DNA of 64,000 nt, taken from positions 1 through 64,000 of the forward strand of contig JALSKZ010000018.1 in NCBI GenBank assembly GCA_026988575.1, given 5' to 3'. The notes under the pieces are model-generated. The model did not search any database. It saw only the letters and a program-made list of their open reading frames with translations, and had not been told where the DNA came from. Numbering within the stretch: the first letter of the stretch is position 1; each line of letters begins with the position of its first letter. The DNA comes from Thermodesulfobacteriales bacterium (GTDB lineage Bacteria > Desulfobacterota > Thermodesulfobacteria > Thermodesulfobacteriales > Thermodesulfatatoraceae). The translations under genes and the position numbers were made by a program. This document shows positions 1 through 64,000 of the stretch, in pieces.

Positions 1-1238
1 CTAGCCGCCTGAGCCTGCCGCTCTTTAAATACCTTGACCACCAGCTCCTCCACTTGAGTAGCTATGGGCCAAAAACGAGGCTCAATAAAGACCAAAAAAA
101 GGCCCCGGCTGTCCTGACATACTAAGCGTAAGCGCTGAAAGACATCGTCCCAAAGGTGATAGCGGGTCATAAATAAACAGAGGTGAAACTGGGCTGGGAA
201 ACAGGTGCGATCCCTCCTTAGGGCCTGGTTATAGGCCTCTTCGGCCTTGAAAAAATCCTTTTTGAGTTCAAAAAACCACCCCTTTAAAAACAACAGATAG
301 GCTTCAAGCAAAGGCGTATCCACCTGAGTTAAGGCAGACTCTACATAGTAGAGCCCTTCTACCACATCTCCTTGCTCCAGGGCTAGGTGGGCCAAAGCCA
401 CCAAAGCGCGCCAATCCTTGCGTTGTTCAAAGACCTCTTCCAAGTACCTCTTGGCTTCTTTATATTGCCCAAACTGAATGGCTTCTAGCGCCAGAAATAT
501 CTTGCCCCCCGAGAGCTTCTCTTTAAAAGGCCTAAATTCTTCCCATTTACGGGCACTGGTCTGAAAAAGCTGACGTAAAAAACCAGGCTGAAGATAATAA
601 TAGCGCTCCGCGAGCTTACGGTTCCACTCGGCTCCCTTTTTAGGCCAGTTATAGAAGGCCTGGTTTAGCTCACGGGCCAGGCTCTCCAAAGGCTGGTGGA
701 CAAAGGCCTGCAAATTTTTACCCGGCACTTTTTGCCTCTTGCCCGGGCAAGAAGTGGTAGGATGCCAGGGTAAGGCACAACGCAAACACCCCTTAAAAGG
801 GCCTACCAGCAATAGATCCCGGTAGCGAAAAAGGAGCTCTGGATCTACCGTAGAGGGTATCTTTAATTCGTAATATCCTTGCCATGGTTCTAATTTAGCA
901 AGAAAGGGCAGCTTATTAAAAAGGCGTTGAAAATCTTCCTTCTCTTGGGCCTCTATATAGACTTTTCCTGGACGCAACAGGGCCCGTTTGTAGGCCCCCT
1001 TGGGAGCAATGCTAAAGGGGAGGACAGGCCTTGTCGGGGCCTCGGGTAAATTTTTTAATACCTCAAGGGCCTTTTCCAAGGCCTCAATATGCTCAGGCCC
1101 TAAAGCTATCTCCCTCTGACGGACCGGTAAATACCGGGCCAGGTTTTGCTTAATAAGACGTTCTACATCTTGGCGGCTCTGCCGCCAAAACAAATTTATA
1201 ACCTCAGGATGAAAGATAATCTCTTTGGCCACTATCAT
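1..1238 (-). CDS. TPR-like protein with a CCHC zinc knuckle (3' end beyond window)
   Basis: An open frame of 412 codons runs from an ATG at 1238 off the left edge, so the protein is C-terminally truncated here. I do not recognise the family. Residues 151-164 read C-LR-C-ALPW-H-PTTS-C, an exact CX2CX4HX4C zinc-knuckle spacing, followed by a basic stretch (GKRQK). From about residue 265 onward the sequence is helical and tetratricopeptide-like, with alternating Ala/Leu/Tyr positions (for example around EALEAIQFGQYKEAKRYLEE-type segments). There is no signal peptide, so it is probably cytoplasmic. It follows lspA by 40 bases on the same strand and is likely co-transcribed. No good ribosome binding site precedes the ATG, so the start is uncertain. 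A nucleic-acid or protein-scaffold role is inference only. Confidence 0.7.
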   Translation of the reverse strand, partial: MIVAKEIIFHPEVINLFWRQSRQDVERLIKQNLARYLPVRQREIALGPEHIEALEKALEVLKNLPEAPTRPVLPFSIAPKGAYKRALLRPGKVYIEAQEKEDFQRLFNKLPFLAKLEPWQGYYELKIPSTVDPELLFRYRDLLLVGPFKGCLRCALPWHPTTSCPGKRQKVPGKNLQAFVHQPLESLARELNQAFYNWPKKGAEWNRKLAERYYYLQPGFLRQLFQTSARKWEEFRPFKEKLSGGKIFLALEAIQFGQYKEAKRYLEEVFEQRKDWRALVALAHLALEQGDVVEGLYYVESALTQVDTPLLEAYLLFLKGWFFELKKDFFKAEEAYNQALRRDRTCFPAQFHLCLFMTRYHLWDDVFQRLRLVCQDSRGLFLVFIEPRFWPIATQVEELVVKVFKERQAQAA

Positions 1239-1278
1239 CGTTGAAAGCTATCGGATTTAATCCTCAAGAGCTACAAGA

Positions 1279-1743
1279 TCAGTCTTGCCTTAAAGAGAGT
1301 AACAACATGATAAAAACGCCGATGGTAATCGCACTATCGGCCAGATTAAAGGCAGGCCAGTGATAGGGGCCCCAATGGAAATCTAAAAAGTCCAGGACAT
1401 GGCCCTGCCCAATACGATCAATTAAGTTTCCTAAAGCACCCCCCGCAATTAATCCGCAGGCCAGGGCCGTCTTGTCGGTTCCCTTACGCGCCAGCCAAAA
1501 AAGGATCAAAACGGCCCAAAGATTTACCCCACTCAACAGATATCTCAAGATTTGAGAATGATTGGCCCACAGACCAAAAGCCACCCCGGTATTATTGACA
1601 TGGACCAGGGAAAAAAGGCCCGGGATAAGTTCCAACATCGTCCCGGGAGGCAGAAAGGTTTTTACCAAATACTTACTACCCTGGTCTAACAATACTACCG
1701 CAAAGGCTATTATTAAGAATTTTCGGCTAGGACGTGGGCCCAT
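1279..1743 (-). CDS. lspA: Lipoprotein signal peptidase (signal peptidase II)
   Basis: Inner-membrane aspartic protease that removes the signal peptide of diacylglyceryl-prolipoproteins. Four hydrophobic segments are visible. The catalytic aspartates lie in the two family blocks GNLIDRIGQGHVLDF and FNLADSAI, and the conserved N-terminal D-Q-x-x-K (LLDQGSKY) is present. The frame opens upstream at 1776, but the ATG at 1743 (MGPRPSRKF) is preferred: it follows GAGGTG and gives the usual 154-residue length. It overlaps the end of ileS by 31 bases, an ileS-lspA pairing common in bacteria. Confidence 0.95.
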   Translation of the reverse strand: MGPRPSRKFLIIAFAVVLLDQGSKYLVKTFLPPGTMLELIPGLFSLVHVNNTGVAFGLWANHSQILRYLLSGVNLWAVLILFWLARKGTDKTALACGLIAGGALGNLIDRIGQGHVLDFLDFHWGPYHWPAFNLADSAITIGVFIMLLLSLRQD

Positions 1744-4553
1744 GCCTTTTTCACCACCTCGGCACACCGACGGCATAGATCAGGTAACGCCGGATCAGTA
1801 CCCACAGAGTCGTGCCATTGCCAGCACCGGGCACATTTTTGGCCCCGGGCCTTCTGTACCAAAATGGTAAGCCCTGGCCATTGCTCGGACACAAAAACGA
1901 CCTCACCACTTTGCACCTCAGGCAACTCGTCTACGTATTGAAGGTCTGAAACAATGGCCAAATAAAGAAGCGTGTCTTGCTCCTCTTTTATAAACGTGGC
2001 CAATTGATCATCTTTAGAACTAATCAGGATAGAAGCCTCCAACGTGTTGCCGATAAGTTTTTGGTCTTTACGGGCCCGTTCTAAGGCCTTGGTTATCTCC
2101 CCCCGTATTTGCAACAACTTATCCCACTTTTTTACCCAGGCCTCCTCCACCTCCAGCAACATTGGCTCGGGGAAACAGGCCAAATGGACGCTTTCAAGGC
2201 CTTGTTTCTCTGGAAGATAGGCCCAGATCTCCTCTGCGGTAAAGGAAAGGATCGGCGCCATAAGCAAAGTAATGCTTCGCAGGGCTTGATAAAGGACCGT
2301 CTGTACTGCCCGACGTTGGGAAGAATCAGGTACCTCACAATAGAGGGTATCCCTCCTGACGTCAATATAAAGGGCCGAAAGGTCTCCCGCACAAAATTGA
2401 TGCAAGGCCTGAAATACCAAGTGAAAGTTAAAATCTTCGTAGGCCTTTTTACACCTTTGAATCACCTTAGAGAGTCGGTACAGCAGAAAGCGTTCTAATT
2501 CAGGGAGTTCTTCCACGGCCAAGGCATCTCTTTGGGGATCAAAATCAAAAATGTTGCCGATCAAGAAACGACAGGTATTTCTAATTTTTCGGTAGGCCTC
2601 CACCATACGCGAGAGAATCTCGTTGGACAAGCGGATATCCCCGCGGTAATCCTCCGCAGAGACCCACAGGCGTAAAATCTCGGCCCCGTAGCGCTTGATA
2701 ATCTTTTCGGGAGGGATCACGTTACCTAAAGACTTGGACATCTTACGCCCTTGGCCATCAACTACAAAACCGTGGGTAAGAACGGCCTGATAAGGGGCCT
2801 GATCTCTAGTACCCACCGCACAAAGCAACGAGCTCTGAAACCACCCCCGGTGCTGATCAGAACCCTCCAGATATAGCTCTGCCGGAAACTTCAACTCCTT
2901 ACGACGTTCCAACACCGCGGCAAAAGAGACACCGGAATCAAACCATACGTCTAGGATATCTTCTTCTTTGCAGAAATTTTCTCCTCCACAGCGGGGACAC
3001 TTGGTCCCTGGGGGTATTAGTTCGGCGGTAGACTTCTCAAACCATATATCGGCACCGTATTGTTGAAACAACGCCAAGGTCTTGGTGTAGTACTTTTCCT
3101 CCCGCAGGATCTCTCCACAGTCGGCACAGAAGAAGACCGTAACCGGCACACCCCAGGCACGTTGGCGAGAAAGGCACCAGTCTGGCCGGTTCTCCACCAT
3201 ACTACGGATACGATTATAGCCCCACTTGGGGATCCAACGGACCCGGTCTATCCACCGCAGGGCACGCTCACGCAGGGCCTTGTGTTCCATAGAGATAAAC
3301 CATTGCTCTGTAGCCCTAAAAATCACGGGTTTTTTACAACGCCAACAATGGGGATAACTATGTTCTATCTCTGCCTGGTGTAAAAGGAATCCTCTGTCCT
3401 GCAAAAGGGCGATAATTTCCTCGTTGGCTTGGAATATATTTTTGCCGGCAAACAAGGGGACCTCCGCGGTAAAACACCCGTAATCGTCCACCGGTGAATA
3501 AACCTCTAGACCATATTTTAGCCCGCTTTCGTAATCTTCTTCACCATGACCCGGAGCAATATGCACACACCCGGTACCAGACTCGAGGCTTACGTAGTCG
3601 GCAAGGATAAAGAGTGATTCTCGGTCTATAAAGGGATGTTTTACGTGCTTTCCCTCAAGGTCCGAGGGCTTAAAGCGAAAGAGGATGGGGGGAACCTTTT
3701 CCAGACCCAACTCTGCCGTAAGGGCAGAGAGACGCCCTTCGGCAAGCAAAATTACCTCTCCGTTAAGCTCCACCGCCACATAATCGAGTTCAGGGTTTAA
3801 GGCCACCGCCAAGTTAGCCGGCAAAGTCCAAGGAGTAGTAGTCCAAATCACTACAAAGGCCGGTTTGTCCTTGGGCCACAAAGGTAGACTTTGGCGGACA
3901 TCTTCGCTTAAGGGAAACTTTACGTAAATAGAGGGAGACTTATGCACTTCGTATTCTACTTCGGCCTCAGCCAGGGCTGTTACACAGTGCGGACACCAAT
4001 ATACCGGTTTTTTCCGTTTATAAACGTATCCCTCACTCAAAAACCGGACGAATTCGCGAGCAATAGTGGCCTCATAGTCATAATTCATCGTCAAATAGGG
4101 GTTTTCCCAATCACCCAGGACCCCCAGACGCTTGAATTCTTCACGCTGAATATCGATAAAACGATGGGCATACTCTCTACAATGCTTGCGCACTTTGATC
4201 TTGGGCAACTCCCCACGCTTTACCTTGAGTTCCTTTTCCACGTTGAGCTCAATGGGCAGGCCGTGGCAATCCCACCCGGGCACATAGGGGCAGGCATATC
4301 CAAGCATACGCCGCGATTTAAGGATGAAGTCTTTTAAGATCTTGTTCAGGGCCGTACCCATATGGATGTGTCCGTTGGCATACGGAGGCCCATCGTGAAG
4401 GACAAAAAGGGCCTTTTGGGCGGCCGTTTCCTGTAATCGTTGATACAAACGTATTTCTTCCCAGAAGCGTAATATCTCCGGCTCTCTTTGGGCCAAATTG
4501 GCCTTCATGGGAAATTTAGTCTGCGGAAGATTCAACGTGTCTTTCCAATCCAT
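1713..4553 (-). CDS. ileS: Isoleucyl-tRNA synthetase
   Basis: Class I aminoacyl-tRNA synthetase of 946 residues, cytoplasmic, charging tRNA-Ile. The HIGH-type signature is PPYANGHIHMG near residue 60 and the KMSKS loop is GRKMSKSLGN near residue 600. The CP1 editing domain lies between them (TTTPWTLPANLAV and GTGCVHIAPGHGEEDY are editing-domain blocks). The C-terminus carries the bacterial zinc finger CARCW...CRRC. Start ATG 4553 follows AAGGAC. It lies 65 bases downstream of the hybrid kinase gene, and its end overlaps lspA. Confidence 0.97.
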   Translation of the reverse strand: MDWKDTLNLPQTKFPMKANLAQREPEILRFWEEIRLYQRLQETAAQKALFVLHDGPPYANGHIHMGTALNKILKDFILKSRRMLGYACPYVPGWDCHGLPIELNVEKELKVKRGELPKIKVRKHCREYAHRFIDIQREEFKRLGVLGDWENPYLTMNYDYEATIAREFVRFLSEGYVYKRKKPVYWCPHCVTALAEAEVEYEVHKSPSIYVKFPLSEDVRQSLPLWPKDKPAFVVIWTTTPWTLPANLAVALNPELDYVAVELNGEVILLAEGRLSALTAELGLEKVPPILFRFKPSDLEGKHVKHPFIDRESLFILADYVSLESGTGCVHIAPGHGEEDYESGLKYGLEVYSPVDDYGCFTAEVPLFAGKNIFQANEEIIALLQDRGFLLHQAEIEHSYPHCWRCKKPVIFRATEQWFISMEHKALRERALRWIDRVRWIPKWGYNRIRSMVENRPDWCLSRQRAWGVPVTVFFCADCGEILREEKYYTKTLALFQQYGADIWFEKSTAELIPPGTKCPRCGGENFCKEEDILDVWFDSGVSFAAVLERRKELKFPAELYLEGSDQHRGWFQSSLLCAVGTRDQAPYQAVLTHGFVVDGQGRKMSKSLGNVIPPEKIIKRYGAEILRLWVSAEDYRGDIRLSNEILSRMVEAYRKIRNTCRFLIGNIFDFDPQRDALAVEELPELERFLLYRLSKVIQRCKKAYEDFNFHLVFQALHQFCAGDLSALYIDVRRDTLYCEVPDSSQRRAVQTVLYQALRSITLLMAPILSFTAEEIWAYLPEKQGLESVHLACFPEPMLLEVEEAWVKKWDKLLQIRGEITKALERARKDQKLIGNTLEASILISSKDDQLATFIKEEQDTLLYLAIVSDLQYVDELPEVQSGEVVFVSEQWPGLTILVQKARGQKCARCWQWHDSVGTDPALPDLCRRCAEVVKKAWAHVLAENS

Positions 4554-4618
4554 GTCCTTGACCTCGCCTGATGGGTTATTGGCGAAATACTAGAAACCTT
4601 CTGGAGATGTGGCAAGCC

Positions 4619-6499
4619 CTAACCGCCAAGGAACTCCTCTAAAATTCGCCTAAGTTCTTGGCGAGAAATGGGCTTGGAGATGAAACCGTCCATACCAACC
4701 TCTTGGGCCCGATGTTTAAAATCCTCGACAACATGAGCGGTAAGGGCAAATATAGGTTCCTTTACCCCCTTTTGGCGTAAACGCCTGCATAACTCCAGCC
4801 CATCGATAAAAGGCATCTGAAGGTCTAAAAGATACAGGTCGAAACTTTCCTCGTTAGCCCTTTGGTAGGCCTCACGACCATCTTGAACCGCCACTACTTC
4901 AAAGCCCATCTGTTCCAATACCTTCTTGAAAAAATGCCGGGTTACTTGATTGTCTTCTGCTAATAAAATCCGCCCCTTTAAAGGTCTTTGTGGTCTAGGA
5001 GTTTCGACTTTTTCTAAGGAGCCCGGTCTTAAGGGAATTAAGACATGAAAAACTGTTCCCTGGCCTAGTCCCTTACTTTCAAACCAGACCTTTCCCCCCA
5101 TAAGATGGGTTAGATATTGCACAATGGAAAGCCCCAAACCTGTCCCCTGATAGGGTCGGTCAAAACGGTTCTCTAAACGCTCAAAGGGGATAAAAATCCG
5201 CTTCTGATCTTCGGGGGCGATACCACGACCTGTATCCTTTACCTTAAAATGTATCCATACCAAGCCTTCTTCCTCTTTCTCCAGGTCGATACTCAGCTCT
5301 ACCCCTCCTTTTTCTGTAAATTTGAGAGAATTACTCAGTAAGTTGATCAATATCTGGAGGATCCGTGCCTCATCTCCTATAAAATTACGGTGCAAAGCAG
5401 GATCCATATGCCAAGAAAAGGAAAGCCCTTTTTGCTCAAACTGATGCTCAAAAAGGGCCACACACTTGTCGATAAGACTGGGAAAATGAAATTCCTGAGG
5501 GTGTAAAAGCAGATGGCCCTCTTCTAAACGAGCAAAATCCAGTATGTCATTTAACATAGACTGGAGGGTGCCGACCGAATTCTTCAAATAAAAGACATAT
5601 TGTCTTTGTTCCGGATCAAGACGCGTATCTTCCAACAGTTCGATAATACCCAAAGCAGCCGCCATAGGGGTGCGTATCTCGTGGGAAATGTTGGCCAAAA
5701 AAGAAGTCTTGGCCCTGCTTGCGGCCTGAGCCTCATAGGCCGCCTCCTGCCATCGCTTGATGGCCTCCTCCAACCCCAGTCGGTAAAGCTCTAAACGTTT
5801 GACCAGACGATTGTAAGCACGGATAAGGATCTGTATCTCCTTGGGCGCAGAGATCTCTTCCAAGGGGCGCAGATTTTCGGGAGAGGCCCCCATGTTTTCG
5901 GCCAATTTCTGCACCGGATAGGCCACTGTACGGAAAAAAAAGACCACAAGACCAGTCACTAAAAAGATGATTACGCCTCCGGCTAAGGAAAGGCTTAGCC
6001 ACCAGCGATGTAAAATAGCCTTATAGGTAGTGTCATCAAGGGCTACCTTTAACGTACCTAACCGATAACGTCCATCAAGGATAGGGACCTCCACACACTG
6101 CCCCTGCATACTCCCTACCTCTACCTTGAGCTCTCTACTCTGCTCAGGAGGATTTTTCCCTAAAAATTTATCCATCTCCCTTAATTCACGATAAATAGCT
6201 GGTTCTTGCCAGGTAATCTGGACCCCCTTTATGAATTCGTATTGTAAAAGGCCATTGGCAATACGTAATATTTCTCTATGCACTTTTAACTTTAATTGGG
6301 GTTTCAAGAGATGGGCTGCTTGAGCAAGCAATAGTTTTATTGTATTTTGACGTTCTTGGTACAATTCCCTTTGTATTAAAACTGTTTCAGCAAAAACAGC
6401 TATAGTAAGCACTAAAGAAATGGTAAGCGAAAACAATATTAATAATGTTTTCAATCTAGTGTAAGAAATTAACTTTTTCCAAATTAATTTATTGTTCAT
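4619..6499 (-). CDS. Hybrid sensor histidine kinase with C-terminal receiver
   Basis: Membrane sensor kinase of 626 residues. A TM segment at about 17-37, a periplasmic domain of about 130 residues and a second TM at about 168-190 precede a HAMP-like linker. The HisKA dimerisation helix has phospho-acceptor His273 (NISHEIRTPM). The HATPase N box (NLLSNSLKF) and G boxes (DTGRGI, GTGLGLSI) are intact. A receiver domain follows from about 509, with acidic pocket LLAEDN and phospho-acceptor Asp559 (LLDLQMP). It overlaps the yfiR-like gene by 11 bases in a receptor-YfiR-kinase operon, so the kinase probably responds to the periplasmic partner or receptor ligand. No separate output regulator is adjacent. 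Confidence 0.92.
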   Translation of the reverse strand: MNNKLIWKKLISYTRLKTLLILFSLTISLVLTIAVFAETVLIQRELYQERQNTIKLLLAQAAHLLKPQLKLKVHREILRIANGLLQYEFIKGVQITWQEPAIYRELREMDKFLGKNPPEQSRELKVEVGSMQGQCVEVPILDGRYRLGTLKVALDDTTYKAILHRWWLSLSLAGGVIIFLVTGLVVFFFRTVAYPVQKLAENMGASPENLRPLEEISAPKEIQILIRAYNRLVKRLELYRLGLEEAIKRWQEAAYEAQAASRAKTSFLANISHEIRTPMAAALGIIELLEDTRLDPEQRQYVFYLKNSVGTLQSMLNDILDFARLEEGHLLLHPQEFHFPSLIDKCVALFEHQFEQKGLSFSWHMDPALHRNFIGDEARILQILINLLSNSLKFTEKGGVELSIDLEKEEEGLVWIHFKVKDTGRGIAPEDQKRIFIPFERLENRFDRPYQGTGLGLSIVQYLTHLMGGKVWFESKGLGQGTVFHVLIPLRPGSLEKVETPRPQRPLKGRILLAEDNQVTRHFFKKVLEQMGFEVVAVQDGREAYQRANEESFDLYLLDLQMPFIDGLELCRRLRQKGVKEPIFALTAHVVEDFKHRAQEVGMDGFISKPISRQELRRILEEFLGG

Positions 6500-7067
6500 C
6501 GTTAGAGATAAAAGTCACCATTTTTTGAAGAGCTGGAGGTATTTTAAGACCTAAGGCCTGCCAACTTTCTTTATTGGCTATAATGCATGCTTTACGTCTC
6601 TCCAGATCAAGAGAAAGACTAACTCCTAAGGGGACTAATTCGGCAAGATGCGAAACGACTAAAATACGCTTTTTTCGACAGATTAAAAAAATTCTTTCTA
6701 AAAAAGGCGAAAAGCCAGCTATGTATAAAATATTAACTCTCTCTTTATTAAGACAATCTTCAAGTTCGGACAAAGAGTGTGCTACTTTAATCTGAAATTT
6801 TTTACAACTTTTGAAGGCTTCTAAAACTGCACTGTTTACTAAACGTTGATCTTGAAAGGCGCTATTGCTACGGGGAAGGAAGAGCAACACTTTCAATATT
6901 TTTTTTTGACGAAAATTTTCCTCTATACTAACAAATCTCTTAAGAAGCTCTATAGTGAGTCTAGCTTTTTGTGTTTCAACTGTAACCAAAGTACCTGCAT
7001 ATAATAAAGATATTTTTATAAAAAAAAGCCCGCCCAGGATTGATAAAACCAAAAACTTCCTAAACAA
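6489..7067 (-). CDS. YfiR/DUF4154-like periplasmic protein
   Basis: A 192-residue exported protein with an N-terminal hydrophobic signal segment (residues 4-23). The central NILYIAGF, the VVSH-LAEL-x-PLGVSLSL stretch and the terminal IIANKESWQALGLKIPPALQKM match the pattern of the YfiR/DUF4154 family (ILYI, then a Gly-containing beta segment, then IN-x-x-A-x-x-x-GL-x-ISS). YfiR of Pseudomonas is a periplasmic repressor of a membrane diguanylate cyclase. Here its neighbour is a histidine kinase instead. The start is a TTG at 7067 preceded by GAGGTGATCC, which overlaps the receptor stop. Family assignment is by eye and moderately sure. Confidence 0.72.
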   Translation of the reverse strand: MFRKFLVLSILGGLFFIKISLLYAGTLVTVETQKARLTIELLKRFVSIEENFRQKKILKVLLFLPRSNSAFQDQRLVNSAVLEAFKSCKKFQIKVAHSLSELEDCLNKERVNILYIAGFSPFLERIFLICRKKRILVVSHLAELVPLGVSLSLDLERRKACIIANKESWQALGLKIPPALQKMVTFISNDEQ

Positions 7068-7075
7068 GGATCACC

Positions 7076-9133
7076 TCAAAAAGAAAAACGTAACCCAAAC
7101 TCAAAATAGCGTCCCTGATCTCGATAGTCGTCTTTTACACCTAGACCATCAATATATGTAGAGGGATAACGAATATCGTTATCAAAAATATTTACGACAT
7201 CAAACCAACATATAATGTGCGAAGTTAGAAAATAGCGCAACTTAAAATTAGCCAAAAAATAACCTTTCAATTTTTTACGTATATCGGGGACATATATTCC
7301 TTGCCTAGTAAGATTATATTTTTCTCGCCAACGGGGACCCACATAATTAAATGAAAAATCCAATTCTAAAGGAATACTTGAAAAGGAATAAGAAACTACA
7401 CCTCCAGACAAAATATTAGCAACATAAGGCCTAGGTTCATGAAATTCGTTAGTGCCCCACTGATAGCTTCCAAAGCAATAAAGATCCCATTGATTACCTT
7501 TATAACGCCAAGAAAGCTCTCCACCCCATACATCTTCATTACCACCTTGTTGAAAAGTCCAACCACCTATTCCTCCAGGTATTCTTCTATCCAACACATC
7601 TCTCAACCACATACGAAATATACTGAAACTAAAGCGTTGACGAAAAGTTGGTCTAAAAATAAATAATGTCTCAATAGAATCCAGTTTTTCTGGTCTAAGG
7701 TGCGGGTTACCCCAAACAAACGGATAATGGTTATCATAAAGGGCATCTAAATCAGGAACTCTAAAACCATGACCGTATATCAATTTGGATACCAAAGCTT
7801 CTGAAAAGCGGTGAATCCAAACTAAGCGCGGGCTAAACTCACCGGTAAATCCCTGATATTTATCAAACCTGAGACCAAAATTGAGCTCGTTGGTAGAATC
7901 AATTTGCCATTCGTCTTGGAGATAAAGGGCCCACATATTTTCCGCCACCCGAGGCCAAGGTGGAGGTTGAGTCTCCAGAGTAGGTAAAATGGCAGGATTA
8001 GGAAAACTAATATTGGCCCTTAAAAAGGAAGACAAAATTTTATTTTGCATAAAATCCAGGCCTATTTTGAGATCATGAGTCTTGGTATACCAAGAAGTCC
8101 AAAAACCAAAGGAAATTTCGCGCTCCCTATTGCCTTCTTGGGTCAATATAGGTTGACCATTGGTGGAAAGCCCCAAGAGATCCCATACGGGATCATCTGG
8201 ACCGGTCATATATATGGTGCCATAGGACACACGATCTTGGCGCCACCGAAGATAAAAGTGGCTACGTAGGTATTGGGTAAGGCTCAAGTCGTGGGTAAGT
8301 TCCCCTCCCAAATATTCTATGCGTGTCTTGGGATCGGGCCCTCTGCTTAGCCGGTCTGAAATTCCGTAGTAGTGAGGGATCCCCATATCAAAACGGAACA
8401 AATGTGCCCCCAGCCCTCTAAAATGTACACGAAACTCTTGCCAATTACAGTCGTAATTCAAAGACACCGGGCCCGACTCACCCACCGCATCGGTGGCGGT
8501 AAAGTGTTCACCCCGACTATTTACCGCCCCGCTGCTAAACTGAAGGGAATAAGTTGCTCTTTTTACCCCCCCGGTAACAAAGACCCTACGGCTATCGTAA
8601 GACCCGTAAGCGCCTCCACCTTCACCCCCATTGGCCCACTTTCGGGGTACCAGATTTATCACCCCTCCCACGGCATAAGACCCGTATACCGAAGAAGAAG
8701 GCCCTCTAATGATTTCGACTCGTTCCAGGATATCTACTGGTAAATAACCTATAAACTGTAAGGCCCTACGTGTTAAAAGTACGTTTAAGGGTTGGCCATC
8801 CCAGAGGATCAACACCCGCCGGTCGGAATAGTTCCCCCTGATAATTACGTGGTAAGAGCCGTTCCCTTCGCGAATAACTTCTATACCCGGGACAAAACGT
8901 AACAGATCAGCCACTGTAACCGCGCCTGTACGGATGATCATCTGTCGATCTAAAATGGTAAAGGCCGTAGGCACTTGATCTATATTTAAACGGGTGGACA
9001 CGGCAATTTTTGTAGCTTGAGAGAGAAATTGTTGGAGACTCTCGTTGGGAAGGCCTTTGTCTGCGGCCAGGGCCGGGATCGTCGGACACCACAAAAAGGA
9101 AAAGACTATCCCCAAAAAAAAGACTAAACGCAT
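7076..9133 (-). CDS. TonB-dependent outer-membrane receptor
   Basis: 685 residues with a signal peptide (about 1-23, ending PALAA). The plug domain shows family blocks RTGAVTVADLLRFVPGIEV, VIIRGNYSDRRVLILWDG and ERVEIIRGPSSSVYGSYA. A beta-barrel follows, ending in the terminal Phe (FGLRFSF) typical of BAM substrates. No clear TonB box was found. The ligand is unknown. It is first in an operon with a YfiR-like protein and a hybrid kinase, an arrangement that suggests ligand-coupled signalling rather than simple uptake. The start ATG lacks an obvious ribosome binding site. Confidence 0.93.
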   Translation of the reverse strand: MRLVFFLGIVFSFLWCPTIPALAADKGLPNESLQQFLSQATKIAVSTRLNIDQVPTAFTILDRQMIIRTGAVTVADLLRFVPGIEVIREGNGSYHVIIRGNYSDRRVLILWDGQPLNVLLTRRALQFIGYLPVDILERVEIIRGPSSSVYGSYAVGGVINLVPRKWANGGEGGGAYGSYDSRRVFVTGGVKRATYSLQFSSGAVNSRGEHFTATDAVGESGPVSLNYDCNWQEFRVHFRGLGAHLFRFDMGIPHYYGISDRLSRGPDPKTRIEYLGGELTHDLSLTQYLRSHFYLRWRQDRVSYGTIYMTGPDDPVWDLLGLSTNGQPILTQEGNREREISFGFWTSWYTKTHDLKIGLDFMQNKILSSFLRANISFPNPAILPTLETQPPPWPRVAENMWALYLQDEWQIDSTNELNFGLRFDKYQGFTGEFSPRLVWIHRFSEALVSKLIYGHGFRVPDLDALYDNHYPFVWGNPHLRPEKLDSIETLFIFRPTFRQRFSFSIFRMWLRDVLDRRIPGGIGGWTFQQGGNEDVWGGELSWRYKGNQWDLYCFGSYQWGTNEFHEPRPYVANILSGGVVSYSFSSIPLELDFSFNYVGPRWREKYNLTRQGIYVPDIRKKLKGYFLANFKLRYFLTSHIICWFDVVNIFDNDIRYPSTYIDGLGVKDDYRDQGRYFEFGLRFSF

Positions 9134-9162
9134 AAAAGTAAATTTTTTAAATAGCGGTTGGT

Positions 9163-10371
9163 TTAACTAGCCGGTTTAAGCCTTGTTAAGGCCTCTTTTA
9201 TTCGGGCAACGCCCTTTAAAATTTCTTCATCGGCATTGGCGAAAGACAACCTAAGACAATTATCATCCCCAAAGGCAATTCCTGGCACAGTAGCTACCCG
9301 AGCCTCTTCTAAGAGATAGTCGCAAAGGGAAAGAGAATCTTTTATCTCTGTGCCTGAGGGGGTAAGACAACCGTAGTAAGCCGCAAAATTCACAAAGGTG
9401 TAAAATGTCCCCTGAGGAGCAGTCAACCGGAGACCAGGAATTTGGGACAATTCCTGATAGAGGAGTTGCGCCCGGCGTTTGAAGTGTTTACGCATTTCTG
9501 CTACACAATCTTGCGGCCCACAAAGGGCGGCCAAAGCGGCCTTCTGGGCAATAGAATTGGCGTTAGAGGTACTCTGACCCTGAATTCTCGAAACCGCAGC
9601 TATAATTTCTTTAGGCCCCACAGCCCATCCAATACGCCAACCAGTCATAGCGTAGGTCTTAGATACTCCGTTTACTATAATTACCTGGTTTCGAAGATCA
9701 GGGGCCACCGATAAGATATTCTCCGGCCCCTTCCCGTCAAAACGTAAGTGGTCATATATATCATCGCTTATGATTACGAGATCTCTCTGACGCGCCAGTT
9801 GGGCTAGACCCTGCAAAAATTCGGTGGAATAAACAAGACCGGTGGGATTTGACGGGCTATTTAATATCAGACCTTGCGTACGAGGGGATAGGGCGTCTTC
9901 CAAAAGTTTTAAGTCTGGTTCAAAATTTCTCTCTTGGGCACCTCCCACAATCACTGGTTTAGCCCCGGCCAGCTCTACAATAGGAGGATAAGATACCCAA
10001 TAGGGGGCAAGGAGGATTACCTCGTCACCTGGCTCAAAAAGGGCTTGCGCCAGGTTAAAAAGGGCCTGTTTGGCCCCACAAGTAATCACTACCTCGTCTA
10101 TAGAATACTCAAGTCCATAGTCCTCTTTGATTTTGGTACAAACGGCCTCTCTAAGTTCGGGTATACCAGGAACCGGTGTATAGCGTGTAAAGCCTTGCTC
10201 AATGGCCTTAATGGCCGCCTCTTTTATGTGCCCAGGCGTATCGAAATCTGGTTCACCAGCAGATAAATTGACTATATCTACCCCTTTAGAACGTAAGGCC
10301 TTGGCCTTGGCGTTAATGGCCAAGGTGGCCGAAGGTTTCAGATCCTTAACACGGTGAGCAAGTTTACTCAT
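9163..10371 (-). CDS. Pyridoxal-phosphate aminotransferase, aspartate aminotransferase type Ib
   Basis: 402-residue fold-type I aminotransferase that exchanges amino groups between aspartate or a similar amino acid and 2-oxoglutarate. The Schiff-base lysine lies in VSKTYAMTGWRIGW. Other visible blocks are NLSAGEPDFDTP, LNSPSNPTG, ISDDIYDHL and the substrate-carboxylate Arg near LRLSFAN. The start overlaps the truA stop by 4 bases, so the two are translationally coupled. It is the last gene of the rplM-rpsI-argC-truA operon. Substrate range cannot be read from sequence alone (Asp, Tyr/Phe or prephenate forms exist). Confidence 0.9.
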   Translation of the reverse strand: MSKLAHRVKDLKPSATLAINAKAKALRSKGVDIVNLSAGEPDFDTPGHIKEAAIKAIEQGFTRYTPVPGIPELREAVCTKIKEDYGLEYSIDEVVITCGAKQALFNLAQALFEPGDEVILLAPYWVSYPPIVELAGAKPVIVGGAQERNFEPDLKLLEDALSPRTQGLILNSPSNPTGLVYSTEFLQGLAQLARQRDLVIISDDIYDHLRFDGKGPENILSVAPDLRNQVIIVNGVSKTYAMTGWRIGWAVGPKEIIAAVSRIQGQSTSNANSIAQKAALAALCGPQDCVAEMRKHFKRRAQLLYQELSQIPGLRLTAPQGTFYTFVNFAAYYGCLTPSGTEIKDSLSLCDYLLEEARVATVPGIAFGDDNCLRLSFANADEEILKGVARIKEALTRLKPAS

Positions 10372-11129
10372 GGCTCCCTCCGTTTTTTATACACTACCTC
10401 TTTTAAAAAAAGACCTTGAGGTGGCGCTGGGGGTGGAGCCAAAGACCTGTCTTTGGCCGCCATAATCTCCCTCAATTCCTGAGGAGTTAATCGGTGAAGA
10501 CCCACTTCCACTATCGCCCCAACGATATTTCTTACCATATACCGTAAAAACCCCCGGGCCGAAATCTCAAAACGTAGCATATGGGCAGTGCCGGTGGCCC
10601 ATTTGAGTTTTGCCTGATAAACCGTACGTACGGTACTACGAATATCACTGCCCGTCTTTCGGAAACTGGCAAAATCTTTCTGGCCCAAAAAGATATCCAG
10701 ACAAGAACGCATCGCAGAAAGGTCAAGTTTCTGGGGTACCCACCAGGAATAAAGACGCCATATAGGATGGCGAATAGGATGGTTATAGATCTGATAAAAA
10801 TAGGTCTTGGAACAGGCGTCGTATTGGGCATTAAATTTAATAGGTACTTCCTCCACCTTTACAATGGCTATGTCTTTGGGGAGGAGGGCATTCAGGGCCC
10901 GTTGGAGATCAGCACGAGACATCTTATTGGTGGTGAGGAAATTGGCTACCTGCCCCAGGGCATGGACCCCCGCATCTGTGCGACCAGCCGCGCGAAGCTT
11001 CACCCGGTGGCCCAAAAGCCTCCCTAAGGTCTCTTCTAAGACCCCTTGAACAGTCGGTCCCGTCTTTTGCTTCTGCCACCCCAGATAATTTGTACCGTCA
11101 TAAGCAATGGTAAGCTTTATATTCCGCAT
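10368..11129 (-). CDS. truA: tRNA pseudouridine(38-40) synthase
   Basis: 253-residue TruA, which isomerises uridines 38-40 in the tRNA anticodon stem. The catalytic Asp52 lies in AAGRTDAGVHALGQ, and the N-terminal IAYDGTNYLGWQ and late FLRYMVRNIVGA blocks are canonical. It starts 3 bases after argC and overlaps the aminotransferase by 4 bases. Length is normal for the family. Confidence 0.96.
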   Translation of the reverse strand: MRNIKLTIAYDGTNYLGWQKQKTGPTVQGVLEETLGRLLGHRVKLRAAGRTDAGVHALGQVANFLTTNKMSRADLQRALNALLPKDIAIVKVEEVPIKFNAQYDACSKTYFYQIYNHPIRHPIWRLYSWWVPQKLDLSAMRSCLDIFLGQKDFASFRKTGSDIRSTVRTVYQAKLKWATGTAHMLRFEISARGFLRYMVRNIVGAIVEVGLHRLTPQELREIMAAKDRSLAPPPAPPQGLFLKEVVYKKRREP

Positions 11130-11132
11130 GCA

Positions 11133-12170
11133 TCAAGGGAAAAGAGATATTTGCCCAAGGCCCATATCCTCAGGAAAACCGTACATCAAATTAAGGTTTT
11201 GCACTGCCTGCCCACTGGCCCCTTTGACTAGGTTATCTATAGCCGAAATCAAAATTAACCGGCCTGTACGGACGTCTAAAGTAAAAGCAATGATACAATA
11301 ATTAGTCCCTTTTACGTGGGCTGTATTCGGATAAAGCCCTGCCGGACAGAGTCTCACAAAGCCTTTGCCCCTGTAAAAGCTCTCTAAGCCCTCCCGGATG
11401 TCTTGCTCCCTAATACCTTCTTTGGGCTGGGCATAAATAGTGGCCAATATCCCCCTGTTCATAGGGACAAGATGGGTAGTAAAGTTTACGCGAAGGGACA
11501 CCTTGGCCGCCCGAGAGAGCTCCTGTTCGATCTCTGGCGTATGGCGATGAGAGGCTACACTGTAAGCCCGAAACCCCTCGTTTACTTCGCAAAAAATAAG
11601 AGGCAGCTTTGCCCCCCGTCCGGCCCCAGAAACGCCACTTTTGGCGTCTATAATGATATTTTCGGGCTCGATAAGCCCTTGAGACAACAGAGGGATAAGG
11701 GGTAAAAGACTGGCTGTAGGGTAACACCCAGGATTAGCCACAAGGCGCGCCTTGCTTATGGCCTCCGCATAGATTTCTGGCAAACCATACACGGCCTCGG
11801 CCAGCAAATCGGGCACGGGATGTTCCTGATACCAAGCTTGATATTCAGCCGGGTCCTTTAAACGAAAATCAGCCGAAAGATCTATAACCTTAAGCCCCCG
11901 CTCCAAAAGCGCCTTGGCCATCAAAGCAGCGGCCCCGTGGGGTACACACAAAAAGGCCAGCTCTGCTTCTTGGGCTACCTCATCAGGATCGGGAGTAATA
12001 AAACGAAGAGCACCGTATTTATGCAGAAAGGGGAACAAATCTGTAAGCCGTTTCCCGGCTTCTTTCCGCGAGGTTATACAAGTAACTTTTACCTCCGGGT
12101 GGCCCGCCAACAGGCGCAGGAGCTCCACACCTGTATAACCCGTGGCCCCCACAATGGCCACCCTTACCAT
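11133..12170 (-). CDS. argC: N-acetyl-gamma-glutamyl-phosphate reductase
   Basis: 345-residue NADPH-dependent enzyme of arginine biosynthesis. The N-terminal Rossmann motif is VGATGYTGVELLRLL, and the catalytic Cys lies in VANPGCYPTA. The frame could open at a TTG five codons upstream. The ATG at 12170 is preferred because GGTGGGGGG sits just before it and MVRVAIVG is the usual N-terminus. It begins 15 bases after the rpsI stop codon. Confidence 0.96.
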   Translation of the reverse strand: MVRVAIVGATGYTGVELLRLLAGHPEVKVTCITSRKEAGKRLTDLFPFLHKYGALRFITPDPDEVAQEAELAFLCVPHGAAALMAKALLERGLKVIDLSADFRLKDPAEYQAWYQEHPVPDLLAEAVYGLPEIYAEAISKARLVANPGCYPTASLLPLIPLLSQGLIEPENIIIDAKSGVSGAGRGAKLPLIFCEVNEGFRAYSVASHRHTPEIEQELSRAAKVSLRVNFTTHLVPMNRGILATIYAQPKEGIREQDIREGLESFYRGKGFVRLCPAGLYPNTAHVKGTNYCIIAFTLDVRTGRLILISAIDNLVKGASGQAVQNLNLMYGFPEDMGLGQISLFP

Positions 12171-12185
12171 ATAGCCCCCCACCAA

Positions 12186-12587
12186 CTAACGTTTGGAGTA
12201 CTGTTGCCCTCTTCTTGCACCACGCAATCCATACTTTTTACGCTCTTTGACCCGGGCGTCTCGGGTAAGGAAGCCAGCCTTTTTCAACGAAGGACGCAAC
12301 TCTTCATTAAAAAGGACTAAGGCCTTGGAGATCCCGTGACGTATAGCCTCCGCCTGGGCGGATTTACCTCCGCCTTCCACCGTACAATAAATATCAAACT
12401 TACCCAAGGTGCCCGTTAAGTTAAACGGCATTTCAACTACGTGTCTAGCCACGATATTATCGCTAAAATACTCGTCAAAAGGCTTTTTATTAACTATAAA
12501 TTGCCCACTACCAGGCGTTATCCACACCCGGGCAATAGCCGTCTTTCTCTTTCCCGTCGCGTAAAAACGCTTTTTTGCCTCTGCCAT
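12186..12587 (-). CDS. rpsI: 30S ribosomal protein S9
   Basis: 133-residue small-subunit protein. The N-terminal YATGKRKTAIARVWI, the internal TVEGGGKSAQAEAIRHGI and the basic C-terminus GARRGQQYSKR, which reaches the P-site tRNA, are all canonical. It follows rplM by 17 bases, the conserved L13-S9 pair. Confidence 0.98.
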   Translation of the reverse strand: MAEAKKRFYATGKRKTAIARVWITPGSGQFIVNKKPFDEYFSDNIVARHVVEMPFNLTGTLGKFDIYCTVEGGGKSAQAEAIRHGISKALVLFNEELRPSLKKAGFLTRDARVKERKKYGLRGARRGQQYSKR

Positions 12588-12604
12588 AATTCACCCTCTC
12601 CTTA

Positions 12605-13048
12605 CTAAAATTCCAAAGTCTTTGGTCTTTGGGCCCCATGAGGATGTTGTGGCCCCCTGTATATCTTGAGTTTTTTGAGCATTTTACGCCCCAAACGATT
12701 TTTGGGTAGCATACGTTTCACCGCCAAGCGAAGGATTTCTTCTGGTTTGGAAGACAAGAGTTTTTGGGCTGGAGTCAGCTTAATGCCCCCCATATACCCC
12801 GAATGCCGCCAGTAAATCTTTTGTTCTAATTTCTTACCGGTAAGCTTTATTTGGTCGGCATTGATAACTACGATAAAATCTCCCCCGTCAACATGGGGCG
12901 TAAAATCCGCCCTGTGCTTACCCCTGAGTCTTTGCGCAATAAGACTGGCTAAACGGCCTAAAACCTTGCCCTTGGCGTCGATGACGTACCAATCCCGCTT
13001 AACCTCTTCCTTCTTCAACATTGGCGTCTGCGATGTAAAAATGGCCAT
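12605..13048 (-). CDS. rplM: 50S ribosomal protein L13
   Basis: 147-residue large-subunit protein, recognised by [18 protein letters not shown] and the GMLP-type block [18 protein letters not shown]. Start ATG 13048 follows AAGGAG. It is first gene of the rplM-rpsI-argC-truA-aminotransferase operon. A sigma-70-like promoter lies just upstream at 13082-13110. Confidence 0.98.
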
Positions 13049-13081
13049 TGTCCCACTCCTTTTCCCATGGATGGCTTCGTC

Positions 13082-13110
13082 TCTTTAAAAGATCACAAAA
13101 AAGTTGTCAA
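13082..13110 (-). promoter_or_regulatory. Sigma-70-type promoter of the rplM operon
   Basis: On the minus strand, a perfect -35 TTGACA (13110-13105) and a -10 TAAAGA (13087-13082) are separated by 17 bases, ending about 34 bases upstream of the rplM ATG. It is the best housekeeping promoter in the window. Assignment is by consensus match. Confidence 0.65.
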
Positions 13111-13317
13111 GGACCAGAGGTGGCTTCTTGGGCCTTACCCCTGCCTACGTAAAAAACCGGTTACATTTTACCACCGAACTAAAAGGTTAAAACAAAAAAA
13201 ATAAAAAATTTTCGCCCACAAAAAGTAATGGTTACCGGCAAATTCGAGAAATTTCTTTCTTGAGGGGACAGGATACGCTATTAAGGTAACAAACGCACCC
13301 CCAAATAGGAGGCTAAC

Positions 13318-13857
13318 ATAAAAAGAAAGATTAGCAAATTGCTGGCCCTGACCCTTTGCCTGGTGACCTTATCTGCCACATCTTTGCGGGCCAGCGATTC
13401 CTTGGAGTTTGCCGGCGATATCGGACGTATCCTGCTCCCCATCAGCGCCTGGACCACGGCCTTTCTTAAAAAAGACTACTCAGGTATGGTCCAGTTTAGC
13501 CAATCTATGGTGGCCGCTGTAGGGATTACCTATGCCCTTAAATATAGCCTGCATACAAGGCGTCCTAACGGAAAGACACACGCCTTCCCTTCGGGACACA
13601 CCTCTGTGGCCTTTTGCGCAGCCTCTTTTGGGCAAAAGCGCTACGGTCTCTCTTACGGCCTTCCTGCTTTTATAACCGCGGCTTTTGTGGGATACACGCG
13701 GCTTGCCTCGAAAAATCATTACGGGAAAGACGTCTTAGCAGGGGCCGCTATAGGGATTATTACCGGTTATCTATTTACCGATAGATACCCCCAGGTGGAT
13801 ATCCAAGCGCTTGTGGGCCCTGATCTTTACGGCCTAATCATTGGCAAAGCTTTCTAA
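13318..13857 (+). CDS. PAP2-family lipid phosphatase, probable AUA start codon
   Basis: Exported or membrane acid phosphatase of the PAP2 superfamily; such enzymes dephosphorylate phosphatidic acid, undecaprenyl-PP or lipid A phosphates. The three signature blocks are present: KYSLHTRRP, FPSGHTS and the late block TRLASKNHYGKDVLAG, containing the catalytic His. The first ordinary start codon in frame is a TTG at 13339, which would cut off the Lys/Arg-rich n-region of the signal peptide. A perfect AGGAGG at 13307-13312 sits 5 bases before an in-frame ATA at 13318, and an in-frame TAG at 13306 excludes longer forms. Starting at ATA gives 179 residues with KRKISK then LLALTLCLVTL. It is transcribed divergently from rplM. 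Confidence 0.8.
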   Translation: MKRKISKLLALTLCLVTLSATSLRASDSLEFAGDIGRILLPISAWTTAFLKKDYSGMVQFSQSMVAAVGITYALKYSLHTRRPNGKTHAFPSGHTSVAFCAASFGQKRYGLSYGLPAFITAAFVGYTRLASKNHYGKDVLAGAAIGIITGYLFTDRYPQVDIQALVGPDLYGLIIGKAF

Positions 13858-13957
13858 GCAAAAGAAATTTATCGACCACAAAGCTTAGGAAAAGGTCACC
13901 CCCTAGGGGGCTATAAAATTTTTTCGCGTATAGAGCTAAGTCTTCTTGCTTTTTTTC

Positions 13958-13979
13958 AAACAAGTGTTTAAAACAAGTG
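13958..13979 (+). promoter_or_regulatory. Candidate TetR operator
   Basis: The stretch holds AAACA-AG-TGTTT (13958-13969), a short inverted repeat of the kind bound by TetR-family dimers. The nine-base AAACAAGTG is repeated 13 bases later (13971-13979), ending one base before the TetR-gene ATG. Autoregulation of the efflux operon from here is inference. Confidence 0.4.
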
Positions 13980-13980
13980 C

Positions 13981-14610
13981 ATGGCTAAAGATACCCGGGA
14001 ATTACTTCTAGAGACTGCCGAGCAGCTTTTTGCCCAAAGGGGCATTGCGAGCACCAGTATCCGTGAATTATCGCGGGCGGCCAGAGTAAATGTGGCGGCG
14101 GTAAACTACCACTTCGGATCCAAGGAGGGGCTGATTAAGGCCTTACTTCAGCGACGGTTACGCCCCATAAACCAGAAACGCTTAACCAAGCTAGAAGAGC
14201 TCCTCACCAGGCACAAGACCCAAAAGATTCCCCCCTCGGTAAAAGAAGTGGTGCACTGTTTTGTAGCACCAGCTTTTGAAGCCTTTGGTCGGGATAATTC
14301 TACGGCTTTCCTTTCTTTTTTGGGGCGGGCCATGCTAGAACCTGACCCTCAGGTGAGAGAATTTTTTCTACAAGAGATGCAACCCGTCATAAAACTCCTA
14401 TGGGAGGCCCTGAGAGCGGCCCTTCCTCACCTGGAAGAAGGTCGTCTATTTTGGCGGATACAGTTTTTATTGGGCGCCATGGTGCGCATATTAAATTACC
14501 CTCATTACAAAGATTCCTGGACCTTTTTTCCCAAGACCCACCAAGAAATTAGCCCCCTCGAAGAATTTATAACCTTTGTTTCCGCTGGGCTGGAGGCCAA
14601 TGATGCTTAA
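13981..14610 (+). CDS. TetR-family transcriptional repressor
   Basis: 209 residues. The N-terminal helix-turn-helix is canonical (TSIRELSRAARVNVAAVNYHFGS, about residues 25-47), followed by a helical ligand-binding domain of the kind found in CecR/YbiH-like regulators. It is the first gene of an efflux operon, so it probably represses the pump genes and responds to a pump substrate. No Shine-Dalgarno sequence precedes the ATG, and a palindromic candidate operator lies within the last 23 bases before it, so a very short or leaderless transcript is possible. The end overlaps the outer-membrane channel gene. Confidence 0.92.
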   Translation: MAKDTRELLLETAEQLFAQRGIASTSIRELSRAARVNVAAVNYHFGSKEGLIKALLQRRLRPINQKRLTKLEELLTRHKTQKIPPSVKEVVHCFVAPAFEAFGRDNSTAFLSFLGRAMLEPDPQVREFFLQEMQPVIKLLWEALRAALPHLEEGRLFWRIQFLLGAMVRILNYPHYKDSWTFFPKTHQEISPLEEFITFVSAGLEANDA

Positions 14611-16027
14611 TAAGCACCAAAATGTCTGGGCCATAATTGCTCTATTCGTGTTTTTCCTTTGCGGTTGTAGTCCCCACAAACCCATGAAAATTTCGCCCCC
14701 CCAGCCAATACCCAACAAGTTCAACAAAGATCTCAAGTTGGCCAAGCCCCCCATCTTGAGTTCACCCTGGTGGTTATCGTTTAACGATAAGACTTTGAAT
14801 CGCCTCCTGGAGGAGGCCTTTACTCGTAATCTGGACCTCAAGGCAGGTATAGCACGGCTCCTTGAGGCCAAGGCCCTCCTGGCCCAGGCCTCTTCTACGG
14901 CCTATCCTCAACTTACAGGACAAGCCAATTGGCGCAAATCTGAAGAGCCGGGCTTTTTCGGAAGGAATAGAGGAGAAAGCTACCGCCTTTCTCTTTCGGC
15001 CTCTTACGAAGTAGACCTTTGGAACAAATTGCGTTCCTCACGCCAGGCCGCTGGGTATCAACTCAAGGCCACCGAAGAAGATCTAAAAACCTTTTTTATC
15101 TCTTTGGCCGCCGAGGTGACCGAGGCCTACTACACCGTTGCCTCCCTTCAGGCACAAGTCGACCTTTTAAGAAGGCTTATAAAAAACAGTCGTCGAGAAC
15201 TAAACTTGATAAAAGACAACTACCTCCAGGGTCTTTCCTCGGCCCAGGAAGTATTAGAAGCCGAAAACAGGCTTTTTACCCTGGAGGCCCAAAAAACCAG
15301 CCTGGAAAAGGCGCTTACCCAAAGCCAGCATGCCCTGGCGGTACTTTTAGGTCGGTGGCCACAGCAAAAGATCCCGGTTGTACCTACTTTACCCTCTCTT
15401 AAAGAGAGCTTCCCTTTAGGCTTACCCAGTGTAATCTTAAATCAACGCCCTGATGTCCAAGCAGCCTACTGGCGTGTAAAGGCCGCGGACGCCCAGGTAG
15501 CCGCCCTTATAGCCCAACATTTCCCCAAAATAGACTTGTTAGCCACCCTGGGCCGCTCCCGTACCGCCTTTTCTATCGGTGATATTGTAGGTTCGTTTTG
15601 GTCCTTGGGCATAGAAGCCAGCCTGAGTCTCTTTGATGCCGGCAGACTTAATGCCCAGATAAGTGCTCAAAGGGCCAAGGCCCTAGAGGCCCTTTATGCC
15701 TATCAAAAGACCCTCCTTAAGGCCTTTCAAGAAATAGAAGACGCCCTGGCGGCTAACCAGGCCAACGAAAAGAGGTTGCGCGAACTGGCCCAACGGAAAA
15801 AGGCCCTCACCCACATCCTGCAGCTAGAACAAGAACGTTACGAACTGGGCCTAAGTGACTACTTGCCCGTACTCAAGGCCCGCAAGGCTTTAATGCAAAC
15901 AGAGTTGGAATATCTCCAGGCCCAAGAGGATCTCCTTATGGCGCGGATAACCCTTTACCGTGCCTTGGGAGGAGCTTGGACCGAAAAATATGTGGCCCAA
16001 GCCATGAGAGGCGCCCATGAGTCCTAA
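14600..16027 (+). CDS. Outer-membrane efflux lipoprotein (TolC/NodT family)
   Basis: Trimeric outer-membrane channel of a tripartite efflux system. The N-terminus has a signal peptide ending in a lipobox (FFLCGC, then SPHKP), so it is probably lipid-anchored as in OprM. Two internally similar OEP halves follow, with long coiled-coil Ala/Leu/Gln-rich helices and the typical RPDVQAAYWRVKAADAQVAA block. The frame opens earlier, but an ATG-ATG pair at 14600/14603 follows GGAGG and overlaps the TetR gene end. Its stop overlaps the adaptor gene by 11 bases. Confidence 0.93.
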   Translation: MMLNKHQNVWAIIALFVFFLCGCSPHKPMKISPPQPIPNKFNKDLKLAKPPILSSPWWLSFNDKTLNRLLEEAFTRNLDLKAGIARLLEAKALLAQASSTAYPQLTGQANWRKSEEPGFFGRNRGESYRLSLSASYEVDLWNKLRSSRQAAGYQLKATEEDLKTFFISLAAEVTEAYYTVASLQAQVDLLRRLIKNSRRELNLIKDNYLQGLSSAQEVLEAENRLFTLEAQKTSLEKALTQSQHALAVLLGRWPQQKIPVVPTLPSLKESFPLGLPSVILNQRPDVQAAYWRVKAADAQVAALIAQHFPKIDLLATLGRSRTAFSIGDIVGSFWSLGIEASLSLFDAGRLNAQISAQRAKALEALYAYQKTLLKAFQEIEDALAANQANEKRLRELAQRKKALTHILQLEQERYELGLSDYLPVLKARKALMQTELEYLQAQEDLLMARITLYRALGGAWTEKYVAQAMRGAHES

Positions 16028-17174
16028 AAGACATCGTCAGTGGCCCCAATTTATACTCCCTTTGTTGATCTTGGCCGTGGGGATCGGAGGCTTTTTGGTG
16101 CTTCGAGGCCTGAAACAAAAACCCCCGAAACACCCTCCTAAGACCCAAGGTCCCCTGGTAGAGGTATGGACTGTCTTTCCCCAAGACCGACAAATTGTCC
16201 TCAGCGCCACAGGTGTTACGCAATCTTGGCAAAAGATAGATATCTATCCTCAAGTGGCGGGCAAGGTAGTTTGGGTCTCCCCTAAGTTTGTCGCTGGCGG
16301 ATACTTCAAAAAAGGGCAACCCTTCTTTCAGATCGAAAGAGCAGACTACGAGGCTATCTTAACCCAGACCGAGGCCAAAGTAGCCCAAGCCCAAGAAAAT
16401 CTTGCCCTTATCGAACACAAGGCCCAGGTGGCACGTAAACAATGGACCAAAATTTTTGGCTCTAAAAAGCCCCCTTCGCCCTTGGTGTTTTATCAACCCC
16501 AATTAAAGGCCGCTAAAGCGGCCCTTAAGGCAGCCCAGGCCGAAAGAGAAAAGGCCCTTTTGAACCTTAAAAGGACTACCATCACCGCCCCCTTTGACTG
16601 CCTGGTGGTAGAAGAACACGTGGCCCGTGGCCTCTATGTAAGCCCTGGCAAACCGGTGGCTCGGATATTGGGCACCGAAAAGATGCAGGTCATTGCCCCC
16701 CTGGCTTTACGGGACGTAGCCTGGCTAAAAATACCGACCAGCTGTCAAGTCCTTATCACCACAAACCAAAAGATATTTACCTACCCTGGTAGGGTCGTCC
16801 GTCTCCTGCCTGTGGTAGAAGAAAAGGCCCGTCTGCCTCAATTAGTAGTAGAAGTCTCTGATCCCTATCAATTACACCACCAGGTGGCCCAACGCCCGGA
16901 TCTCCTGGAGGGGCTCTTTGTGCAATTGCAAATCCCGGGCAGGACCGTCAAGGGAGTCTACGTATTGCCCCGTTCTGTGTTACACCGAGACCACATAGTA
17001 TGGTTGGTCGACCAAAATCAACGCCTTGTCTTCAAGCGGGTAAAAATCATCTTCAGCACCAAAGACCAGGTATACGTAAAGGGCCTCACCCCTGGGGATC
17101 GTGTGGTCAAAACCCACCTGGAGGGCGTTGCCCCAGGGCTTAAGGTACGCATTTGGCACGGAGCATCCCGATGA
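16017..17174 (+). CDS. RND efflux periplasmic adaptor (membrane fusion protein)
   Basis: 385-residue HlyD/AcrA-type adaptor. An N-terminal TM anchor (about 10-27) leads into the lipoyl half-motif VAGKVVWVSPKFVAGGYFKKGQ (cited in part), an alpha-hairpin rich in Ala/Gln/Lys, a second lipoyl half (TITAPFDCLVVEEHVARG) and a beta-barrel domain. It bridges the inner-membrane pump and the outer-membrane channel. It overlaps the upstream channel gene by 11 bases and the downstream pump gene by 4. Confidence 0.93.
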   Translation: MSPKRHRQWPQFILPLLILAVGIGGFLVLRGLKQKPPKHPPKTQGPLVEVWTVFPQDRQIVLSATGVTQSWQKIDIYPQVAGKVVWVSPKFVAGGYFKKGQPFFQIERADYEAILTQTEAKVAQAQENLALIEHKAQVARKQWTKIFGSKKPPSPLVFYQPQLKAAKAALKAAQAEREKALLNLKRTTITAPFDCLVVEEHVARGLYVSPGKPVARILGTEKMQVIAPLALRDVAWLKIPTSCQVLITTNQKIFTYPGRVVRLLPVVEEKARLPQLVVEVSDPYQLHHQVAQRPDLLEGLFVQLQIPGRTVKGVYVLPRSVLHRDHIVWLVDQNQRLVFKRVKIIFSTKDQVYVKGLTPGDRVVKTHLEGVAPGLKVRIWHGASR

Positions 17175-20100
17175 AAAGTATCATTCGCTACATGGCCGCC
17201 AACCATGTGGCCGCCAATATTTTGATGTTCTTTTTCCTGGTGGGGGGCCTGATATTGTTGCCCACCATAAAACAAGAAATATTCCCTGAAATCAGTCTGG
17301 ACACCATTATGATCCAGGTGGCCTATCCAGGGGCCGCCCCGGAAGAGGTAGAAGACGGTATCATTTTGGCCATTGAAGAGGCCCTAAGCGGTCTGGAGGG
17401 CATAAAAGAGATACATTCTGTGGCCCAAGAGGGTGTAGGAACCATCTACGTGACGGTAAAAGAGGGGACTAATGCCGACCGGCTCCTCCAAGACATAAAA
17501 AATGCCGTAGACCGGATCACTACCCTACCTGAAGATGCTGAAAAGCCTATTATCAGCAAACTTTTGAATCGCCACGACGTCATCTCCATCATTGTATACG
17601 GCCAAGTAGACGAGTGGACTATTAAACATTACGCCGAAAAGATCGAGGATGACCTATTGGCCAAGCCCAACATCACCCAGGTGAGTCTCTTTGGCGTACG
17701 TCCTTACGAAATATCCGTAGAGATCCCCCAAAACAACTTGAAACGCTTTCACCTTACCTTTGATGATCTAGCCGGGATCATTCGTTCTTCATCTGTAGAC
17801 TTGCCTGGGGGTCGACTCAATACCAAAGGCGGAGAGATACTCCTACGCACAAAAGGTAAACGTTATTACGCCCGCCAATACGCGGGGATAATTGTCCTTT
17901 CGGCCCCAGACGGCCTAAAATTGCGCCTGGGAGACATAGCCCAAGTAAAAGATACCTTTGCCGACGTTGACACCTACGCCCTCTTCGATGGCCAACCAGC
18001 AGCCATGATAAAGGTCTACAGGGTAGGAGACCAGCGACCCCTTGATATATCAAGGACCGTGAGAGAATATGTCAAGACCCACTCCGCCACCCTCCCTTCC
18101 TCCTTAAAGCTTGCTATCTGGAACGACACCTCGCAAATCTTGCGCAGTCGTATCAATCTACTCCTAAAAAACGCCTGTTACGGACTCATTTTGGTGGTCA
18201 TCATTTTAGGTCTGTTTCTTGAATTACGCCTGGCCTTCTGGGTCATGCTAGGTATCCCGGTGTCCTTTTTAGGGACTTTTCTCTTTATGCCTCTACTCCA
18301 TTTATCCGTAAATATGATCTCTCTCTTTGCGTTTATTATGGCCCTGGGCATAGTGGTAGACGACGCCATTGTGGTGGGCGAAAGCGTCTTTGCCCACCGC
18401 AAACTCCATAAAGATCCCGAAAAAGCCATTCTGTCGGGCACTTTAGAGGTGGCTACCCCTATTATTTTTTCCGTCCTTACCACCATTGCCGCCTTTGTCC
18501 CCCTCATGTTTGTCGGCGGCATGATTGGGAAATTCATCAAGGTTATCCCTTTGATTGTCATTACTACTCTGCTCGTCTCCCTAACGGAATCTCTACTGAT
18601 TCTTCCTGCTCATCTAGCCCTTACGCTGAACAAACCCAAAGGGAAGCTATTACACACCTTGGAGCGCCCTAGGCTATGGCTCGCTAAACGGTTAGAGCAC
18701 TTCGTAAAAGGCCCCTACCAGAAGTTCCTCGTCTTGTGCCTACGCTACCGTTATACTTCCATCGCCGCTGGGGCCTCCCTGCTTTTATTGAGTCTGGGCT
18801 TAGTGGAAAGCGGGTTGGTACACTTTCGCTTTATGCCTGCGGTAGAGGCCAATCACGTGGACGTAAAGATCAAAATGCCCGTGGGGACGCCTGTACAAGA
18901 GACCGAAAAGGTGGCCTGTCTCATAGCACAAAAAGGCCAACAAGCCGCCCGCGAATTAGAAAGACAACACCCCCGTTGCGGAAAGATCTACCAGCACATT
19001 TACACCCTTATTGGGGGCACCCTGGGCCTGGGAGGGCCTGTGGGCAGGGCTGGAGCAAACGCCAGCCACCTGGCCGAAGTCTCCATGCTCCTTACCCCTA
19101 TAGAGAACCGTTGTGTAAGCGCCAACCAAATCATGCGCCGCTGGCGCAAACTGGTGGGCGAAATCCCCGGGGTAGAGGCCCTAACTTTTCAGGCCAATTT
19201 GGTACATATGGGGGCCAATTTAGACATCCAGTTGGCCCATCATGACTTAAATGTACTGCGCCAGGCCGCCAACAGACTCAAAAAGGCCCTGGCTTCCTAT
19301 CCTGGTCTTTCCGACATAGATGATACTTACGCGCGCGGCAAGACAGAGATAAAGATACACCTAAAACCCCTGGGCCGACTCCTGGGACTGACCGAGTCAG
19401 AACTCGGCCGCCAAGTACGCGGTGCCTTCTATGGTAGCGAGGCGTTAAGGCTCCAGCGGGACAAAAACGAAGTTAAGGTCTTGGTATCCCTACCCAGAAC
19501 CGACCGTTACCACCTATGGAACTTGGAACACCTTTGGATAAGGACCCCCAGCGGGGCAGAAGTCCCCCTTAGCCAGGTAGCTACTCTGACCCCGGGAAGG
19601 GGCTACAGCATAATAAATCGCTACAACCGCAAACGAGTAGTAGACGTTACCGCCAGCGTAGAAGCCAAAGAAATAAGTGCTGACGAAATTATAAATGATC
19701 TAAAACAATCGATATTGCCTCAGCTTGAAAACGATTATCCAGGGCTTTCTTATCAAATACAAGGAGAAGGCAAAGAAGAGGCCGAGTCCATGGCCTCCAT
19801 GAAAAAGGGCTTTTCTCTGGCCCTGTTGGCCATCTTTAGTCTCCTGGCCGTTTCTTTTCGGAGTTATGTACAGCCCCTAATTGTCATGATTTCCATCCCG
19901 TTTGGCCTGATAGGGGCTATAATCGGTCATTTAATCATGGGTAAAGACTTGTGTATCCTTAGCATGTTTGGCCTGGTGGCCCTGGCGGGAGTCGTGGTAA
20001 ACGACGCCATCCTTTTGATCGATTACGCCAATGAACTACGCCGAAAAGGTGAAAGGCCCTTTGAGGCCATTGTCAAAGCAGGGATACGTCGTTTCCGCCC

Positions 20101-20320
20101 TATCCTGCTTACCTCGCTCACCACGTTTTTTGGCCTTATGCCCCTTATCCTGGAAAGGAGTATTCAGGCCCAGTTCCTCATACCCATGGCCATTAGCCTG
20201 GGCTTTGGTATCCTCTTTGCCACCGGTATCACCCTGCTCCTAATTCCCTGCTTTTATTTGGTCTACGAAGACCTAAGAGAAAAGATAAGGGGAAAGTCAG
20301 CCGCTCCATCTTTCGAGTAA
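17171..20320 (+). CDS. RND-family efflux pump, inner-membrane subunit
   Basis: About 1049-residue proton-driven exporter of the AcrB/MexB superfamily, with TM1 near the N-terminus, two large periplasmic loops and two six-TM bundles. The TM4 proton-relay acidic pair is visible in GIVVDDAIVVGES, and the second bundle carries GVVVNDAILLIDY. A start at ATG 17171, overlapping the adaptor stop (ATGA) and following GGAG, is chosen over an upstream TTG. The substrate is unknown; the sequence looks closer to drug/hydrophobe pumps than to metal pumps. The last 24 bases overlap the convergent archaemetzincin gene. Confidence 0.94.
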   Translation: MKSIIRYMAANHVAANILMFFFLVGGLILLPTIKQEIFPEISLDTIMIQVAYPGAAPEEVEDGIILAIEEALSGLEGIKEIHSVAQEGVGTIYVTVKEGTNADRLLQDIKNAVDRITTLPEDAEKPIISKLLNRHDVISIIVYGQVDEWTIKHYAEKIEDDLLAKPNITQVSLFGVRPYEISVEIPQNNLKRFHLTFDDLAGIIRSSSVDLPGGRLNTKGGEILLRTKGKRYYARQYAGIIVLSAPDGLKLRLGDIAQVKDTFADVDTYALFDGQPAAMIKVYRVGDQRPLDISRTVREYVKTHSATLPSSLKLAIWNDTSQILRSRINLLLKNACYGLILVVIILGLFLELRLAFWVMLGIPVSFLGTFLFMPLLHLSVNMISLFAFIMALGIVVDDAIVVGESVFAHRKLHKDPEKAILSGTLEVATPIIFSVLTTIAAFVPLMFVGGMIGKFIKVIPLIVITTLLVSLTESLLILPAHLALTLNKPKGKLLHTLERPRLWLAKRLEHFVKGPYQKFLVLCLRYRYTSIAAGASLLLLSLGLVESGLVHFRFMPAVEANHVDVKIKMPVGTPVQETEKVACLIAQKGQQAARELERQHPRCGKIYQHIYTLIGGTLGLGGPVGRAGANASHLAEVSMLLTPIENRCVSANQIMRRWRKLVGEIPGVEALTFQANLVHMGANLDIQLAHHDLNVLRQAANRLKKALASYPGLSDIDDTYARGKTEIKIHLKPLGRLLGLTESELGRQVRGAFYGSEALRLQRDKNEVKVLVSLPRTDRYHLWNLEHLWIRTPSGAEVPLSQVATLTPGRGYSIINRYNRKRVVDVTASVEAKEISADEIINDLKQSILPQLENDYPGLSYQIQGEGKEEAESMASMKKGFSLALLAIFSLLAVSFRSYVQPLIVMISIPFGLIGAIIGHLIMGKDLCILSMFGLVALAGVVVNDAILLIDYANELRRKGERPFEAIVKAGIRRFRPILLTSLTTFFGLMPLILERSIQAQFLIPMAISLGFGILFATGITLLLIPCFYLVYEDLREKIRGKSAAPSFE

Positions 20321-20839
20321 AAACTTCAGTCGGTAGCGGCACTGCTCACAGTAGAAACCGGGCTTACGATCCACCTCCATTAGACTGTTGGCAAACAGCA
20401 TTACACACGGATTTTCACAGTGTTCAAGCCCCAAGGCATGACCAATTTCGTGAAGACACTCCTTGGCTACCCTTTGATAGAGGAGGTTATCGTTGGGACC
20501 CAAGCCGTAAAAGGTATTGTCAAGCCGAGCATAAGAAACTAGCCCCAGGCCCCTTTTTAAAAGGGCTATACCAAAGACAAAATTTAGGTCCGAAGCATAG
20601 ATATCTACGCTGGTGATCCCAAGACATAGAGGGAAAGTCCCCTTAAGGGTACGCAGATACGACAAGAGGAGCTCCGCCCGGTATTGAGAGCGTTCCTCGG
20701 CAAAGGCCTCTTTTGGTAAAGGCACCGCCGGCCTGAAATCTACTTCTAGCCCTAGGCCTTCATAAATACCACCCGCGGCAGCATCAAGGACATCTTGACG
20801 GACATCTCCCACCGGGACCAAAGAAACTATAGTCTTCAC
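20297..20839 (-). CDS. Archaemetzincin-type zinc metalloprotease
   Basis: 180-residue protein with the archaemetzincin signature HEIGHALGLEHC, followed by CVM and a late CEQC pair. This supplies the catalytic zinc (three His) and the four-cysteine structural zinc site (HC...C...CxxC) that define the family. It is mainly archaeal and patchy in bacteria; the physiological substrate is unknown. A GTG start at 20839 follows AGGAGCAGGGG. It is the distal gene of the operon behind the UPF0182 gene, 26 bases away. Confidence 0.92.
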   Translation of the reverse strand: MKTIVSLVPVGDVRQDVLDAAAGGIYEGLGLEVDFRPAVPLPKEAFAEERSQYRAELLLSYLRTLKGTFPLCLGITSVDIYASDLNFVFGIALLKRGLGLVSYARLDNTFYGLGPNDNLLYQRVAKECLHEIGHALGLEHCENPCVMLFANSLMEVDRKPGFYCEQCRYRLKFLLERWSG

Positions 20840-20865
20840 CCCCTGCTCCTTTCAGAGACCAATCC

Positions 20866-23523
20866 TTATTGCGGCATCTGCTGGATCAAATCTCCTATTT
20901 CCCGCCAAATGCGCCCAAAGGCCTCTAAATCACCTCGCGTAAGGGCATCTTGGGCCTTTTTATAGAGTTCTTTTAACTGGGCCGGTGTATTAATCTGCGG
21001 GGTCGAGGGAGGTAAGATCTCCTCTACCGCCTGACCAAAAATGGCCTCCAGGGCCTCCTCCAGACTACGGCCCATCTTTATCTCGTTTTCATAGGCGATG
21101 ATGACCCTCTTTAATTCGGGAATCTGGCCGTTTTCGGCCTTTAAATAAAGGGGCTGTACATAAAGGAGATTGCCTTCCACAGGTATTATGAGTAAGGTAC
21201 CCAAAATAACCCTGCTCCCCCTTTGGTCCCAAAGGGATAATTGTCTGGAGATCTCTGGGTCCTGATTGATGCGGCTTTCAATCTGTTGGGGGCCGTAAAC
21301 CAGTTTCTGTTTAGGGAAACGATAGACCAGCATCTGCCCGTAATGTTCGGGATCACATCGTACACACATCCAGGCGGCCAAATTATGTTTACGAGCCGGA
21401 TTGAAGGGAATCATGAGGATAAATTCTGCTCTCTTCTGGCCTGGCAATTTCATAATGGTGTAATACGGACGCATATAACGATTCTGATTCTTTAGGCTTC
21501 GGGGGATCTCCCATAGGTCTTCTTGATTATAAAAGACCCGCGCGTCCCGCATGTGGTAGGCGGCAAACAATCTGGCCTGGATAAAAAATAAGGTATGGGG
21601 ATAGCGGATATGACGCCTAAGATCAGGCCTAAGCTCTGAAAGGGGTTTAAACATCCCTGGAAAAACCTTGGCGTAAAGCTGAATGATGGGATCGGTAGGG
21701 TCCTTGAGATAAAAATCTACCGTGCCGTTATAGGCGTCTACCACCGCTAGTACCGAATTACGAATGTAGTTACCAATGCCGGGGAGACGACGGGAATAAG
21801 GGTAACGGTTGGAAACAGTATAGGCGTCTACTAACCAGAAGAGTCGTCCATCACGCCCTATTACCAAATAGGGATCTTTATCTACCCTAAGAAAAGGAAC
21901 AAGCCTTTTGACCCTTTCTTCTATAGCACGATAGTAGAGGATTCGGCTATGGGAGATAATGTCTCTAGACAAGAAAATCTTGCTTGAGCCAAAGCGCATA
22001 CTAAAAAGCAAACGTCTTAGGAGACCTCCCACCCTTACCCCTGTACGCCCCTGGTAGTTGGTATATACGTTGCTTTCACCTGCGGGATAGTCGAATTCTT
22101 TGGCCTTGGTGTTCACCAAGACATACTGGTTGGCCAATTCACCAAAGTAGATCTCAGGACGCCTGATTTTTATATCACATTCCGAAACCGGAGGAATATC
22201 CTTTATGAGGAGCTTGGGTAAGCCTTCTTGGGTCACCTCGTTTACTACCCCCAAAGTGAGCCCGTACCCATGGGTATAAATTAGGTGCTCATTTATCCAG
22301 GAACGACTGGGTAGATCATCATAGGAGAGCTCACGTGCCGAAAGCATTACTTGACGCAAAGCCCCGTTTAAGAAATAGCGGTCATTATCGACAGCAATAA
22401 ACTTATAATAAGTACGTATTTCTTGAATCTGGCTATAAGTTTCAAGCAGGGGCTCATGATCCCAAAGGCGGATATTTTTAATGGTTATTTCGTTACGGGC
22501 CAGTATTTTTTGGTTTAAAGGGGGGCCAAACTTGAACTCCTGTTCATTTACGTTATCTAAGCCAAAGGCCTGACGCGTAAAATTTATTTCGTAGGCCAGG
22601 TAGGGCCGCTCTCGTTCCAACTCATTGGGCTGAACGATATAACGGTGCACCATACCCGGAGCCAATTTGAGGCCCACAAAGTAGAGCAAAGCGTAAACCC
22701 CCACCAGCCCTATTAGGATTGCTTTTCGGGGGCGCAGGATGAAGAGGGCGGAAAATACGGCCGCCACTACCGAGACCAGGGCCAAGGCCGTTAAGATAGG
22801 AAGAACCACCTTGGCCTCGGTAAAACCGGCCCCAAAGACCACGCCTCGTTCGTCAAACAGGAGATCAGCCCTATCAAGCCACAAATCAAAGGCCAAGCGC
22901 AGGAAAAACAAGGCAATCATCAGGGCCAAATAGCGTCTAAAGGGCCTACTTAGGCGTAAACGGCTACCCTGGCCTTCTATATGCCCCAAGCCCACAAAGA
23001 GTAATAGCCCTGTAGCCGTACAGGCCAGCCACAGGCCCAAGGAATAATCCGCCAGAAAACGCAAAAAAGGCAGACGAAAAACAAAAAAAGACAGATCAAG
23101 GTGGAGGAGGGGGTCTGTTTTACCAAACGGCTGAGCGTATAAGAAAAGGAGGGCATCTTTCCAAAAGGCCCCGGCAGATAAGCCAAAACCTAAGGCCAAA
23201 AGGAGGGCTAATAATTTTAGAGTCAGCCGAAACTTATTAGAAAGCCAATCTCGCCAACGGGGATCCACCAGCTGGGCCCAAGGGGCATCTTTAGAAGCCA
23301 CTTTGTAGGTCACAAAGCCATTTATATAAAAAAGCCCTCCGGCTATAAGACCTGCTAGCCCCACCAAAGCGGTCTGGACCCAAAATTTCAGGAAAAAGAC
23401 CTTTAAATAGCCCAGATCTTTAAACCAGAGGTAGTCTGTATAGTATGTAACAAAGGGATTACCAAGGAGAAGAAAAAGGCCCAAAAGGCCTACCCCTAAT
23501 AAAATAAGCCGCGCTAATAACAT
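20866..23523 (-). CDS. UPF0182-family large membrane protein
   Basis: 885 residues. The first ~290 form about seven hydrophobic segments (the second loop contains FVTYYTDYLWFKDLGY, a family hallmark). A large soluble domain follows with RPYLAYEINFTRQAFGL, THGYGLTLGVVN and MQ-type family blocks, and the C-terminus is acidic and helical. The family is widespread (cyanobacteria, actinobacteria, thermophiles) and of unknown function. It sits between the RNase G cluster and archaemetzincin on the same strand. Confidence 0.92.
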   Translation of the reverse strand: MLLARLILLGVGLLGLFLLLGNPFVTYYTDYLWFKDLGYLKVFFLKFWVQTALVGLAGLIAGGLFYINGFVTYKVASKDAPWAQLVDPRWRDWLSNKFRLTLKLLALLLALGFGLSAGAFWKDALLFLYAQPFGKTDPLLHLDLSFFVFRLPFLRFLADYSLGLWLACTATGLLLFVGLGHIEGQGSRLRLSRPFRRYLALMIALFFLRLAFDLWLDRADLLFDERGVVFGAGFTEAKVVLPILTALALVSVVAAVFSALFILRPRKAILIGLVGVYALLYFVGLKLAPGMVHRYIVQPNELERERPYLAYEINFTRQAFGLDNVNEQEFKFGPPLNQKILARNEITIKNIRLWDHEPLLETYSQIQEIRTYYKFIAVDNDRYFLNGALRQVMLSARELSYDDLPSRSWINEHLIYTHGYGLTLGVVNEVTQEGLPKLLIKDIPPVSECDIKIRRPEIYFGELANQYVLVNTKAKEFDYPAGESNVYTNYQGRTGVRVGGLLRRLLFSMRFGSSKIFLSRDIISHSRILYYRAIEERVKRLVPFLRVDKDPYLVIGRDGRLFWLVDAYTVSNRYPYSRRLPGIGNYIRNSVLAVVDAYNGTVDFYLKDPTDPIIQLYAKVFPGMFKPLSELRPDLRRHIRYPHTLFFIQARLFAAYHMRDARVFYNQEDLWEIPRSLKNQNRYMRPYYTIMKLPGQKRAEFILMIPFNPARKHNLAAWMCVRCDPEHYGQMLVYRFPKQKLVYGPQQIESRINQDPEISRQLSLWDQRGSRVILGTLLIIPVEGNLLYVQPLYLKAENGQIPELKRVIIAYENEIKMGRSLEEALEAIFGQAVEEILPPSTPQINTPAQLKELYKKAQDALTRGDLEAFGRIWREIGDLIQQMPQ

Positions 23524-23573
23524 AGGTACTTTATACCATGAGGTCTTGTGAAGTGCTAACCCAAAAGCCTCTT

Positions 23574-23828
23574 TTAGGCCTTTTGGTTAAGGTGCCATGC
23601 CCAAGCCAAAACCGTCGCCACGGCCTCGTATAATTCTTGGGGGACTTCGGCCTCCACCTCAAGACGACTCAGCGCTTCCACCAGAGAGGCGTCTTCCTTT
23701 ATGGGGACCCCGTTTTCCCGGGCCAGGGCCAAGATCTTCTCTGCCAGGAGACCTTGCCCTTTAGCTACTACCCTTGGGGCATTGTCTCTTTCGGGTTCAT
23801 ATTTAAGAGCTACCGCCTTCTTGACCAT
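23574..23828 (-). CDS. Orphan FlhB C-terminal-domain-like protein
   Basis: About 84 residues from ATG 23828 (AAGGAAAGGA upstream). It resembles only the cytoplasmic tail of flagellar FlhB: KKAVALKYEPERDNAPRVVAKGQG, then AEKILALARENGVPI and a final LYEAVATVLAWAW. The NPTH autocleavage motif of true FlhB is replaced by NAPRV, so cleavage is not expected. Such stand-alone proteins (YlqH type) occur outside flagellar loci, and their role is unclear. The start overlaps the rng end by 26 bases. Confidence 0.85.
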   Translation of the reverse strand: MVKKAVALKYEPERDNAPRVVAKGQGLLAEKILALARENGVPIKEDASLVEALSRLEVEAEVPQELYEAVATVLAWAWHLNQKA

Positions 23829-25485
23829 TCCTTTCCTTGGTCCTCTTAGGTGCCTTTTTTCTCCTCCCCCGAGGTTGCTTTTCTCCACGGTCTTCTTTGT
23901 CTCTTTTGCTCCCCTCAACCTGTGGGGGGGACGAAGGCCTTTTTACAAATTCCCCGGTTTCTTTTTTTATCGATTCGGAATGGACTTCGGGTTTAAGCTC
24001 GCCTTCAATTTGAATCTCTTCTGGAGCCTTGGACATATCTGGCTCCACCTGAATAGAGACACTGTAGTATTCTTCCAAGGCAAACAGTTCTCGACGTTTA
24101 CGATTTAAAAGGTAAGAGGCCAGATCTGGGGCTGCTTTAATAACTAGGCGTTGATATTTTTTTTCTATTAAACGACTCTTTAGCCGTCTCAATACCCCGG
24201 TGGCCAAGACCTCTACCGTACGAATAAGCCCCTGACCTCTACAGCACGGACACGGACGGTGACTGCCCCACTGCAATGGGGCCTGGAGTTTTTGGCGGGC
24301 TAATTCAATCAGACCTAGTTTACTAAAATGGGTCATGGTCACCTTGGCTCGATCTCTTTTCAGACACTCTCGCAAGCGGCGTTCTACCTGAGCACGGTGT
24401 TTGGAATGCCGCATGGCAATAAAGTCTATTACCACTAATCCTGCCAGATCCCGTAGTCTTAGCTGTCGGGCAATCTCTTCGGCTGCTTCTAGATTGGTCC
24501 GAAACGAAGTCTCTTCTAGGTTTTTTTCCTTGATAAAGCGGCCAGAATTTACATCAATAGCCACAAGGGCCTCTGTAGGTTCTATAAAGAGGGTTCCCCC
24601 CGAGGGGAGAGGTACTACAGGCTGATAAATGCTTTCAATCTGTTCTTCCAGATTAAACAGAGAAAAGATAGGCCTATCTTCTTGAAAGAGCTTTACCAAC
24701 CGGGTTTGTCTGGGCGAGACCAGTTTCAAGAAGCCCTGGACCATTTCCAGGACTTCTTCGGTATCTACAAGGATCTCTTTTACCTCGCTGGAAAGATATT
24801 CTCGTAAAAAACGAATAATGACGTCTTGATCTTTGTATAATAAGGCCGGGGCCGTAACTGCTGAAGCCTGCTTCTTTATCTCCTTCCATAGTCTGAGGAG
24901 ATAACGCAGATCAGCTTGGATATGTTTCTTAGCCGCCTCGGCGGCAGCGGTACGCATTATTACTCCCACCCCCTCGGGGAGCTTGAAACTAAGGAGGATG
25001 TCTTTTAGCCGCTTGCGTTTGGTTTCATCCACAACTTTTTTCGAAACCCCCTGAGAAGGATTACCCGGCATGAGCACTACATAGCGACCGGGTAAGGACA
25101 GATAGGTCGTAAGGCTTGGCCCCTTGGTAGGTGTCTCTTCCTTTACAATTTGCACTAAGAGTTCCTGACCAGGTTCTAATAGCTCCGGCAAACGCGAACG
25201 GCCATGGCGATCTGAGGCCTCTGCGTAGCCGTAGTATTCGGGATGAATTTCCTTAAAAGGTAAATATCCGTTCCGCTTAAGACCGATATCTACAAAAACG
25301 GCCTGCAGACTAGGTTCAATATTTACTAAACGTCCTTTATAAATATTGCCCTTGGTGTGTTCCCGAACCACTGTCTCCACATCAAAGGCCTCCAGGCGTC
25401 CGTTTTCTACCAAGGCCACACGGACCTCTTCGGGTTGATCAGCATTGACCAGGATAATCTGCTTGGGCTTTTTGTTCTTTGCCAT
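23803..25485 (-). CDS. rng: Ribonuclease G/E family endoribonuclease
   Basis: 560-residue single-strand endoribonuclease. An S1-like RNA-binding domain lies near residues 35-120 (GNIYKGRLVNIEPSLQAVFVDIG in part). The RNase E/G catalytic domain has metal-binding acidic residues in LVAIDVNSGRF and LVVIDFIAM, and the zinc-link cysteines lie in CPCC. The last ~80 residues are basic and low complexity (RGRRKKAPKR), possibly an RNA or protein-binding tail, shorter than in RNase E. Its start is immediately after the MoaE-like stop codon. Confidence 0.94.
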   Translation of the reverse strand: MAKNKKPKQIILVNADQPEEVRVALVENGRLEAFDVETVVREHTKGNIYKGRLVNIEPSLQAVFVDIGLKRNGYLPFKEIHPEYYGYAEASDRHGRSRLPELLEPGQELLVQIVKEETPTKGPSLTTYLSLPGRYVVLMPGNPSQGVSKKVVDETKRKRLKDILLSFKLPEGVGVIMRTAAAEAAKKHIQADLRYLLRLWKEIKKQASAVTAPALLYKDQDVIIRFLREYLSSEVKEILVDTEEVLEMVQGFLKLVSPRQTRLVKLFQEDRPIFSLFNLEEQIESIYQPVVPLPSGGTLFIEPTEALVAIDVNSGRFIKEKNLEETSFRTNLEAAEEIARQLRLRDLAGLVVIDFIAMRHSKHRAQVERRLRECLKRDRAKVTMTHFSKLGLIELARQKLQAPLQWGSHRPCPCCRGQGLIRTVEVLATGVLRRLKSRLIEKKYQRLVIKAAPDLASYLLNRKRRELFALEEYYSVSIQVEPDMSKAPEEIQIEGELKPEVHSESIKKETGEFVKRPSSPPQVEGSKRDKEDRGEKQPRGRRKKAPKRTKERNGQEGGSS

Positions 25486-25851
25486 TTAAGCCTCCGCGAA
25501 AATCTCCCTTTTTCTGGTAACGTGGGCCTTGATGCGGTTTAGGGTGTCCGAAAGGGTTTGAATCACGTTTTCTCTAAAATCTCCCGCTACAGCCAAGATC
25601 ATAAGGGGGTCGCCCACCTTTTTATAACCCTCGGCTATTTCAATCTCCACCGCTACTATTCCTGGACGCTGACGCGCCTCACCAATGATTTCGGCCAAGA
25701 GTTTGTGGTCCACATCGATAATTATACCCTGTACTTTTTTACCTTCTCGAGAAAAACAACGCACTATGCCCACGTGAAAGAGCACCATTCCTGCCTCTTT
25801 AAAACGGGGGTTCTGCTCCAGACGCTTCCAGACCCTATTTAGATTGATCAT
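25486..25851 (-). CDS. MoaE-like protein (molybdopterin synthase large-subunit family)
   Basis: 121 residues. The core HVGIVRCFSREGKKVQGI, the IIGEARQRPGIVAVEI stretch, the EGYKKVGDPLMILAVAGDFR block and the final LNRIKAHVTRKREIF follow the order and spacing of MoaE (GTVR, E..A, VG..ALLVAV, LK...P.WK). Key lysines near the end are kept, while the usual Pro-Ile-Trp is replaced by HVTRKRE. It sits alone without moaD, upstream of and flush with rng. It may be a divergent MoaE or a paralogue with another role. Confidence 0.65.
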   Translation of the reverse strand: MINLNRVWKRLEQNPRFKEAGMVLFHVGIVRCFSREGKKVQGIIIDVDHKLLAEIIGEARQRPGIVAVEIEIAEGYKKVGDPLMILAVAGDFRENVIQTLSDTLNRIKAHVTRKREIFAEA

Positions 25852-26082
25852 TACTCCTCCTTATTACATCTGTGCTTTAGCCTTCTGGTAGAGCAATATT
25901 TTGTTATGGGATAGCCCTCCTCCAGACTATTTAGCCCAACTTTTTGTATAAAAACAAAAAAAAATTTCCCTTGCCAAGCAATATTCCGGTATTATCTCTC
26001 TATGAGGGTAGAAAAAAATATGTTTGGTTTCTAGGGGGATTTAACTAAGCTTTTTTTAAACTCAAGAAAGGGAGGGTATACC

Positions 26083-27228
26083 ATGAAGTTGACGCTTTCG
26101 GTAATTAAGGCAGACATTGGTGGGTATGTAGGACATTCATGTACTCATCCAGATGTAGTGGCCAAAGTCAGAGAACACGCGCAAAAGGCCTGTCAGGAGG
26201 GGATCCTCATCGACGCCGAGATACTTACCTGTGGAGATGATATAGCCATCGTTATGACCCACACTAAAGGAAAAGATAACGAAGAGATCCACAAATTGGC
26301 CTGGGACGCCTTTGTAGCCGGCACAGAAGTAGCCAAAAAACTAAAGCTTTACGGGGCCGGACAAGACCTCCTGGCCGAGGCCTTTTCCGGGAACGTCCGT
26401 GGTATGGGGCCCGGTATTGCCGAAATCGAGATGGAAGAACGTAAAAGCGAGCCTTTTATCGTATTTTTTGCGGACAAGACCTCTCCTAGTGCCTGGAACC
26501 TACCCCTTTACGAAATGTTTGCCGACCCAATGAATACCGCTGGATTGGTGATAGATCCTTCCATGCACGATGGTTTTTCCTTTGAGGTCATGGATGTTTA
26601 CTCCGGCAAGGTGGTCACGCTGGAGACTCCTAGGGAGCTCTATGATCTTCTGGTGTTTATTGGAGCTACCAGTCGTTATGTAGTCCGAGCTGTTTACCGC
26701 AACCGAGACGGCGAAATAGCCGCGGCAGCTTCCACACAGAAGCTTTCTCTTATGGCTGGTCGCTACGTGGGTAAAGATGACCCGGTGCTTATTGTCCGTT
26801 GTCAGAGTGGGTTCCCTGCAGTGGGTGAGGCCTTAGAGCCCTTTGGACGCCCCTGGTTAGTAGAGGGGTGGATGCGTGGTTCCCATACCGGTCCCCTGAT
26901 GCCTGTATCGTTCAAGCAGGCCAAGCCCACGCGTTTTGACGGCCCGCCTCGGGTAATCGCCGCTGGATTCCAGCTTTGTGAAGGAAAACTAATCGGCCCC
27001 AACGACCTTTTTGATGACCCGGCCTTTGATGACGCCCGTTTACGCTGTGCCCAGCTGGCTAACCAGTTGCGTCGCCAAGGCATCTTTGAACCCCATCGTT
27101 TGCCGCCTGAAGAGATGGAATACACTACCCTGCCTAAGGTATTAGAAAAATTGAAGGATCGCTTTAAAGATGTGGGCGAACCTCAAGCCAAGGCCCCTGG
27201 TAGTGGAGAAAGCGAAATCGCCGAATAG
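26083..27228 (+). CDS. Fructose-1,6-bisphosphate aldolase/phosphatase (bifunctional, archaeal type)
   Basis: 381-residue enzyme that makes fructose-6-phosphate from triose phosphates in one active site (gluconeogenesis). Metal ligands Asp11, His18, Asp52 and Asp53 fall at the positions known from the Sulfolobus enzyme. The Tyr/Lys pair of the aldolase step is visible as YVGKDDP (Tyr228, Lys231). The family is typical of archaea and deep-branching thermophilic, often autotrophic, bacteria. The ATG follows GGGAGGG. A monocistronic unit is likely, because a strong hairpin follows at 27237. A TATTAT box at 25990 is a weak promoter candidate. Confidence 0.95.
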   Translation: MKLTLSVIKADIGGYVGHSCTHPDVVAKVREHAQKACQEGILIDAEILTCGDDIAIVMTHTKGKDNEEIHKLAWDAFVAGTEVAKKLKLYGAGQDLLAEAFSGNVRGMGPGIAEIEMEERKSEPFIVFFADKTSPSAWNLPLYEMFADPMNTAGLVIDPSMHDGFSFEVMDVYSGKVVTLETPRELYDLLVFIGATSRYVVRAVYRNRDGEIAAAASTQKLSLMAGRYVGKDDPVLIVRCQSGFPAVGEALEPFGRPWLVEGWMRGSHTGPLMPVSFKQAKPTRFDGPPRVIAAGFQLCEGKLIGPNDLFDDPAFDDARLRCAQLANQLRRQGIFEPHRLPPEEMEYTTLPKVLEKLKDRFKDVGEPQAKAPGSGESEIAE

Positions 27229-27235
27229 GAGTAAG

Positions 27236-27260
27236 AGGGCGGCTTAACGCCGCCCTTTGT
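27236..27260 (+). terminator. Rho-independent terminator after FBP aldolase/phosphatase
   Basis: GGGCGGC (27237-27243) pairs perfectly with GCCGCCC (27249-27255) across a five-base loop (TTAAC) and is followed by a short T-rich tail. It begins 8 bases after the stop codon. Confidence 0.75.
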
Positions 27261-27290
27261 AAGGCTACTCTAGGGTAAGGCCTCCATTTT

Positions 27291-28631
27291 TTAACAGCTA
27301 GGAAAATTATAGAGCAAAGGGGGTAAAATGCGGGTGCTTTCTGGAATATAACGTGGCTTACCGTACAAAAACCCTTGGAGGTAATGAATACCTACTTTTT
27401 TCAAATAATCAGCAATTTCTTTAGAGTCTACATATTCCGCCACGATTTTAAATCCCTTTAATTCGGCTATCTCTACCAGGAAACCCACTAATTTGGCGTC
27501 AAACTTATCTTTCAAGGTGTTTTGAATAAAACTCCCGTCGATTTTTACTAAATCCCACGGGAAATCGCGTAACAGACCAAAATTGGAGTGATAAAGCCCA
27601 AAATCATCTAGCGCAATCTTAAACCCTTTGTTTTTTAATTTGTTTAAGATCTTATATAGCCCTTTACGGTTTGAGGCATAACTCGATGGTTGTTCCGTTA
27701 CCTCAAAATAAATACGTTTAGGATCAATATGAAGCTCCTTGGTATATTGGGCAAGGTCCAGTTGGAGTCTTTCAAAGATGTAGTCCAGAGAGATATTTAT
27801 CGAAACCTGGGCAATTTCTCGATGTTCTTGAAGATAGACCAAAATTTTATAGAAAACAGCCCTTTCCAAGTCGGCCTTTAGTTTTAACTTCTCTACTTTA
27901 GACATGAAACGCGCTGGGGGAAGTATCTCTTTTTTGGTCACTAGACGCACCAAGGCCTCGTAAAAGGCTATGCGACCTCTCCGGGCGTGATAAATGGGCT
28001 GTAAAGCAAACCCCACGTCTCCCATGGCTATTTTCTTGGAGATACTCAAATAAGTAGGTAGGCTTTCTTCGAGGAAGACCTTTTCGCGATCATAATCGGC
28101 CAAAAGGAAATTTTCCCCGTGAGGGGCCTTCTCCACCAGACGGATCATGACGTTTAAAAGCATACAAGGGTCTACCCTGGAGGATAAACGACAGAGAGAT
28201 AAAGAGACCTTAATAGGAAAAAAACTCCCCTTAAAAGGGAACGGTCCCTGTAAAGCCGCCGAAAGCTGTTCGGCCAGCCTGGTTAATTTATCACGATCTT
28301 GATAGTCTAAATCAAATATGCCTATAAAAATATCAGGGTGGAGGAAGGCTATCAGTTTAGCCCTCTTAAAGACCACCCTTATCTTACTCGCCAAGCGGTA
28401 CAGATAAAATTCGAAAACCTGGTAACCATAATTGAGCTGAATATCCTTTACGTTTCGGACTTTTACAGCCACCGCCAAGGTGGGCTCAAAGCCTTTGGCC
28501 AGCAACGAAGAAAATTCCCTTTCAAAACCATATTTATTATAAAAACCGGTCAGAGAATCCAGTAAAGGGGGCTTTTTTTTGTCTTTTAGTTGAGGAATGG
28601 TGGTGTTTATAGAATAGTCGGGTTTAACCAT
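27291..28631 (-). CDS. Degenerate GGDEF plus EAL cyclic-di-GMP phosphodiesterase
   Basis: 446-residue cytoplasmic protein. The N-terminal GGDEF-like domain (SLTGFYNKYGFEREF) has lost the catalytic motif (HPDIF in its place). The EAL domain from about residue 195 keeps FYEALVRL, NISLDYIF, YFEVTEQ, ALDDFG, VKIDGSFI, VAEYVDSKE and QGFLYGKP, which includes the metal and catalytic residues. It probably degrades c-di-GMP and may sense GTP or another ligand through the dead GGDEF domain. It has no TM or PAS domain. The gene lies convergent to the aldolase/phosphatase gene, with about 60 bases between them. Confidence 0.88.
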   Translation of the reverse strand: MVKPDYSINTTIPQLKDKKKPPLLDSLTGFYNKYGFEREFSSLLAKGFEPTLAVAVKVRNVKDIQLNYGYQVFEFYLYRLASKIRVVFKRAKLIAFLHPDIFIGIFDLDYQDRDKLTRLAEQLSAALQGPFPFKGSFFPIKVSLSLCRLSSRVDPCMLLNVMIRLVEKAPHGENFLLADYDREKVFLEESLPTYLSISKKIAMGDVGFALQPIYHARRGRIAFYEALVRLVTKKEILPPARFMSKVEKLKLKADLERAVFYKILVYLQEHREIAQVSINISLDYIFERLQLDLAQYTKELHIDPKRIYFEVTEQPSSYASNRKGLYKILNKLKNKGFKIALDDFGLYHSNFGLLRDFPWDLVKIDGSFIQNTLKDKFDAKLVGFLVEIAELKGFKIVAEYVDSKEIADYLKKVGIHYLQGFLYGKPRYIPESTRILPPLLYNFPSC

Positions 28632-28693
28632 AATTTACTCGATGTCTCTTTTGCCCTCCCCGCATCCTTTTTCGGCTCAAAAACCCCTTTACT

Positions 28694-29443
28694 TTAAGTG
28701 GTGGAGGTAAGGGGGACCAGCCTTACTGCTGGTCCCCAGGCAAACAGTTCTTCCCCCAGGACACATACTACACCCTGAACCTGGGGCATACTTTTGACTA
28801 TTTTTAAAATTTTGTCCCAGGATCTCCTGCCTTTTACCAGATTACCCAGGGCCGTAGCCATAGCATCGGCAAAAGCTGCGCACGGGGCCAGGACACAGAG
28901 GGCATCTGCACATCCCAGGCTCAGACTATGACCGACACTGGCGGAAGAAGTACACACGCCAAGGGGCATGATCTCGGGAGAGATACGTAGCCCTATCTTG
29001 CCAGACAGGGGAGAATCTCCGGCCCATAAGGCCACGGTGGCCTCACGCTTTAAGGCCAAAAAGATATCACCCCCGTTTTCTACTACTACCTCTTTAGTAA
29101 ACCCTGCAAGCAAAAGACTCCTTCCCACTTCTTGGGCTATAGCTCCAGCCACCGCAGCCATAGGGCCCGTTCCTGCTAAACGTCCGGCCCGGGCCATAAT
29201 CTTGACTATATCTGGGGCCGTAGGTTCCACGGAAATGGGTTTTAAAGACTTCAAAAAAAGAGGATGGCTCAAAATATAGTTTTCTAAAGGAGTACGTATT
29301 TTTCTCAGGATAGCCAAGGTCTGTTGGGCGAGATCGCGGGAGGCCAATACCTGTAGGTCAGATTCCTTATAAACCACACGAAAGGCCTTGAGACCAAGCG
29401 GCCGAACCCTGGCCCTATAATGACGGATATCAAAATCTAGCAT
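28694..29443 (-). CDS. UPF0280-family protein (ApbE-related)
   Basis: 249 residues with the UPF0280 blocks GTGPMAAVAGAIAQEVG, VVVENGGDIFLAL, GVCTSSASVGHSLSLG and CADALCVLAPCAAFADAMAT (each given in part). These correspond to the FAD-binding fold shared with ApbE flavin transferases. Members occur in methanogens and Thermodesulfobacteria-like anaerobes, often near cofactor or methyl-transfer genes, and no activity is established. ATG 29443 follows GAGG. There is no operon partner nearby on this strand apart from the EAL gene 62 bases downstream. Confidence 0.88.
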   Translation of the reverse strand: MLDFDIRHYRARVRPLGLKAFRVVYKESDLQVLASRDLAQQTLAILRKIRTPLENYILSHPLFLKSLKPISVEPTAPDIVKIMARAGRLAGTGPMAAVAGAIAQEVGRSLLLAGFTKEVVVENGGDIFLALKREATVALWAGDSPLSGKIGLRISPEIMPLGVCTSSASVGHSLSLGCADALCVLAPCAAFADAMATALGNLVKGRRSWDKILKIVKSMPQVQGVVCVLGEELFAWGPAVRLVPLTSTT

Positions 29444-29555
29444 GCGTTGGACCTCAATTATTCTCTTGATGTTTTAATATTACCCCTCATATCCCGATAA
29501 AGGCATGAGATTATTCACCCTGTGGGCCTTGATGTCTTTCCGGAAAATATAACAA

Positions 29556-29622
29556 GAGACCTCTACAAAATTGCCGAGATCAGTATCGCAAGCACAACCG
29601 CAAGGGATCCGTTCCCATTTTT
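29556..29622 (+). repeat. Dispersed intergenic repeat, partial copy
   Basis: These 67 bases align without gaps to 33620-33686, with about 56 identities counted by eye. The copy begins with GAGACCTCTACAAAA, the same end as the intact element at 33620. The inner hairpin is missing its second arm, and a right end is doubtful (TTTTTGCGAGAAGG near 29693). It lies in a gap of 308 bases (29444-29751), in which I see no gene; the rest holds only the upstream region of the UPF0280 gene. Confidence 0.7.
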
Positions 29623-29751
29623 AGGGGAAAGTTGCGAGGAGTCAAAAAAAATAAGCTAAAAAGTGGTTAGGGCAGGAACAAAAACCTCGGAATTTTTGCG
29701 AGAAGGAACGCTTGTCATAACGGATAACACCTAAGCCCAAAGCGGACCTAA

Positions 29752-30777
29752 TCACCCGGGTGTATAAGAGAACTTTTTTTTGCGAAAACGTCTTATGGCT
29801 TTAAGATGCTCCTTAAGGGTACGGGAAAAAAAATGCGTTCCATCACCTTTGGCTACAAAATAAAGGTAGTCAACCTTAGCAGGGAATAGTACGGCCTGAA
29901 TAGCCGCCCTGCCCGGATTGCAGATAGGCCCTGGAGGTAACCCAGCATGTAAATAGGTATTATAAGGACTCTCTACCCGCAAATCTTTTCGGGTCAGTGG
30001 TCCCACAAATTTCTTTAAAGCGTAACGTACCGTGGGATCGGCCTGAAGAGGCATGCCCCTTTTTAACCGGTTCCAAAATACAGCCGCAATCAAAGGACGT
30101 TCTTCAGGGACCTTAGCTTCCTTTTCCACTATAGAAGCAAGAGTTACAACTTGGTGAACCGTAAGGTTTAACCGTTTTGCCGTAGGGGCAAAGGAAGCCC
30201 AAACAGTCCAAAATTGTTTGATCATGCGCGCTACAATCTCTTGAGCAGGGAGCCCTCGCGCCAGGGTATAGGTCTCGGGAAAGAGATATCCTTCGGCTGT
30301 TGGAGCAGGAATATTCATTTGACGCAAAAAATCTCTTTTTTCAGTGGCCTTTAAAAAGGCCTCCTTCTTTACCAGGCCCTTTTGCGCCAATACATCGGCA
30401 ATCTGGTCGCGCGTAAGCCCCTCAGGGATAGTAATGCGGTGGAGTAATACATCGCCTGCCGCTAAACGGCCTACGATCTCCCATGTACTCCACGACGGAT
30501 AAAGCCTGTATTCACCGGCCTTTAAAGAAGAATCCTTTCCCGTAAGACGTACCAGCCAAACAAAAAACATTTTGTTACGGATAAGGCCCTTCTGTTTAAG
30601 GGTTTCCGCGATGTCGTGGACGCTCTGCCCTGGGGTAATAAAGACTATCAGGGCTTTCCCCTTACCCACCGGTAAATTCAGGGCATATATCAAGGTACCT
30701 AAAACAAGAAAGGTCAAGGCACAAATTAATAAACCAATTTTTAAAGAAAAACGCCTTTTCAAAGGCTGGCCCCTCAT
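29752..30777 (-). CDS. mltG: Endolytic murein transglycosylase
   Basis: 341 residues: a short cytoplasmic tail, one TM (about 13-34), a LysM-like subdomain (ITPGQSVHDIAETLKQKGLI) and the YceG catalytic domain with VTLASIVEKEAKVPEER, including the catalytic Glu, LQADPTVRYAL and SPYNTYLHAGLPPGPI. It cleaves nascent glycan strands and sets their length. It is transcribed divergently from miaB, with 190 bases between. Confidence 0.95.
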   Translation of the reverse strand: MRGQPLKRRFSLKIGLLICALTFLVLGTLIYALNLPVGKGKALIVFITPGQSVHDIAETLKQKGLIRNKMFFVWLVRLTGKDSSLKAGEYRLYPSWSTWEIVGRLAAGDVLLHRITIPEGLTRDQIADVLAQKGLVKKEAFLKATEKRDFLRQMNIPAPTAEGYLFPETYTLARGLPAQEIVARMIKQFWTVWASFAPTAKRLNLTVHQVVTLASIVEKEAKVPEERPLIAAVFWNRLKRGMPLQADPTVRYALKKFVGPLTRKDLRVESPYNTYLHAGLPPGPICNPGRAAIQAVLFPAKVDYLYFVAKGDGTHFFSRTLKEHLKAIRRFRKKKFSYTPG

Positions 30778-30967
30778 TTTAAGAAGCTTTCATCTTTTAA
30801 CTAAGAACACCAAACAGATAACAATCTTTGATTATTATGGCCACCATTTTTAGGTCAGGACCGACAAGGCACCTTTTTGTTGGGTAAATCTCCGGTAATA
30901 TACATATGATTTTTCTTGCCCACCCTTAGCCATACAAATTTTCGGTAATGGGTTAAAATAAGAAGAC

Positions 30968-32293
30968 ATGAAAAAGGTCTTTATACGCACCTTTGGTTGT
31001 CAGATGAATATTTACGACTCTGAACGCATGCTGGCCATGTTACAACCAGATTATACCCCCACGCAAGAATGGGAAGAGGCTCAACTGATATTAGTCAATA
31101 CCTGTTCGGTAAGGGCCAAGGCCGAACAAAAGGTGTACAGTTTAGTGGGGCGTCTAAAACACTTAAAACGCCAAAGACCAGAAGTAATTATTGGTATTAC
31201 TGGTTGTGTAGCTCAGCAAGAGGGAGAAAATATCCTTAAAAGACTCCCCCATGTAGATTTGGTTCTGGGGACCCAAGCAATTTACCGTCTCCCCCAACAT
31301 CTCAAACAAATAGAGGCAGGACATGGTCCTATCGTGGATATAGCCCTTGGGGACGATTTCACCCAGCCTTTGGTCTTTCCCACCACTACCGAGGACTTGC
31401 CAGTCAAGGCCTTTGTAACCATTATGCAAGGCTGTGACAACTTCTGTACTTATTGTATTGTACCCCATACCCGAGGTCGTGAAATCAGTCGCCCCCCAGA
31501 AGATATTCTTAAAGAGGTAGAATACCTCGTCTCCAAAGGTGTACGCGAAATTATTCTCCTGGGACAGAACGTAAATTCCTACGGCCGTAAAGAAAAAAGG
31601 TTCCCCAGCTTTGCCGAGCTCCTGCGTCAGGTGGCCTGCATCCCAGGGGTGTGGAGGGTTAGATTTACCACCAGTCACCCCAAAGACCTCACCGAAGAGT
31701 TAATGCAAACTCTGGCCGAAATCCCCGAGGTATGCGAATATCTACATCTGCCTGTACAGTCTGGATCTAACCGGATACTCCGTCTCATGAACCGGGGATA
31801 TACCCGTGAGGATTATCTATCGAAAGTAAAACGGTTACGACAGCTGTGTCCTGATATAACCCTCTCTACCGACATTATTGTGGGCTTTCCTGGGGAGACC
31901 GAAGAAGATTTCCAGGCTACCTTGGACCTCCTAGAAGACGTGCGTTACGCCGAAATATTTTCTTTTAAGTACTCCGACCGCCCTCTGGCCCGGGCTAAAA
32001 ATTTTCCCTCCAAAGTAGCCGAAGATGTAAAGACCTGTCGCTTGGCCCAGGTGCACAAACTCCAGAGTCGTATTACGCGAGAAATAAACGAAAGTTTTAT
32101 AGGACAAACGGTAGAAGTATTGGTAGAAGGCAAAAGCCCCAAGGATAAGACCCTCTGGACAGGACGTACACGCAGCCACCACGTAGTAAACTTTATTGGT
32201 CCAGAGGGTTTGAAAGGTCACCTGGTATATGTTTTGATTGAAAGAGCTGGGCAACACTCTTTACGGGGCCAGTTTAAAGACTTAATTCGGTAA
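30968..32293 (+). CDS. miaB: tRNA-2-methylthio-N6-dimethylallyladenosine synthase
   Basis: 441-residue radical-SAM methylthiotransferase acting on i6A37 of tRNA. The N-terminal UPF0004 cluster cysteines lie in TFGCQMN, NTCSVR and TGCVAQ. The radical-SAM motif is CDNFCTYC, and a TRAM domain closes the protein. Length is typical. It heads a plus-strand run with the bifunctional nuclease gene (12 bases on) and the PHP phosphatase gene. Confidence 0.96.
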   Translation: MKKVFIRTFGCQMNIYDSERMLAMLQPDYTPTQEWEEAQLILVNTCSVRAKAEQKVYSLVGRLKHLKRQRPEVIIGITGCVAQQEGENILKRLPHVDLVLGTQAIYRLPQHLKQIEAGHGPIVDIALGDDFTQPLVFPTTTEDLPVKAFVTIMQGCDNFCTYCIVPHTRGREISRPPEDILKEVEYLVSKGVREIILLGQNVNSYGRKEKRFPSFAELLRQVACIPGVWRVRFTTSHPKDLTEELMQTLAEIPEVCEYLHLPVQSGSNRILRLMNRGYTREDYLSKVKRLRQLCPDITLSTDIIVGFPGETEEDFQATLDLLEDVRYAEIFSFKYSDRPLARAKNFPSKVAEDVKTCRLAQVHKLQSRITREINESFIGQTVEVLVEGKSPKDKTLWTGRTRSHHVVNFIGPEGLKGHLVYVLIERAGQHSLRGQFKDLIR

Positions 32294-32305
32294 GGAGGCC
32301 ATTTG

Positions 32306-32824
32306 ATGAAAGTAAAAATGAAAATCCAGGCTATTGCCTTGGATCCAGTGTCTAATAGCCCGGTTATGATCCTTAAAGAAGAAGAGGGGGAACGAGTATT
32401 GCCCATCTGGATCGGGCTATTAGAGGCCACCGCCATAGCCACCAAACTGGAAAACATCCAGTTTTCAAGGCCCATGACCCACGACCTAATGATCAATATC
32501 CTTGACCATCTGGGAATTAAGATACCTCGTATCGAAGTATGTGATCTAAAAGACAATACTTATTACGCGCTTATTACGCTTAACATAGACGGTCGTGAAG
32601 TACAGATAGACGCTCGACCAAGCGATGCAGTAGCCATAGCCATACGCACAGGGGCGGAAATTTGGGTCCATGAAGAGGTTCTCCAAAAGAGCAAGGCCCT
32701 GGAAGAAGAGGCCAAAAAAGAATCTTCTACCCCCGAGGGAGTACATACGGATCAGGACAAAGATCGGCTCAAGGAACTTCTAGAAAAACTAGATCCTTCA
32801 GCTATAAGCAAGTACAAAATGTAG
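32306..32824 (+). CDS. Bifunctional nuclease family protein (DUF151)
   Basis: 172 residues from ATG 32306, which follows AAGGAGG; an adjacent TTG at 32303 is less likely. The BFN domain blocks LPIWIGLLEATAIA, FSRPMTHDLM, VEVCDLKDNTYYA-type and IDARPSDAVAIAIR are clear. A charged tail with a UVR-like helical pattern (KDRLKELLEKLDPS) follows. The plant and bacterial homologues show DNase/RNase activity; the role in bacteria is unsettled. It is flanked by miaB and a PHP gene in one operon. Confidence 0.92.
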   Translation: MKVKMKIQAIALDPVSNSPVMILKEEEGERVLPIWIGLLEATAIATKLENIQFSRPMTHDLMINILDHLGIKIPRIEVCDLKDNTYYALITLNIDGREVQIDARPSDAVAIAIRTGAEIWVHEEVLQKSKALEEEAKKESSTPEGVHTDQDKDRLKELLEKLDPSAISKYKM

Positions 32825-32826
32825 CC

Positions 32827-33471
32827 ATGTTTGACTTACATTGTCATTCCATATTTAGTGATGGCGAACTCATCCCGGCTGAATTATTACGCCGAGTAGC
32901 CGTTATGGGTTACGAGGCCATAGCTATTACCGATCATGCAGATCACGCCAATATAGACCTTATTATCCCCCGGATCTTGGCTGCCGCTCGGGCCTTAAAC
33001 CAGGTATCGCCTACTAAATTAATGGCAGGTATTGAGATCACCCATGTCCCTCCGATGATGATCCCCGAACTTATTAGTCGTGCTCGGGCTCTGGGGGCCG
33101 AAATCGTGGTGGTCCATGGCGAAACCCTGGTAGAACCTGTAGAGCCCGGTACCAATATGGCGGCTATTAAAGGGGGCGCCGATATTCTGGCCCATCCAGG
33201 GCTCATTACCGAAGAAGAGGTAAAACTAGCTGCAGAATACGGCGTATTCCTGGAATTGTCTGGACGAAAAGGACACTGTCTTACCAACGGACATGTAGCC
33301 CATCTGGCCCGACGCCTGGGGGCAAATTTGGTCATAAACTCTGATGGTCACGCCCCTGAAGACTTCATGACCCCTGAATTTGCCTTTAAAGTGGGGTTGG
33401 GAGCAGGACTAAGCCCCAAAGAAGTAGAAAAGCTCTATGAGATAGCCCGCAAACGATTTTTGGAAGAATAA
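32827..33471 (+). CDS. PHP-domain histidinol-phosphatase-like protein
   Basis: 214 residues of the PHP phosphoesterase fold. Metal-binding motifs are visible in order: DLHCHSIFSDGE, ITDHADH, GIEITH, VVHGE, LAHPG and NSDGHAPEDF. It starts 2 bases after the nuclease gene stop. The next gene, past a 304-base gap, is the fused hisHF, so a histidinol-phosphate phosphatase role in histidine synthesis fits but is not proved. Short PHP proteins may act on other phosphates. Confidence 0.88.
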   Translation: MFDLHCHSIFSDGELIPAELLRRVAVMGYEAIAITDHADHANIDLIIPRILAAARALNQVSPTKLMAGIEITHVPPMMIPELISRARALGAEIVVVHGETLVEPVEPGTNMAAIKGGADILAHPGLITEEEVKLAAEYGVFLELSGRKGHCLTNGHVAHLARRLGANLVINSDGHAPEDFMTPEFAFKVGLGAGLSPKEVEKLYEIARKRFLEE

Positions 33472-33619
33472 AGTCCGTTTACCTAACCAAACTCCCTTGT
33501 AATTGTTTTTTACCTATTCTTGGAGGAAGCATAATCCCTCCAGGCCCTGGAGAGGGTCATTAACAATCCAAGGTTTGAATACTGTTGAAGACTGAGTTTT
33601 AACTTGTTTATATTTAACG

Positions 33620-33738
33620 GAGATCTTTGCAAAATTGTTGGGATCAGTGTTGTCAGCACAAGCGCAAGGGATCCGTTCCCATTTTTCGCTACGAAAAATA
33701 GGAACGGATCTTAAGAGAAGGTGTTTTGCAAAGGTCTC
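33620..33738. mobile_element. MITE-like 119-base element with terminal inverted repeats and target duplication
   Basis: The ends are GAGATCTTTGCAAAA (33620-33634) and its inverted partner TTTTGCAAAGGTCTC (33724-33738), with one mismatch. The heptamer TTTAACG flanks both sides directly (33613-33619 and 33739-33745), a target-site duplication. Inside, 33670-33688 and 33692-33710 form a 19-base hairpin with one mismatch and a three-base loop. No coding capacity. It is most likely a non-autonomous derivative of a DDE transposon whose parent lies elsewhere. It fills much of the 304-base gap 33472-33775, in which no gene is seen. Confidence 0.8.
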
Positions 33739-33775
33739 TTTAACGAGATTTTAGTTTCCCCAAGGAGAGCAGACT

Positions 33776-35359
33776 ATGATCACTTTATTAGACTATGGTG
33801 CCGGCAATGTCCGCAGCGTAATAAACGCCTTAGAGAGCCTGGGAGAGACGATAAAATTGGTCCAAAGGCCTGAAGACATCTTACAGGCCGAAAAGTTAGT
33901 CTTTCCGGGCGTAGGTCATTTTGGCAACATGATAAACATCTTAAAGGGGCGCGGATTCTTTGACCCTCTAAAAGAGTATCTCGCCTCTGATCGTCCCTTT
34001 TTGGGTATATGCCTCGGTCTGCAAGCCCTTTTTGAAGAAAGCGAGGAAGCCCCGGGCATAAAAGGCCTTGGGTTTATAAAGGGCCGGGTAAAACGTTTTT
34101 CCACCAGTCTGGCGGTCCCCCATATAGGGTGGAACGGGATAAAACCCCAAAGACCTTGCCGTCTTTTTTACGGCCTGCGGGGTGACGAAAAGTTCTATTT
34201 TGTACATTCTTACCACGTTGAACCTGAAGAAGATGTTGCCCTTACCAAGACCGACTATGGCTATGAATTTGTAAGCGCTGTCCAAAAAGGAAACATAATG
34301 GCCTTACAGTTCCATCCGGAAAAGAGTGGCCAAGCCGGGCTCAAACTCCTGAAAAATTTTATCGATTTGGACCTACCAGAAGTGATACCCGAAATAAAGA
34401 TCTCTCAAACGAAGTTGGCCAAGCGCATTATTGCCTGTCTGGATGTACGCACCAACGATGAAGGAGACTTAGTAGTCACCAAAGGGGACCAATACGATGT
34501 TAGGGAAAAGGGGCGTGTACGCAACCTAGGTAAACCAGTAGCCCTGGCCCAGCGTTACTATGACGAAGGGGCTGACGAAATTACCTTCTTGAACATCACG
34601 GGTTTTCGAGACTTTCCTTTAAAAGACCTCCCTATGCTCGAAGTCCTGAGGGAGACTTCCAAAAACGTCTTTGTGCCCTTAACCATAGGGGGCGGCATAC
34701 GCGATTTTACCGACCGAGACGGCCGCTACTATTCAGCCCTGGAAGTGGCCTCGGCCTACTTCCGCTCTGGAGCAGACAAAGTCTCCATCGGCAGTGATGC
34801 CGTGCTCATTGTAGAAGAGTATTTATCAACGGGAGAGGCCACGGGGGAGAGTTCTATTGAACAGATATCGCGTGTTTATGGAAATCAGGCCGTAGTGATC
34901 TCCATTGACCCGCGACGAGTATATGTAGCCTCGCCCAAAGACACCCATCACCCGGTAATAGAGACCAAAATACCTGGCCCCCAAGGGGAACGGTACTGCT
35001 GGTATCAGTGTACCATCAAAGGTGGGCGTGAGGGGCGCGATGTAGACGCCATCACCCTGGCCAAGGTGTGTGAAAAACTAGGGGCTGGAGAAATCTTACT
35101 TAATTGCATAGACCGCGACGGGACCAATCTCGGTTTTGATTTAGAACTGATCAAGGCCGTTAAACAGGCGGTCTCTATACCTGTAATTGCCTCTAGTGGA
35201 GCCGGGTGTGCCCAACATTTCTACGAAGTTTTTACCGAAACCGGTGTAGAAGCGGCCTTGGCGGCAGGGATTTTTCATCGTGGGGAGGTCTCTATAGCCG
35301 AAGTGAAGGAATATTTACAGAAACGGGGGCTGGAGATTCGCCCCATATTTAAGGGCTAA
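33776..35359 (+). CDS. Fused imidazole glycerol phosphate synthase (HisH-HisF)
   Basis: 527-residue bifunctional enzyme of histidine biosynthesis. Residues 1-200 are the HisH glutaminase with nucleophile Cys79 (GICLGLQ) and His180/Glu182 (FHPEK). From about 212 the HisF cyclase barrel starts KRIIACLDV (Asp223), and the second catalytic Asp lies in VVISIDPRRVYV. Ammonia from the first domain is used by the second. Most bacteria encode the two separately. The HisF half also carries the insert VREKGRVRNLGKP and the long YFRSGADKVSIGSDAV-type stretch of eukaryotic HIS7. Start ATG follows AAGGAGA. Confidence 0.93.
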   Translation: MITLLDYGAGNVRSVINALESLGETIKLVQRPEDILQAEKLVFPGVGHFGNMINILKGRGFFDPLKEYLASDRPFLGICLGLQALFEESEEAPGIKGLGFIKGRVKRFSTSLAVPHIGWNGIKPQRPCRLFYGLRGDEKFYFVHSYHVEPEEDVALTKTDYGYEFVSAVQKGNIMALQFHPEKSGQAGLKLLKNFIDLDLPEVIPEIKISQTKLAKRIIACLDVRTNDEGDLVVTKGDQYDVREKGRVRNLGKPVALAQRYYDEGADEITFLNITGFRDFPLKDLPMLEVLRETSKNVFVPLTIGGGIRDFTDRDGRYYSALEVASAYFRSGADKVSIGSDAVLIVEEYLSTGEATGESSIEQISRVYGNQAVVISIDPRRVYVASPKDTHHPVIETKIPGPQGERYCWYQCTIKGGREGRDVDAITLAKVCEKLGAGEILLNCIDRDGTNLGFDLELIKAVKQAVSIPVIASSGAGCAQHFYEVFTETGVEAALAAGIFHRGEVSIAEVKEYLQKRGLEIRPIFKG

Positions 35360-35361
35360 AT

Positions 35362-35392
35362 CTTTAAAGGGCGTTTTCTACACCCTTTAAAG
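35362..35392. terminator. Bidirectional terminator between hisHF and the endonuclease gene
   Basis: CTTTAAAGGG (35362-35371) and CCCTTTAAAG (35383-35392) form perfect 10-base arms with an 11-base loop. The hairpin sits between convergent stop codons and overlaps the last nine codons of the minus-strand gene. Confidence 0.65.
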
Positions 35393-36020
35393 GACACGCG
35401 GAGCAAAGGGGCTTTCGGGGACGGCAAAATTTCTTCCCCACAGCCACTAAAAGGGCATGATACTCGTTAAAGAGGGTACTTTCTGGGGGCAAGTGCTTCA
35501 TAAATAGGTCCTGTAAATCTTGGTAAGTCATGTCTTCGGTGGCCAGGCCGTGTCGCAAGAGAATACGTCGCGTATAGGCATCGACGACAAATATGGGTTT
35601 GCCCCCAGCATAAAGTAAAATGCTATCTGCAGTCTCGGGGCCTATGCCAGAGACCCCAAGGAGTCTCTGGCGCGCTTTAGACAAGGGTAAACTAAAGAGA
35701 TTGTCCAGACTTGCCTGAAACTCCTCTACCAAAAATTTGATAAAATTTTTCAACCTACGGGCCTTTACCCGGAAGTAACCTGCCGGGCGTATATATTCGG
35801 CCAAAATCTCTACCGGGAGCGCATAAAGGGCCTGGGGAGACAAAAGACCAGCCTCCTTTAAATTGGCTATAGCACGTTCCACATTTTGCCAATTGGTGTT
35901 CTGGGTAAGTATGGCCCCTATACATACTTCAAACGGGCTCTCTCCAGGCCACCAACCCTGGGGGCCTAGGGCCTCATACATGCGCCTATAAATTTCTTCC
36001 AACAAGTCCTTATTCACCAC
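35364..36020 (-). CDS. Endonuclease III-related HhH-GPD protein
   Basis: 218 residues of the DNA-glycosylase fold. The N-terminal ILTQNTNWQNVERAI, the helix-hairpin-helix LLGVSGIGPETADSILLYA and the catalytic-Asp region PIFVVDAYTRRIL match the COG2231 branch. The iron-sulfur loop shows only three cysteines (C-RPRKPL-C-SA-C). The position of the fourth, six residues on, is Glu, and the protein ends four residues later within a terminator hairpin. Base-excision repair is the likely role, but the incomplete cluster site is odd. It overlaps the mscS gene start-side end by 11 bases. Confidence 0.88.
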   Translation of the reverse strand: MVNKDLLEEIYRRMYEALGPQGWWPGESPFEVCIGAILTQNTNWQNVERAIANLKEAGLLSPQALYALPVEILAEYIRPAGYFRVKARRLKNFIKFLVEEFQASLDNLFSLPLSKARQRLLGVSGIGPETADSILLYAGGKPIFVVDAYTRRILLRHGLATEDMTYQDLQDLFMKHLPPESTLFNEYHALLVAVGKKFCRPRKPLCSACPLKGVENAL

Positions 36021-37236
36021 CCAGTCTCTTAAGCCCTTCCTTTAAATCCCAACCGGTTGGAGTCTGAAAAACGCGCAACTCAAATTCACCGGCCACAGAG
36101 AGAATGTGATCAAAGATATCAGCCTGGACTCTTTCGTAGGGTACCCATCGGGTATCCCCTACAAAACAGTAAACCTCCAAAGGCAATCCCTGAGGAGTAG
36201 GAGGCAACTGACGAACCATCAGGGTCATATCCTTGCGGATTTTGGGGTGCGCACGTAGATAATTTTCGATATAGACCCGAAAGGTCCCCAGGTTAGTCAA
36301 ACGTCGACTATTAAGGGGAGACTCCCCTGGATCGATACCTCGACGAAGATTATCTTCTTCGATCTCACGTATCTTCTGCTCTAGATAGTCCTTTAAAAGA
36401 CGGACCTGTCTTAAGCGTTCCAGAAGGGCCTGATCGCAAAGTTTTATAGAGGATTGGTCTACCAAAATGGCCCGTTTTATCCTTCGTCCCCCGGATAGTT
36501 CCATCCCCCGCCAATTTTTAAAGGACTCTTCCAGGAATTTATAGGTGGGAATAACCACAATGGTGCGATCCCAGTTTTGGACCTTGATGGTGTGCAAGGC
36601 TATATCAATGACTTCTCCGTCGGCACCATATTTGGGCATTTCTATCCAGTCGCCTAGATTAAAGAGGTCTTGGGAAACGATCTGGAAACTGGCTACAAAA
36701 GAAAGGAGGGTGTGGCGAAAAATAAGGATCAATACCGCACTCAAAGCACCTAGCCCACTTAAAAAAGCCCACGGTGAGCGCCCTAGTAGATCACACAGAC
36801 CAACAATAGCTGCTGCCACGTAAATAAAGATCTTTACAATCTGGATATAACCCTTGATGGGGTGTTTATGGGAAAGAGGAAACCTCTGATAGATATCCAG
36901 TAACACGTCCAGCAACCGGAGTATAAAAATGGTACCCACTATTACCCAGAGCAAAGAAACAATCTTGTTCCAAAAAGGGACCAGGGTAATCAAAAAAGCA
37001 GACCCAAAATGTAATATCAAAAGACCGGCTACATAGGCCCCAACATCATAAAGACGGTGTTTGGAGAGCAAATCATCGTAAGGATTGGCTGTTTTTCGGG
37101 AAAGACGATGGGCCGTTTTGACCACGAGTTGTTTGGTGAGAAACACCACCAAAAGGGCCAGCAACAAAATAATTATTGCGCGCAGGAACTCCCTGCCCCA
37201 TAGGTAGTTAAAAGGGACCCAGAATATATCTTTCAA
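36010..37236 (-). CDS. MscS-family small-conductance mechanosensitive channel
   Basis: 408 residues: five or so hydrophobic segments in the first ~180 residues, then the MscS beta domain (FNLGDWIEMPKYGADGEVIDIALHT region), with a large C-terminal insertion of the YbdG kind. It releases solutes on hypo-osmotic shock. A TTG start at 37236 with AAGGAG five bases before it is the only good start. The end overlaps the endonuclease gene. Confidence 0.9.
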   Translation of the reverse strand: MKDIFWVPFNYLWGREFLRAIIILLLALLVVFLTKQLVVKTAHRLSRKTANPYDDLLSKHRLYDVGAYVAGLLILHFGSAFLITLVPFWNKIVSLLWVIVGTIFILRLLDVLLDIYQRFPLSHKHPIKGYIQIVKIFIYVAAAIVGLCDLLGRSPWAFLSGLGALSAVLILIFRHTLLSFVASFQIVSQDLFNLGDWIEMPKYGADGEVIDIALHTIKVQNWDRTIVVIPTYKFLEESFKNWRGMELSGGRRIKRAILVDQSSIKLCDQALLERLRQVRLLKDYLEQKIREIEEDNLRRGIDPGESPLNSRRLTNLGTFRVYIENYLRAHPKIRKDMTLMVRQLPPTPQGLPLEVYCFVGDTRWVPYERVQADIFDHILSVAGEFELRVFQTPTGWDLKEGLKRLGGE

Positions 37237-37347
37237 GATCTCTCCTTAACAAAAATTTTGTCCCTCAAATTTACCAGACCCTTTAAAGACTCAAAACATA
37301 TATTACCTTGTAAGCTTGGCCAAGATAAACCAAAATAGAATGTTCTT

Positions 37348-37364
37348 TTAGACGCTGAGTCTAA
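37348..37364. promoter_or_regulatory. Inverted repeat TTAGAC-N5-GTCTAA, candidate regulator site
   Basis: A perfect 6-5-6 inverted repeat in the 228-base gap between divergent mscS and the kinase gene at 37465. Its half-site spacing is like NtrC-class enhancer sites. Binding by the adjacent NtrC-type regulator is inference. Confidence 0.4.
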
Positions 37365-37383
37365 TGGCTGTTATTTTAGTTAC

Positions 37384-37413
37384 TTGACGAAAAAAGGTCT
37401 CCTTTCTTTTAAT
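37384..37413 (+). promoter_or_regulatory. Possible sigma-70 promoter of the kinase/regulator pair at 37465
   Basis: TTGACG (37384-37389) and TTTAAT (37408-37413) with an 18-base spacer lie about 50 bases before the kinase ATG. The -10 is weak. Confidence 0.4.
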
Positions 37414-37464
37414 ATTTAAGGCCTTAAAAAGAGATAAATAATGCCTCTTTTCTGTCCATAGACC

Positions 37465-38448
37465 ATGAAAAAGCTAAAAGAAATAAAAGACGCGGTGGCC
37501 CTTTTTCGTAATGAAGAAGCAGTATATTTAAACCCGGTTTTCAGACGCCTTTTCCAATTAGAAGACCAATATCCTCGACTAAGGGATATTTTTGCGCCCC
37601 CACCGCCAGGCTATGGGCTTTACGAGACCAGGGCCCAACGCCCTAATGGATCCCAGTTTGATGCCGAAGTAATCGTACTGCCTTACCAAGAGGATCTATC
37701 ACAGGTGCTAGTCCGCGACATAACCAGCCGTCAAGCCGTAGAAAAATTGTGGATTCAGTCAGAGAGATTGGCTGCCATGGGAAAGCTAGCCGGCGAGATT
37801 GCTCACGAAATTAATAACCCCTTGGGGGGGATCCTCCTCTACGCTAATCTACTCAAAGAAGATCTCCCTTCCGAAAGCCCCCATCTGGACCTGGTAGAAA
37901 AGATAATAAAGCTTGCCACCCGCTGTCGTATCATCGCCAAGGCCCTTTTAAATTTTGGGCGTCCGGAAGAAAGCCTTGAAGAGTGGCTGGACCTAAACCA
38001 AATCTTAACCGACATGTTTTCGCTCATCGAAGACCATCGCCTATTTCGCCGCCAAGAGATAATCTGGGAATTAAGCCCGGAATTACCGCTCATTCAAGGT
38101 AACAGGAATCAGATGGAACAGTTAGTCTTAAACTTGATTATAAATGCCGGAGAAGCCCTGAACAACAGACCGGGCAAGATCTATCTACGCACCTTTTACG
38201 ACGAAATAGACGGCATGGTAGTCTTAGAGGTAGAAGATACCGGCGAGGGAATTTCGCCAGAGATATTACCCCGCATTTTTGAACCGTTTTTTACCACCAA
38301 GACCGGGGGAAAAGGTACGGGGTTGGGACTTTCCATTTGTCACGGTATAGTTAAGAGGCATCGTGGACAGATAGAAGTAGAAAGCACGCTGAAAGAAGGG
38401 ACTATATTTCGTATAAAACTGCCGCGCGCGCCTTATAGCCATGAATAA
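37465..38448 (+). CDS. Soluble PAS sensor histidine kinase
   Basis: 327 residues with no TM or signal peptide. A PAS-like domain (about 8-90) feeds HisKA with His114 (EIAHEINNPLGGILLY) and a complete HATPase (NLIINAGEAL, DTGEGI, TGLGLSI). This is the NtrB-type layout, so the signal is cytoplasmic. It overlaps the sigma-54 response regulator gene by 8 bases. No ribosome binding site is visible before the ATG. Confidence 0.92.
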   Translation: MKKLKEIKDAVALFRNEEAVYLNPVFRRLFQLEDQYPRLRDIFAPPPPGYGLYETRAQRPNGSQFDAEVIVLPYQEDLSQVLVRDITSRQAVEKLWIQSERLAAMGKLAGEIAHEINNPLGGILLYANLLKEDLPSESPHLDLVEKIIKLATRCRIIAKALLNFGRPEESLEEWLDLNQILTDMFSLIEDHRLFRRQEIIWELSPELPLIQGNRNQMEQLVLNLIINAGEALNNRPGKIYLRTFYDEIDGMVVLEVEDTGEGISPEILPRIFEPFFTTKTGGKGTGLGLSICHGIVKRHRGQIEVESTLKEGTIFRIKLPRAPYSHE

Positions 38449-39802
38449 TAGACAGCGCATACTCATTGTAGATGACGATGCAGCCATAAGAGACGCTTGT
38501 TTTCAGGTCTTGACTCGCAGGGGCTATGAAGTAGACCTTGCGGCCACGGCCCGCGAGGCCCTGGAACATATTGGTAAATTTGAATACGATGTACTCCTTT
38601 TAGATTTAAAGATGCCCGGCATGCACGGGCTGGAACTCCTCAAACAAATCAAAGAGACCAACCCCCAAATAGAAGTGGTGATTATTACGGCTTACGGAAC
38701 AGTCCAAAACGCCGTTGAGGCTATGAAACTTGGGGCGGGAGATTTTCTACAAAAGCCTTTTGGCCCCGAAGAACTATGCCTTGCCGTGCGTAAGGCCTTG
38801 GACCGTCGACGACTCACCTTGGAAAACCTCTATTTACGAAATGCTCTAGAAGAAAAAGAGGGCCGAATAAATATTATAGGTACCAGTCCCGCCATAAAGC
38901 AGGTGCTGGAGCTGGCCCAAATGGTGGCCCCTACCGATTCCACAGTCCTTATTACTGGTGAATCTGGTACGGGTAAGGGGCTGCTGGCCCGCAAGATACA
39001 CGAAATGAGCCCTCGTCAAAAAGGACCTTTTGTCACTGTAGATTGCGGCACCCTTGTACCTACCTTGTTTGAGAGCGAAATATTTGGACACGTAAAAGGG
39101 GCCTTTACCGGGGCCACTAACCACAAGATAGGTAAATTTGAACTGGCCAACGGAGGCACCATCTTTTTCGACGAAATCAGCAATATTTCCACCGATATTC
39201 AGGCCAAATTGCTCAAAGCGGTAGAAGATAAAGAAATATCTCCGGTAGGAAGCCATCGCTTGATAAGGGTAAACGTGCGCATAATAGCGGCTACCAACAA
39301 AAACCTAGAAACAGAAGTTCAAAAAGGGACCTTTCGGGGTGACCTATTTTACCGGCTAAATGTAGTTTCCATTCACCTTCCTCCGCTACGTGAACGCAAA
39401 GAAGATATACCGCTGCTTGCCCGCTATTTTTTGGAGCGTTTTGCCCGTAAACACCACAAACCAGTGGAAGACTTTTCTCCCGAAGTCTTAGAGGCCCTTG
39501 TATCTTATAATTGGCCCGGAAATGTCCGCGAATTAGAAAACACCATTGAACGTCTGGTCATCTTTGCCAAAGATTCCTTATTGACCCGCAAGCACCTACA
39601 TATGGCCGGGTTTAAAGAACAGGTAGAAGATATAATTGACACTGACTTGCCCTTAGAAGAGGTAGAAAAACGCTATATCTTACGGGTATTGAACCGGTGC
39701 CAAGGGAACAAAAGCCAAGCGGCCAAAATACTCCGTATTGATCGTAAGACCTTGCGGGAAAAACTACGTCGCTGGGGATGCCTTGATTCAAAATATCTTT
39801 AA
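38441..39802 (+). CDS. NtrC-family sigma-54-dependent response regulator
   Basis: 453 residues: a receiver with Asp55 (LLLDLKMPG), AAA+ with Walker A GESGTGKG, the sigma-54 contact loop GAFTGA intact, Walker B GGTIFFDEI, and a Fis-type helix-turn-helix (NKSQAAKILRIDRKTLREKL). It is paired with the soluble kinase just upstream. Its target genes are unknown; the TTAGAC-N5-GTCTAA repeat at 37348 is a candidate site. The gene end overlaps the convergent Trp-Pro repeat gene by 15 bases. Confidence 0.94.
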   Translation: MNNRQRILIVDDDAAIRDACFQVLTRRGYEVDLAATAREALEHIGKFEYDVLLLDLKMPGMHGLELLKQIKETNPQIEVVIITAYGTVQNAVEAMKLGAGDFLQKPFGPEELCLAVRKALDRRRLTLENLYLRNALEEKEGRINIIGTSPAIKQVLELAQMVAPTDSTVLITGESGTGKGLLARKIHEMSPRQKGPFVTVDCGTLVPTLFESEIFGHVKGAFTGATNHKIGKFELANGGTIFFDEISNISTDIQAKLLKAVEDKEISPVGSHRLIRVNVRIIAATNKNLETEVQKGTFRGDLFYRLNVVSIHLPPLRERKEDIPLLARYFLERFARKHHKPVEDFSPEVLEALVSYNWPGNVRELENTIERLVIFAKDSLLTRKHLHMAGFKEQVEDIIDTDLPLEEVEKRYILRVLNRCQGNKSQAAKILRIDRKTLREKLRRWGCLDSKYL

Positions 39803-41233
39803 GAAGAAAAGCTTTAAGCGGTAACGGTTATAAGAATTTCCTATACCCAAAACCCCTTTTAAGATATTAAATTCCCAGGCCTTACCTCTTCGATGGTAGG
39901 TCAATAAAAACGATAGGTCCACAAAGCTTTCTCCAGGAGCAGTATCGTGACGATAAAGTCCCCAAAGGGCTTTAGAGTGGGAGTAACCCCTTTTGTCGCG
40001 TACGTACTCGTAAAGACGCAATAAAGGACCGTAATTTCGGTTAAATCCTTCGTCTTCAAAAGGTATTAAGGCGGGAAAGTAGAAAATTTCTGAGCCGTCG
40101 GCCTTTTTGATCTGTACCCCCAGGGGCCACCACCGCGCATAAAGATAGATTTCTCTCCCCTTCCCGTCAAAAATTTTTTCAACCTTAGAAACCAAAAGAA
40201 ATTTTCGGTTCACCATTATACGCCTTTGGGCAGGATCGGGATCTGGAGAAAAACAACGTTCATAAGAATAAAGGGGCCACAAAAAGAAGTACCACTCACA
40301 ATGCCCCTGAGTCATGGTTTTGGTAGTGGTATAGCCTATAAAAGGCCAAAAACGCAGTTCGTAATCATACTTACCCTTTATGTAGCACAAAAAGGGCCAG
40401 GGAAAGTCATATTCGGTGTAGCCCAGGTCTTTACTATCTAAATATGTGAAAAAGGGATAGAGGAAGATAAAGCGTTTGACGCGTGGGCTCTTCTCCCAGA
40501 CCAAAAAAGGGAAAAACATGAATTTTTCCCCTTTGCCCCCACAGGAGAGACAATACTTTTCGTGCCAGAAAAAGGGCCAGAAAAAAAAGGCCCTCTGCTC
40601 CTTTTGACCCCGCTTGCGATACCCAAAAAGGGGCCAAAGCTTTAGACGCCTTACCGTAGGGCCATGGGTAAAATTAAAGATGGGCCACAAAAGGGTGTAG
40701 GAATCGTTACCGTCAAAACGGGAATGAATGTAAAGAGGCCAAAGGACAAAGGTGATTTCATCGCGGAAACCCCAGTCATAAAGGTGTCCGTAAAAAGGGA
40801 AAAAACCGCGGTAGTGTTTACCCTCGGCATTTTTCCCCCAAAATATCAAGCCGTATTCGTGATAGGAGGATTTGTTGGCCTTGTCCTTGACTGTATCTTT
40901 GGACACCAAAGGCACCAAGCGCAGACGAGAGAAGGACTTAGTATCCAAAAAATGCCCCAGGGGGCTGAGAAAAAATACTTCGTGGCGGTGAGCCCGGGAA
41001 ACCGAAGAAAACAGCGGACGTAGAGAAAAAGCGGATTCCTTTGAGGTATGATAACACTCAAAAAAGGGACCCAGGAGCTCTAACTGCCAGGCTCCTGTCT
41101 CAGAGGAATGCTGATAAAAAAACAAGGGCCAAAAATCAAGATGTACTTGAGCCGAAGACTCTGCCCCCTTGGCCCCCGAGGCTAATAAGGTTAGGGCCAG
41201 GCCTAAAAAAATGATGGGCCGCAGGAGCTTCAT
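39788..41233 (-). CDS. Exported Trp-Pro repeat protein, probable outer-membrane barrel
   Basis: 481 residues with a signal peptide (about 1-23, LLASGAKGA). I do not recognise a named family. The mature protein is built of at least fourteen repeats of a short aromatic unit, with versions FWPLFFYQ, LWPLYIHS, LLWPIFNF, KLWPLFGY, FFWPFFWH, FLYPFFTY, RFWPFIGY and FLWPLYSY, each separated by 15-30 polar residues. It ends in LFFLKIF. The alternating aromatic pattern suggests amphipathic strands of a beta-barrel. It starts 2 bases after mlaD, so it belongs to the mlaEFD operon and may be its outer-membrane partner (inference). Confidence 0.8.
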   Translation of the reverse strand: MKLLRPIIFLGLALTLLASGAKGAESSAQVHLDFWPLFFYQHSSETGAWQLELLGPFFECYHTSKESAFSLRPLFSSVSRAHRHEVFFLSPLGHFLDTKSFSRLRLVPLVSKDTVKDKANKSSYHEYGLIFWGKNAEGKHYRGFFPFYGHLYDWGFRDEITFVLWPLYIHSRFDGNDSYTLLWPIFNFTHGPTVRRLKLWPLFGYRKRGQKEQRAFFFWPFFWHEKYCLSCGGKGEKFMFFPFLVWEKSPRVKRFIFLYPFFTYLDSKDLGYTEYDFPWPFLCYIKGKYDYELRFWPFIGYTTTKTMTQGHCEWYFFLWPLYSYERCFSPDPDPAQRRIMVNRKFLLVSKVEKIFDGKGREIYLYARWWPLGVQIKKADGSEIFYFPALIPFEDEGFNRNYGPLLRLYEYVRDKRGYSHSKALWGLYRHDTAPGESFVDLSFLLTYHRRGKAWEFNILKGVLGIGNSYNRYRLKLFFLKIF

Positions 41234-41235
41234 CT

Positions 41236-42282
41236 TTACTGGAGTACAGCAGAACCTATAGTACCCAAGACCGTGGTGGGGAGCACCTCCTGGGCGCCAA
41301 CAGCAGCACGGTTCACATTAATAACGGCTTGTTTAAGCTCGTCGTAGAGGCTGTCGTCTACCAATAATTTACCCAGGGTACCCTTGCCGCTGGCCAGACG
41401 ATCGCTGATCTCGTTGAGCCTGACTGCCGCCTCAGATAGATTTCTATAGAGGCTCTCGTCCATTAATAACTTGCCCAGAGTACCCTTACCGCTGGCCAGG
41501 TTTTTAGAAATGTCATTTAAGCTATCAGCTGCTTCTTGAGTGGTAGCAATAAGCCTTTTCAATTCGTTATAAATAGAATCATCAACGAGAAAGTGCCCCA
41601 AAGTACCTTTACCTTCCCTTACCTGGGCCATCACTTCGTCAAGGTTTGCCACCGTATTTTCCAGGTGTTGGTAAACGGTCTCGTCTACCAAAAGACGTCC
41701 TAAAGTACCTTGGCCTTGGGAGAGCCTATCGGTGACCATTTTAAGCGAGGCCGAAGCCTGAGAAAGGTTTCTTATCATGCCTTTCAAGTCACTACCTTCT
41801 ACGGCCTCGCGCAAATTGTGCGTTATAACTTGGATATCGCGAACAATGGGCCCCACCTCGGTGATAAGGGTCTCCAGATCCATGGGAGGACTGGTCTTGA
41901 CGATAAGATCACCGGGTTTTAAGACCTCAGGGCCTCTACCCTGGCGAATTTCAATATAGCGATCCCCCAAAACACCTTCGGTACGGATGGTGGCCAGGGC
42001 ATCTTTAGTAATTTTTACTCCCTTATAAATATTCATATGCACCAAAGCCTTACCATTAGAGAGCCCGATCTGGGCCACACGCCCTATTTCCACCCCAGCC
42101 ATCTTCACCGTGGCCCCTGTTACCAGGCCCGAAACATCATCAAAAAGGGCCAACAGGGGATAAGTCTTCTGGGCCGAGATGGTCTCTTCTCCCAATTGGA
42201 GACTCAAATATCCCAAAGCCAAAAGAGCCACCAAGACAAAAATGCCTACCTTAAGTTCCAGGTTCGAATGGCCTCTCTTCAT
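41236..42282 (-). CDS. mlaD: MlaD-family MCE lipid-binding protein
   Basis: 348 residues from ATG 42282, which follows GGAGG. An N-terminal TM (about 12-32) and the MCE domain (GLVTGATVKMAGVEIGRVAQI in part, GVLGDRYIEI) are clear. The C-terminal half is unusual: four copies of a 34-38 residue unit with core GKGTLGKLLVDDSLY or close variants (QGTLGRLLVDETVY, KGTLGHFLVDDSIY, KGTLGKLLMDESLY), predicted helical and probably building a periplasmic needle or tube. It hands phospholipid between the MlaE-F complex and an outer-membrane partner. It overlaps mlaF by 32 bases. Confidence 0.92.
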   Translation of the reverse strand: MKRGHSNLELKVGIFVLVALLALGYLSLQLGEETISAQKTYPLLALFDDVSGLVTGATVKMAGVEIGRVAQIGLSNGKALVHMNIYKGVKITKDALATIRTEGVLGDRYIEIRQGRGPEVLKPGDLIVKTSPPMDLETLITEVGPIVRDIQVITHNLREAVEGSDLKGMIRNLSQASASLKMVTDRLSQGQGTLGRLLVDETVYQHLENTVANLDEVMAQVREGKGTLGHFLVDDSIYNELKRLIATTQEAADSLNDISKNLASGKGTLGKLLMDESLYRNLSEAAVRLNEISDRLASGKGTLGKLLVDDSLYDELKQAVINVNRAAVGAQEVLPTTVLGTIGSAVLQ

Positions 42283-43027
42283 GCCCAACCTCCTTGGAGC
42301 CCAGCTCAAGAGTTTGCCAAAATTCCTGCACAAAGGGGTGGGGAAAGCGGGCTATCTCTTCAGGACTGCCCTGGGCAATAATGACCCCTTCGTGCAAAAA
42401 GGCTATTCGATCTGCTGTGGCTCTAGCCACTATGATATCATGACTTATTACCACACAAGTGAGTTTATGTTGCTGTTGGGTCTTTTTTATCAAAAAGCCG
42501 ATGTTGAGTTGCATAACGGGATCAAGGCCGGTGGTGGGTTCATCAAAGAGAACGATCTCTGGTTCCAACGCCAGGGCGCGGGCCAAGGCCGCACGTTTTT
42601 TCATCCCCCCAGAAAGCTCCGAAGGCATCTTGTCTATGGCCCCCAGCAGATCAACCTGGGCCAGTTTTTCCCTCACCCGTTGCCAAATCTCTTTTTCTGA
42701 TAGTTTAGTATGCTCATATAGGGGAAAAGCCACATTTTCGCCCACCGTCATGGAATCAAAAAGGGCACCTTCTTGGAAGAGCATACCAAAACGCTTTCTT
42801 ATCTTAAGGAGCTCCTTGGCCGACATTTTGGTAATATCCTGTCCGTCAACAATGATTTGCCCCTCGTCGGGCTCCATCAGACCAATAATGTGTTTTAACA
42901 AAACGCTCTTTCCGGTACCACTGCGGCCCATAATAAAGGTTATCTTCCCCTTGGGGATCTCAAGATTTACTCCCCGCAGGACTTTTTGCGGACCAAAACT
43001 CTTATGGAGGTTTATAATCTTAATCAC
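42251..43027 (-). CDS. mlaF: Mla-type ABC transporter ATP-binding protein
   Basis: 258-residue ATPase. Walker A MGRSGTGKSVLLKH, signature LSGGMKKRAALARAL and Walker B IVLFDEPTTGLDP are present, and the phospholipid-transport (Ttg2A/MlaF) subfamily fits the MlaE and MlaD neighbours. The start is GTG 43027, 3 bases after mlaE. Confidence 0.94.
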   Translation of the reverse strand: MIKIINLHKSFGPQKVLRGVNLEIPKGKITFIMGRSGTGKSVLLKHIIGLMEPDEGQIIVDGQDITKMSAKELLKIRKRFGMLFQEGALFDSMTVGENVAFPLYEHTKLSEKEIWQRVREKLAQVDLLGAIDKMPSELSGGMKKRAALARALALEPEIVLFDEPTTGLDPVMQLNIGFLIKKTQQQHKLTCVVISHDIIVARATADRIAFLHEGVIIAQGSPEEIARFPHPFVQEFWQTLELGSKEVGHEERPFEPGT

Positions 43028-43030
43028 GGC

Positions 43031-43804
43031 TCAACTAAAAAGGAGAGAGGTCAAGATGTAGTCTCCCACCAGGATGCTAATAGAAGAAATAACCACGGCC
43101 TCGGTGGTAGCCCTACCAACACCTTCTGCCCCTCCCCGCGCATGGTATCCCTTATAACAACCTATTAAAGTTAGCAAGGCACCGAAGACAAAAGATTTAT
43201 ACAATCCGTTCAAGATATCTGAGAGCTCTACTAGGGCCCGCATTTTGGCCACAAAAATACCGGCGTTAATTTTAAGGAGTATTACACCTACAAAATAGCC
43301 CCCCAAAATACCAATGACGTCGGCCAAAATGGTAAGCAGGGGTAACATAAGGATACCAGCCCAAATGCGGGGCATTACTAAATAGTGCACCGGGTTTACC
43401 GCCATGGCCCACAGGGCATCAATTTGCTCGGTAACCCGCATGGTCCCCAGTTCGGCCGCAATTGCTGAACCCGCCCGGGCCGTAACCATGAGGCCCGTGA
43501 GCACCGGACCTAGTTCACGTACCAAAGATAGGGCCACTGTAGCCCCCAAAAGGGACTCCCCTCCAAATTTGCGAAAGCCATAATATCCTTGAAGGGCCAA
43601 AACCATACCCGAAAACAAACCGGTAAGGAGCACTACCAGGGTGGATTTGACTCCTATAAACTCCATCTGTTTTAGCAAGAGACGAAAGCGAAAGGGAGGT
43701 TTAAAGGTATAAAGCATGGCCTGAACAAACATAACCGCCATGCCTCCCATTTCTCTTAAGAGACGAAGGCTAAAGCCTCCCAAAAGCTCTACTGGATTTT
43801 CCAC
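43031..43804 (-). CDS. mlaE: MlaE-family ABC transporter permease
   Basis: 257-residue inner-membrane protein with about five hydrophobic segments. Family blocks are GELGPVLTGLMVTARAGSAIAAELGTM (in part), EQIDALWAMAVNPVHYLVMPR and ARGGAEGVGRATTEAVV. It is the first gene of the mlaE-mlaF-mlaD-repeat protein operon. mlaA, mlaB and mlaC are not in this window. Confidence 0.94.
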   Translation of the reverse strand: MENPVELLGGFSLRLLREMGGMAVMFVQAMLYTFKPPFRFRLLLKQMEFIGVKSTLVVLLTGLFSGMVLALQGYYGFRKFGGESLLGATVALSLVRELGPVLTGLMVTARAGSAIAAELGTMRVTEQIDALWAMAVNPVHYLVMPRIWAGILMLPLLTILADVIGILGGYFVGVILLKINAGIFVAKMRALVELSDILNGLYKSFVFGALLTLIGCYKGYHARGGAEGVGRATTEAVVISSISILVGDYILTSLLFS

Positions 43805-43890
43805 TAAAAACCTCCTGACGGCCGTGGATAAGCGTTAAATATTCTATACCCCCACCTAAAGATCTTTTCCAAATCCTTTGTAGACAAAAA

Positions 43891-45192
43891 TTATCCCCTC
43901 TCTAGGACCCCATAGGCCTTGTTGTTTACCACTCGCGCCAAGCGTACAGAAACGATCTTATTCTGGAGATCCGGAGGGCCAGCAAAGAGAACGGATAAAT
44001 AATTTTCAGAGATACCTTGCCATAAACCAGTGTTTTTATCCCTTTTTTGGACCAGTACTTGGAGCACCCGCCCCAGGTTTTCCACCATAAAGGCCTTAAA
44101 TTTTGCCCTAGAGAGCCCCTGTAATCTTTTCGCCCGGGCCGCAATCTTATCTGGTGGGATCTGGCGCCATCTGGCCGCCGGTGTAAAGGGACGGGGTGAA
44201 TAGCGAAATACGTGCAGATAGGAAATGGGCAAGTCTTCTAATAGAGCAACCGTCCGCCCAAAGGCCTCCTCGTCCTCTTTGGGAAACCCCACGATGACAT
44301 CCATCCCAATAGCTGCCTGGGGGAACAACTTCTTGATGTCATACACTAGATCCCTTACTTCCCAAGCGGTATATCTTCGCCCCATGGCCTTCAGTACCTC
44401 CTCGTCACCACTTTGGAGGGAAAGATGAAAGTGAGGGCAAAACTTAGGAGAACTTACCGCCCAAGTGAGGAGCTCTTGGGTCACCTCCGGGGGTTCTAGG
44501 GAACTCAGGCGTAAACGTACAGGGACCTTCTTTTCTAAGACTCTTAAAAGTTGAATCAGACCTTGGCCGGCAGAGAGATCCTTGCCCCAAAGCCCCAGGT
44601 GGGTACCGGTAAGAACAATTTCTTTATGCCCTGCGTTTACAAAACGCAAAGCCTGAGATACCACCTCTTCGGGCAAGAGACTCCTGGCCGGACCACGGGC
44701 ATGGGGGACAATACAATAAGTACAAAAGGCGTTACACCCCTCTTGAATGCGCAAAAAGGCCCGAGCATGCCCGGGGAAAAAACTCAGAGGGAAAAGGCCG
44801 CATTTGGTGAGCTGACTTACGTCTTCCCTAAGGACCACCGGTTCGGACAGAGGTAAGGTCAATTTTTCTACGATGTGCGGAATATTTTCTTTTAGCGCGT
44901 TTCCTACCAAAAGAAGCGGAGCACCTACACGTTCTAAAATCTCCTCTGGAGACACTTGTACATAGCAACCCGTAGCCACCACCAGGAGGGGATTTTTCTT
45001 AAGGGCCCGACGGAGGAGCTGTCGGCTCTCGTAGGCCGCCCGGGCTGTCACCGCACAGGTATTGACCAGATATATATCAGCCTGAGCCTTAAAGGGAACA
45101 ATTTGGGCCCCTTTTTGGGCCCATGCTTCTAGTAGGGAAAACGTCTCTACCTGGTTTACCTTACATCCCAAACAGGTACCTGCTACCCGCAC
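43891..45192 (-). CDS. mtaB: tRNA t6A37 methylthiotransferase
   Basis: Radical-SAM methylthiotransferase of the MtaB branch. TCLGCKVNQVET at the N-terminus, NTCAVTARA and TGCYVQ hold the UPF0004 cluster cysteines, and CNAFCTYC is the SAM cluster. A TRAM-like domain ends the protein. The frame opens at ATG 45261, overlapping ychF by 44 bases. I prefer GTG 45192 (AGGA four bases before), which gives the family-typical N-terminus MRVAGTCLGCKVN; the longer form is not excluded. Confidence 0.9.
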   Translation of the reverse strand: MRVAGTCLGCKVNQVETFSLLEAWAQKGAQIVPFKAQADIYLVNTCAVTARAAYESRQLLRRALKKNPLLVVATGCYVQVSPEEILERVGAPLLLVGNALKENIPHIVEKLTLPLSEPVVLREDVSQLTKCGLFPLSFFPGHARAFLRIQEGCNAFCTYCIVPHARGPARSLLPEEVVSQALRFVNAGHKEIVLTGTHLGLWGKDLSAGQGLIQLLRVLEKKVPVRLRLSSLEPPEVTQELLTWAVSSPKFCPHFHLSLQSGDEEVLKAMGRRYTAWEVRDLVYDIKKLFPQAAIGMDVIVGFPKEDEEAFGRTVALLEDLPISYLHVFRYSPRPFTPAARWRQIPPDKIAARAKRLQGLSRAKFKAFMVENLGRVLQVLVQKRDKNTGLWQGISENYLSVLFAGPPDLQNKIVSVRLARVVNNKAYGVLERG

Positions 45193-45217
45193 TTTATCCT
45201 GGGGGGCCTCTGATAAT

Positions 45218-46252
45218 TTATACTTTGAAGCGAAAGATAATGACGTCTCCATCTTGGACAATATAATCCTTGCCTTCCAGTCGCACCTTGCCCGCCTTTT
45301 GGGCCTTTTGGTAAGAACCTAAGGCTACTAACTCGTTAAAATTTATCACCTCGGCCCGGATAAAGCCCCTTTCTATGTCTGAATGGATGGTACCAGCGGC
45401 CTTTTGGGCCGTAGTCCCCCGGGGGATAGGCCAGGCACGAGCTTCTTTTTCTCCTCCCGTTAAAAAACAAATAAGGTCAAGGACCTCAAAGCTTTTACGA
45501 ATAAGCCGCGGTAAGGCCGCTTCACTAACCCCCCACTCCTGTCTAAAAATCTCTGCCTCTTCCGGAGAGAGCTCCAAGAGATCGACCTCTAAACGTCCCT
45601 TTACTTCTATAACCTCGGTGGCCAAAGGCAAAGACAACTCCGGACAAGTATTATCTTCTCCAGAATTCACCACTACCAAAAGGGGTTTGATACTAAGAAA
45701 AGTATACCCCTTAAGCAGGGGGTGGGCCTTTAATTCCTCGTCGGCCCTTAAAGGTTTCCCCTCTTCTAAAAGGACCTTAGCCCTCTTCAAAAGCTCTAGT
45801 TCCCTCTCTTTAGGGACCTTGCCCTTTTTGATCTCTTTTTCTAAACGTTCCAAACGCCTTTCCACAATGACCAAGTCGGAGAACAATAACTCCTCGTGAA
45901 GTTGCTTTAACTCTCTTTGGGGCTCGGGGGCCAAACCAGCCAGTTCAAAATTGCGCACCACCAGGAGTAAGGCATCCACCGGTTTTAAAGCCGTAAGAAG
46001 CTGTTCAAGCTCACGCCTCCTTCCCTCCCTCTCTCGTAAATCAAAGGCAACGTCGATATATTCCACTTGGGCAGGGACAATCTTTCGGGAAGAAAAGATT
46101 TCCTGTAGTTTTGGTAGTCGCTCATCAGGGACCTTCACCACCGCCTGCCGCCATAGACCAGAAGAATCTTCGTGTGCAGCAAACTCCCCTGTAAGGGCCT
46201 TAAAAATTGTACTCTTACCGCTTTGAGGCAAGCCAATAATGCCTATTTTCAT
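45218..46252 (-). CDS. ychF: YchF/Obg-like ATPase
   Basis: 344 residues from ATG 46252 (MKIGIIGLPQSGKSTIFKAL, P-loop). The C-terminal TGS domain contains the typical GTTAQKAAGTIHSDIERGF stretch (partly quoted) and ends IIFRFKV. The protein is a translation-associated ATPase linked to oxidative stress responses. It lies upstream of mtaB on the same strand. Confidence 0.95.
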   Translation of the reverse strand: MKIGIIGLPQSGKSTIFKALTGEFAAHEDSSGLWRQAVVKVPDERLPKLQEIFSSRKIVPAQVEYIDVAFDLREREGRRRELEQLLTALKPVDALLLVVRNFELAGLAPEPQRELKQLHEELLFSDLVIVERRLERLEKEIKKGKVPKERELELLKRAKVLLEEGKPLRADEELKAHPLLKGYTFLSIKPLLVVVNSGEDNTCPELSLPLATEVIEVKGRLEVDLLELSPEEAEIFRQEWGVSEAALPRLIRKSFEVLDLICFLTGGEKEARAWPIPRGTTAQKAAGTIHSDIERGFIRAEVINFNELVALGSYQKAQKAGKVRLEGKDYIVQDGDVIIFRFKV

Positions 46253-46324
46253 AAATAGAACCCCTTTTTGGACCAAGTATTCTAAAGCCGTTAGAAGAAT
46301 TTAGTAAGAGGTATAAATATAAAG

Positions 46325-46350
46325 CCCCCTGCAAGGCAACCGGCAGGGGG
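46325..46350 (-). terminator. Terminator after the permease-USP operon
   Basis: Arms CCCCCTGC (46325-46332) and GCAGGGGG (46343-46350) with a 10-base loop. On the minus strand they are followed by CTTTATATTT. It lies 33 bases past the USP stop. Confidence 0.65.
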
Positions 46351-46382
46351 AAGGAAGACACAAGGGAAAGAAATTAATTAAA

Positions 46383-47333
46383 TTAGGCAGTAACCAAGGC
46401 CAAGGTAAAGCTTTCGGCCTTGTGCAACACTTTATTGGAAACACTACCCATAATGAGCTCTTTGATCCCGGAAAGACCCCGACGCCCCATGATCACTACA
46501 TCGATATTCTCCTCTTGGGCCATGGAGACTATTTCGTTTGCCGGCCGACCAATACGCCATTCCTCTTGGATCAAACTCTCTGAAACCCCAAAAGAAACGG
46601 CCTTTTCCTTAAACTGTTTAAGCAAGTTTTTGGCCTCTTCTATCCTTTCCAGCAGGTGATCAGACTCATAGGCTACGTCAATAACCAAAAGGAGCTTGAG
46701 GCTTTTTACCTTTTCTTTAAAGGCCAAGAGCAATCCACAGGCCTCGCGCAGGGCCGCTACCGAACAAGCAGAACCATCAATAGGCACTAACAGACGCTCT
46801 ACAGGACACGTGCCGTTTACTTTTTGGCCTACCACATAGGTAGTATGGGCCCCTGGTCTATGACAAACAGCCAGGCTACAGCTGCCCACGAAGCGTTCCT
46901 TGAGACAAGAAAAACCACGCCGGCCCATGATCACCGTATGAAGGCCCTTTTTTTGGGAAAAATCAACGATCTCTTTGGGGGGGTCTCCCTCCAAGACTAT
47001 TTTCTTAATAGGAACCGTTATACCCCGCTTTTTGAGCTCTTGTTCAGCCCAATCTAATAAGGGTTGGGCTTTACTCTGAATATACTCCTCACGCAGCCTT
47101 TTGAAAAAGGAACTCTCTTTGATAAACTCCACGCGGAAGTCTATCTTCGGGGCGGTAGTTTCTAAAAAACCCGCGGAAATTACGTGCAAGAGATCTATTT
47201 CTTCTAAGACTTCTTTGTCAAGGGGGGCTAATAAATAGCCCGCAAAGAATATGGCCTTTTTAGAACATTCGCTACCTTCTACCGGGATCAATACTTTGTC
47301 CATCTTGGGCAATAGTGTCTTTAAGTTGCTCAT
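46383..47333 (-). CDS. Tandem universal stress protein (two USP domains)
   Basis: 316 residues made of two USP repeats. The first starts KVLIPVEGSECSKKAI and has IMGRRGFSCLKERFVGS; the second starts RLLVPIDGSACSVAAL and ends VVIMGRRGLSGIKELIMGS. Both keep the G-x2-G-x9-G-[ST] type ATP-binding loop in recognisable form. ATG 47333 with GGAGG six bases away is preferred over the ATG two codons earlier. It follows the anion permease by 18 bases in one operon. Confidence 0.9.
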   Translation of the reverse strand: MSNLKTLLPKMDKVLIPVEGSECSKKAIFFAGYLLAPLDKEVLEEIDLLHVISAGFLETTAPKIDFRVEFIKESSFFKRLREEYIQSKAQPLLDWAEQELKKRGITVPIKKIVLEGDPPKEIVDFSQKKGLHTVIMGRRGFSCLKERFVGSCSLAVCHRPGAHTTYVVGQKVNGTCPVERLLVPIDGSACSVAALREACGLLLAFKEKVKSLKLLLVIDVAYESDHLLERIEEAKNLLKQFKEKAVSFGVSESLIQEEWRIGRPANEIVSMAQEENIDVVIMGRRGLSGIKELIMGSVSNKVLHKAESFTLALVTA

Positions 47334-47351
47334 GATCATCCTCCATGGAGT

Positions 47352-49124
47352 CTAATAAAAGATCAGGAGCCATATATTGGCTATGGCCACACTCAACACC
47401 ATGTATACAAAACCTACTTTCATATATTCGAAAAATTTGGTCCTGTGTCCCGCGGCCTCCGCAATACCTAAGGTAACCACATTGGCACTGGCCCCAATCA
47501 TTGTACCGTTCCCTCCAAAACAGGCTCCCAAAGCCAAGGCCCACCACAGGACGTCACTTTCGGCTCCAGGGATAACACGAGTCAAATAGGCGGTTATAGG
47601 GAGCATGGTCGCTGTAAAGGGGATATTATCGACAAAAGCACTCATTATTGCCGAGACCCAAAGGATAAGACAGATGGCCTTGGGCAAAGAACCATGAGAG
47701 AGATGCAGGACCCAGTCGGCAATGATATCAAGGAGACCGGTTTCTTCAACTGCCCCTACTAAAATAAAAAGAAACATAAAAAACAAAAGTGTTGTCCATT
47801 CTATTTCTTTTTCTACTAACTCTAAAAGATTAACTCTTTTGGTAACAATACCGTAAGTCATTAATACAGCAGCACCGAAAAGAGCAGCAACAGAAACTTC
47901 CATATGCCATATACCGTGGGTTACGAAGAAAAAGATAACAATAGACATTATAATAAGGCCTACTGCAAGAAGGGTACTATCCGTAATTTTATATTCTTCT
48001 CTAAGTTTGGCAATAAAAGAATCTACATCTTCTACCTTAGCACGTTTAAAATCTTTTCCATAAACGAATTTAGAAAACACAAACAGCAACAACATACTAA
48101 GAGCTACAACAGGACCCAAATTTTCAACAAACTGAAGAAAAGTAAGACCTGTATAAGAACCTATCATTATGTTAGGTGGATCTCCTATCAAGGTTGCGGT
48201 ACCACCTATGTTAGAGGCCAAAATTTCAGGGATAAGCAAATCAAGAGGAGAAAGACCAAGAGAAAGGGCTATTTCTATAGTAACTGGCGTCAGTAATAAC
48301 ATTGTAGTGACATTGTCCAGAAAAGCAGAAGTTACTGCGGTAAAGGTGGTCAATATTATACACAATAAATATACATTCCCGCGCGCTAGTTGATAGCTTT
48401 TATAGGCACACCACTGAAATACTCCTGTATTTTTTAATATACCAACTATTATCATCATGCCCATCAAAAGGAAAATGACGTTCATATCAATAGCCTGAAT
48501 AGCTGTTTCGTAAGAAATGATATGATATTCTGGATTTAAGATACCAATGGTATAAGAAATTACTAACATGATAGCAGCACCTAACAAGGCAGCCACTGTT
48601 CGGTGGAGCAGTTCGAAGCTAATCAGGATATAAGCCAAGACAAAAATGACGGTGGAAATCCAAAAGGCCGGTCCTAAATGACGTTTCAAAATAAGATCTT
48701 TGACGGCAAAATAATGGTTTCCTTTTACTGCCAATTCTTCAGCAGGTATAGTAATGGTGACAGGCTTAAAAGAGGCCTTAAATAGCTTTAGAGTGATAGG
48801 TGAAGGAAGCATATCCCTGGGCAAAGGGGCTACAATTTGGAAAGAGCCATCTTTTTGGGTATAAAAGACATCCACTAGGGTATGCCCGTGTTCCCCCATA
48901 CGTACAAAAACGGGTTTACCATGAATCAGGACCCGAATCTCCACGTCGTCCACAGGCTCTTTATGGGTATCCAAAATGCGGCCGGAGAGATGTAAAAAGA
49001 CCTCGGCCTTAATATCTTCGGGATTGGTAGTCTTTACCGCATGATGTCCCCCCCAGACTTTGGTCCCTACCCCCAAGGCCACAAAAAATAAAAAAAAGAT
49101 TACCGGACCCAGGAACCTTCTCAT
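47352..49124 (-). CDS. ArsB/NhaD-superfamily permease with periplasmic N-terminal domain
   Basis: 590 residues. A signal-like TM is followed by a ~130-residue extracytoplasmic beta domain resembling carboxypeptidase-regulatory repeats (VFLHLSGRILDTHKEPVDDV, cited in part). About eleven TM segments of the ion-transporter superfamily follow, with AFLDNVTTMLLLTPVTIEIA, ASNIGGTATLIGDPPNIMIG and AFVDNIPFTATMLP. The substrate may be sodium, an inorganic anion or an oxyanion; sequence cannot decide. ATG 49124 with GGAGG upstream is chosen over a longer frame. A USP gene is co-transcribed. Confidence 0.88.
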   Translation of the reverse strand: MRRFLGPVIFFLFFVALGVGTKVWGGHHAVKTTNPEDIKAEVFLHLSGRILDTHKEPVDDVEIRVLIHGKPVFVRMGEHGHTLVDVFYTQKDGSFQIVAPLPRDMLPSPITLKLFKASFKPVTITIPAEELAVKGNHYFAVKDLILKRHLGPAFWISTVIFVLAYILISFELLHRTVAALLGAAIMLVISYTIGILNPEYHIISYETAIQAIDMNVIFLLMGMMIIVGILKNTGVFQWCAYKSYQLARGNVYLLCIILTTFTAVTSAFLDNVTTMLLLTPVTIEIALSLGLSPLDLLIPEILASNIGGTATLIGDPPNIMIGSYTGLTFLQFVENLGPVVALSMLLLFVFSKFVYGKDFKRAKVEDVDSFIAKLREEYKITDSTLLAVGLIIMSIVIFFFVTHGIWHMEVSVAALFGAAVLMTYGIVTKRVNLLELVEKEIEWTTLLFFMFLFILVGAVEETGLLDIIADWVLHLSHGSLPKAICLILWVSAIMSAFVDNIPFTATMLPITAYLTRVIPGAESDVLWWALALGACFGGNGTMIGASANVVTLGIAEAAGHRTKFFEYMKVGFVYMVLSVAIANIWLLIFY

Positions 49125-49254
49125 GACGGCCTCCATTACGGCATTTTGTAGATTCTCTATCGGCAAAAGGAAAAAATTATTAAGTTAACGAAAAGTTTTT
49201 ATAATACGATTGGTTCTGAATTGCGAGAGAACATTTAATTTTGAAAAGAAAAGA

Positions 49255-49278
49255 AGCTCCCTGTGGCAACAGGGAGCT
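49255..49278 (-). terminator. Terminator after the TauE-DUF1634 operon
   Basis: Perfect 10-base arms AGCTCCCTGT (49255-49264) and ACAGGGAGCT (49269-49278) with a four-base loop. On the minus strand a T-rich tail follows (CTTCTTTTCTTTTC). Confidence 0.8.
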
Positions 49279-49317
49279 AGAGAAGGTTTTAAAGACCTGG
49301 GAGAAAGGGTTAAAACA

Positions 49318-49749
49318 CTAATGTCCGGCGTGGAGAAAACCAGAAGCCGCCAGAAGTAATATGAGAACTTCAAAAATGGCTATGATCCCCACCGCACGTG
49401 CTCCAGAACTAAACAAAAAGGGGATAATGGCCAAGTAACCGATTATCGTCAGGCCGGCCAAGAAGATTATGCCCACGTAATTAAGCATGTCCCCATAACC
49501 CAAAAAATGTACCCAATCCCACCCGCTCTTGAGGTGGATATGGTGCAAAAAGTCATAGGCCGTAAGATGCCATAGTTGAGGAATTTGGGCTGGAGGGACA
49601 TAAGCCGGCAGTACTCCCAAAATATAAATCAAAAAAGTAACCAACATGGTCCCTATACCTATCAAAGAACCATATTTAAGTATCTTGGCATATATGATAG
49701 CCTCAGGTGGTACCTCTATTTGTGTGTTAGGATCTAGTCTTTGGGCCAT
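49318..49749 (-). CDS. DUF1634-like small membrane protein
   Basis: 143 residues with four hydrophobic segments. It starts with a short polar N-terminus before an AKILKYGSLIGIGTM helix, and its layout fits DUF1634 proteins, which are usually encoded directly after TauE/SafE permeases in archaea and thermophiles. It is 29 bases downstream of the TauE gene at 49779 and probably an accessory subunit. ATG follows GGGGAGGTG. Confidence 0.7.
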   Translation of the reverse strand: MAQRLDPNTQIEVPPEAIIYAKILKYGSLIGIGTMLVTFLIYILGVLPAYVPPAQIPQLWHLTAYDFLHHIHLKSGWDWVHFLGYGDMLNYVGIIFLAGLTIIGYLAIIPFLFSSGARAVGIIAIFEVLILLLAASGFLHAGH

Positions 49750-49778
49750 AAGTCACCTCCCCAAAAATTTTATATTTG

Positions 49779-50771
49779 TTATATTCCTAAGCCTTTTAAT
49801 ATCGCCCTTACCCCGGCAAAAAGGAGCATTACGATAACGATCCATCGCACTATAGCGGGTCTGGCTACGGCAAGAAGCTGGACCCCTATAAAAGAACCCA
49901 GCATAATACCTACTAGGGAGGGGATGACTATTAAAGGAATAATGCCTCCACTATTTATATAAATCCAAGCCGCGGAAGTATCGGTAATAGAAAGCAGAAA
50001 CTTACTGGTAGCTACGGCTATTTTTATAGGAGCACCCATTAGTAGATTAAGTACCGGGATATTGGCCCAGCCAGCCCCTAAGCCAAACATACCGGCCATG
50101 ACGCCTATTATAACGAATAGAGCCAATCCCAAAGGGGTTCGGTGCACATACCATTTGTAAACTTCACCAGTGGATTCTTCTCGATATATCCCGTAAATAC
50201 CCAGCGCCTGCCCCAAAGCATCGGGTTTTTTAACCTTGGGAAACTCACTTTTTTTAGAAAAAAACATCAGGGCCACGATAAAAAGGATGGTCGCCCCCAA
50301 AAGGATTTGTACAATATTGCGGGGCAGGGTTAACCCGATCATCGCCCCCACAATAGCGGCTGTAGAAGCAATGAGGGCCACAGGTATGGCCAAGCGCAAG
50401 GAGGCTAAGTTACGCATGAGTAGACCAGGACCAGCAGCAAGGGCCCCAGAAAGGGCCACTAACAAACCGGCCGCACGGACAAAATCTAGATTAAAAGGAT
50501 AAAAACCACTTACAATAGGGACGAATAAGACCCCTCCCCCCACTCCCCCTAATACCGCTACAATGCCTATTAAAAAAGTAGTAATGAAAAGGGCTATAGG
50601 CCAAAACCACCAAGGCTTAGAAGTAGCAGCCGCCGCATTATCCATTACGGAAGCCACGGCTTCCTTAGCCTCTTGAGGGGAGGCCTGCCCCCACGAATAA
50701 TATAAGCCGGCTACAACCAAGAACAAAAATATCCCCACCGCCCATTTAAATTTGCGGCTCCTTATACCCAT
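49779..50771 (-). CDS. TauE/SafE-family permease (first copy)
   Basis: 330 residues. One N-terminal TM precedes two repeat halves of the family (VLGGVGGGVLFVPIVSGFYP and MFGLGAGWANIPVLNLLMG are the paired signatures). Members export sulfite, sulfoacetate or other organosulfur anions. A loop of about 30 residues with charged and aromatic residues interrupts the middle. It is co-transcribed with the DUF1634-like gene. An inverted repeat related to the regulator sites near 53.7 and 56.6 kb lies about 140 bases upstream. Confidence 0.9.
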   Translation of the reverse strand: MGIRSRKFKWAVGIFLFLVVAGLYYSWGQASPQEAKEAVASVMDNAAAATSKPWWFWPIALFITTFLIGIVAVLGGVGGGVLFVPIVSGFYPFNLDFVRAAGLLVALSGALAAGPGLLMRNLASLRLAIPVALIASTAAIVGAMIGLTLPRNIVQILLGATILFIVALMFFSKKSEFPKVKKPDALGQALGIYGIYREESTGEVYKWYVHRTPLGLALFVIIGVMAGMFGLGAGWANIPVLNLLMGAPIKIAVATSKFLLSITDTSAAWIYINSGGIIPLIVIPSLVGIMLGSFIGVQLLAVARPAIVRWIVIVMLLFAGVRAILKGLGI

Positions 50772-50907
50772 AATGACCTCCCCATTAACCGGTCTTTGGG
50801 GGTGTTTTATGAAAAAGGGAACAAACCGTCAAAGTTTACTAAACACCATAAGCTGTAAATAAAACCCAATTCCACCCGTAAACAAAAATTTACATTATTT
50901 TTCAGAG

Positions 50908-50924
50908 TGTTTCGTTTCGCAACA
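50908..50924 (-). promoter_or_regulatory. Candidate enhancer site TGTTTC-N5-GCAACA
   Basis: Half-sites TGTTTC (50908-50913) and GCAACA (50919-50924) differ by one base from the repeats at 56623-56660. It lies upstream of the first TauE gene. A -24/-12 promoter downstream is only imperfect: TTGGG and GCT are spaced one base too far. Confidence 0.45.
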
Positions 50925-50971
50925 CCTATGTCTAGTTATGTAACATATTTAAGATATATTGTTTTATAAAG

Positions 50972-51009
50972 AAAAAGGCAGGTCTGCGGGAAGGCAGACC
51001 TGCCTTTTT
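50972..51009. terminator. Strong bidirectional-looking terminator
   Basis: Perfect 16-base arms (50972-50987 and 50994-51009) with a six-base loop and A/T runs on both sides. It ends the USP/TauE operon arriving from the right and separates it from the first TauE gene. Confidence 0.85.
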
Positions 51010-51035
51010 AGAAAGCAACAAAATAAAGACTTGGT

Positions 51036-51461
51036 TCAGTCTTTTATCACCAATACAGGACAAGGGGCTTCGGCAAGCACGCGTTCGGTACAACTCCCCA
51101 AAAAGAACTTCCCTAGGCTCCCGTGTCCGTGACTACCCATAACGATAAGATCACAACCCAGGACCTTAGCTGCCTCTACAATCTTTTCGTGTGGTTTCCC
51201 CTCGGCCATACGCAGGGCCAAGGGAAAATCTTTTTTCTGGGCAATTTCTCTGGCTTTGGCCAGTACTTTTTCGCCCTCTTCCTTAAAGGCCTCGCGCACG
51301 GACTTGAGGTCAAATAGATCGATAAATTCTCCCCCTTTGGGTATTACAAAAAGCGCCGTGGCCTTAGCCCCATATTTTTTGGCTAACTCCAACCCCTCTT
51401 CTAAGGCCTTGTAACTCGGCTCTGAACCATCTACTGGTATCAGAATATGTGTATAAGACAT
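51036..51461 (-). CDS. Universal stress protein
   Basis: 141 residues, one USP domain. HILIPVDGSEPSYKAL opens the fold, and the ATP-binding loop MGSHGHGSLGKFFLGS is intact, so it belongs to the nucleotide-binding class. It is the last gene of the sigma-54-type operon that begins at 53517, 14 bases after the second TauE gene. Confidence 0.94.
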   Translation of the reverse strand: MSYTHILIPVDGSEPSYKALEEGLELAKKYGAKATALFVIPKGGEFIDLFDLKSVREAFKEEGEKVLAKAREIAQKKDFPLALRMAEGKPHEKIVEAAKVLGCDLIVMGSHGHGSLGKFFLGSCTERVLAEAPCPVLVIKD

Positions 51462-51475
51462 ATAATAGCCTCCTT

Positions 51476-52597
51476 TTAGGCTCCACTGGGTACCTTTATA
51501 GACTCAACCAAACCATATTTTTTGACCAAACGCTGTTTTTCAAAGTGGCCTTTAAAAGTCCAGTAGATAATAAGGAAGGTAGCCACACCACCACTGGCAA
51601 AGAGAGATATCTTACTGGCCATCTCAAACCAAGCAGCCGCCTTATCCGAAAGTTGAATGAGGTGAAGCTTGTGCAAGTAATCGGGCACCGCAAAGGCCCT
51701 GGATAGGCAGCAGAGCAAGATCAGGATAGAAGTAACCATGCGGATATAGAGTTCTTTAACCAAGCTGGTACCAATGGCACCGATATATATACCCACGAGA
51801 GATCCAGCGTAAAGCAAGAAGGTGAGCCGGAGATCTACAAACCCTGCTAGGGCATAATTAAACGCCCCCCAGGCCCCCATAAACATGGCCAGGAAGAGCT
51901 CTGTACCAGCAGCTACCACCGTGGGGACTCCAAACACATAGATCATAGCAGGCACCCCTATAAAACCGCCTACTCCAATAGTGCCTGCCATGTAACCCAC
52001 GGCCGTACCTACAATTAAAATAGTCCAAAGAGAAATCTTCACCCCAGCCACGGGGAAATTGATCATTGGGGGGATACGCAACTTACTGGATAATTTCAAT
52101 AAAGCCTTAGAAGGCCCTACATCCCCACCCCGCGCGGTGCGTAAGGCATCTTTCAACATAGAACCACCAATCAACGAAAGCGTAATTATAAAGAATAAAC
52201 TCACATAAAGACTGGAACCTGCCTTACCAAGGTGGTGGAAAAAGTATCCGTTAACCCACACCGCCAGTTTTATGCCTAATAGAGCGGTAGTAAGCACGAA
52301 TACGGCTAATTTTTTGTCTACATGGCCCAACTCGCCGTGTTTTTTGGAGCCCATCATGGCCTTTCCAAATTTATGGGTAATATTGGCCCCTACGGCCATG
52401 ACCCCAGGGACTCCAAGATTCATCATACCAGGGGTCATCAAAAAGGCACCCCCTGAACCAATAAATCCTGAAAGGGTCCCCCCCATAAAACCAAGTAAGA
52501 CTACCCATAAATAATTCCACGGACTAGAAGAAAGTACTTGTGTTACAATTTGCAACTGTTCTGGGGACACATGTCCGGTTACTGGTCCGGCAGCCAT
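51476..52597 (-). CDS. TauE/SafE-family permease (second copy)
   Basis: 373 residues. The two family halves are GFMGGTLSGFIGSGGAFLMTP and AGTIGVGGFIGVPAMIYVFG (in parts). About nine to ten TM segments, and a C-terminal TM close to the end. It differs from the first copy in N-terminus and loops. The neighbouring USP genes on both sides suggest stress-linked anion export. ATG follows AAGGAGG. Confidence 0.92.
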   Translation of the reverse strand: MAAGPVTGHVSPEQLQIVTQVLSSSPWNYLWVVLLGFMGGTLSGFIGSGGAFLMTPGMMNLGVPGVMAVGANITHKFGKAMMGSKKHGELGHVDKKLAVFVLTTALLGIKLAVWVNGYFFHHLGKAGSSLYVSLFFIITLSLIGGSMLKDALRTARGGDVGPSKALLKLSSKLRIPPMINFPVAGVKISLWTILIVGTAVGYMAGTIGVGGFIGVPAMIYVFGVPTVVAAGTELFLAMFMGAWGAFNYALAGFVDLRLTFLLYAGSLVGIYIGAIGTSLVKELYIRMVTSILILLCCLSRAFAVPDYLHKLHLIQLSDKAAAWFEMASKISLFASGGVATFLIIYWTFKGHFEKQRLVKKYGLVESIKVPSGA

Positions 52598-52626
52598 ATC
52601 TAACCTCCTTATAAAAGTTTTTTCTT

Positions 52627-53298
52627 CTAATGGTCACTACCTGCAGACTTTTCCAGGCCTATCAATTTAGGGATACACTCGGTGAAACTACCGTATATGT
52701 ATGCGTGAATAGGCACGGTAAAAAGCACCGCTAGGGCCCCCCAAAGGGTCCCGGTCATATAAATCTTGTAATTTAGTTCCTCAATGTGCGGGAAAAAGAC
52801 AAAGTAGCTTAAGGCAGAAAGGGCCCCAAAAACCCCCATACGAACCCAGACTTTGGCCTTGGATTTCTTTTCTGGAGGCATCAAGGTCTTTATGGAAAGG
52901 ACCGGGCAATTCATACGTAAACTTATGTCTTCTAGGTGTTTTATGTCTTCTTCGGCCAGGGGTTTGAGATCTACGTCACCCACAATAATAAGCTCAGCAG
53001 GAGAAAACTCTTTCATGGCTTGCATAAAGGCCCGCGGACGATACTGAATTATCTTCCACTCCAGCTCTACCCCCTCTTTTCGACAGCGCTCCTCAAGGGC
53101 CTGGGCAAAAGAGGCAATTTTCTCTTCTTTTTCGCGTATCTGTTTTTCTTGAGTCTCGATCCAGTCCACTGTTTCTACGACCACAGGAATCAAAAAGAGG
53201 GCCGAAAGATGCGCTCCTTTCTTTTTAGCTATCTCCAAGGCATAAGAGATGTTTTTTGGTTCTCGATCGACTTGTTCTACAAATACTATTTTTTCCAT
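52627..53298 (-). CDS. USP-domain protein with two C-terminal TM segments
   Basis: 223 residues. The N-terminal ~150 are USP-like (IVFVEQVDREPKNISYALEIA, later LIIVGDVDLKPL and CPVLSI) but lack the G-x2-G-x9-GS ATP loop. The last 60 residues carry two membrane spans (VFGALSALSYFVFF and MTGTLWGALAVLFTVPIHAY). A membrane-tethered USP next to a TauE permease may act on it directly; that is inference. ATG follows GAGGAGG. Confidence 0.85.
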   Translation of the reverse strand: MEKIVFVEQVDREPKNISYALEIAKKKGAHLSALFLIPVVVETVDWIETQEKQIREKEEKIASFAQALEERCRKEGVELEWKIIQYRPRAFMQAMKEFSPAELIIVGDVDLKPLAEEDIKHLEDISLRMNCPVLSIKTLMPPEKKSKAKVWVRMGVFGALSALSYFVFFPHIEELNYKIYMTGTLWGALAVLFTVPIHAYIYGSFTECIPKLIGLEKSAGSDH

Positions 53299-53325
53299 AC
53301 AAACCTCCTCTCCTGTTTTTGTTGC

Positions 53326-53517
53326 CTAAGGCGTGACTAATAAGGGCCAAAACATGACCGGAGGCATGGGCGGACGAGGCCCCTTACCCGCCAAACCACG
53401 CCTATGGCCTATAAATCTTCGAGCCATTTCTGGCTCACCCTCTTCAGCCAAGGCCGCAGCCGCCATATATGTGCCAAAGAGATCCAAAAGCCCTTTTTGC
53501 CTCTTCTGGTGGATCAT
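53326..53517 (-). CDS. Small motif protein (AALAEEGE type)
   Basis: 63 residues from ATG 53517, with GGAGGTG seven bases before. I do not recognise a family. Residues around YMAAAALAEEGEPEMARRF are a variant of the AFAEAGEFDTA motif found in the two proteins at 56.7-58 kb. A Gly/Arg/Pro-rich tail follows. It is the first gene after a near-perfect sigma-54 promoter and precedes the USP-TM, TauE and USP genes. Confidence 0.75.
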   Translation of the reverse strand: MIHQKRQKGLLDLFGTYMAAAALAEEGEPEMARRFIGHRRGLAGKGPRPPMPPVMFWPLLVTP

Positions 53518-53554
53518 GTCTCTCACCTCCAAAATCGTTTTAATTTATTTATTA

Positions 53555-53571
53555 AGCAAACACAGTGCCAA
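53555..53571 (-). promoter_or_regulatory. Sigma-54 (-24/-12) promoter of the small protein-USP-TauE-USP operon
   Basis: Minus-strand TTGGCACTGTGTTTGCT matches the consensus TGGCACG-N4-TTGCW, with GG (53569-53568) and GC (53557-53556) exactly 10 bases apart. The predicted transcript starts about 28 bases before the ATG at 53517 and includes its ribosome binding site. Confidence 0.85.
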
Positions 53572-53634
53572 TCCTGGATCTCCACCGGGCAACCTATTAG
53601 CTTGTAACTATTTGCACATAAACCTCCCTTGGGC

Positions 53635-53651
53635 CGTTGAGAAACGAAACA
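53635..53651 (-). promoter_or_regulatory. Degenerate enhancer site with a GAAACA half-site
   Basis: GAAACA at 53646-53651 is one perfect half-site; the other half (CGTTGA) matches only 3 of 6. The minus strand reads GTGTTTCGTTTCTCAAC, close to the 50908 site GTGTTTCGTTTCGCAAC. It is about 100 bases upstream of the predicted start. Confidence 0.4.
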
Positions 53652-53704
53652 CTCCCTGCGAATGATCTTTTAATTGTTAAAAAAATTACAAAATTCCTTA
53701 TCGA

Positions 53705-53721
53705 TGTTTAAATTTGAAACA
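53705..53721. promoter_or_regulatory. Enhancer-like inverted repeat TGTTTA-N5-GAAACA
   Basis: TGTTTA (53705-53710) and GAAACA (53716-53721), one mismatch from the perfect repeat at 56644-56660. It lies between the divergent sigma-54 operon and the kinase gene and could serve both. Confidence 0.5.
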
Positions 53722-53726
53722 CTATG

Positions 53727-53755
53727 TTGCAATTATCTGCAATAAGATGTATCTA
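53727..53755 (+). promoter_or_regulatory. Sigma-70-type promoter of the kinase/regulator pair at 53781
   Basis: TTGCAA (53727-53732), 17-base spacer, TATCTA (53750-53755), about 25 bases before the kinase ATG. An enhancer-like repeat ends 5 bases upstream. Confidence 0.5.
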
Positions 53756-53780
53756 ATTAAAAAAGGGGAATGAGGGTGGC

Positions 53781-55193
53781 ATGCATAGTCTCCGCTTAAA
53801 GATCCAGATCGGCTATTTTATCCTTCTTATCCCTTTACTGATATCTCTTTTGTTGTCTTACTTGAGCCTTAATTCTATTTGGAAGCGCATCAAAATCCTC
53901 GAAATAATGGATTCCTTTACGGAAAACATCCTTGAAGCCCGGCGTTACGAAAAAAATTTTTTGCTTTACCACCACCAAGAAGACATCCAAAAGGCTAGAG
54001 ATTTTGCCTTTCGGGCCGAAGACCTTCTCCTAGATTTTGAAGGAACCTTTTTAAAGATCTCTCACCCAGATTTGGTCTACCAGCTAAAGAACGAGCTTGA
54101 GTCTTACGTGACCAGACTGCAGGAACTCTCCCTAAAGACCCCGTCTAAGGAAGAACTAACCGAGGAGAAAAAATTACGTCTTGCTGGTCGCGAGGTCGTA
54201 AATATCAGCAAGATGATCCGCGAAAGAGAAATAAATCGCATACATTATACCTTCCAAAGGATCGTTTACTACCTCGTAATCCTTGCTTTAAGCTCTATAG
54301 CCGTTATTAGTGGGGTGGGCTATCTCATGTCGCGGGCAGTGGTACGCCCCCTGGAACAGCTAGAAGTATGCATGCGAAACTTCGCCCTGGGCAAAGAGAC
54401 ACGTCCGCGGTGTCCCGAAACCAGAGACAAAGAAATAGCCTCCGTAATCAGGACCCTTTATTTAATGCTAAACGAATTAGAAGCCCGCAAAGAGCAGCTA
54501 GTCCAATCTAAGAAACTAGCAGCCTTAGGTACGCTCCTTTCGGGTGTGGCCCACGAGCTCAACAACCCTTTGGCCAACGCCTCTTCTACTTGCCAGATCG
54601 TATTAGAAGACCTGGAAACCTTAGATAAAGACCTTTTGCGTAATATGATAAGTCAAATAGACTCGGAAATATGGCGCGCACGAGACATAGTGCGCACCCT
54701 TCTAGAGTTTTCGCGCCACAGACATTATGAACCCCAAATTTATCCCCTGCTTCAATTAGTAGAAGAAGTCATAATTATGGCTCGAGGGAAATTGTCGCCT
54801 AAAATTCAATTGGAGGTAGATATCCCTGAAGGACTGAAGATTTACGTAGACCGCCAACGCTTTCAACAGGCCCTTTTAAATCTGGTTTCTAACGCCATTG
54901 ACGCCGTAGGAGAGGAGGGACGTATTATCATAAGTGCCCGTGAGGATCCAGACCGCTACGGTGTGTTATTGATAGTGCGTGATAATGGTTGTGGTATACC
55001 TAAAGAGCTGCAAGAAAAGATCTTTGACCCCTTCTTCAGTACCAAGGGCACCAAGGGATCAGGGCTGGGCCTGTATTTGGTAAACGAAATAGTAACCAGA
55101 CATGGAGGCTCTATTGCTTTGAAGAGCGAACCCGGAAAAGGGACTACCTTTTATTTGTTTTTTCCGTACGAAAGACCACCCAAAAACGAATAA
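53781..55193 (+). CDS. Membrane sensor histidine kinase
   Basis: 470 residues. TM1 about 10-30 and TM2 about 162-184 enclose a ~130-residue all-helical periplasmic domain starting EARRYEKNFLLYHH, the style of four-helix-bundle sensors. A HAMP domain (185-235), HisKA with His258 (GVAHELNNPLANAS) and a complete HATPase (NLVSNAIDAV, DNGCGIP, GSGLGLY) follow. It pairs with the sigma-54 regulator 24 bases downstream. The operon structure on both sides points to control of the permease and motif-protein genes. ATG follows GAGGG. Confidence 0.94.
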   Translation: MHSLRLKIQIGYFILLIPLLISLLLSYLSLNSIWKRIKILEIMDSFTENILEARRYEKNFLLYHHQEDIQKARDFAFRAEDLLLDFEGTFLKISHPDLVYQLKNELESYVTRLQELSLKTPSKEELTEEKKLRLAGREVVNISKMIREREINRIHYTFQRIVYYLVILALSSIAVISGVGYLMSRAVVRPLEQLEVCMRNFALGKETRPRCPETRDKEIASVIRTLYLMLNELEARKEQLVQSKKLAALGTLLSGVAHELNNPLANASSTCQIVLEDLETLDKDLLRNMISQIDSEIWRARDIVRTLLEFSRHRHYEPQIYPLLQLVEEVIIMARGKLSPKIQLEVDIPEGLKIYVDRQRFQQALLNLVSNAIDAVGEEGRIIISAREDPDRYGVLLIVRDNGCGIPKELQEKIFDPFFSTKGTKGSGLGLYLVNEIVTRHGGSIALKSEPGKGTTFYLFFPYERPPKNE

Positions 55194-55217
55194 AGGATTT
55201 AACAACGGGAAGATAAA

Positions 55218-56615
55218 ATGGTGGCAAACAAAGAAAACGAAAACCAAGGTGAAAATATTACGGGACGCATTTTGATAGTGGATGACGAAGAAATTGCCCT
55301 TCGCAACCTGGAATACATCTTAAAAAAGGCCGGCCATAAAGTCATCGGTACCACTAAGAGCATACAAGCCCTAGAATGGATCAAAAGTGAAGATTTTGAC
55401 GTATTACTCACCGACTTGCGTATGGAAAAGATCGACGGGCTAGAGCTATTACGGGCCATGCGTAGGTACCAGCCAGAGTCTGAAGTAATCATTATAACGG
55501 CTTACGCCACGGTAGATTCGGCCATAGAGGCCCTTAAGTCTGGGGCCTTCCATTACATAGCCAAACCCTTCAAGATCGAAGAAGTACGCAAAATAGTGGC
55601 CGAGGCCGTAGAAAAAACCAGACTTAAGAAGGAAAACTTGGCTCTGAAGCAAGAGCTCGAAAGCCTAAAGGGACGTGTCAAAATCATCACCCAGAATCCC
55701 CAAATGCGGGAAATCCTAAAGACGGCCTCCCAAATAGCCAACACCGATTGCACCGTGCTTATAACCGGCGAATCAGGCACAGGTAAAGAACTGCTGGCCC
55801 GTTTCATCCACGAAGCAAGTCATCGACGAGACAAACCCTTTATTGCTATAAACTGTGGGGTGTTTTCGGAAGAACTATTGGCCAGCGAATTATTTGGTCA
55901 CGAAAAAGGGGCCTATACCGGCGCCATCCAAACCAAAAAAGGCCTGGTGGAACAGGCCCATGGCGGCACCTTGTTTTTTGACGAAATCGCCGAAATGTCT
56001 TTACCAATGCAGGTCAAACTCCTGCGCCTCCTGCAAGAACAAGAATTTTATCGCGTAGGCGGGACACACCCTATAAAGGTAAACGTACGGTTTATCGCGG
56101 CTACTAACCGGGACCTCAAAAAACTTATGGAAATGGGTACCTTCCGACAAGACCTTTATTACCGACTAAATGTTGTCCATCTACACATTCCCCCTTTAGC
56201 CCAACGAAAAGAAGACATTCCGGCCCTGGCCTATTATTTTTTGCACCGTCACGCCGCCCAGATGAAAAAACCCGTAAAGGAAATAAGCCCGGAAGTCATC
56301 CGTACTTTGCAACACTACGATTTCCCCGGCAATGTAAGAGAGTTAGAGAATATCATTGAACGCGGAGTGGCCTTGGCTCAAGGTGAAATCCTAGACATAA
56401 ATTGCATCCCCGAAGAGCTCAAAAACCTAAAGATACACACCTTTCGTCGCGAAGACGGCCATTATCCCACCCTTGAAGAGCAGGAAATTGCCTATATAAA
56501 ATGGATCCTTAAAGAGACCAAAGGCAACAAGACCCAAGCCGCTAAAATTCTCGGCATAGACCGCGTTTCCCTCTGGCGTAAACTAAAGAAATACGGGCTA
56601 GAGGGCGAAGATTAA
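55218..56615 (+). CDS. Sigma-54-dependent response regulator (NtrC family)
   Basis: 465 residues: receiver with Asp66 (LLTDLRMEK), AAA+ with GESGTGKE, GAYTGA in place of the usual GAFTGA (a known active variant), FFDEI Walker B, and a Fis-type helix-turn-helix (NKTQAAKILGIDRVSLWRKL). The DNA sites TGTTTC-N5/6-GAAACA directly downstream and the -24/-12 promoters beside them make it the likely activator of the adjacent genes. Confidence 0.95.
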   Translation: MVANKENENQGENITGRILIVDDEEIALRNLEYILKKAGHKVIGTTKSIQALEWIKSEDFDVLLTDLRMEKIDGLELLRAMRRYQPESEVIIITAYATVDSAIEALKSGAFHYIAKPFKIEEVRKIVAEAVEKTRLKKENLALKQELESLKGRVKIITQNPQMREILKTASQIANTDCTVLITGESGTGKELLARFIHEASHRRDKPFIAINCGVFSEELLASELFGHEKGAYTGAIQTKKGLVEQAHGGTLFFDEIAEMSLPMQVKLLRLLQEQEFYRVGGTHPIKVNVRFIAATNRDLKKLMEMGTFRQDLYYRLNVVHLHIPPLAQRKEDIPALAYYFLHRHAAQMKKPVKEISPEVIRTLQHYDFPGNVRELENIIERGVALAQGEILDINCIPEELKNLKIHTFRREDGHYPTLEEQEIAYIKWILKETKGNKTQAAKILGIDRVSLWRKLKKYGLEGED

Positions 56616-56622
56616 CGCCCCT

Positions 56623-56640
56623 TGTTTCTTAAATGAAACA
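56623..56640. promoter_or_regulatory. Enhancer site 1, TGTTTC-N6-GAAACA
   Basis: Perfect inverted half-sites TGTTTC (56623-56628) and GAAACA (56635-56640). Its centre is about 20 bases, or two helical turns, from site 2, so two regulator dimers could bind one face of DNA. Confidence 0.7.
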
Positions 56641-56643
56641 GCT

Positions 56644-56660
56644 TGTTTCTTTTTGAAACA
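56644..56660. promoter_or_regulatory. Enhancer site 2, TGTTTC-N5-GAAACA
   Basis: Perfect half-sites TGTTTC (56644-56649) and GAAACA (56655-56660). It lies about 75 bases upstream of the predicted sigma-54 transcription start near 56728. Confidence 0.7.
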
Positions 56661-56700
56661 TTACCTGTTTATCTCCTCCCCCTATTTGCCATTTCTTTAT

Positions 56701-56717
56701 TTGGCATACATTTTGTA
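56701..56717 (+). promoter_or_regulatory. Sigma-54 promoter of the motif-protein pair
   Basis: TTGGCATACATTTTGTA keeps GG (56703-56704) and, 10 bases on, GT in place of GC; the -24 half is strong and the -12 half slightly weak. The transcript would start about 20 bases before ATG 56748. Confidence 0.65.
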
Positions 56718-56747
56718 TATAGTTACCAACGGGAGGTTAAAGAGAAG

Positions 56748-57212
56748 ATGAAAAAGAGATGGCAGCGCTTTACCAAAAATATCGAAGACTCTTTTGCTGC
56801 TACGGCTTTTGCCGAGGCTGGAGAATTTGACACGGCCAGAGGGCTTACTTCGGCACCAAAGGGGTGGATAGTCCTTGCCGGTCAGGGCGCCAAGTTATCT
56901 CAGCAGATATGTACTTATGTAAAAGAGCTCTGCAAGAGTACAAGCAGCGCCTTACAGATTATCTGGCGTGGGAACCTGAGTGCGGAAGAACTTTCGGAAG
57001 TGGACAAAGTACTCAAGGACCTCCCTGTAGAAGTAAATGTGGTCGCCGAAGACCTAGAAAAAGAGCTTCCCCGACAGCTACGTCAATTAAGGCGTATCGT
57101 AATGGTTGTCCTTACCGGTGAGAAGAGTCGTTTTCGGTCTTTTTTTAGCAAAGTTAGCTCTGAATTTGCTTGTCCCTTGGTAATAATTTCCGAAAAAGAT
57201 CTAAAGGGGTGA
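56748..57212 (+). CDS. Motif protein A (AFAEAGEFDTA, USP-like C-terminus)
   Basis: 154 residues from ATG 56748; a longer frame from TTG 56643 would run through the promoter and enhancer sites and is rejected. Residues 16-30 are SFAATAFAEAGEFDTAR. The rest is an alpha/beta domain ending FACPLVIISEKDL, reminiscent of the last strand of USP domains. I do not recognise a named family. It is followed by a second motif protein 4 bases on, both probably under sigma-54 control. Confidence 0.8.
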   Translation: MKKRWQRFTKNIEDSFAATAFAEAGEFDTARGLTSAPKGWIVLAGQGAKLSQQICTYVKELCKSTSSALQIIWRGNLSAEELSEVDKVLKDLPVEVNVVAEDLEKELPRQLRQLRRIVMVVLTGEKSRFRSFFSKVSSEFACPLVIISEKDLKG

Positions 57213-57216
57213 TATC

Positions 57217-57957
57217 ATGAGTATGTATGGTAAAAAGAGTTTATGGCATCGCATGTTGGAGGGTTTTACCGCTACAGCCTTTGCTGAAGCAGGAGAGTTT
57301 GACACTGCCCAAAAAATCGCCCGTGAAGCCGGCCTCCGGCCTTCTCTGGAGCTGTCCTGGTGGGAAAAGGCCATGGCCGCCATAGCCTTTGCCGAGGCAG
57401 GTGAGTTTGACACCGCCCAAAAATTTAGCCAGAAGGATTTGGTCTCTGAAATAGAGGTCAAATCGCGCCATTTGGATAATCTATTGGAAACATCCCTAGA
57501 GAGTGCGGCCGCAGCGGCCTTTGCCGAGGCTGGAGACCGCTATCAGGCCATCAAAATTATTGCCCGGCTACGGGGCAAAAAGGTCTTGATCGTCTGTGAA
57601 GGGGCCCACATACCCGAAAGGTTGATGCAACAGGGGATAGAATTGGCCGAAAAAATGGGGCTAGAATTAGTGGTCTTAAATATCTTCACCCATACCATGA
57701 CTGCTACGGCCTCTAAAGAGCGTGAAAAATGGCGTGCCCAACTGAAAAAACAGGCCGCCAAATCTTTGACCCCTTGGCGGAAAAAATATCCTAAACTACG
57801 CTTTCAGCACCAAGTAGGTTTTGGTCTACCGGGAGAGGTCATTAAACAAATATTGCCCCAGATAAAGGGGGTTCGTTACATATTGAGCCTAAAAGAAATT
57901 CATTTAGAAGAAAGTATTGCCTTAGAGTCCCAAATGGTCCATTCGTGGCGTCATTAA
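57217..57957 (+). CDS. Motif protein B (three AFAEAGE repeats plus USP domain)
   Basis: 246 residues. Three motif copies lie at about 18-31 (TATAFAEAGEFDTAQ), 54-68 (AAIAFAEAGEFDTAQ) and 97-111 (AAAAFAEAGDRYQAI). The spacing fits short TPR-like helical hairpins. From residue 121 a USP-type domain follows (KKVLIVCEGAHIPERL, then IELAEKMGLELVVLNIF). The ATP-binding loop is not evident. ATG follows GGGGTGAT. The gene is convergent with lpxB (9 bases apart). Confidence 0.85.
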   Translation: MSMYGKKSLWHRMLEGFTATAFAEAGEFDTAQKIAREAGLRPSLELSWWEKAMAAIAFAEAGEFDTAQKFSQKDLVSEIEVKSRHLDNLLETSLESAAAAAFAEAGDRYQAIKIIARLRGKKVLIVCEGAHIPERLMQQGIELAEKMGLELVVLNIFTHTMTATASKEREKWRAQLKKQAAKSLTPWRKKYPKLRFQHQVGFGLPGEVIKQILPQIKGVRYILSLKEIHLEESIALESQMVHSWRH

Positions 57958-57966
57958 TAATAAAGC

Positions 57967-59124
57967 CTAGGAGGCTGCAGTTGAGCGTGCACAATGCTTT
58001 CGCAGGAGCTCTAGGGCCAGCTCCGCGGCACGCCAGGCAGCCCCTGGGTTTCCTAAACTCCTACGTACTTTGGTAAGTTCGGCTTTCAACTGTCTAACCT
58101 TCAGGGAGTCGGTGAGATAGACAGCCAAGGCCTCGGCCAAACGTGCGGGCGTGGCTTCCTTTTGGAGGATCTCAGGCACCAGGGGTTTAGAGGCCAATAG
58201 ATTTACTAAACTGACATAGGGTACCCGGATGAGGTGTTTGGCCAAAAAGTAGCTAAGAGGGGCAAGCTTGTAAGCCACCACCATAGGCGTACCCACTATA
58301 GCAGCTTCGAGGGTTACTGTACCGGAGGCCAAAAGCAAGGCCGAGGCGTGATTCATTACCTCGTATTGGTACCCTCGCAGCACTTTGAGGTCGGGTGAGT
58401 CTTCCACAAAGAACAACTCTGGAGCCAGACCCTCTGCACGTACTATTACACCTTGGATTTCTGGGAACTTCTGTTTCAGCCGAAAAAAGGTCTCTAAAAA
58501 TAGGGGCAGGTGTCTTAAGACTTCACCGCGTCGGCTACCAGGGAAAATTCCTATTAGGGGGCGTGTAGGGTCCAGACGGGTCAACTCAAAAAAGGTCTCT
58601 CTACTCAAGGCAGGGCGCACCACGTCCAAGAGGGGGTGCCCCACAAAGGTGACTTCAAAACCGTGTTTATGATAAAAATCCACCTCAAAGGGGAGAATTA
58701 CCGCCATAGAGTCCACCACCCGCTTGATCACCTTAATCCTTCGTTCTCGCCAGGCCCAAATTTGAGGACTTATGTAATAAAAGACCGGAACACCGTATCG
58801 TTTAGCCACCCGGGCCAAAAGAAGATTAAATTCGGGAAAATCAATGAGTATTAATAACCCTGGTGGGTTTTCCTTTAAACGCCTCTTTAGCTGATTGAAT
58901 ATACGCCAAAACCTTCGTAGCTGATCTGTAGAAGGCAAACCCACCACAGAAAGGGCCTCGGCCGAACAGATACACTCCATACCCGCGGCCCGAAGTTTAG
59001 GCCCCCCTATGCCACTTACGTGTACTCCGGGTAATAACTCCCTTAAGGCCCTTAAAAAGGAGGCCCCATGTAAATCACCCGAGGCCTCCCCTGCTATCAT
59101 GAGCAAATGGTGTGTCTTGTCCAA
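57967..59124 (-). CDS. lpxB: Lipid A disaccharide synthase
   Basis: 385-residue glycosyltransferase that joins UDP-diacyl-glucosamine and lipid X. AGEASGDLHGA, QIWAWRERRIKVIKR and FPGSRRGEVLRHLP are canonical family blocks. The TTG start at 59124 overlaps the oxidoreductase gene by 28 bases; a start at the internal ATG would trim 8 residues. It is the last gene of the lpx operon. Confidence 0.96.
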   Translation of the reverse strand: MDKTHHLLMIAGEASGDLHGASFLRALRELLPGVHVSGIGGPKLRAAGMECICSAEALSVVGLPSTDQLRRFWRIFNQLKRRLKENPPGLLILIDFPEFNLLLARVAKRYGVPVFYYISPQIWAWRERRIKVIKRVVDSMAVILPFEVDFYHKHGFEVTFVGHPLLDVVRPALSRETFFELTRLDPTRPLIGIFPGSRRGEVLRHLPLFLETFFRLKQKFPEIQGVIVRAEGLAPELFFVEDSPDLKVLRGYQYEVMNHASALLLASGTVTLEAAIVGTPMVVAYKLAPLSYFLAKHLIRVPYVSLVNLLASKPLVPEILQKEATPARLAEALAVYLTDSLKVRQLKAELTKVRRSLGNPGAAWRAAELALELLRKHCARSTAAS

Positions 59125-60131
59125 TCTTCTAAACTCGGCCCTTCTCTGGTGATAAAATGGGCCTTTTGGCGCTCTATTTCCTTCTTGATCCTAAAGGCCA
59201 GTTCTAAGGCCGAAAATCCCTCTTGACCACTTACAGGGGGCTTACCCTCGTTTCGTATAACCTGTACAAAAGTAGCCAACTCCTCTAAAAGAGGATCTAC
59301 ACGATCAAAATGTTCCACAAGGGGCGCAAAATCTTCAGACAACACGTTGCCATTCTTATGCATAGCTACCTTCATAAAGGTGCCTTCCAGGGTATCGGCC
59401 GACAAAAAAGCCCCTTTTTGAAACACACGAAACCTGCGTACAGGCTTAAAGGCTATACGACTGGCGGTAAGGTTGGCCACTGTCCCGTTTTTAAAAGTCA
59501 ACCGCACACTGGCCATATCGGTTTTGTCGGTAATCACTGGGGCCCCAGCGGCCTGAAGCTCTTTTATAGGAACCCTTACCAAGGCCAAGACCAGATCTAT
59601 ATCGTGTATCATGAGGTCAAGGATAACGTCTACATCTAGGCAGCGGGTAGAAAACTTAGACATACGTTGCGCTTCGATAAGAACAGGGTCCTGCACCTCG
59701 CTAAAAAGACGCTTTATAGGAGGATTAAAACGTTCTATATGTCCAACTTGCAGGATTTTGCCTCTACTTTGGGCCAATTCCACCAGGGCCTTGGCTTCTT
59801 TAGGGCTAGAGGCAAGGGGTTTTTCTACAAACACATGACAACCCGCATTTAAGGCCTCTTGGGCCACCTCGAAATGGTACACAGTGGGAACCACCACCGA
59901 AACAGCGTCTACCAACGGTAAGACTTCTCTAAAGTCGGTAAACGCCCTGGTATTGCAGACCTTGGCCACTTCCGTAGCCCTTTGGGCGTCTATATCTACC
60001 ACACCTACCAAATCGGCTTCGGGTAAAGCCGCAAGTTTTAAGGCGTGGTAACGCCCCAAATGGCCTACCCCAATAACCGCTATGCGTACCAAAGGAAGAC
60101 TCTTTTGGGTATTTGTGTATTTCTTTATCAC
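59097..60131 (-). CDS. Gfo/Idh/MocA-family oxidoreductase, possibly UDP-GlcNAc 3-dehydrogenase
   Basis: 344 residues. Rossmann motif VIGVGHLGRYHA, catalytic EKPLASS and the IHDIDLVLAL block are typical of the family. Its place between lpxI and lpxB recalls the GnnA enzymes that make 2,3-diamino lipid A precursors; a GnnB aminotransferase is not in the window, so this is inference. GTG 60131 is used as start, but a TTG near VRIAVIGVG could be the real one. Confidence 0.85.
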   Translation of the reverse strand: MIKKYTNTQKSLPLVRIAVIGVGHLGRYHALKLAALPEADLVGVVDIDAQRATEVAKVCNTRAFTDFREVLPLVDAVSVVVPTVYHFEVAQEALNAGCHVFVEKPLASSPKEAKALVELAQSRGKILQVGHIERFNPPIKRLFSEVQDPVLIEAQRMSKFSTRCLDVDVILDLMIHDIDLVLALVRVPIKELQAAGAPVITDKTDMASVRLTFKNGTVANLTASRIAFKPVRRFRVFQKGAFLSADTLEGTFMKVAMHKNGNVLSEDFAPLVEHFDRVDPLLEELATFVQVIRNEGKPPVSGQEGFSALELAFRIKKEIERQKAHFITREGPSLEDWTRHTICS

Positions 60132-60204
60132 TCTAGCTTCTCTCGTAATTTTTTTAATTTAACTTCGGCGACCATTATCTTAATCTAAAGCGCATATTTT
60201 GTCT

Positions 60205-61020
60205 CTATCCCTCTAGAGGATCACAAACTCCTACAATGGCGATACCCGCCTGATCTGCTTGCTTGATAGCCTCTTTTTGATCAAAAAAAAGAGACTGCTT
60301 CGCCTCTATACACAAGACCTTGGCCTGGGCTTTGATCATGCTGGCAATGGTGCCTTTGCCCACGGAAGGTAAATCAAAACGCCTATCCTGTATAGGCTTA
60401 CAGATTTTAATTACCACGGTATCCCTGGCCAAGGTCCCCGCCCGCAAAATAGTGGCGTCTGTACCTTCCATGGCCTCCACCGCCACTACTATTCGTTCTT
60501 TTACCACCACACACTGACCAATATCTAAATTACCCACGGCCTTGGCTATTTCCCACCCGAAACGGATATCTTCCCATTCGTCCTGCGTAGGGGCCCTCTT
60601 GGTAAGCACCCCTTGAGGAGTTAGGATAGAATCAAGATACCGGGTGGGAGAAACCACTTTAAAGCCCTGATTTTCAAGCTCTGAAGCCACCGCCCTTAGC
60701 AGTTGATCGTCATTTCGGCTGCGCAATTTATGCCACAGTTTTATGGCCGAAAGATCAGGCCGGGCCTGCCACAAGGAAGAGGGTTTTTTTACTTTGCCCG
60801 CAAAGATTACCTCTTCCACCCTGTGTCTTTTTAAGAGACGTAAAAGTTTTCCCAATTGGGCAAGACCTATTTCTTCGTATACATCAGCACACTCTAGAAG
60901 TCTTTGGTCTGTTTGCCCACGGAGACCAATGATTACCACCTTTAGGGCCCTCTTACGTAGCTCTTCAGCCACCAGACGGGGAAATTGCCCCCCGCCGGCC
61001 ACTATCCCCACGGTGCCCAT
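60205..61020 (-). CDS. lpxI: UDP-2,3-diacylglucosamine diphosphatase, LpxI type
   Basis: 271 residues. GIVAGGGQFPRLVAEE and the C-terminal VVAVEAMEGTDATILRAG, DLPSVGKGTIASMIKA blocks define LpxI (DUF1009), the replacement for LpxH. It produces lipid X for LpxB. Its ATG overlaps the lpxA stop (TAATG). Confidence 0.95.
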   Translation of the reverse strand: MGTVGIVAGGGQFPRLVAEELRKRALKVVIIGLRGQTDQRLLECADVYEEIGLAQLGKLLRLLKRHRVEEVIFAGKVKKPSSLWQARPDLSAIKLWHKLRSRNDDQLLRAVASELENQGFKVVSPTRYLDSILTPQGVLTKRAPTQDEWEDIRFGWEIAKAVGNLDIGQCVVVKERIVVAVEAMEGTDATILRAGTLARDTVVIKICKPIQDRRFDLPSVGKGTIASMIKAQAKVLCIEAKQSLFFDQKEAIKQADQAGIAIVGVCDPLEG

Positions 61021-61817
61021 TAGCCCCCTCCATGATACCTCTTACGCATAAGTCCCTGACGAGATTTCCCCTTGAGGAACGCCAAGAAAATTTCTACTTC
61101 TTTGACGTCGGGAAATTCTCTCTCCAGGGAAGCAATGGCCTCGGCCAAAGTAGAGGCCTCTAAATAGAGGCGCAAGGCTTGCCGTAGAATTTTAAGACTT
61201 TTGCCCGAAAAGCCTGCCCGACGTAAGCCAATCAGATTGAGATCGTATATACCGGCAGGCTGTCCAAAGACTTTGACAAAAGGGGGGACATCTTTATCTA
61301 CTCCGGAATGAGCCCCTACAAAGGCATTTTTCCCGATGCGCACAAACTGATGCACGCCTGATTGCCCGCCAAAGAAGACCTTTTCTCCTACCCGCACATG
61401 TCCCGCCAACATGGCCCCACTGGCCATTATTACCTCGTCTTCCAAAATGCAATCGTGGGCTATGTGTACATAGGCCATGAGAAAACACCTGGTACCAATG
61501 CGGGTAACCCCCTGGTCAAGGGATGTTCCCCTATGTACCGAAACATACTCGCGAAAGATATTTTCGTCGCCTATTTCCACCCGCGTAGGTTCTCCTTTAT
61601 AAGCCAGGTGCTGCGGCGGTAGACCAATAGTAACAAAAGGATAGAGGACATTACGGGCGCCCAAACGCACCTTCCCATCTAAAACCACATGGGCTATTAA
61701 TCGTGTAGCAGGACCAATTTCTACCTCGGGGCCCACTATACAAAAAGGCCCGACTTCCACGTCAGGGGCGAGCCTGGCTTCGGGATGGACCTGAGCTGTG
61801 GGATGAATAAGGGGCAT
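61020..61817 (-). CDS. lpxA: UDP-N-acetylglucosamine acyltransferase
   Basis: 265-residue left-handed beta-helix enzyme, first step of lipid A synthesis. It starts IHPTAQVHPEARLAPDVEVG, with hexapeptide repeats throughout, and the catalytic His lies in MAYVHIAHDCILED. The C-terminal helical cap is present. Its start overlaps the fabZ stop by TAATG. Confidence 0.96.
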   Translation of the reverse strand: MPLIHPTAQVHPEARLAPDVEVGPFCIVGPEVEIGPATRLIAHVVLDGKVRLGARNVLYPFVTIGLPPQHLAYKGEPTRVEIGDENIFREYVSVHRGTSLDQGVTRIGTRCFLMAYVHIAHDCILEDEVIMASGAMLAGHVRVGEKVFFGGQSGVHQFVRIGKNAFVGAHSGVDKDVPPFVKVFGQPAGIYDLNLIGLRRAGFSGKSLKILRQALRLYLEASTLAEAIASLEREFPDVKEVEIFLAFLKGKSRQGLMRKRYHGGG

Positions 61818-62257
61818 TAGCGCATCCCCGCCAACAATTCGGCCTCAGCCACTACTTTTTCTCCTACCAGGGCCTTACCTGTAGACTTTATAATACCCCG
61901 TCGGGCCTTAATGCCCCTCAGTTCTAAATAAAGGACATCTCCAGGAAAAACAGGGGCTCGAAAACGGGCTTTATCTATACCAGCCAACAAAAAGAGCCGA
62001 TCTTTGTGTTCTGGATAGAGATTTTTAAAGAAAATCACCCCTGTCTGGGCCAGGGCTTCCAGAATCAATACCCCCGGCATTACCGGCTCTCCCGGAAAAT
62101 GTCCCTGGAAATAGGGCTCATTCAGGGTGACGTTTTTCACCGCCCGTATGAAAGGGGGCTCTTTACAGAAAGAAACCACCCCATCAATAAGGACAAAGGG
62201 GTACCGATGGGGTAAAAACTCCAGGATGTCCCGATAGGTAAAGACAAAATCAGCCAT
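61817..62257 (-). CDS. fabZ: 3-hydroxyacyl-ACP dehydratase
   Basis: 146-residue hot-dog-fold dehydratase of fatty acid synthesis. ILEFLPHRYPFVLIDGV and FQGHFPGEPVMPGVLILEALAQ contain the catalytic His and Glu. It competes with LpxA/LpxD for hydroxyacyl-ACP, hence its place in the operon. It overlaps lpxD by 8 bases. Confidence 0.97.
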   Translation of the reverse strand: MADFVFTYRDILEFLPHRYPFVLIDGVVSFCKEPPFIRAVKNVTLNEPYFQGHFPGEPVMPGVLILEALAQTGVIFFKNLYPEHKDRLFLLAGIDKARFRAPVFPGDVLYLELRGIKARRGIIKSTGKALVGEKVVAEAELLAGMR

Positions 62258-63287
62258 TTTTTTTCTCCTCTTCCAGCGCTTGCACCCGTTTCTTGAGTTC
62301 CCGCAACTCTTTTAGCAACTCAGGCAATCTTTCGTAAGCAGCCACACAGCGTCGCCAGCGAGAAGCCTCCATGGCAGGGGCGCCGGCCACCTTGCCCTTA
62401 GGAGGTACATCTTTGGCCACTCCTGCCCGAGCGGCTATCAAAGCAAAATCACCGATATTTACCTGGGCGGTCCCCGCCTGCCCCCCTACCATAACCCCTC
62501 GCCCCAGACGCGTACTGCCTACAAAGCCTGCCTGGCCCGCCACGATACAGGCCTCGCCCATAACCACATTGTGTGCAATCTGAACCAGATTGTCTATCTT
62601 GGTGCCCTTTCCAAGGACCGTGGCCCCAAAAGTGGCCCTGTCTACCGTGGTATTGGCACCAAGCTCCACCTCCTCCCCCAATTCCACACAACCAAAGTGA
62701 GGAATCTTGATGTGGGCTCCTCCTTCCTGGGCATAGCCAAAACCATCGCAACCCACCACCGCCCCGGCATGAATAATACTTTTGGGCCCGATCTTTACCC
62801 CCGGATACAAGACCGCATTGGGGTAAATGATTACTTCTGCACCGATTTCCACTTTGGGCCCCACGTAGACCCCAGGAAAAAGGACCACCCCTTGGGCTAT
62901 TCGGGCACCGGCACTAATGTAAACAAAGGGGGCCACCGAGACATTATGATGTATTTCTGCCCCCACCTCCACAAAGGCTAGAGGGCTTATCCCTGAAGGG
63001 GGCAGGGGTAATTCGTAAAAGAGCCAGGCCAACTTGGCCATGGCCGCCCTGACGTTAGATACGACAATAAGACTCTTGTCAGGAAGCTCATCCTTCAAAG
63101 CAGGCGGGACCAATAGAGCCTTGGCCAAACTTTTCTTGGCTGCTTCTAAATGTTTGCGCGATTCTACAAAGGATAAATCATTTTCCTCCGCCAACGCCAA
63201 GGCATTTATCCCTTTGACTTCTAAGTCTTCCCCAATTAATTCTCCCCCGATACGTTGGGCCAGGGCGCTTAATTTATAAATCGGCAA
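62250..63287 (-). CDS. lpxD: UDP-3-O-acylglucosamine N-acyltransferase
   Basis: 345-residue trimeric acyltransferase. The N-terminal uridine-binding domain and the hexapeptide beta-helix end in a coiled C-terminal helix (LPELLKELRELKKRVQALEE). The catalytic His is in NLVQIAHNVVMGE. A TTG at 63287 preceded by GAGGAG at seven bases fits the family N-terminus (MPIYKLSALAQRIGG); the frame extends upstream to 63422 without a better site. It is the first gene of the lpx operon. Confidence 0.95.
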   Translation of the reverse strand: MPIYKLSALAQRIGGELIGEDLEVKGINALALAEENDLSFVESRKHLEAAKKSLAKALLVPPALKDELPDKSLIVVSNVRAAMAKLAWLFYELPLPPSGISPLAFVEVGAEIHHNVSVAPFVYISAGARIAQGVVLFPGVYVGPKVEIGAEVIIYPNAVLYPGVKIGPKSIIHAGAVVGCDGFGYAQEGGAHIKIPHFGCVELGEEVELGANTTVDRATFGATVLGKGTKIDNLVQIAHNVVMGEACIVAGQAGFVGSTRLGRGVMVGGQAGTAQVNIGDFALIAARAGVAKDVPPKGKVAGAPAMEASRWRRCVAAYERLPELLKELRELKKRVQALEEEKKNG

Positions 63288-63403
63288 TATTTTACTCCTC
63301 GTTTTTGACTTCTTACTTAGCGGGTAATCCTCAGACGTCAAGATTAAATTTGGGCCCAAGGGTATCCGATATTCTATTCCAAAAAGCCAAGGAGGGTAAA
63401 AAG

Positions 63404-64000
63404 ATGAAGGGACTCTCGCCAAAGCTTGTTTTTACAGGCCCAGGAAACTTTCCACCCCCTCGCCCCACCGAAACACCTAAAGAACGGGCCCCTAACTTGC
63501 GTGCCCAGCCCGGAGCCCCCAAGCCCCAAAGGGTGGGATCCACCTTAGAGCTTTACGGGGTAAAGGACCAGAAAGCCCCCACAGACCAGAACCTCCTCCC
63601 CTTACCTCTCGGCCGTCTCAAAGGACTACTCCACAAGATATGGAAGGATGTAGCAGGGCAAGACCTGCATGCCGTATTGAAAGACCTCAACAAATGGGTG
63701 GCTGATATATGGTCCCCTGGAAAGCTAAAAATCTCAAAGGCCCAGGACTTCACCCTGGACTTTACCCTTGATCTAAGCGAGACAAGCAAATGGCGTGGTC
63801 AGCTTGTATCCGTTGACTTCCACCTGGAACTTCATTTAGAACAAACAACTCCTGAGGCCTCTAATCTAAATGCCGAGGCGATCCCTGAAGAAACATCGGC
63901 CGAAGCGGCTCCACCACCCGTAGAGCCACCTGAAACTCCACCTCCTGTAGAGGCCCCTAAAAACACTCTAGAAGCCGCCCCTAGAGAACAGATAGAGGCT
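63404..64000 (+). CDS. Hypothetical Pro/Ala/Glu-rich protein (3' end beyond window)
   Basis: 199 codons from ATG 63404, with GGAGGG seven bases before, open to the right edge. Residues 1-45 are Pro/Arg-rich and probably disordered; about 60-145 form a small mixed domain (LHKIWKDVAGQDLHAVLKDL, later FTLDFTLDLSE), then a Pro-Glu-Ala linker. I do not recognise a family. It is divergent from lpxD (116 bases apart). There is no signal peptide. Confidence 0.65.
   Translation, partial: MKGLSPKLVFTGPGNFPPPRPTETPKERAPNLRAQPGAPKPQRVGSTLELYGVKDQKAPTDQNLLPLPLGRLKGLLHKIWKDVAGQDLHAVLKDLNKWVADIWSPGKLKISKAQDFTLDFTLDLSETSKWRGQLVSVDFHLELHLEQTTPEASNLNAEAIPEETSAEAAPPPVEPPETPPPVEAPKNTLEAAPREQIEA

Follow-up and report, generated by a model that had tools for sequence, protein, structure and literature searches.

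Putative AUA initiation codon of a PAP2-superfamily phosphatase gene in a Thermodesulfobacteriales bacterium

Translation of a PAP2-superfamily phosphatase gene from a thermophilic sulfur bacterium of the order Thermodesulfobacteriales probably starts at the AUA codon at position 13318 of the window, the whole 64,000-nucleotide stretch of DNA that was analysed; we put the probability of this reading at about 0.8. Initiation at AUA is well supported by a Shine-Dalgarno sequence at the modal spacing of the genome, by how its signal sequence compares in length and charge with those of orthologues, by the position of the rival TTG codon away from any ribosome site, and by a second gene of the same genome that appears to begin with AUA. 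The arrangement of the site, its rarity by chance, the N-termini of orthologues, and the second AUA gene can be observed directly in the sequences.

The reading frame of the phosphatase begins IKRKISKLLALTLCLV and comprises 179 codons from ATA or 172 from TTG 13339, which is the first ATG, GTG, or TTG codon downstream of the stop codon TAG 13306 (Table 1). An earlier note on this DNA described a perfect AGGAGG followed five bases later by an in-frame ATA, a TAG just upstream, and a next ordinary start 26 bases from the ribosome site, and all of these elements are present in the sequence. The in-frame codons that the AGGAGG can serve are ATA, at a distance of 5 nt, and AAA, at 8 nt, which is unsuitable for initiation. 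AUU 13330 was rejected as a start, being 17 nt from the end of the Shine-Dalgarno sequence. No Shine-Dalgarno match was found 4–11 nt upstream of TTG 13339, and a weak AGCAA/UUGCU hairpin is predicted to form over this codon.

Table 1 Features of the PAP2 phosphatase gene and of other genes with unusual starts
Feature	Position	Strand	Remarks
In-frame stop TAG	13306..13308	+	overlaps AGGAGG; rules out a start farther upstream in frame
Shine-Dalgarno sequence, perfect AGGAGG	13307..13312	+	sequence; genome-wide AGGAGG behaviour
Spacer CTAAC between AGGAGG and ATA	13313-13317	+	sequence
ATA, putative initiation codon	13318..13320	+	5 nt past AGGAGG
PAP2-superfamily phosphatase gene	13318..13857	+	179 codons from ATA plus stop; PF01569
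Signal-sequence region (M)KRKISK-LLALTLCLVTLSATSLRA	13318..13392	+	putative cleavage point
TTG, rival ordinary start	13339..13341	+	26 nt past Shine-Dalgarno end
PAP2 motif 1, K-x6-RP = KYSLHTRRP	13540..13566	+	
PAP2 motif 2, PSGH	13588..13599	+	
PAP2 motif 3, TR-x5-H-x3-D = TRLASKNHYGKD	13696..13731	+	
Stop TAA of the PAP2 gene	13855-13857	+	
Multihaem cytochrome, AGGAGG-6-ATA start	contig C87 (L191)	-	full signal sequence
alr, alanine racemase	contig C67 (L208); relatives L209-L227	-	TIGR00492, 325.6 bits
folK	contig C79 from 7859; L281-L300		TIGR01498, 132 bits

The genome was read whole (2,014,789 bases, 2.01 Mb, in 88 contigs), and 1,880 frames were collected from it as a simple gene set. 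An in-frame canonical start codon (ATG, GTG, or TTG) is located 3–13 nt after AGGAGG at 431 of the 491 start-proximal sites of the whole genome, and the commonest spacing is 5 nt (126 cases), followed by 6 nt (108 cases). Among the 12,254 internal in-frame ATA codons of the same genome, 28 are preceded by AGGAGG at a distance of 4–9 nt, and two at exactly 5 nt. The modal spacing and its rarity before internal ATA codons therefore make it very likely that the Shine-Dalgarno site at 13307–13312 is real. Weaker Shine-Dalgarno sequences combined with ATA showed no clear excess across all genes (11/396, versus 31/1,585 control codons), so each AUA case needs its own, gene-by-gene evidence. The corresponding whole-genome count for CTG was 8 versus 5.

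The protein matches Pfam family PF01569 with an E-value of 2.6e-10 and a score of 40.6 bits, against a gathering score of 27.2. All three PAP2 motifs are intact, with threonine replacing the serine of SR-x5-H-x3-D in motif 3. LpxE-type lipid A 1-phosphatases share the three motifs with this protein, and the LpxE model NF007159 is its best match in NCBIfam, but the score of 39.2 bits is far below the equivalog cut-off of 177, and the protein is therefore assigned to the PAP2 superfamily only. The charge of the n-region of the signal sequence is +4 from ATA and 0 from TTG, which bears out the claim that a start at ATA gives a complete n-region, KRKISK. The body of the protein that follows the signal sequence contains several moderately hydrophobic stretches. 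Because of these and the signal sequence, it is at least as likely that the phosphatase is membrane-bound with its active site facing outward as that it is secreted. The description of the product as a secreted PAP2 phosphatase thus holds for the family, given the PF01569 match and the motifs, whereas "secreted" is too strong.

The nearest orthologue, from the genome G003, is 49% identical and starts with ATG ATG AAA AGT, placing an ATG at the position that matches ATA 13318. By our own count, the orthologue has 26 residues up to the sequence ASD, compared with 27 from ATA and 20 from TTG in the phosphatase studied here. Other orthologues from the phylum have ATG, GTG, or TTG starts near the corresponding place, and the 10 orthologue signal sequences that were scored have n-region charges of +1 to +3; all orthologue starts were picked by eye. 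The earlier note proposed aligning orthologues to see whether ATA or ATG occupies this position: ATG does so in G003, and ATA was absent from every PAP2 orthologue found, which points to a lineage-specific ATG-to-ATA change. The distribution of the gene is patchy, since among nine other genomes of the family that were searched a close orthologue was present only in G003. One PAP2 orthologue (L039) has a frame of 437 amino acids, whose long C-terminal extension resembles a barrel on visual inspection.

The second AUA gene encodes a multihaem cytochrome. Its start region reads TAAAGGAGG-GTCTTT-ATA-TAT-CGT (AGGAGG-GTCTTT-ATA), and the product from ATA carries a full signal sequence, IYRFWYSVWIFLWVFLGLWGLQALA. 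The cytochrome relative in the genome G004 has AGGAGG-AGCTTT-ATG, and most relatives have ATG at the position of the ATA or no more than several codons away from it.

The gene alr provides a non-canonical start that is shared across the order. Its aligned first codon is ATT in sixteen, ATC in three, and CTT in one of the 20 genomes of the order, so that AUU or AUC is found in 19 of 20; the codon usually follows a Shine-Dalgarno-like run at a distance of 5–8 nt. For 15 of the 20 genomes, the stretch from the upstream stop to the aligned first codon contains no canonical start. The next canonical start of these 15 genes is 10–92 codons downstream, and six of them have it at codon 46 or beyond. 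The string SDAYGHG was found in two of the genomes, and in both the lysine before it, presumed to be the PLP lysine, is codon 35. The 29 alr genes from the phylum outside the order have no fixed AUY start, and most of those that were read offer an ATG, GTG, or TTG close to the start. A text search of the open-licence literature found no prior description of the order-wide AUU/AUC start of alr. This start is a stronger, more testable, and more interesting case than the AUA of the PAP2 gene, and it lends itself naturally to comparative testing of why a poor start codon is kept in a housekeeping gene.

Further unusual starts were observed in the genome and its relatives. In a GspK-like gene (L228-L231; the name rests on a score of 26.5 bits, under the cut-off), the prepilin motif is preceded by CTG in this genome (G000) and in G003, G004, and G005, and the CTG apparently overlaps the preceding stop as CTGA in these four genomes. 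In 19 of 20 genomes, folK lacks a canonical start in the stretch from the upstream stop to its aligned first codon, NTA, which overlaps the stop of an upstream aminotransferase-like gene as N-TAA or N-TAG. Five of these genomes have a canonical codon 5–7 codons downstream, before the NLG motif, and an ordinary folK start is thus possible in them. Translation of folK may occur by reinitiation at NUA; a -1 frameshift into folK is less probable, given that the last codons are variable and non-slippery. ACG and AUC were dropped as candidate folK starts, since the conserved upstream bases are the end of the gene that overlaps in another frame. On the plus strand of contig C27, a CTG soon after AAGGAG (end of the Shine-Dalgarno sequence at 3095) is the only plausible start of an MFS transporter gene, for which relatives were found. 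AUA starts had been called very rare, which is true in general, but several starts other than ATG, GTG, and TTG are present in this genome and its relatives. We tentatively consider it possible that start selection in the order is unusually permissive, with AUU/AUC fixed in alr, CUG overlapping a stop in gspK, no codon but an NUA at the stop of the aminotransferase-like gene for folK, and AUA starts for two or more exported proteins of one lineage.

A coding-potential scan for more non-canonical starts was abandoned because it was too weak for short extensions; what it recovered was mainly frames with a selenocysteine TGA, along with the prfB frameshift. Frames resuming right after TGA are located on contigs C36 (19199, plus strand) and C84 (3418 and 15156, minus strand), with sequences such as HLGECHY... 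and HAPSVAGLATTLGSG..., and tRNA-Sec is present in the genome; the interrupted frames likely encode selenoproteins. The prfB-type frameshift site, AAGGAGGTGTCTTTGA, is at 9405 on the minus strand of contig C65.

Based on the arrangement of the site, a mechanism of initiation can be proposed for the PAP2 gene. The AGGAGG would position the 30S ribosomal subunit on AUA 13318, where the initiator fMet-tRNA (CAU) may pair with the codon through two Watson-Crick pairs and a mismatch at the third position. No initiator tRNA with a UAU anticodon was found, although by eye the assembly lacks a clear initiator tRNA of any kind. Reading of AUA by fMet-tRNA would give the protein the N-terminus Met-Lys-Arg-Lys and a complete signal sequence. 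Initiation at AUA is probably several-fold weaker than at AUG, and a low output would thus be set by the codon. We infer the use of AUA, methionine as the first residue, and the low yield from the sequences described above. The codon most likely originated in a single ATG-to-ATA change in the lineage, which would be tolerable thanks to the strong ribosome site. Because gene finders recognize no start codons but ATG, GTG, and TTG, genes of this kind are annotated short or missed, and their signal sequences are lost.

Four other explanations of the site were weighed. The earlier note linked AUA starts to IF3-sensitive regulation, but it is unlikely that the AUA was selected as an IF3-sensitive brake on translation similar to that of infC. 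IF3 represses non-canonical starts in Escherichia coli and Streptomyces (PMC5472188), and the AUA sites of Staphylococcus aureus likewise combine a strong ribosome site with a poor codon (PMC13009471), but a selected brake does not agree with the lack of ATA conservation in PAP2 orthologues. Furthermore, infC starts with GTG in this genome, so there is no autoregulation of IF3 through a non-canonical start codon here; in the genomes of the order that were read, infC starts with GTG, TTG, or ATG, and G010 has its GTG one codon on.

Initiation at TTG 13339, with the upstream AGGAGG-ATA as a coincidence or the relic of a lost ATG start, is improbable. The distance from AGGAGG and the absence of a Shine-Dalgarno match argue against it, and a hairpin that would draw the AGGAGG near the TTG was considered, but no such fold is predicted. 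The product would keep a hydrophobic N-terminus, although its signal sequence would have no positive charge, unlike those of the orthologues scored. TTG is nevertheless an ordinary start in the genome, accounting for 149 of 1,810 crude calls, and about 31% of these have no clear (4-base) Shine-Dalgarno match, which leaves the TTG a small share of the probability. Equally improbable is a start-loss allele in a decaying, hardly expressed gene that yields no useful product from AUA. The intact frame, motifs, and signal sequence and the perfect Shine-Dalgarno sequence speak against decay, as does the output of AUA in S. aureus, which reaches 10–30% of that of AUG (PMC13009471), even though the gene is patchy in the family and the ATA unconserved. 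Least probable of all is a sequencing or consensus error that replaced a real ATG at 13318: a single G-to-A change in this one assembly of 88 contigs would be enough, and orthologues have ATG, but the independent ATA start of the cytochrome, a conserved gene in the same assembly, would require another start-codon error, the PAP2 gene shows no other defect in its frame or motifs, and non-canonical alr starts occur in other, single-contig genomes.

Initiation of the PAP2 phosphatase at AUA resembles that of infC, ccpN, and citZ of S. aureus, which have AUA starts with strong ribosome sites (PMC13009471). In the S. aureus genes and in the PAP2 gene, AUA comes right after a strong, well-spaced Shine-Dalgarno sequence, and no alternative start is in place. 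In reporters of ccpN and citZ, AUA gave approximately 10% of the output of AUG, with ccpN reaching as much as 30% in rich medium (PMC13009471). The S. aureus starts were shown by ribosome profiling and, in the case of ccpN and citZ, by reporters as well; ccpN is conserved as far as Bacillus subtilis, whereas the ATA of the PAP2 gene is restricted to one lineage. The non-canonical starts of E. coli infC and pcnB (AUU) and of Streptomyces sigR (GUC) lower initiation, as we propose for the PAP2 gene (PMC5472188). Control was demonstrated for these three genes (PMC5472188), while the PAP2 start is proposed from the sequence; E. coli infC starts with AUU, whereas in this order infC has ordinary start codons. 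Compared with AUN genes of the infC and ccpN type, the PAP2 gene likewise has no in-frame ATG, GTG, or TTG at the site, a nearby upstream stop, and AGGAGG at 5 nt; conservation of the codon among orthologues is found in alr but not in the PAP2 gene. The putative AUA start of the PAP2 phosphatase adds a new case to the AUA starts already known from infC and ccpN of S. aureus.

Follow-up and report, generated by a model that had tools for sequence, protein, structure and literature searches.

A histidine kinase/NtrC-type regulator pair and the genes on either side of it very probably form a phosphorylation-switched, locally acting two-component sigma-54 stress regulon, as far as can be judged from sequence. 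The window, that is, the whole stretch of 64,000 nucleotides that was analysed, lies on contig C18 of a 2,014,789-base, 88-contig genome from a heat-loving relative of sulfate-reducing bacteria. A local sigma-54 regulon joining this pair to hairpin-motif proteins, universal stress proteins (USPs) and TauE permeases had been proposed in the original prediction, and the proposal held: the operators are non-random, and both partners and promoters are conserved. Locus anatomy, operator specificity and enhancer position, promoter conservation, co-occurrence and the regulator clade were computed; the features are listed in Table 1.

The gene calls for the pair were as predicted (53781-56615). In the kinase, two predicted transmembrane (TM) segments (residues 10-28 and 161-179) flank a periplasmic region that carries a conserved ILExRRYEKNFLLY signature. 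The regulator matched PF00072, PF00158 and PF02954, all above cut-off, and its GAFTGA-type loop reads GAYTGA, which makes it NtrC-type. The sigma-54 gene, rpoN, is encoded elsewhere in the same genome. The conserved block reaches left to 46383. For TauE2, a sequence search for relatives with a solved structure found none. A second NtrC-type regulator of 453 aa was noticed in the window, at 38441; it fell outside the regulator clade of the module, on a long branch.

Table 1. Features of the candidate regulon (positions counted from the first letter of the window).
Feature	Position	Strand	Remarks
Tandem universal stress protein	46383..47339	-	Leftmost gene of conserved block
CitMHS/ArsB-type permease	47352..49166	-	After TauE1 and companion also in L018, L020
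TauE1 companion, 143 aa, three TM	49318..49749	-	Conserved beside TauE1
TauE1, TauE/SafE permease	49779..50771	-	PF01925 117.7 bits (cut-off 32.6)
Candidate operator TGTTTCGTTTCGCAACA	50908..50924		Upstream of TauE1 operon; third matrix match
Universal stress protein	51036..51461	-	Left operon
TauE2, TauE/SafE (TSUP) permease	51476..52597	-	PF01925 109.3 bits (cut-off 32.6)
Divergent USP domain with C-terminal membrane-like tail	52627..53298	-	Pfam Usp below cut-off
63-aa protein, one degenerate hairpin (ALAEEGEPEMA)	53326..53517	-	Left operon gene 1
-24/-12 (sigma-54) promoter TGGCACTGTGTTTGCT for leftward operon	53555..53570	-	Best in window; conserved
Candidate degenerate operator TGTTTCGTTTCTCAACG (minus strand)	53635..53651		81 bp upstream of left -24; fifth matrix match
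Candidate operator TGTTTAAATTTGAAACA	53705..53721		151 bp upstream of left -24; second matrix match
Histidine kinase	53781..55193	+	Weak HAMP, HisKA, HATPase_c
NtrC-type response regulator	55218..56615	+	Receiver, AAA+ with GAYTGA, Fis-type HTH (NKTQAAKILGIDRVSLWRKLKKY)
Candidate operator TGTTTC-N6-GAAACA	56623..56640		79 bp upstream of right -24; exact
Candidate operator TGTTTC-N5-GAAACA	56644..56660		58 bp upstream of right -24; exact, top matrix match
-24/-12-like promoter TGGCATACATTTTGTA for rightward operon	56702..56717	+	Weak alone; conserved L018-L021
Hairpin-motif protein M2, one hairpin then alpha/beta domain	56748..57212	+	Right operon; low-confidence model
Hairpin-motif protein M3, USP fold after three predicted helical hairpins	57217..57957	+	Right operon; predicted model

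Two near-consensus promoters had been predicted, and the left one stood out by its score. The site TGGCACTGTGTTTGCT was the top -24/-12 site of the window (17.4, where shuffled windows are expected to hold 0.3 sites scoring at least 16) and fitted the GG-N10-GC sigma-54 pattern perfectly. The right site, TGGCATACATTTTGTA, came second in the window with 13.0, a level at which 2.55 sites are expected per shuffle; its score was thus rejected as stand-alone evidence, since chance yields about as many sites. It reads GT at -12 but is conserved: at the corresponding position, L018, L019, L020 and L021 showed TGGCAT sites resembling it, whose -12 elements were TTG[TA]A-like, and we accepted the right promoter because of this conserved position, despite the weak score. 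Most relatives also keep the left promoter, ahead of their first hairpin gene. A lack of conserved sigma-54 promoters in relatives, which would have spoken against the regulon, was therefore not seen.

The predicted inverted repeats were all recovered, with exact copies at 56623 (N6) and 56644 (N5) and copies one mismatch away from TGTTTC/GAAACA at 53705 and 50908; the box at 53635-53651 is additional to these four. Throughout the 2.01-Mb genome, TGTTTC-N4..7-GAAACA had no occurrences besides 56623 and 56644, and relaxing it to TGTTKC-N4..6-GMAACA added the site at 50908 and no other; this is not the random genome-wide recurrence that would have undermined the prediction. A weight matrix, the check originally suggested, was built from 64 sites of other genomes with the window left out of training. 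It ranked 56644 (22.4), 53705 (22.1) and 50908 (21.0) top in the window, followed by 52541 and 53635; the first four exceeded the shuffle maximum of 16.3, and 53635, with 13.3, was below that maximum and above every fifth-ranked shuffle score. The fourth match, an operator-like TGTTACAATTTGCAACT at 52541-52557, lies inside the start of the TauE2 coding sequence and may be due to chance. Distances of the training sites to -24/-12 peaked near 80, 93 and 180 bp; these sites had been preselected at 40-270 bp, and only clustering inside that range is informative. In nine module-bearing relatives, 9 of the 33 exact genome matches fell in the module, with ~0.025 expected on the assumption of 1.5 kb of target. 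Half-sites in relatives varied as TGTT[GT][AC], and an exact operator search of the module in G005 gave no match; family f3 has TGTTGA/TCAACA instead.

Synteny of the module was seen in three genomes from the same family (L018-L020) and extended to L021, from a different family within the order. Family f3 (L022-L025, L027 and L199) had the module in a simpler arrangement, and it was also present in L026, from a further family of the phylum. A TauE2 scan of named genomes gave 80 loci, in 22 of which a -24/-12 site was preceded by an operator at a distance of 20-260 bp, as compared with 1.3 such pairs per 80 shuffled loci. A cluster of hairpin genes, RRxEK kinase, regulator, USP-tail protein and TauE2 was found in Desulfobacteraceae (L030, L032), in Desulfobacterales (L040) and in metagenome-assembled genomes labelled Nitrospirota or Deferribacteres (L033-L035). 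A hairpin profile matched 30 of the 247 phylum genomes; it includes window sequences, so that its window matches are circular. All 20 hairpin neighbourhoods examined contained kinase or regulator homologues and 9 of them the TauE1-companion pair, the hairpin often lying within receiver-like ORFs. The co-occurrence that the original prediction asked for was thus seen, as kinase/regulator, hairpin proteins, USPs and TauE recurred across family, order, phylum and Nitrospirota.

Three proteins had been said to share the motif AFAEAGEFDTA. We found it in exact form in two, once in M2 and twice in M3, the latter having a further, degenerate third copy; the 63-aa protein has the degenerate form only. 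In the predicted M3 model (pLDDT 68), helical hairpins at residues 9-37, 42-71 and 74-118 precede a USP-like fold, the first half being of low confidence. The best solved match of this C-terminal fold was UspA 3s3t (E 2.4e-4 for the pLDDT 68 model), which likens M3 to the USP family, but against PF00582 it scored 19.1 bits, below the cut-off of 24. For M2, the model was of low confidence and the fold search gave nothing specific (no match reached E <=0.001); we only infer that M2 belongs with the USPs. The M3 model makes the motif a TPR-like helical hairpin, in which the turn resembles that of TPR hairpins. The term describes its shape and not family membership, the motif scoring 14.9 bits (E=0.041) against TPR_4, below the cut-off of 27. 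No Pfam or NCBIfam model recognised the hairpin/USP combination above its cut-off, and a literature text search for the string AFAEAGE found no occurrence among the papers listed. The idea of an undescribed repeat-motif family thus stands as regards profiles, but its members are mostly attached to USP-like domains rather than free-standing, and elsewhere the hairpins are also attached to receiver domains. In L186, L187, L190, L191 and L193-L197, the hairpin lies in small receiver-like ORFs beside the TauE1-companion pair, kinase and receivers. The M3 orthologue of L006 (G005:C71:18224-18937) is interrupted by one TAA. It seems unlikely, though worth stating, that the AFAEAGEFDTA hairpin is a dedicated, previously undescribed docking module linking USP-like domains, CheY-like receivers and TauE-type permeases in one anion-stress assembly conserved in Thermodesulfobacteriota and Nitrospirota.

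Alternatively, some unlinked regulator other than this one, such as a repressor, might bind the palindromes, with the kinase/regulator pair controlling something else. Indeed, the TauE1 palindrome of L018 and L021 coincides with a sigma-70-like -10 element or closely follows it, as a repressor site might. However, across genomes the palindromes are found repeatedly next to regulators of this clade, they lie 80-180 bp upstream of sigma-54 promoters, that is, in enhancer position, and regulators with closely similar recognition helices accompany the same box. We hold an unlinked regulator to be very improbable, and the regulator of the module would itself bind these palindromes. How far its reach extends is less clear-cut for the TauE-DUF1634 operon, which had been predicted as a possible member. 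An operator is indeed present upstream of TauE1 in the window, L018 and L020, and with one mismatch in L021, close to what by eye is a sigma-70-like TTGAC-N17-TA element. A search upstream of TauE1 for -24/-12 gave no recognisable sigma-54 promoter, and a Pfam search of 49318-49749 at E 0.1 returned 0 families, which gives the DUF1634 label no support. The missing -24/-12 site would suit TauE1, its companion and CitMHS being independent neighbours outside the regulon. So would the variable operator position (upstream in some relatives, overlapping the likely start in others) and the strong terminator-like stem at 49278-49255 (minus) that sets the CitMHS gene apart from the TauE1 companion. Against such independence stand the operator shared by the four genomes and the association of TauE1 and its companion with hairpin proteins in 9 of the 20 sampled loci. 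Independence is conceivable, but we lean away from it; TauE1, too, is probably adjusted by this regulator, acting through a single operator at a promoter of sigma-70 type, and the effect could be of either sign.

As an unprecedented system, the module did not stand up, since the published Desulfovibrio vulgaris DVU3303-3305/DVU3302-3298 system has the same logic. There, DVU3305 binds upstream of DVU3302-3298, which encode UspA-type and membrane proteins and whose levels go up at high pH, upon heat shock and in stationary phase (PMC3333781). The system is listed under sigma-54 control (PMC4641369), and its authors described regulator and binding site as conserved in other genera (PMC3333781, PMC4641369, PMC10102598). 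Under chlorate, DVU3303-3305 are detrimental, while their target DVU3299, which is putatively an anion transporter, is required (PMC10102598). Our comparison used the published descriptions and the proxy loci L147-L150. Each system has a kinase, an NtrC-type regulator and, under sigma-54, a target operon whose genes encode UspA-type proteins and membrane proteins or anion transporters.

One could then argue that the module is simply an orthologue of the DVU3303-3305 three-component system, with nothing new. The regulator tree gives weight to this: the window regulator fell, together with receiver-Lon-associated regulators, in a 45-row clade (support 97/99); of the 25 rows that came from receiver-Lon loci, 24 are in this clade. 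A 13-row subclade had support 100/100. Receiver-Lon proteins (PF00072 plus Lon_C) were found in 48 of the 395 phylum genomes. Most of 20 receiver-Lon loci hold the same kinase and regulator together with a TauE2 or ArsB-like permease, several have a small hairpin gene, and some have two boxes at ~92 and ~182 bp. The operon logic is the same, and in L148 even the gene order is the published one, hairpin/USP and TauE2 genes standing opposite those for receiver-Lon, kinase and regulator. Yet the window genome has three Lon-like ORFs, all without a receiver and none in the fused form, and among the sample matches listed no receiver-Lon came from genomes of the same order. The window also adds the hairpin-USP (M2/M3) operon and the TauE1 unit. 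A plain orthologue thus appears less convincing, if still a serious contender. By analogy, we would call the module a receiver-Lon-less variant of the DVU3303-3305 system and not a member, because receiver-Lon is absent from the window genome and from the sampled genomes of the order. In L026 (G045, 10732-12751), a receiver-Lon gene beside the module is apparently split into two overlapping frames. In a sister regulator clade with ...PRTTLWRKMK-type helices (L045, L056, L058, L060, L077, L102 and others), boxes resembling TGTTTC-N5-GAAACA precede sigma-54-like sites in the vicinity of TauE2-type genes, and no hairpin genes were found at these loci.

Other published systems were more distant. 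The DVU0110/DVUA0057 regulon shares two-component sigma-54 control of a TSUP permease (DVU0132-0133; PMC4641369), but its targets are exopolysaccharide and biofilm, and hairpin or USP genes are not reported. The Desulfovibrio nitrate cluster DVU0251-0245/Dde_0597-0605 also has a TauE-type permease, for which the authors suggested a leaky thiosulfate transporter, beside kinase and signalling genes (PMC4001038). It differs by a PAS kinase and a PtxB-like protein, and sigma-54/GAAACA control is not shown there; since gene content differs, this link was not adopted. USPs GF1_10730 and GF1_10800 and regulator GF1_10760 were detected by proteomics only in thiosulfate disproportionation (PMC9751629), a lead that could not be tied to the module.

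In the regulon that we favour, the membrane kinase would sense an envelope or periplasmic signal via its conserved RRYEKNFLLY region and then phosphorylate the NtrC-type regulator. The latter would bind paired 17-bp palindromes, TGTT[GT]C-N5-G[AC]AACA, and activate sigma-54 polymerase at the two divergent promoters. The left operon would supply the small hairpin protein, a membrane-linked USP, the putative anion permease TauE2 and a USP, and the right operon two hairpin proteins with USP-like domains; TauE1 would probably be adjusted as proposed above. The products may transport a sulfur oxyanion or a comparable anion and dampen stress, with hairpins perhaps serving as docking modules. In this scheme we infer which protein binds the operator, what signal and ion are involved, which way transport runs and what the hairpins do. 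The export function of the original prediction remains an assumption, because TSUP substrates are not known. Against the scheme count the weak right promoter with its GT at -12, the inexact operators of G005 and family f3, and the variable position of the TauE1 operator.

Set beside the D. vulgaris stress system, whose logic was known, what appears to be new is the receiver-Lon-less form, the hairpin-USP operon and the hairpin family, the latter invisible to present annotation for want of a profile above cut-off. In D. vulgaris, TSUP or PSE transporters without known substrates are encoded in nine sigma-54 operons (PMC4641369). An operator that is almost confined to the locus, is shared between phyla and goes with a single regulator clade offers a direct handle on permeases, stress proteins and hairpin proteins acting together, and this tie between operator and regulator makes the signal testable.
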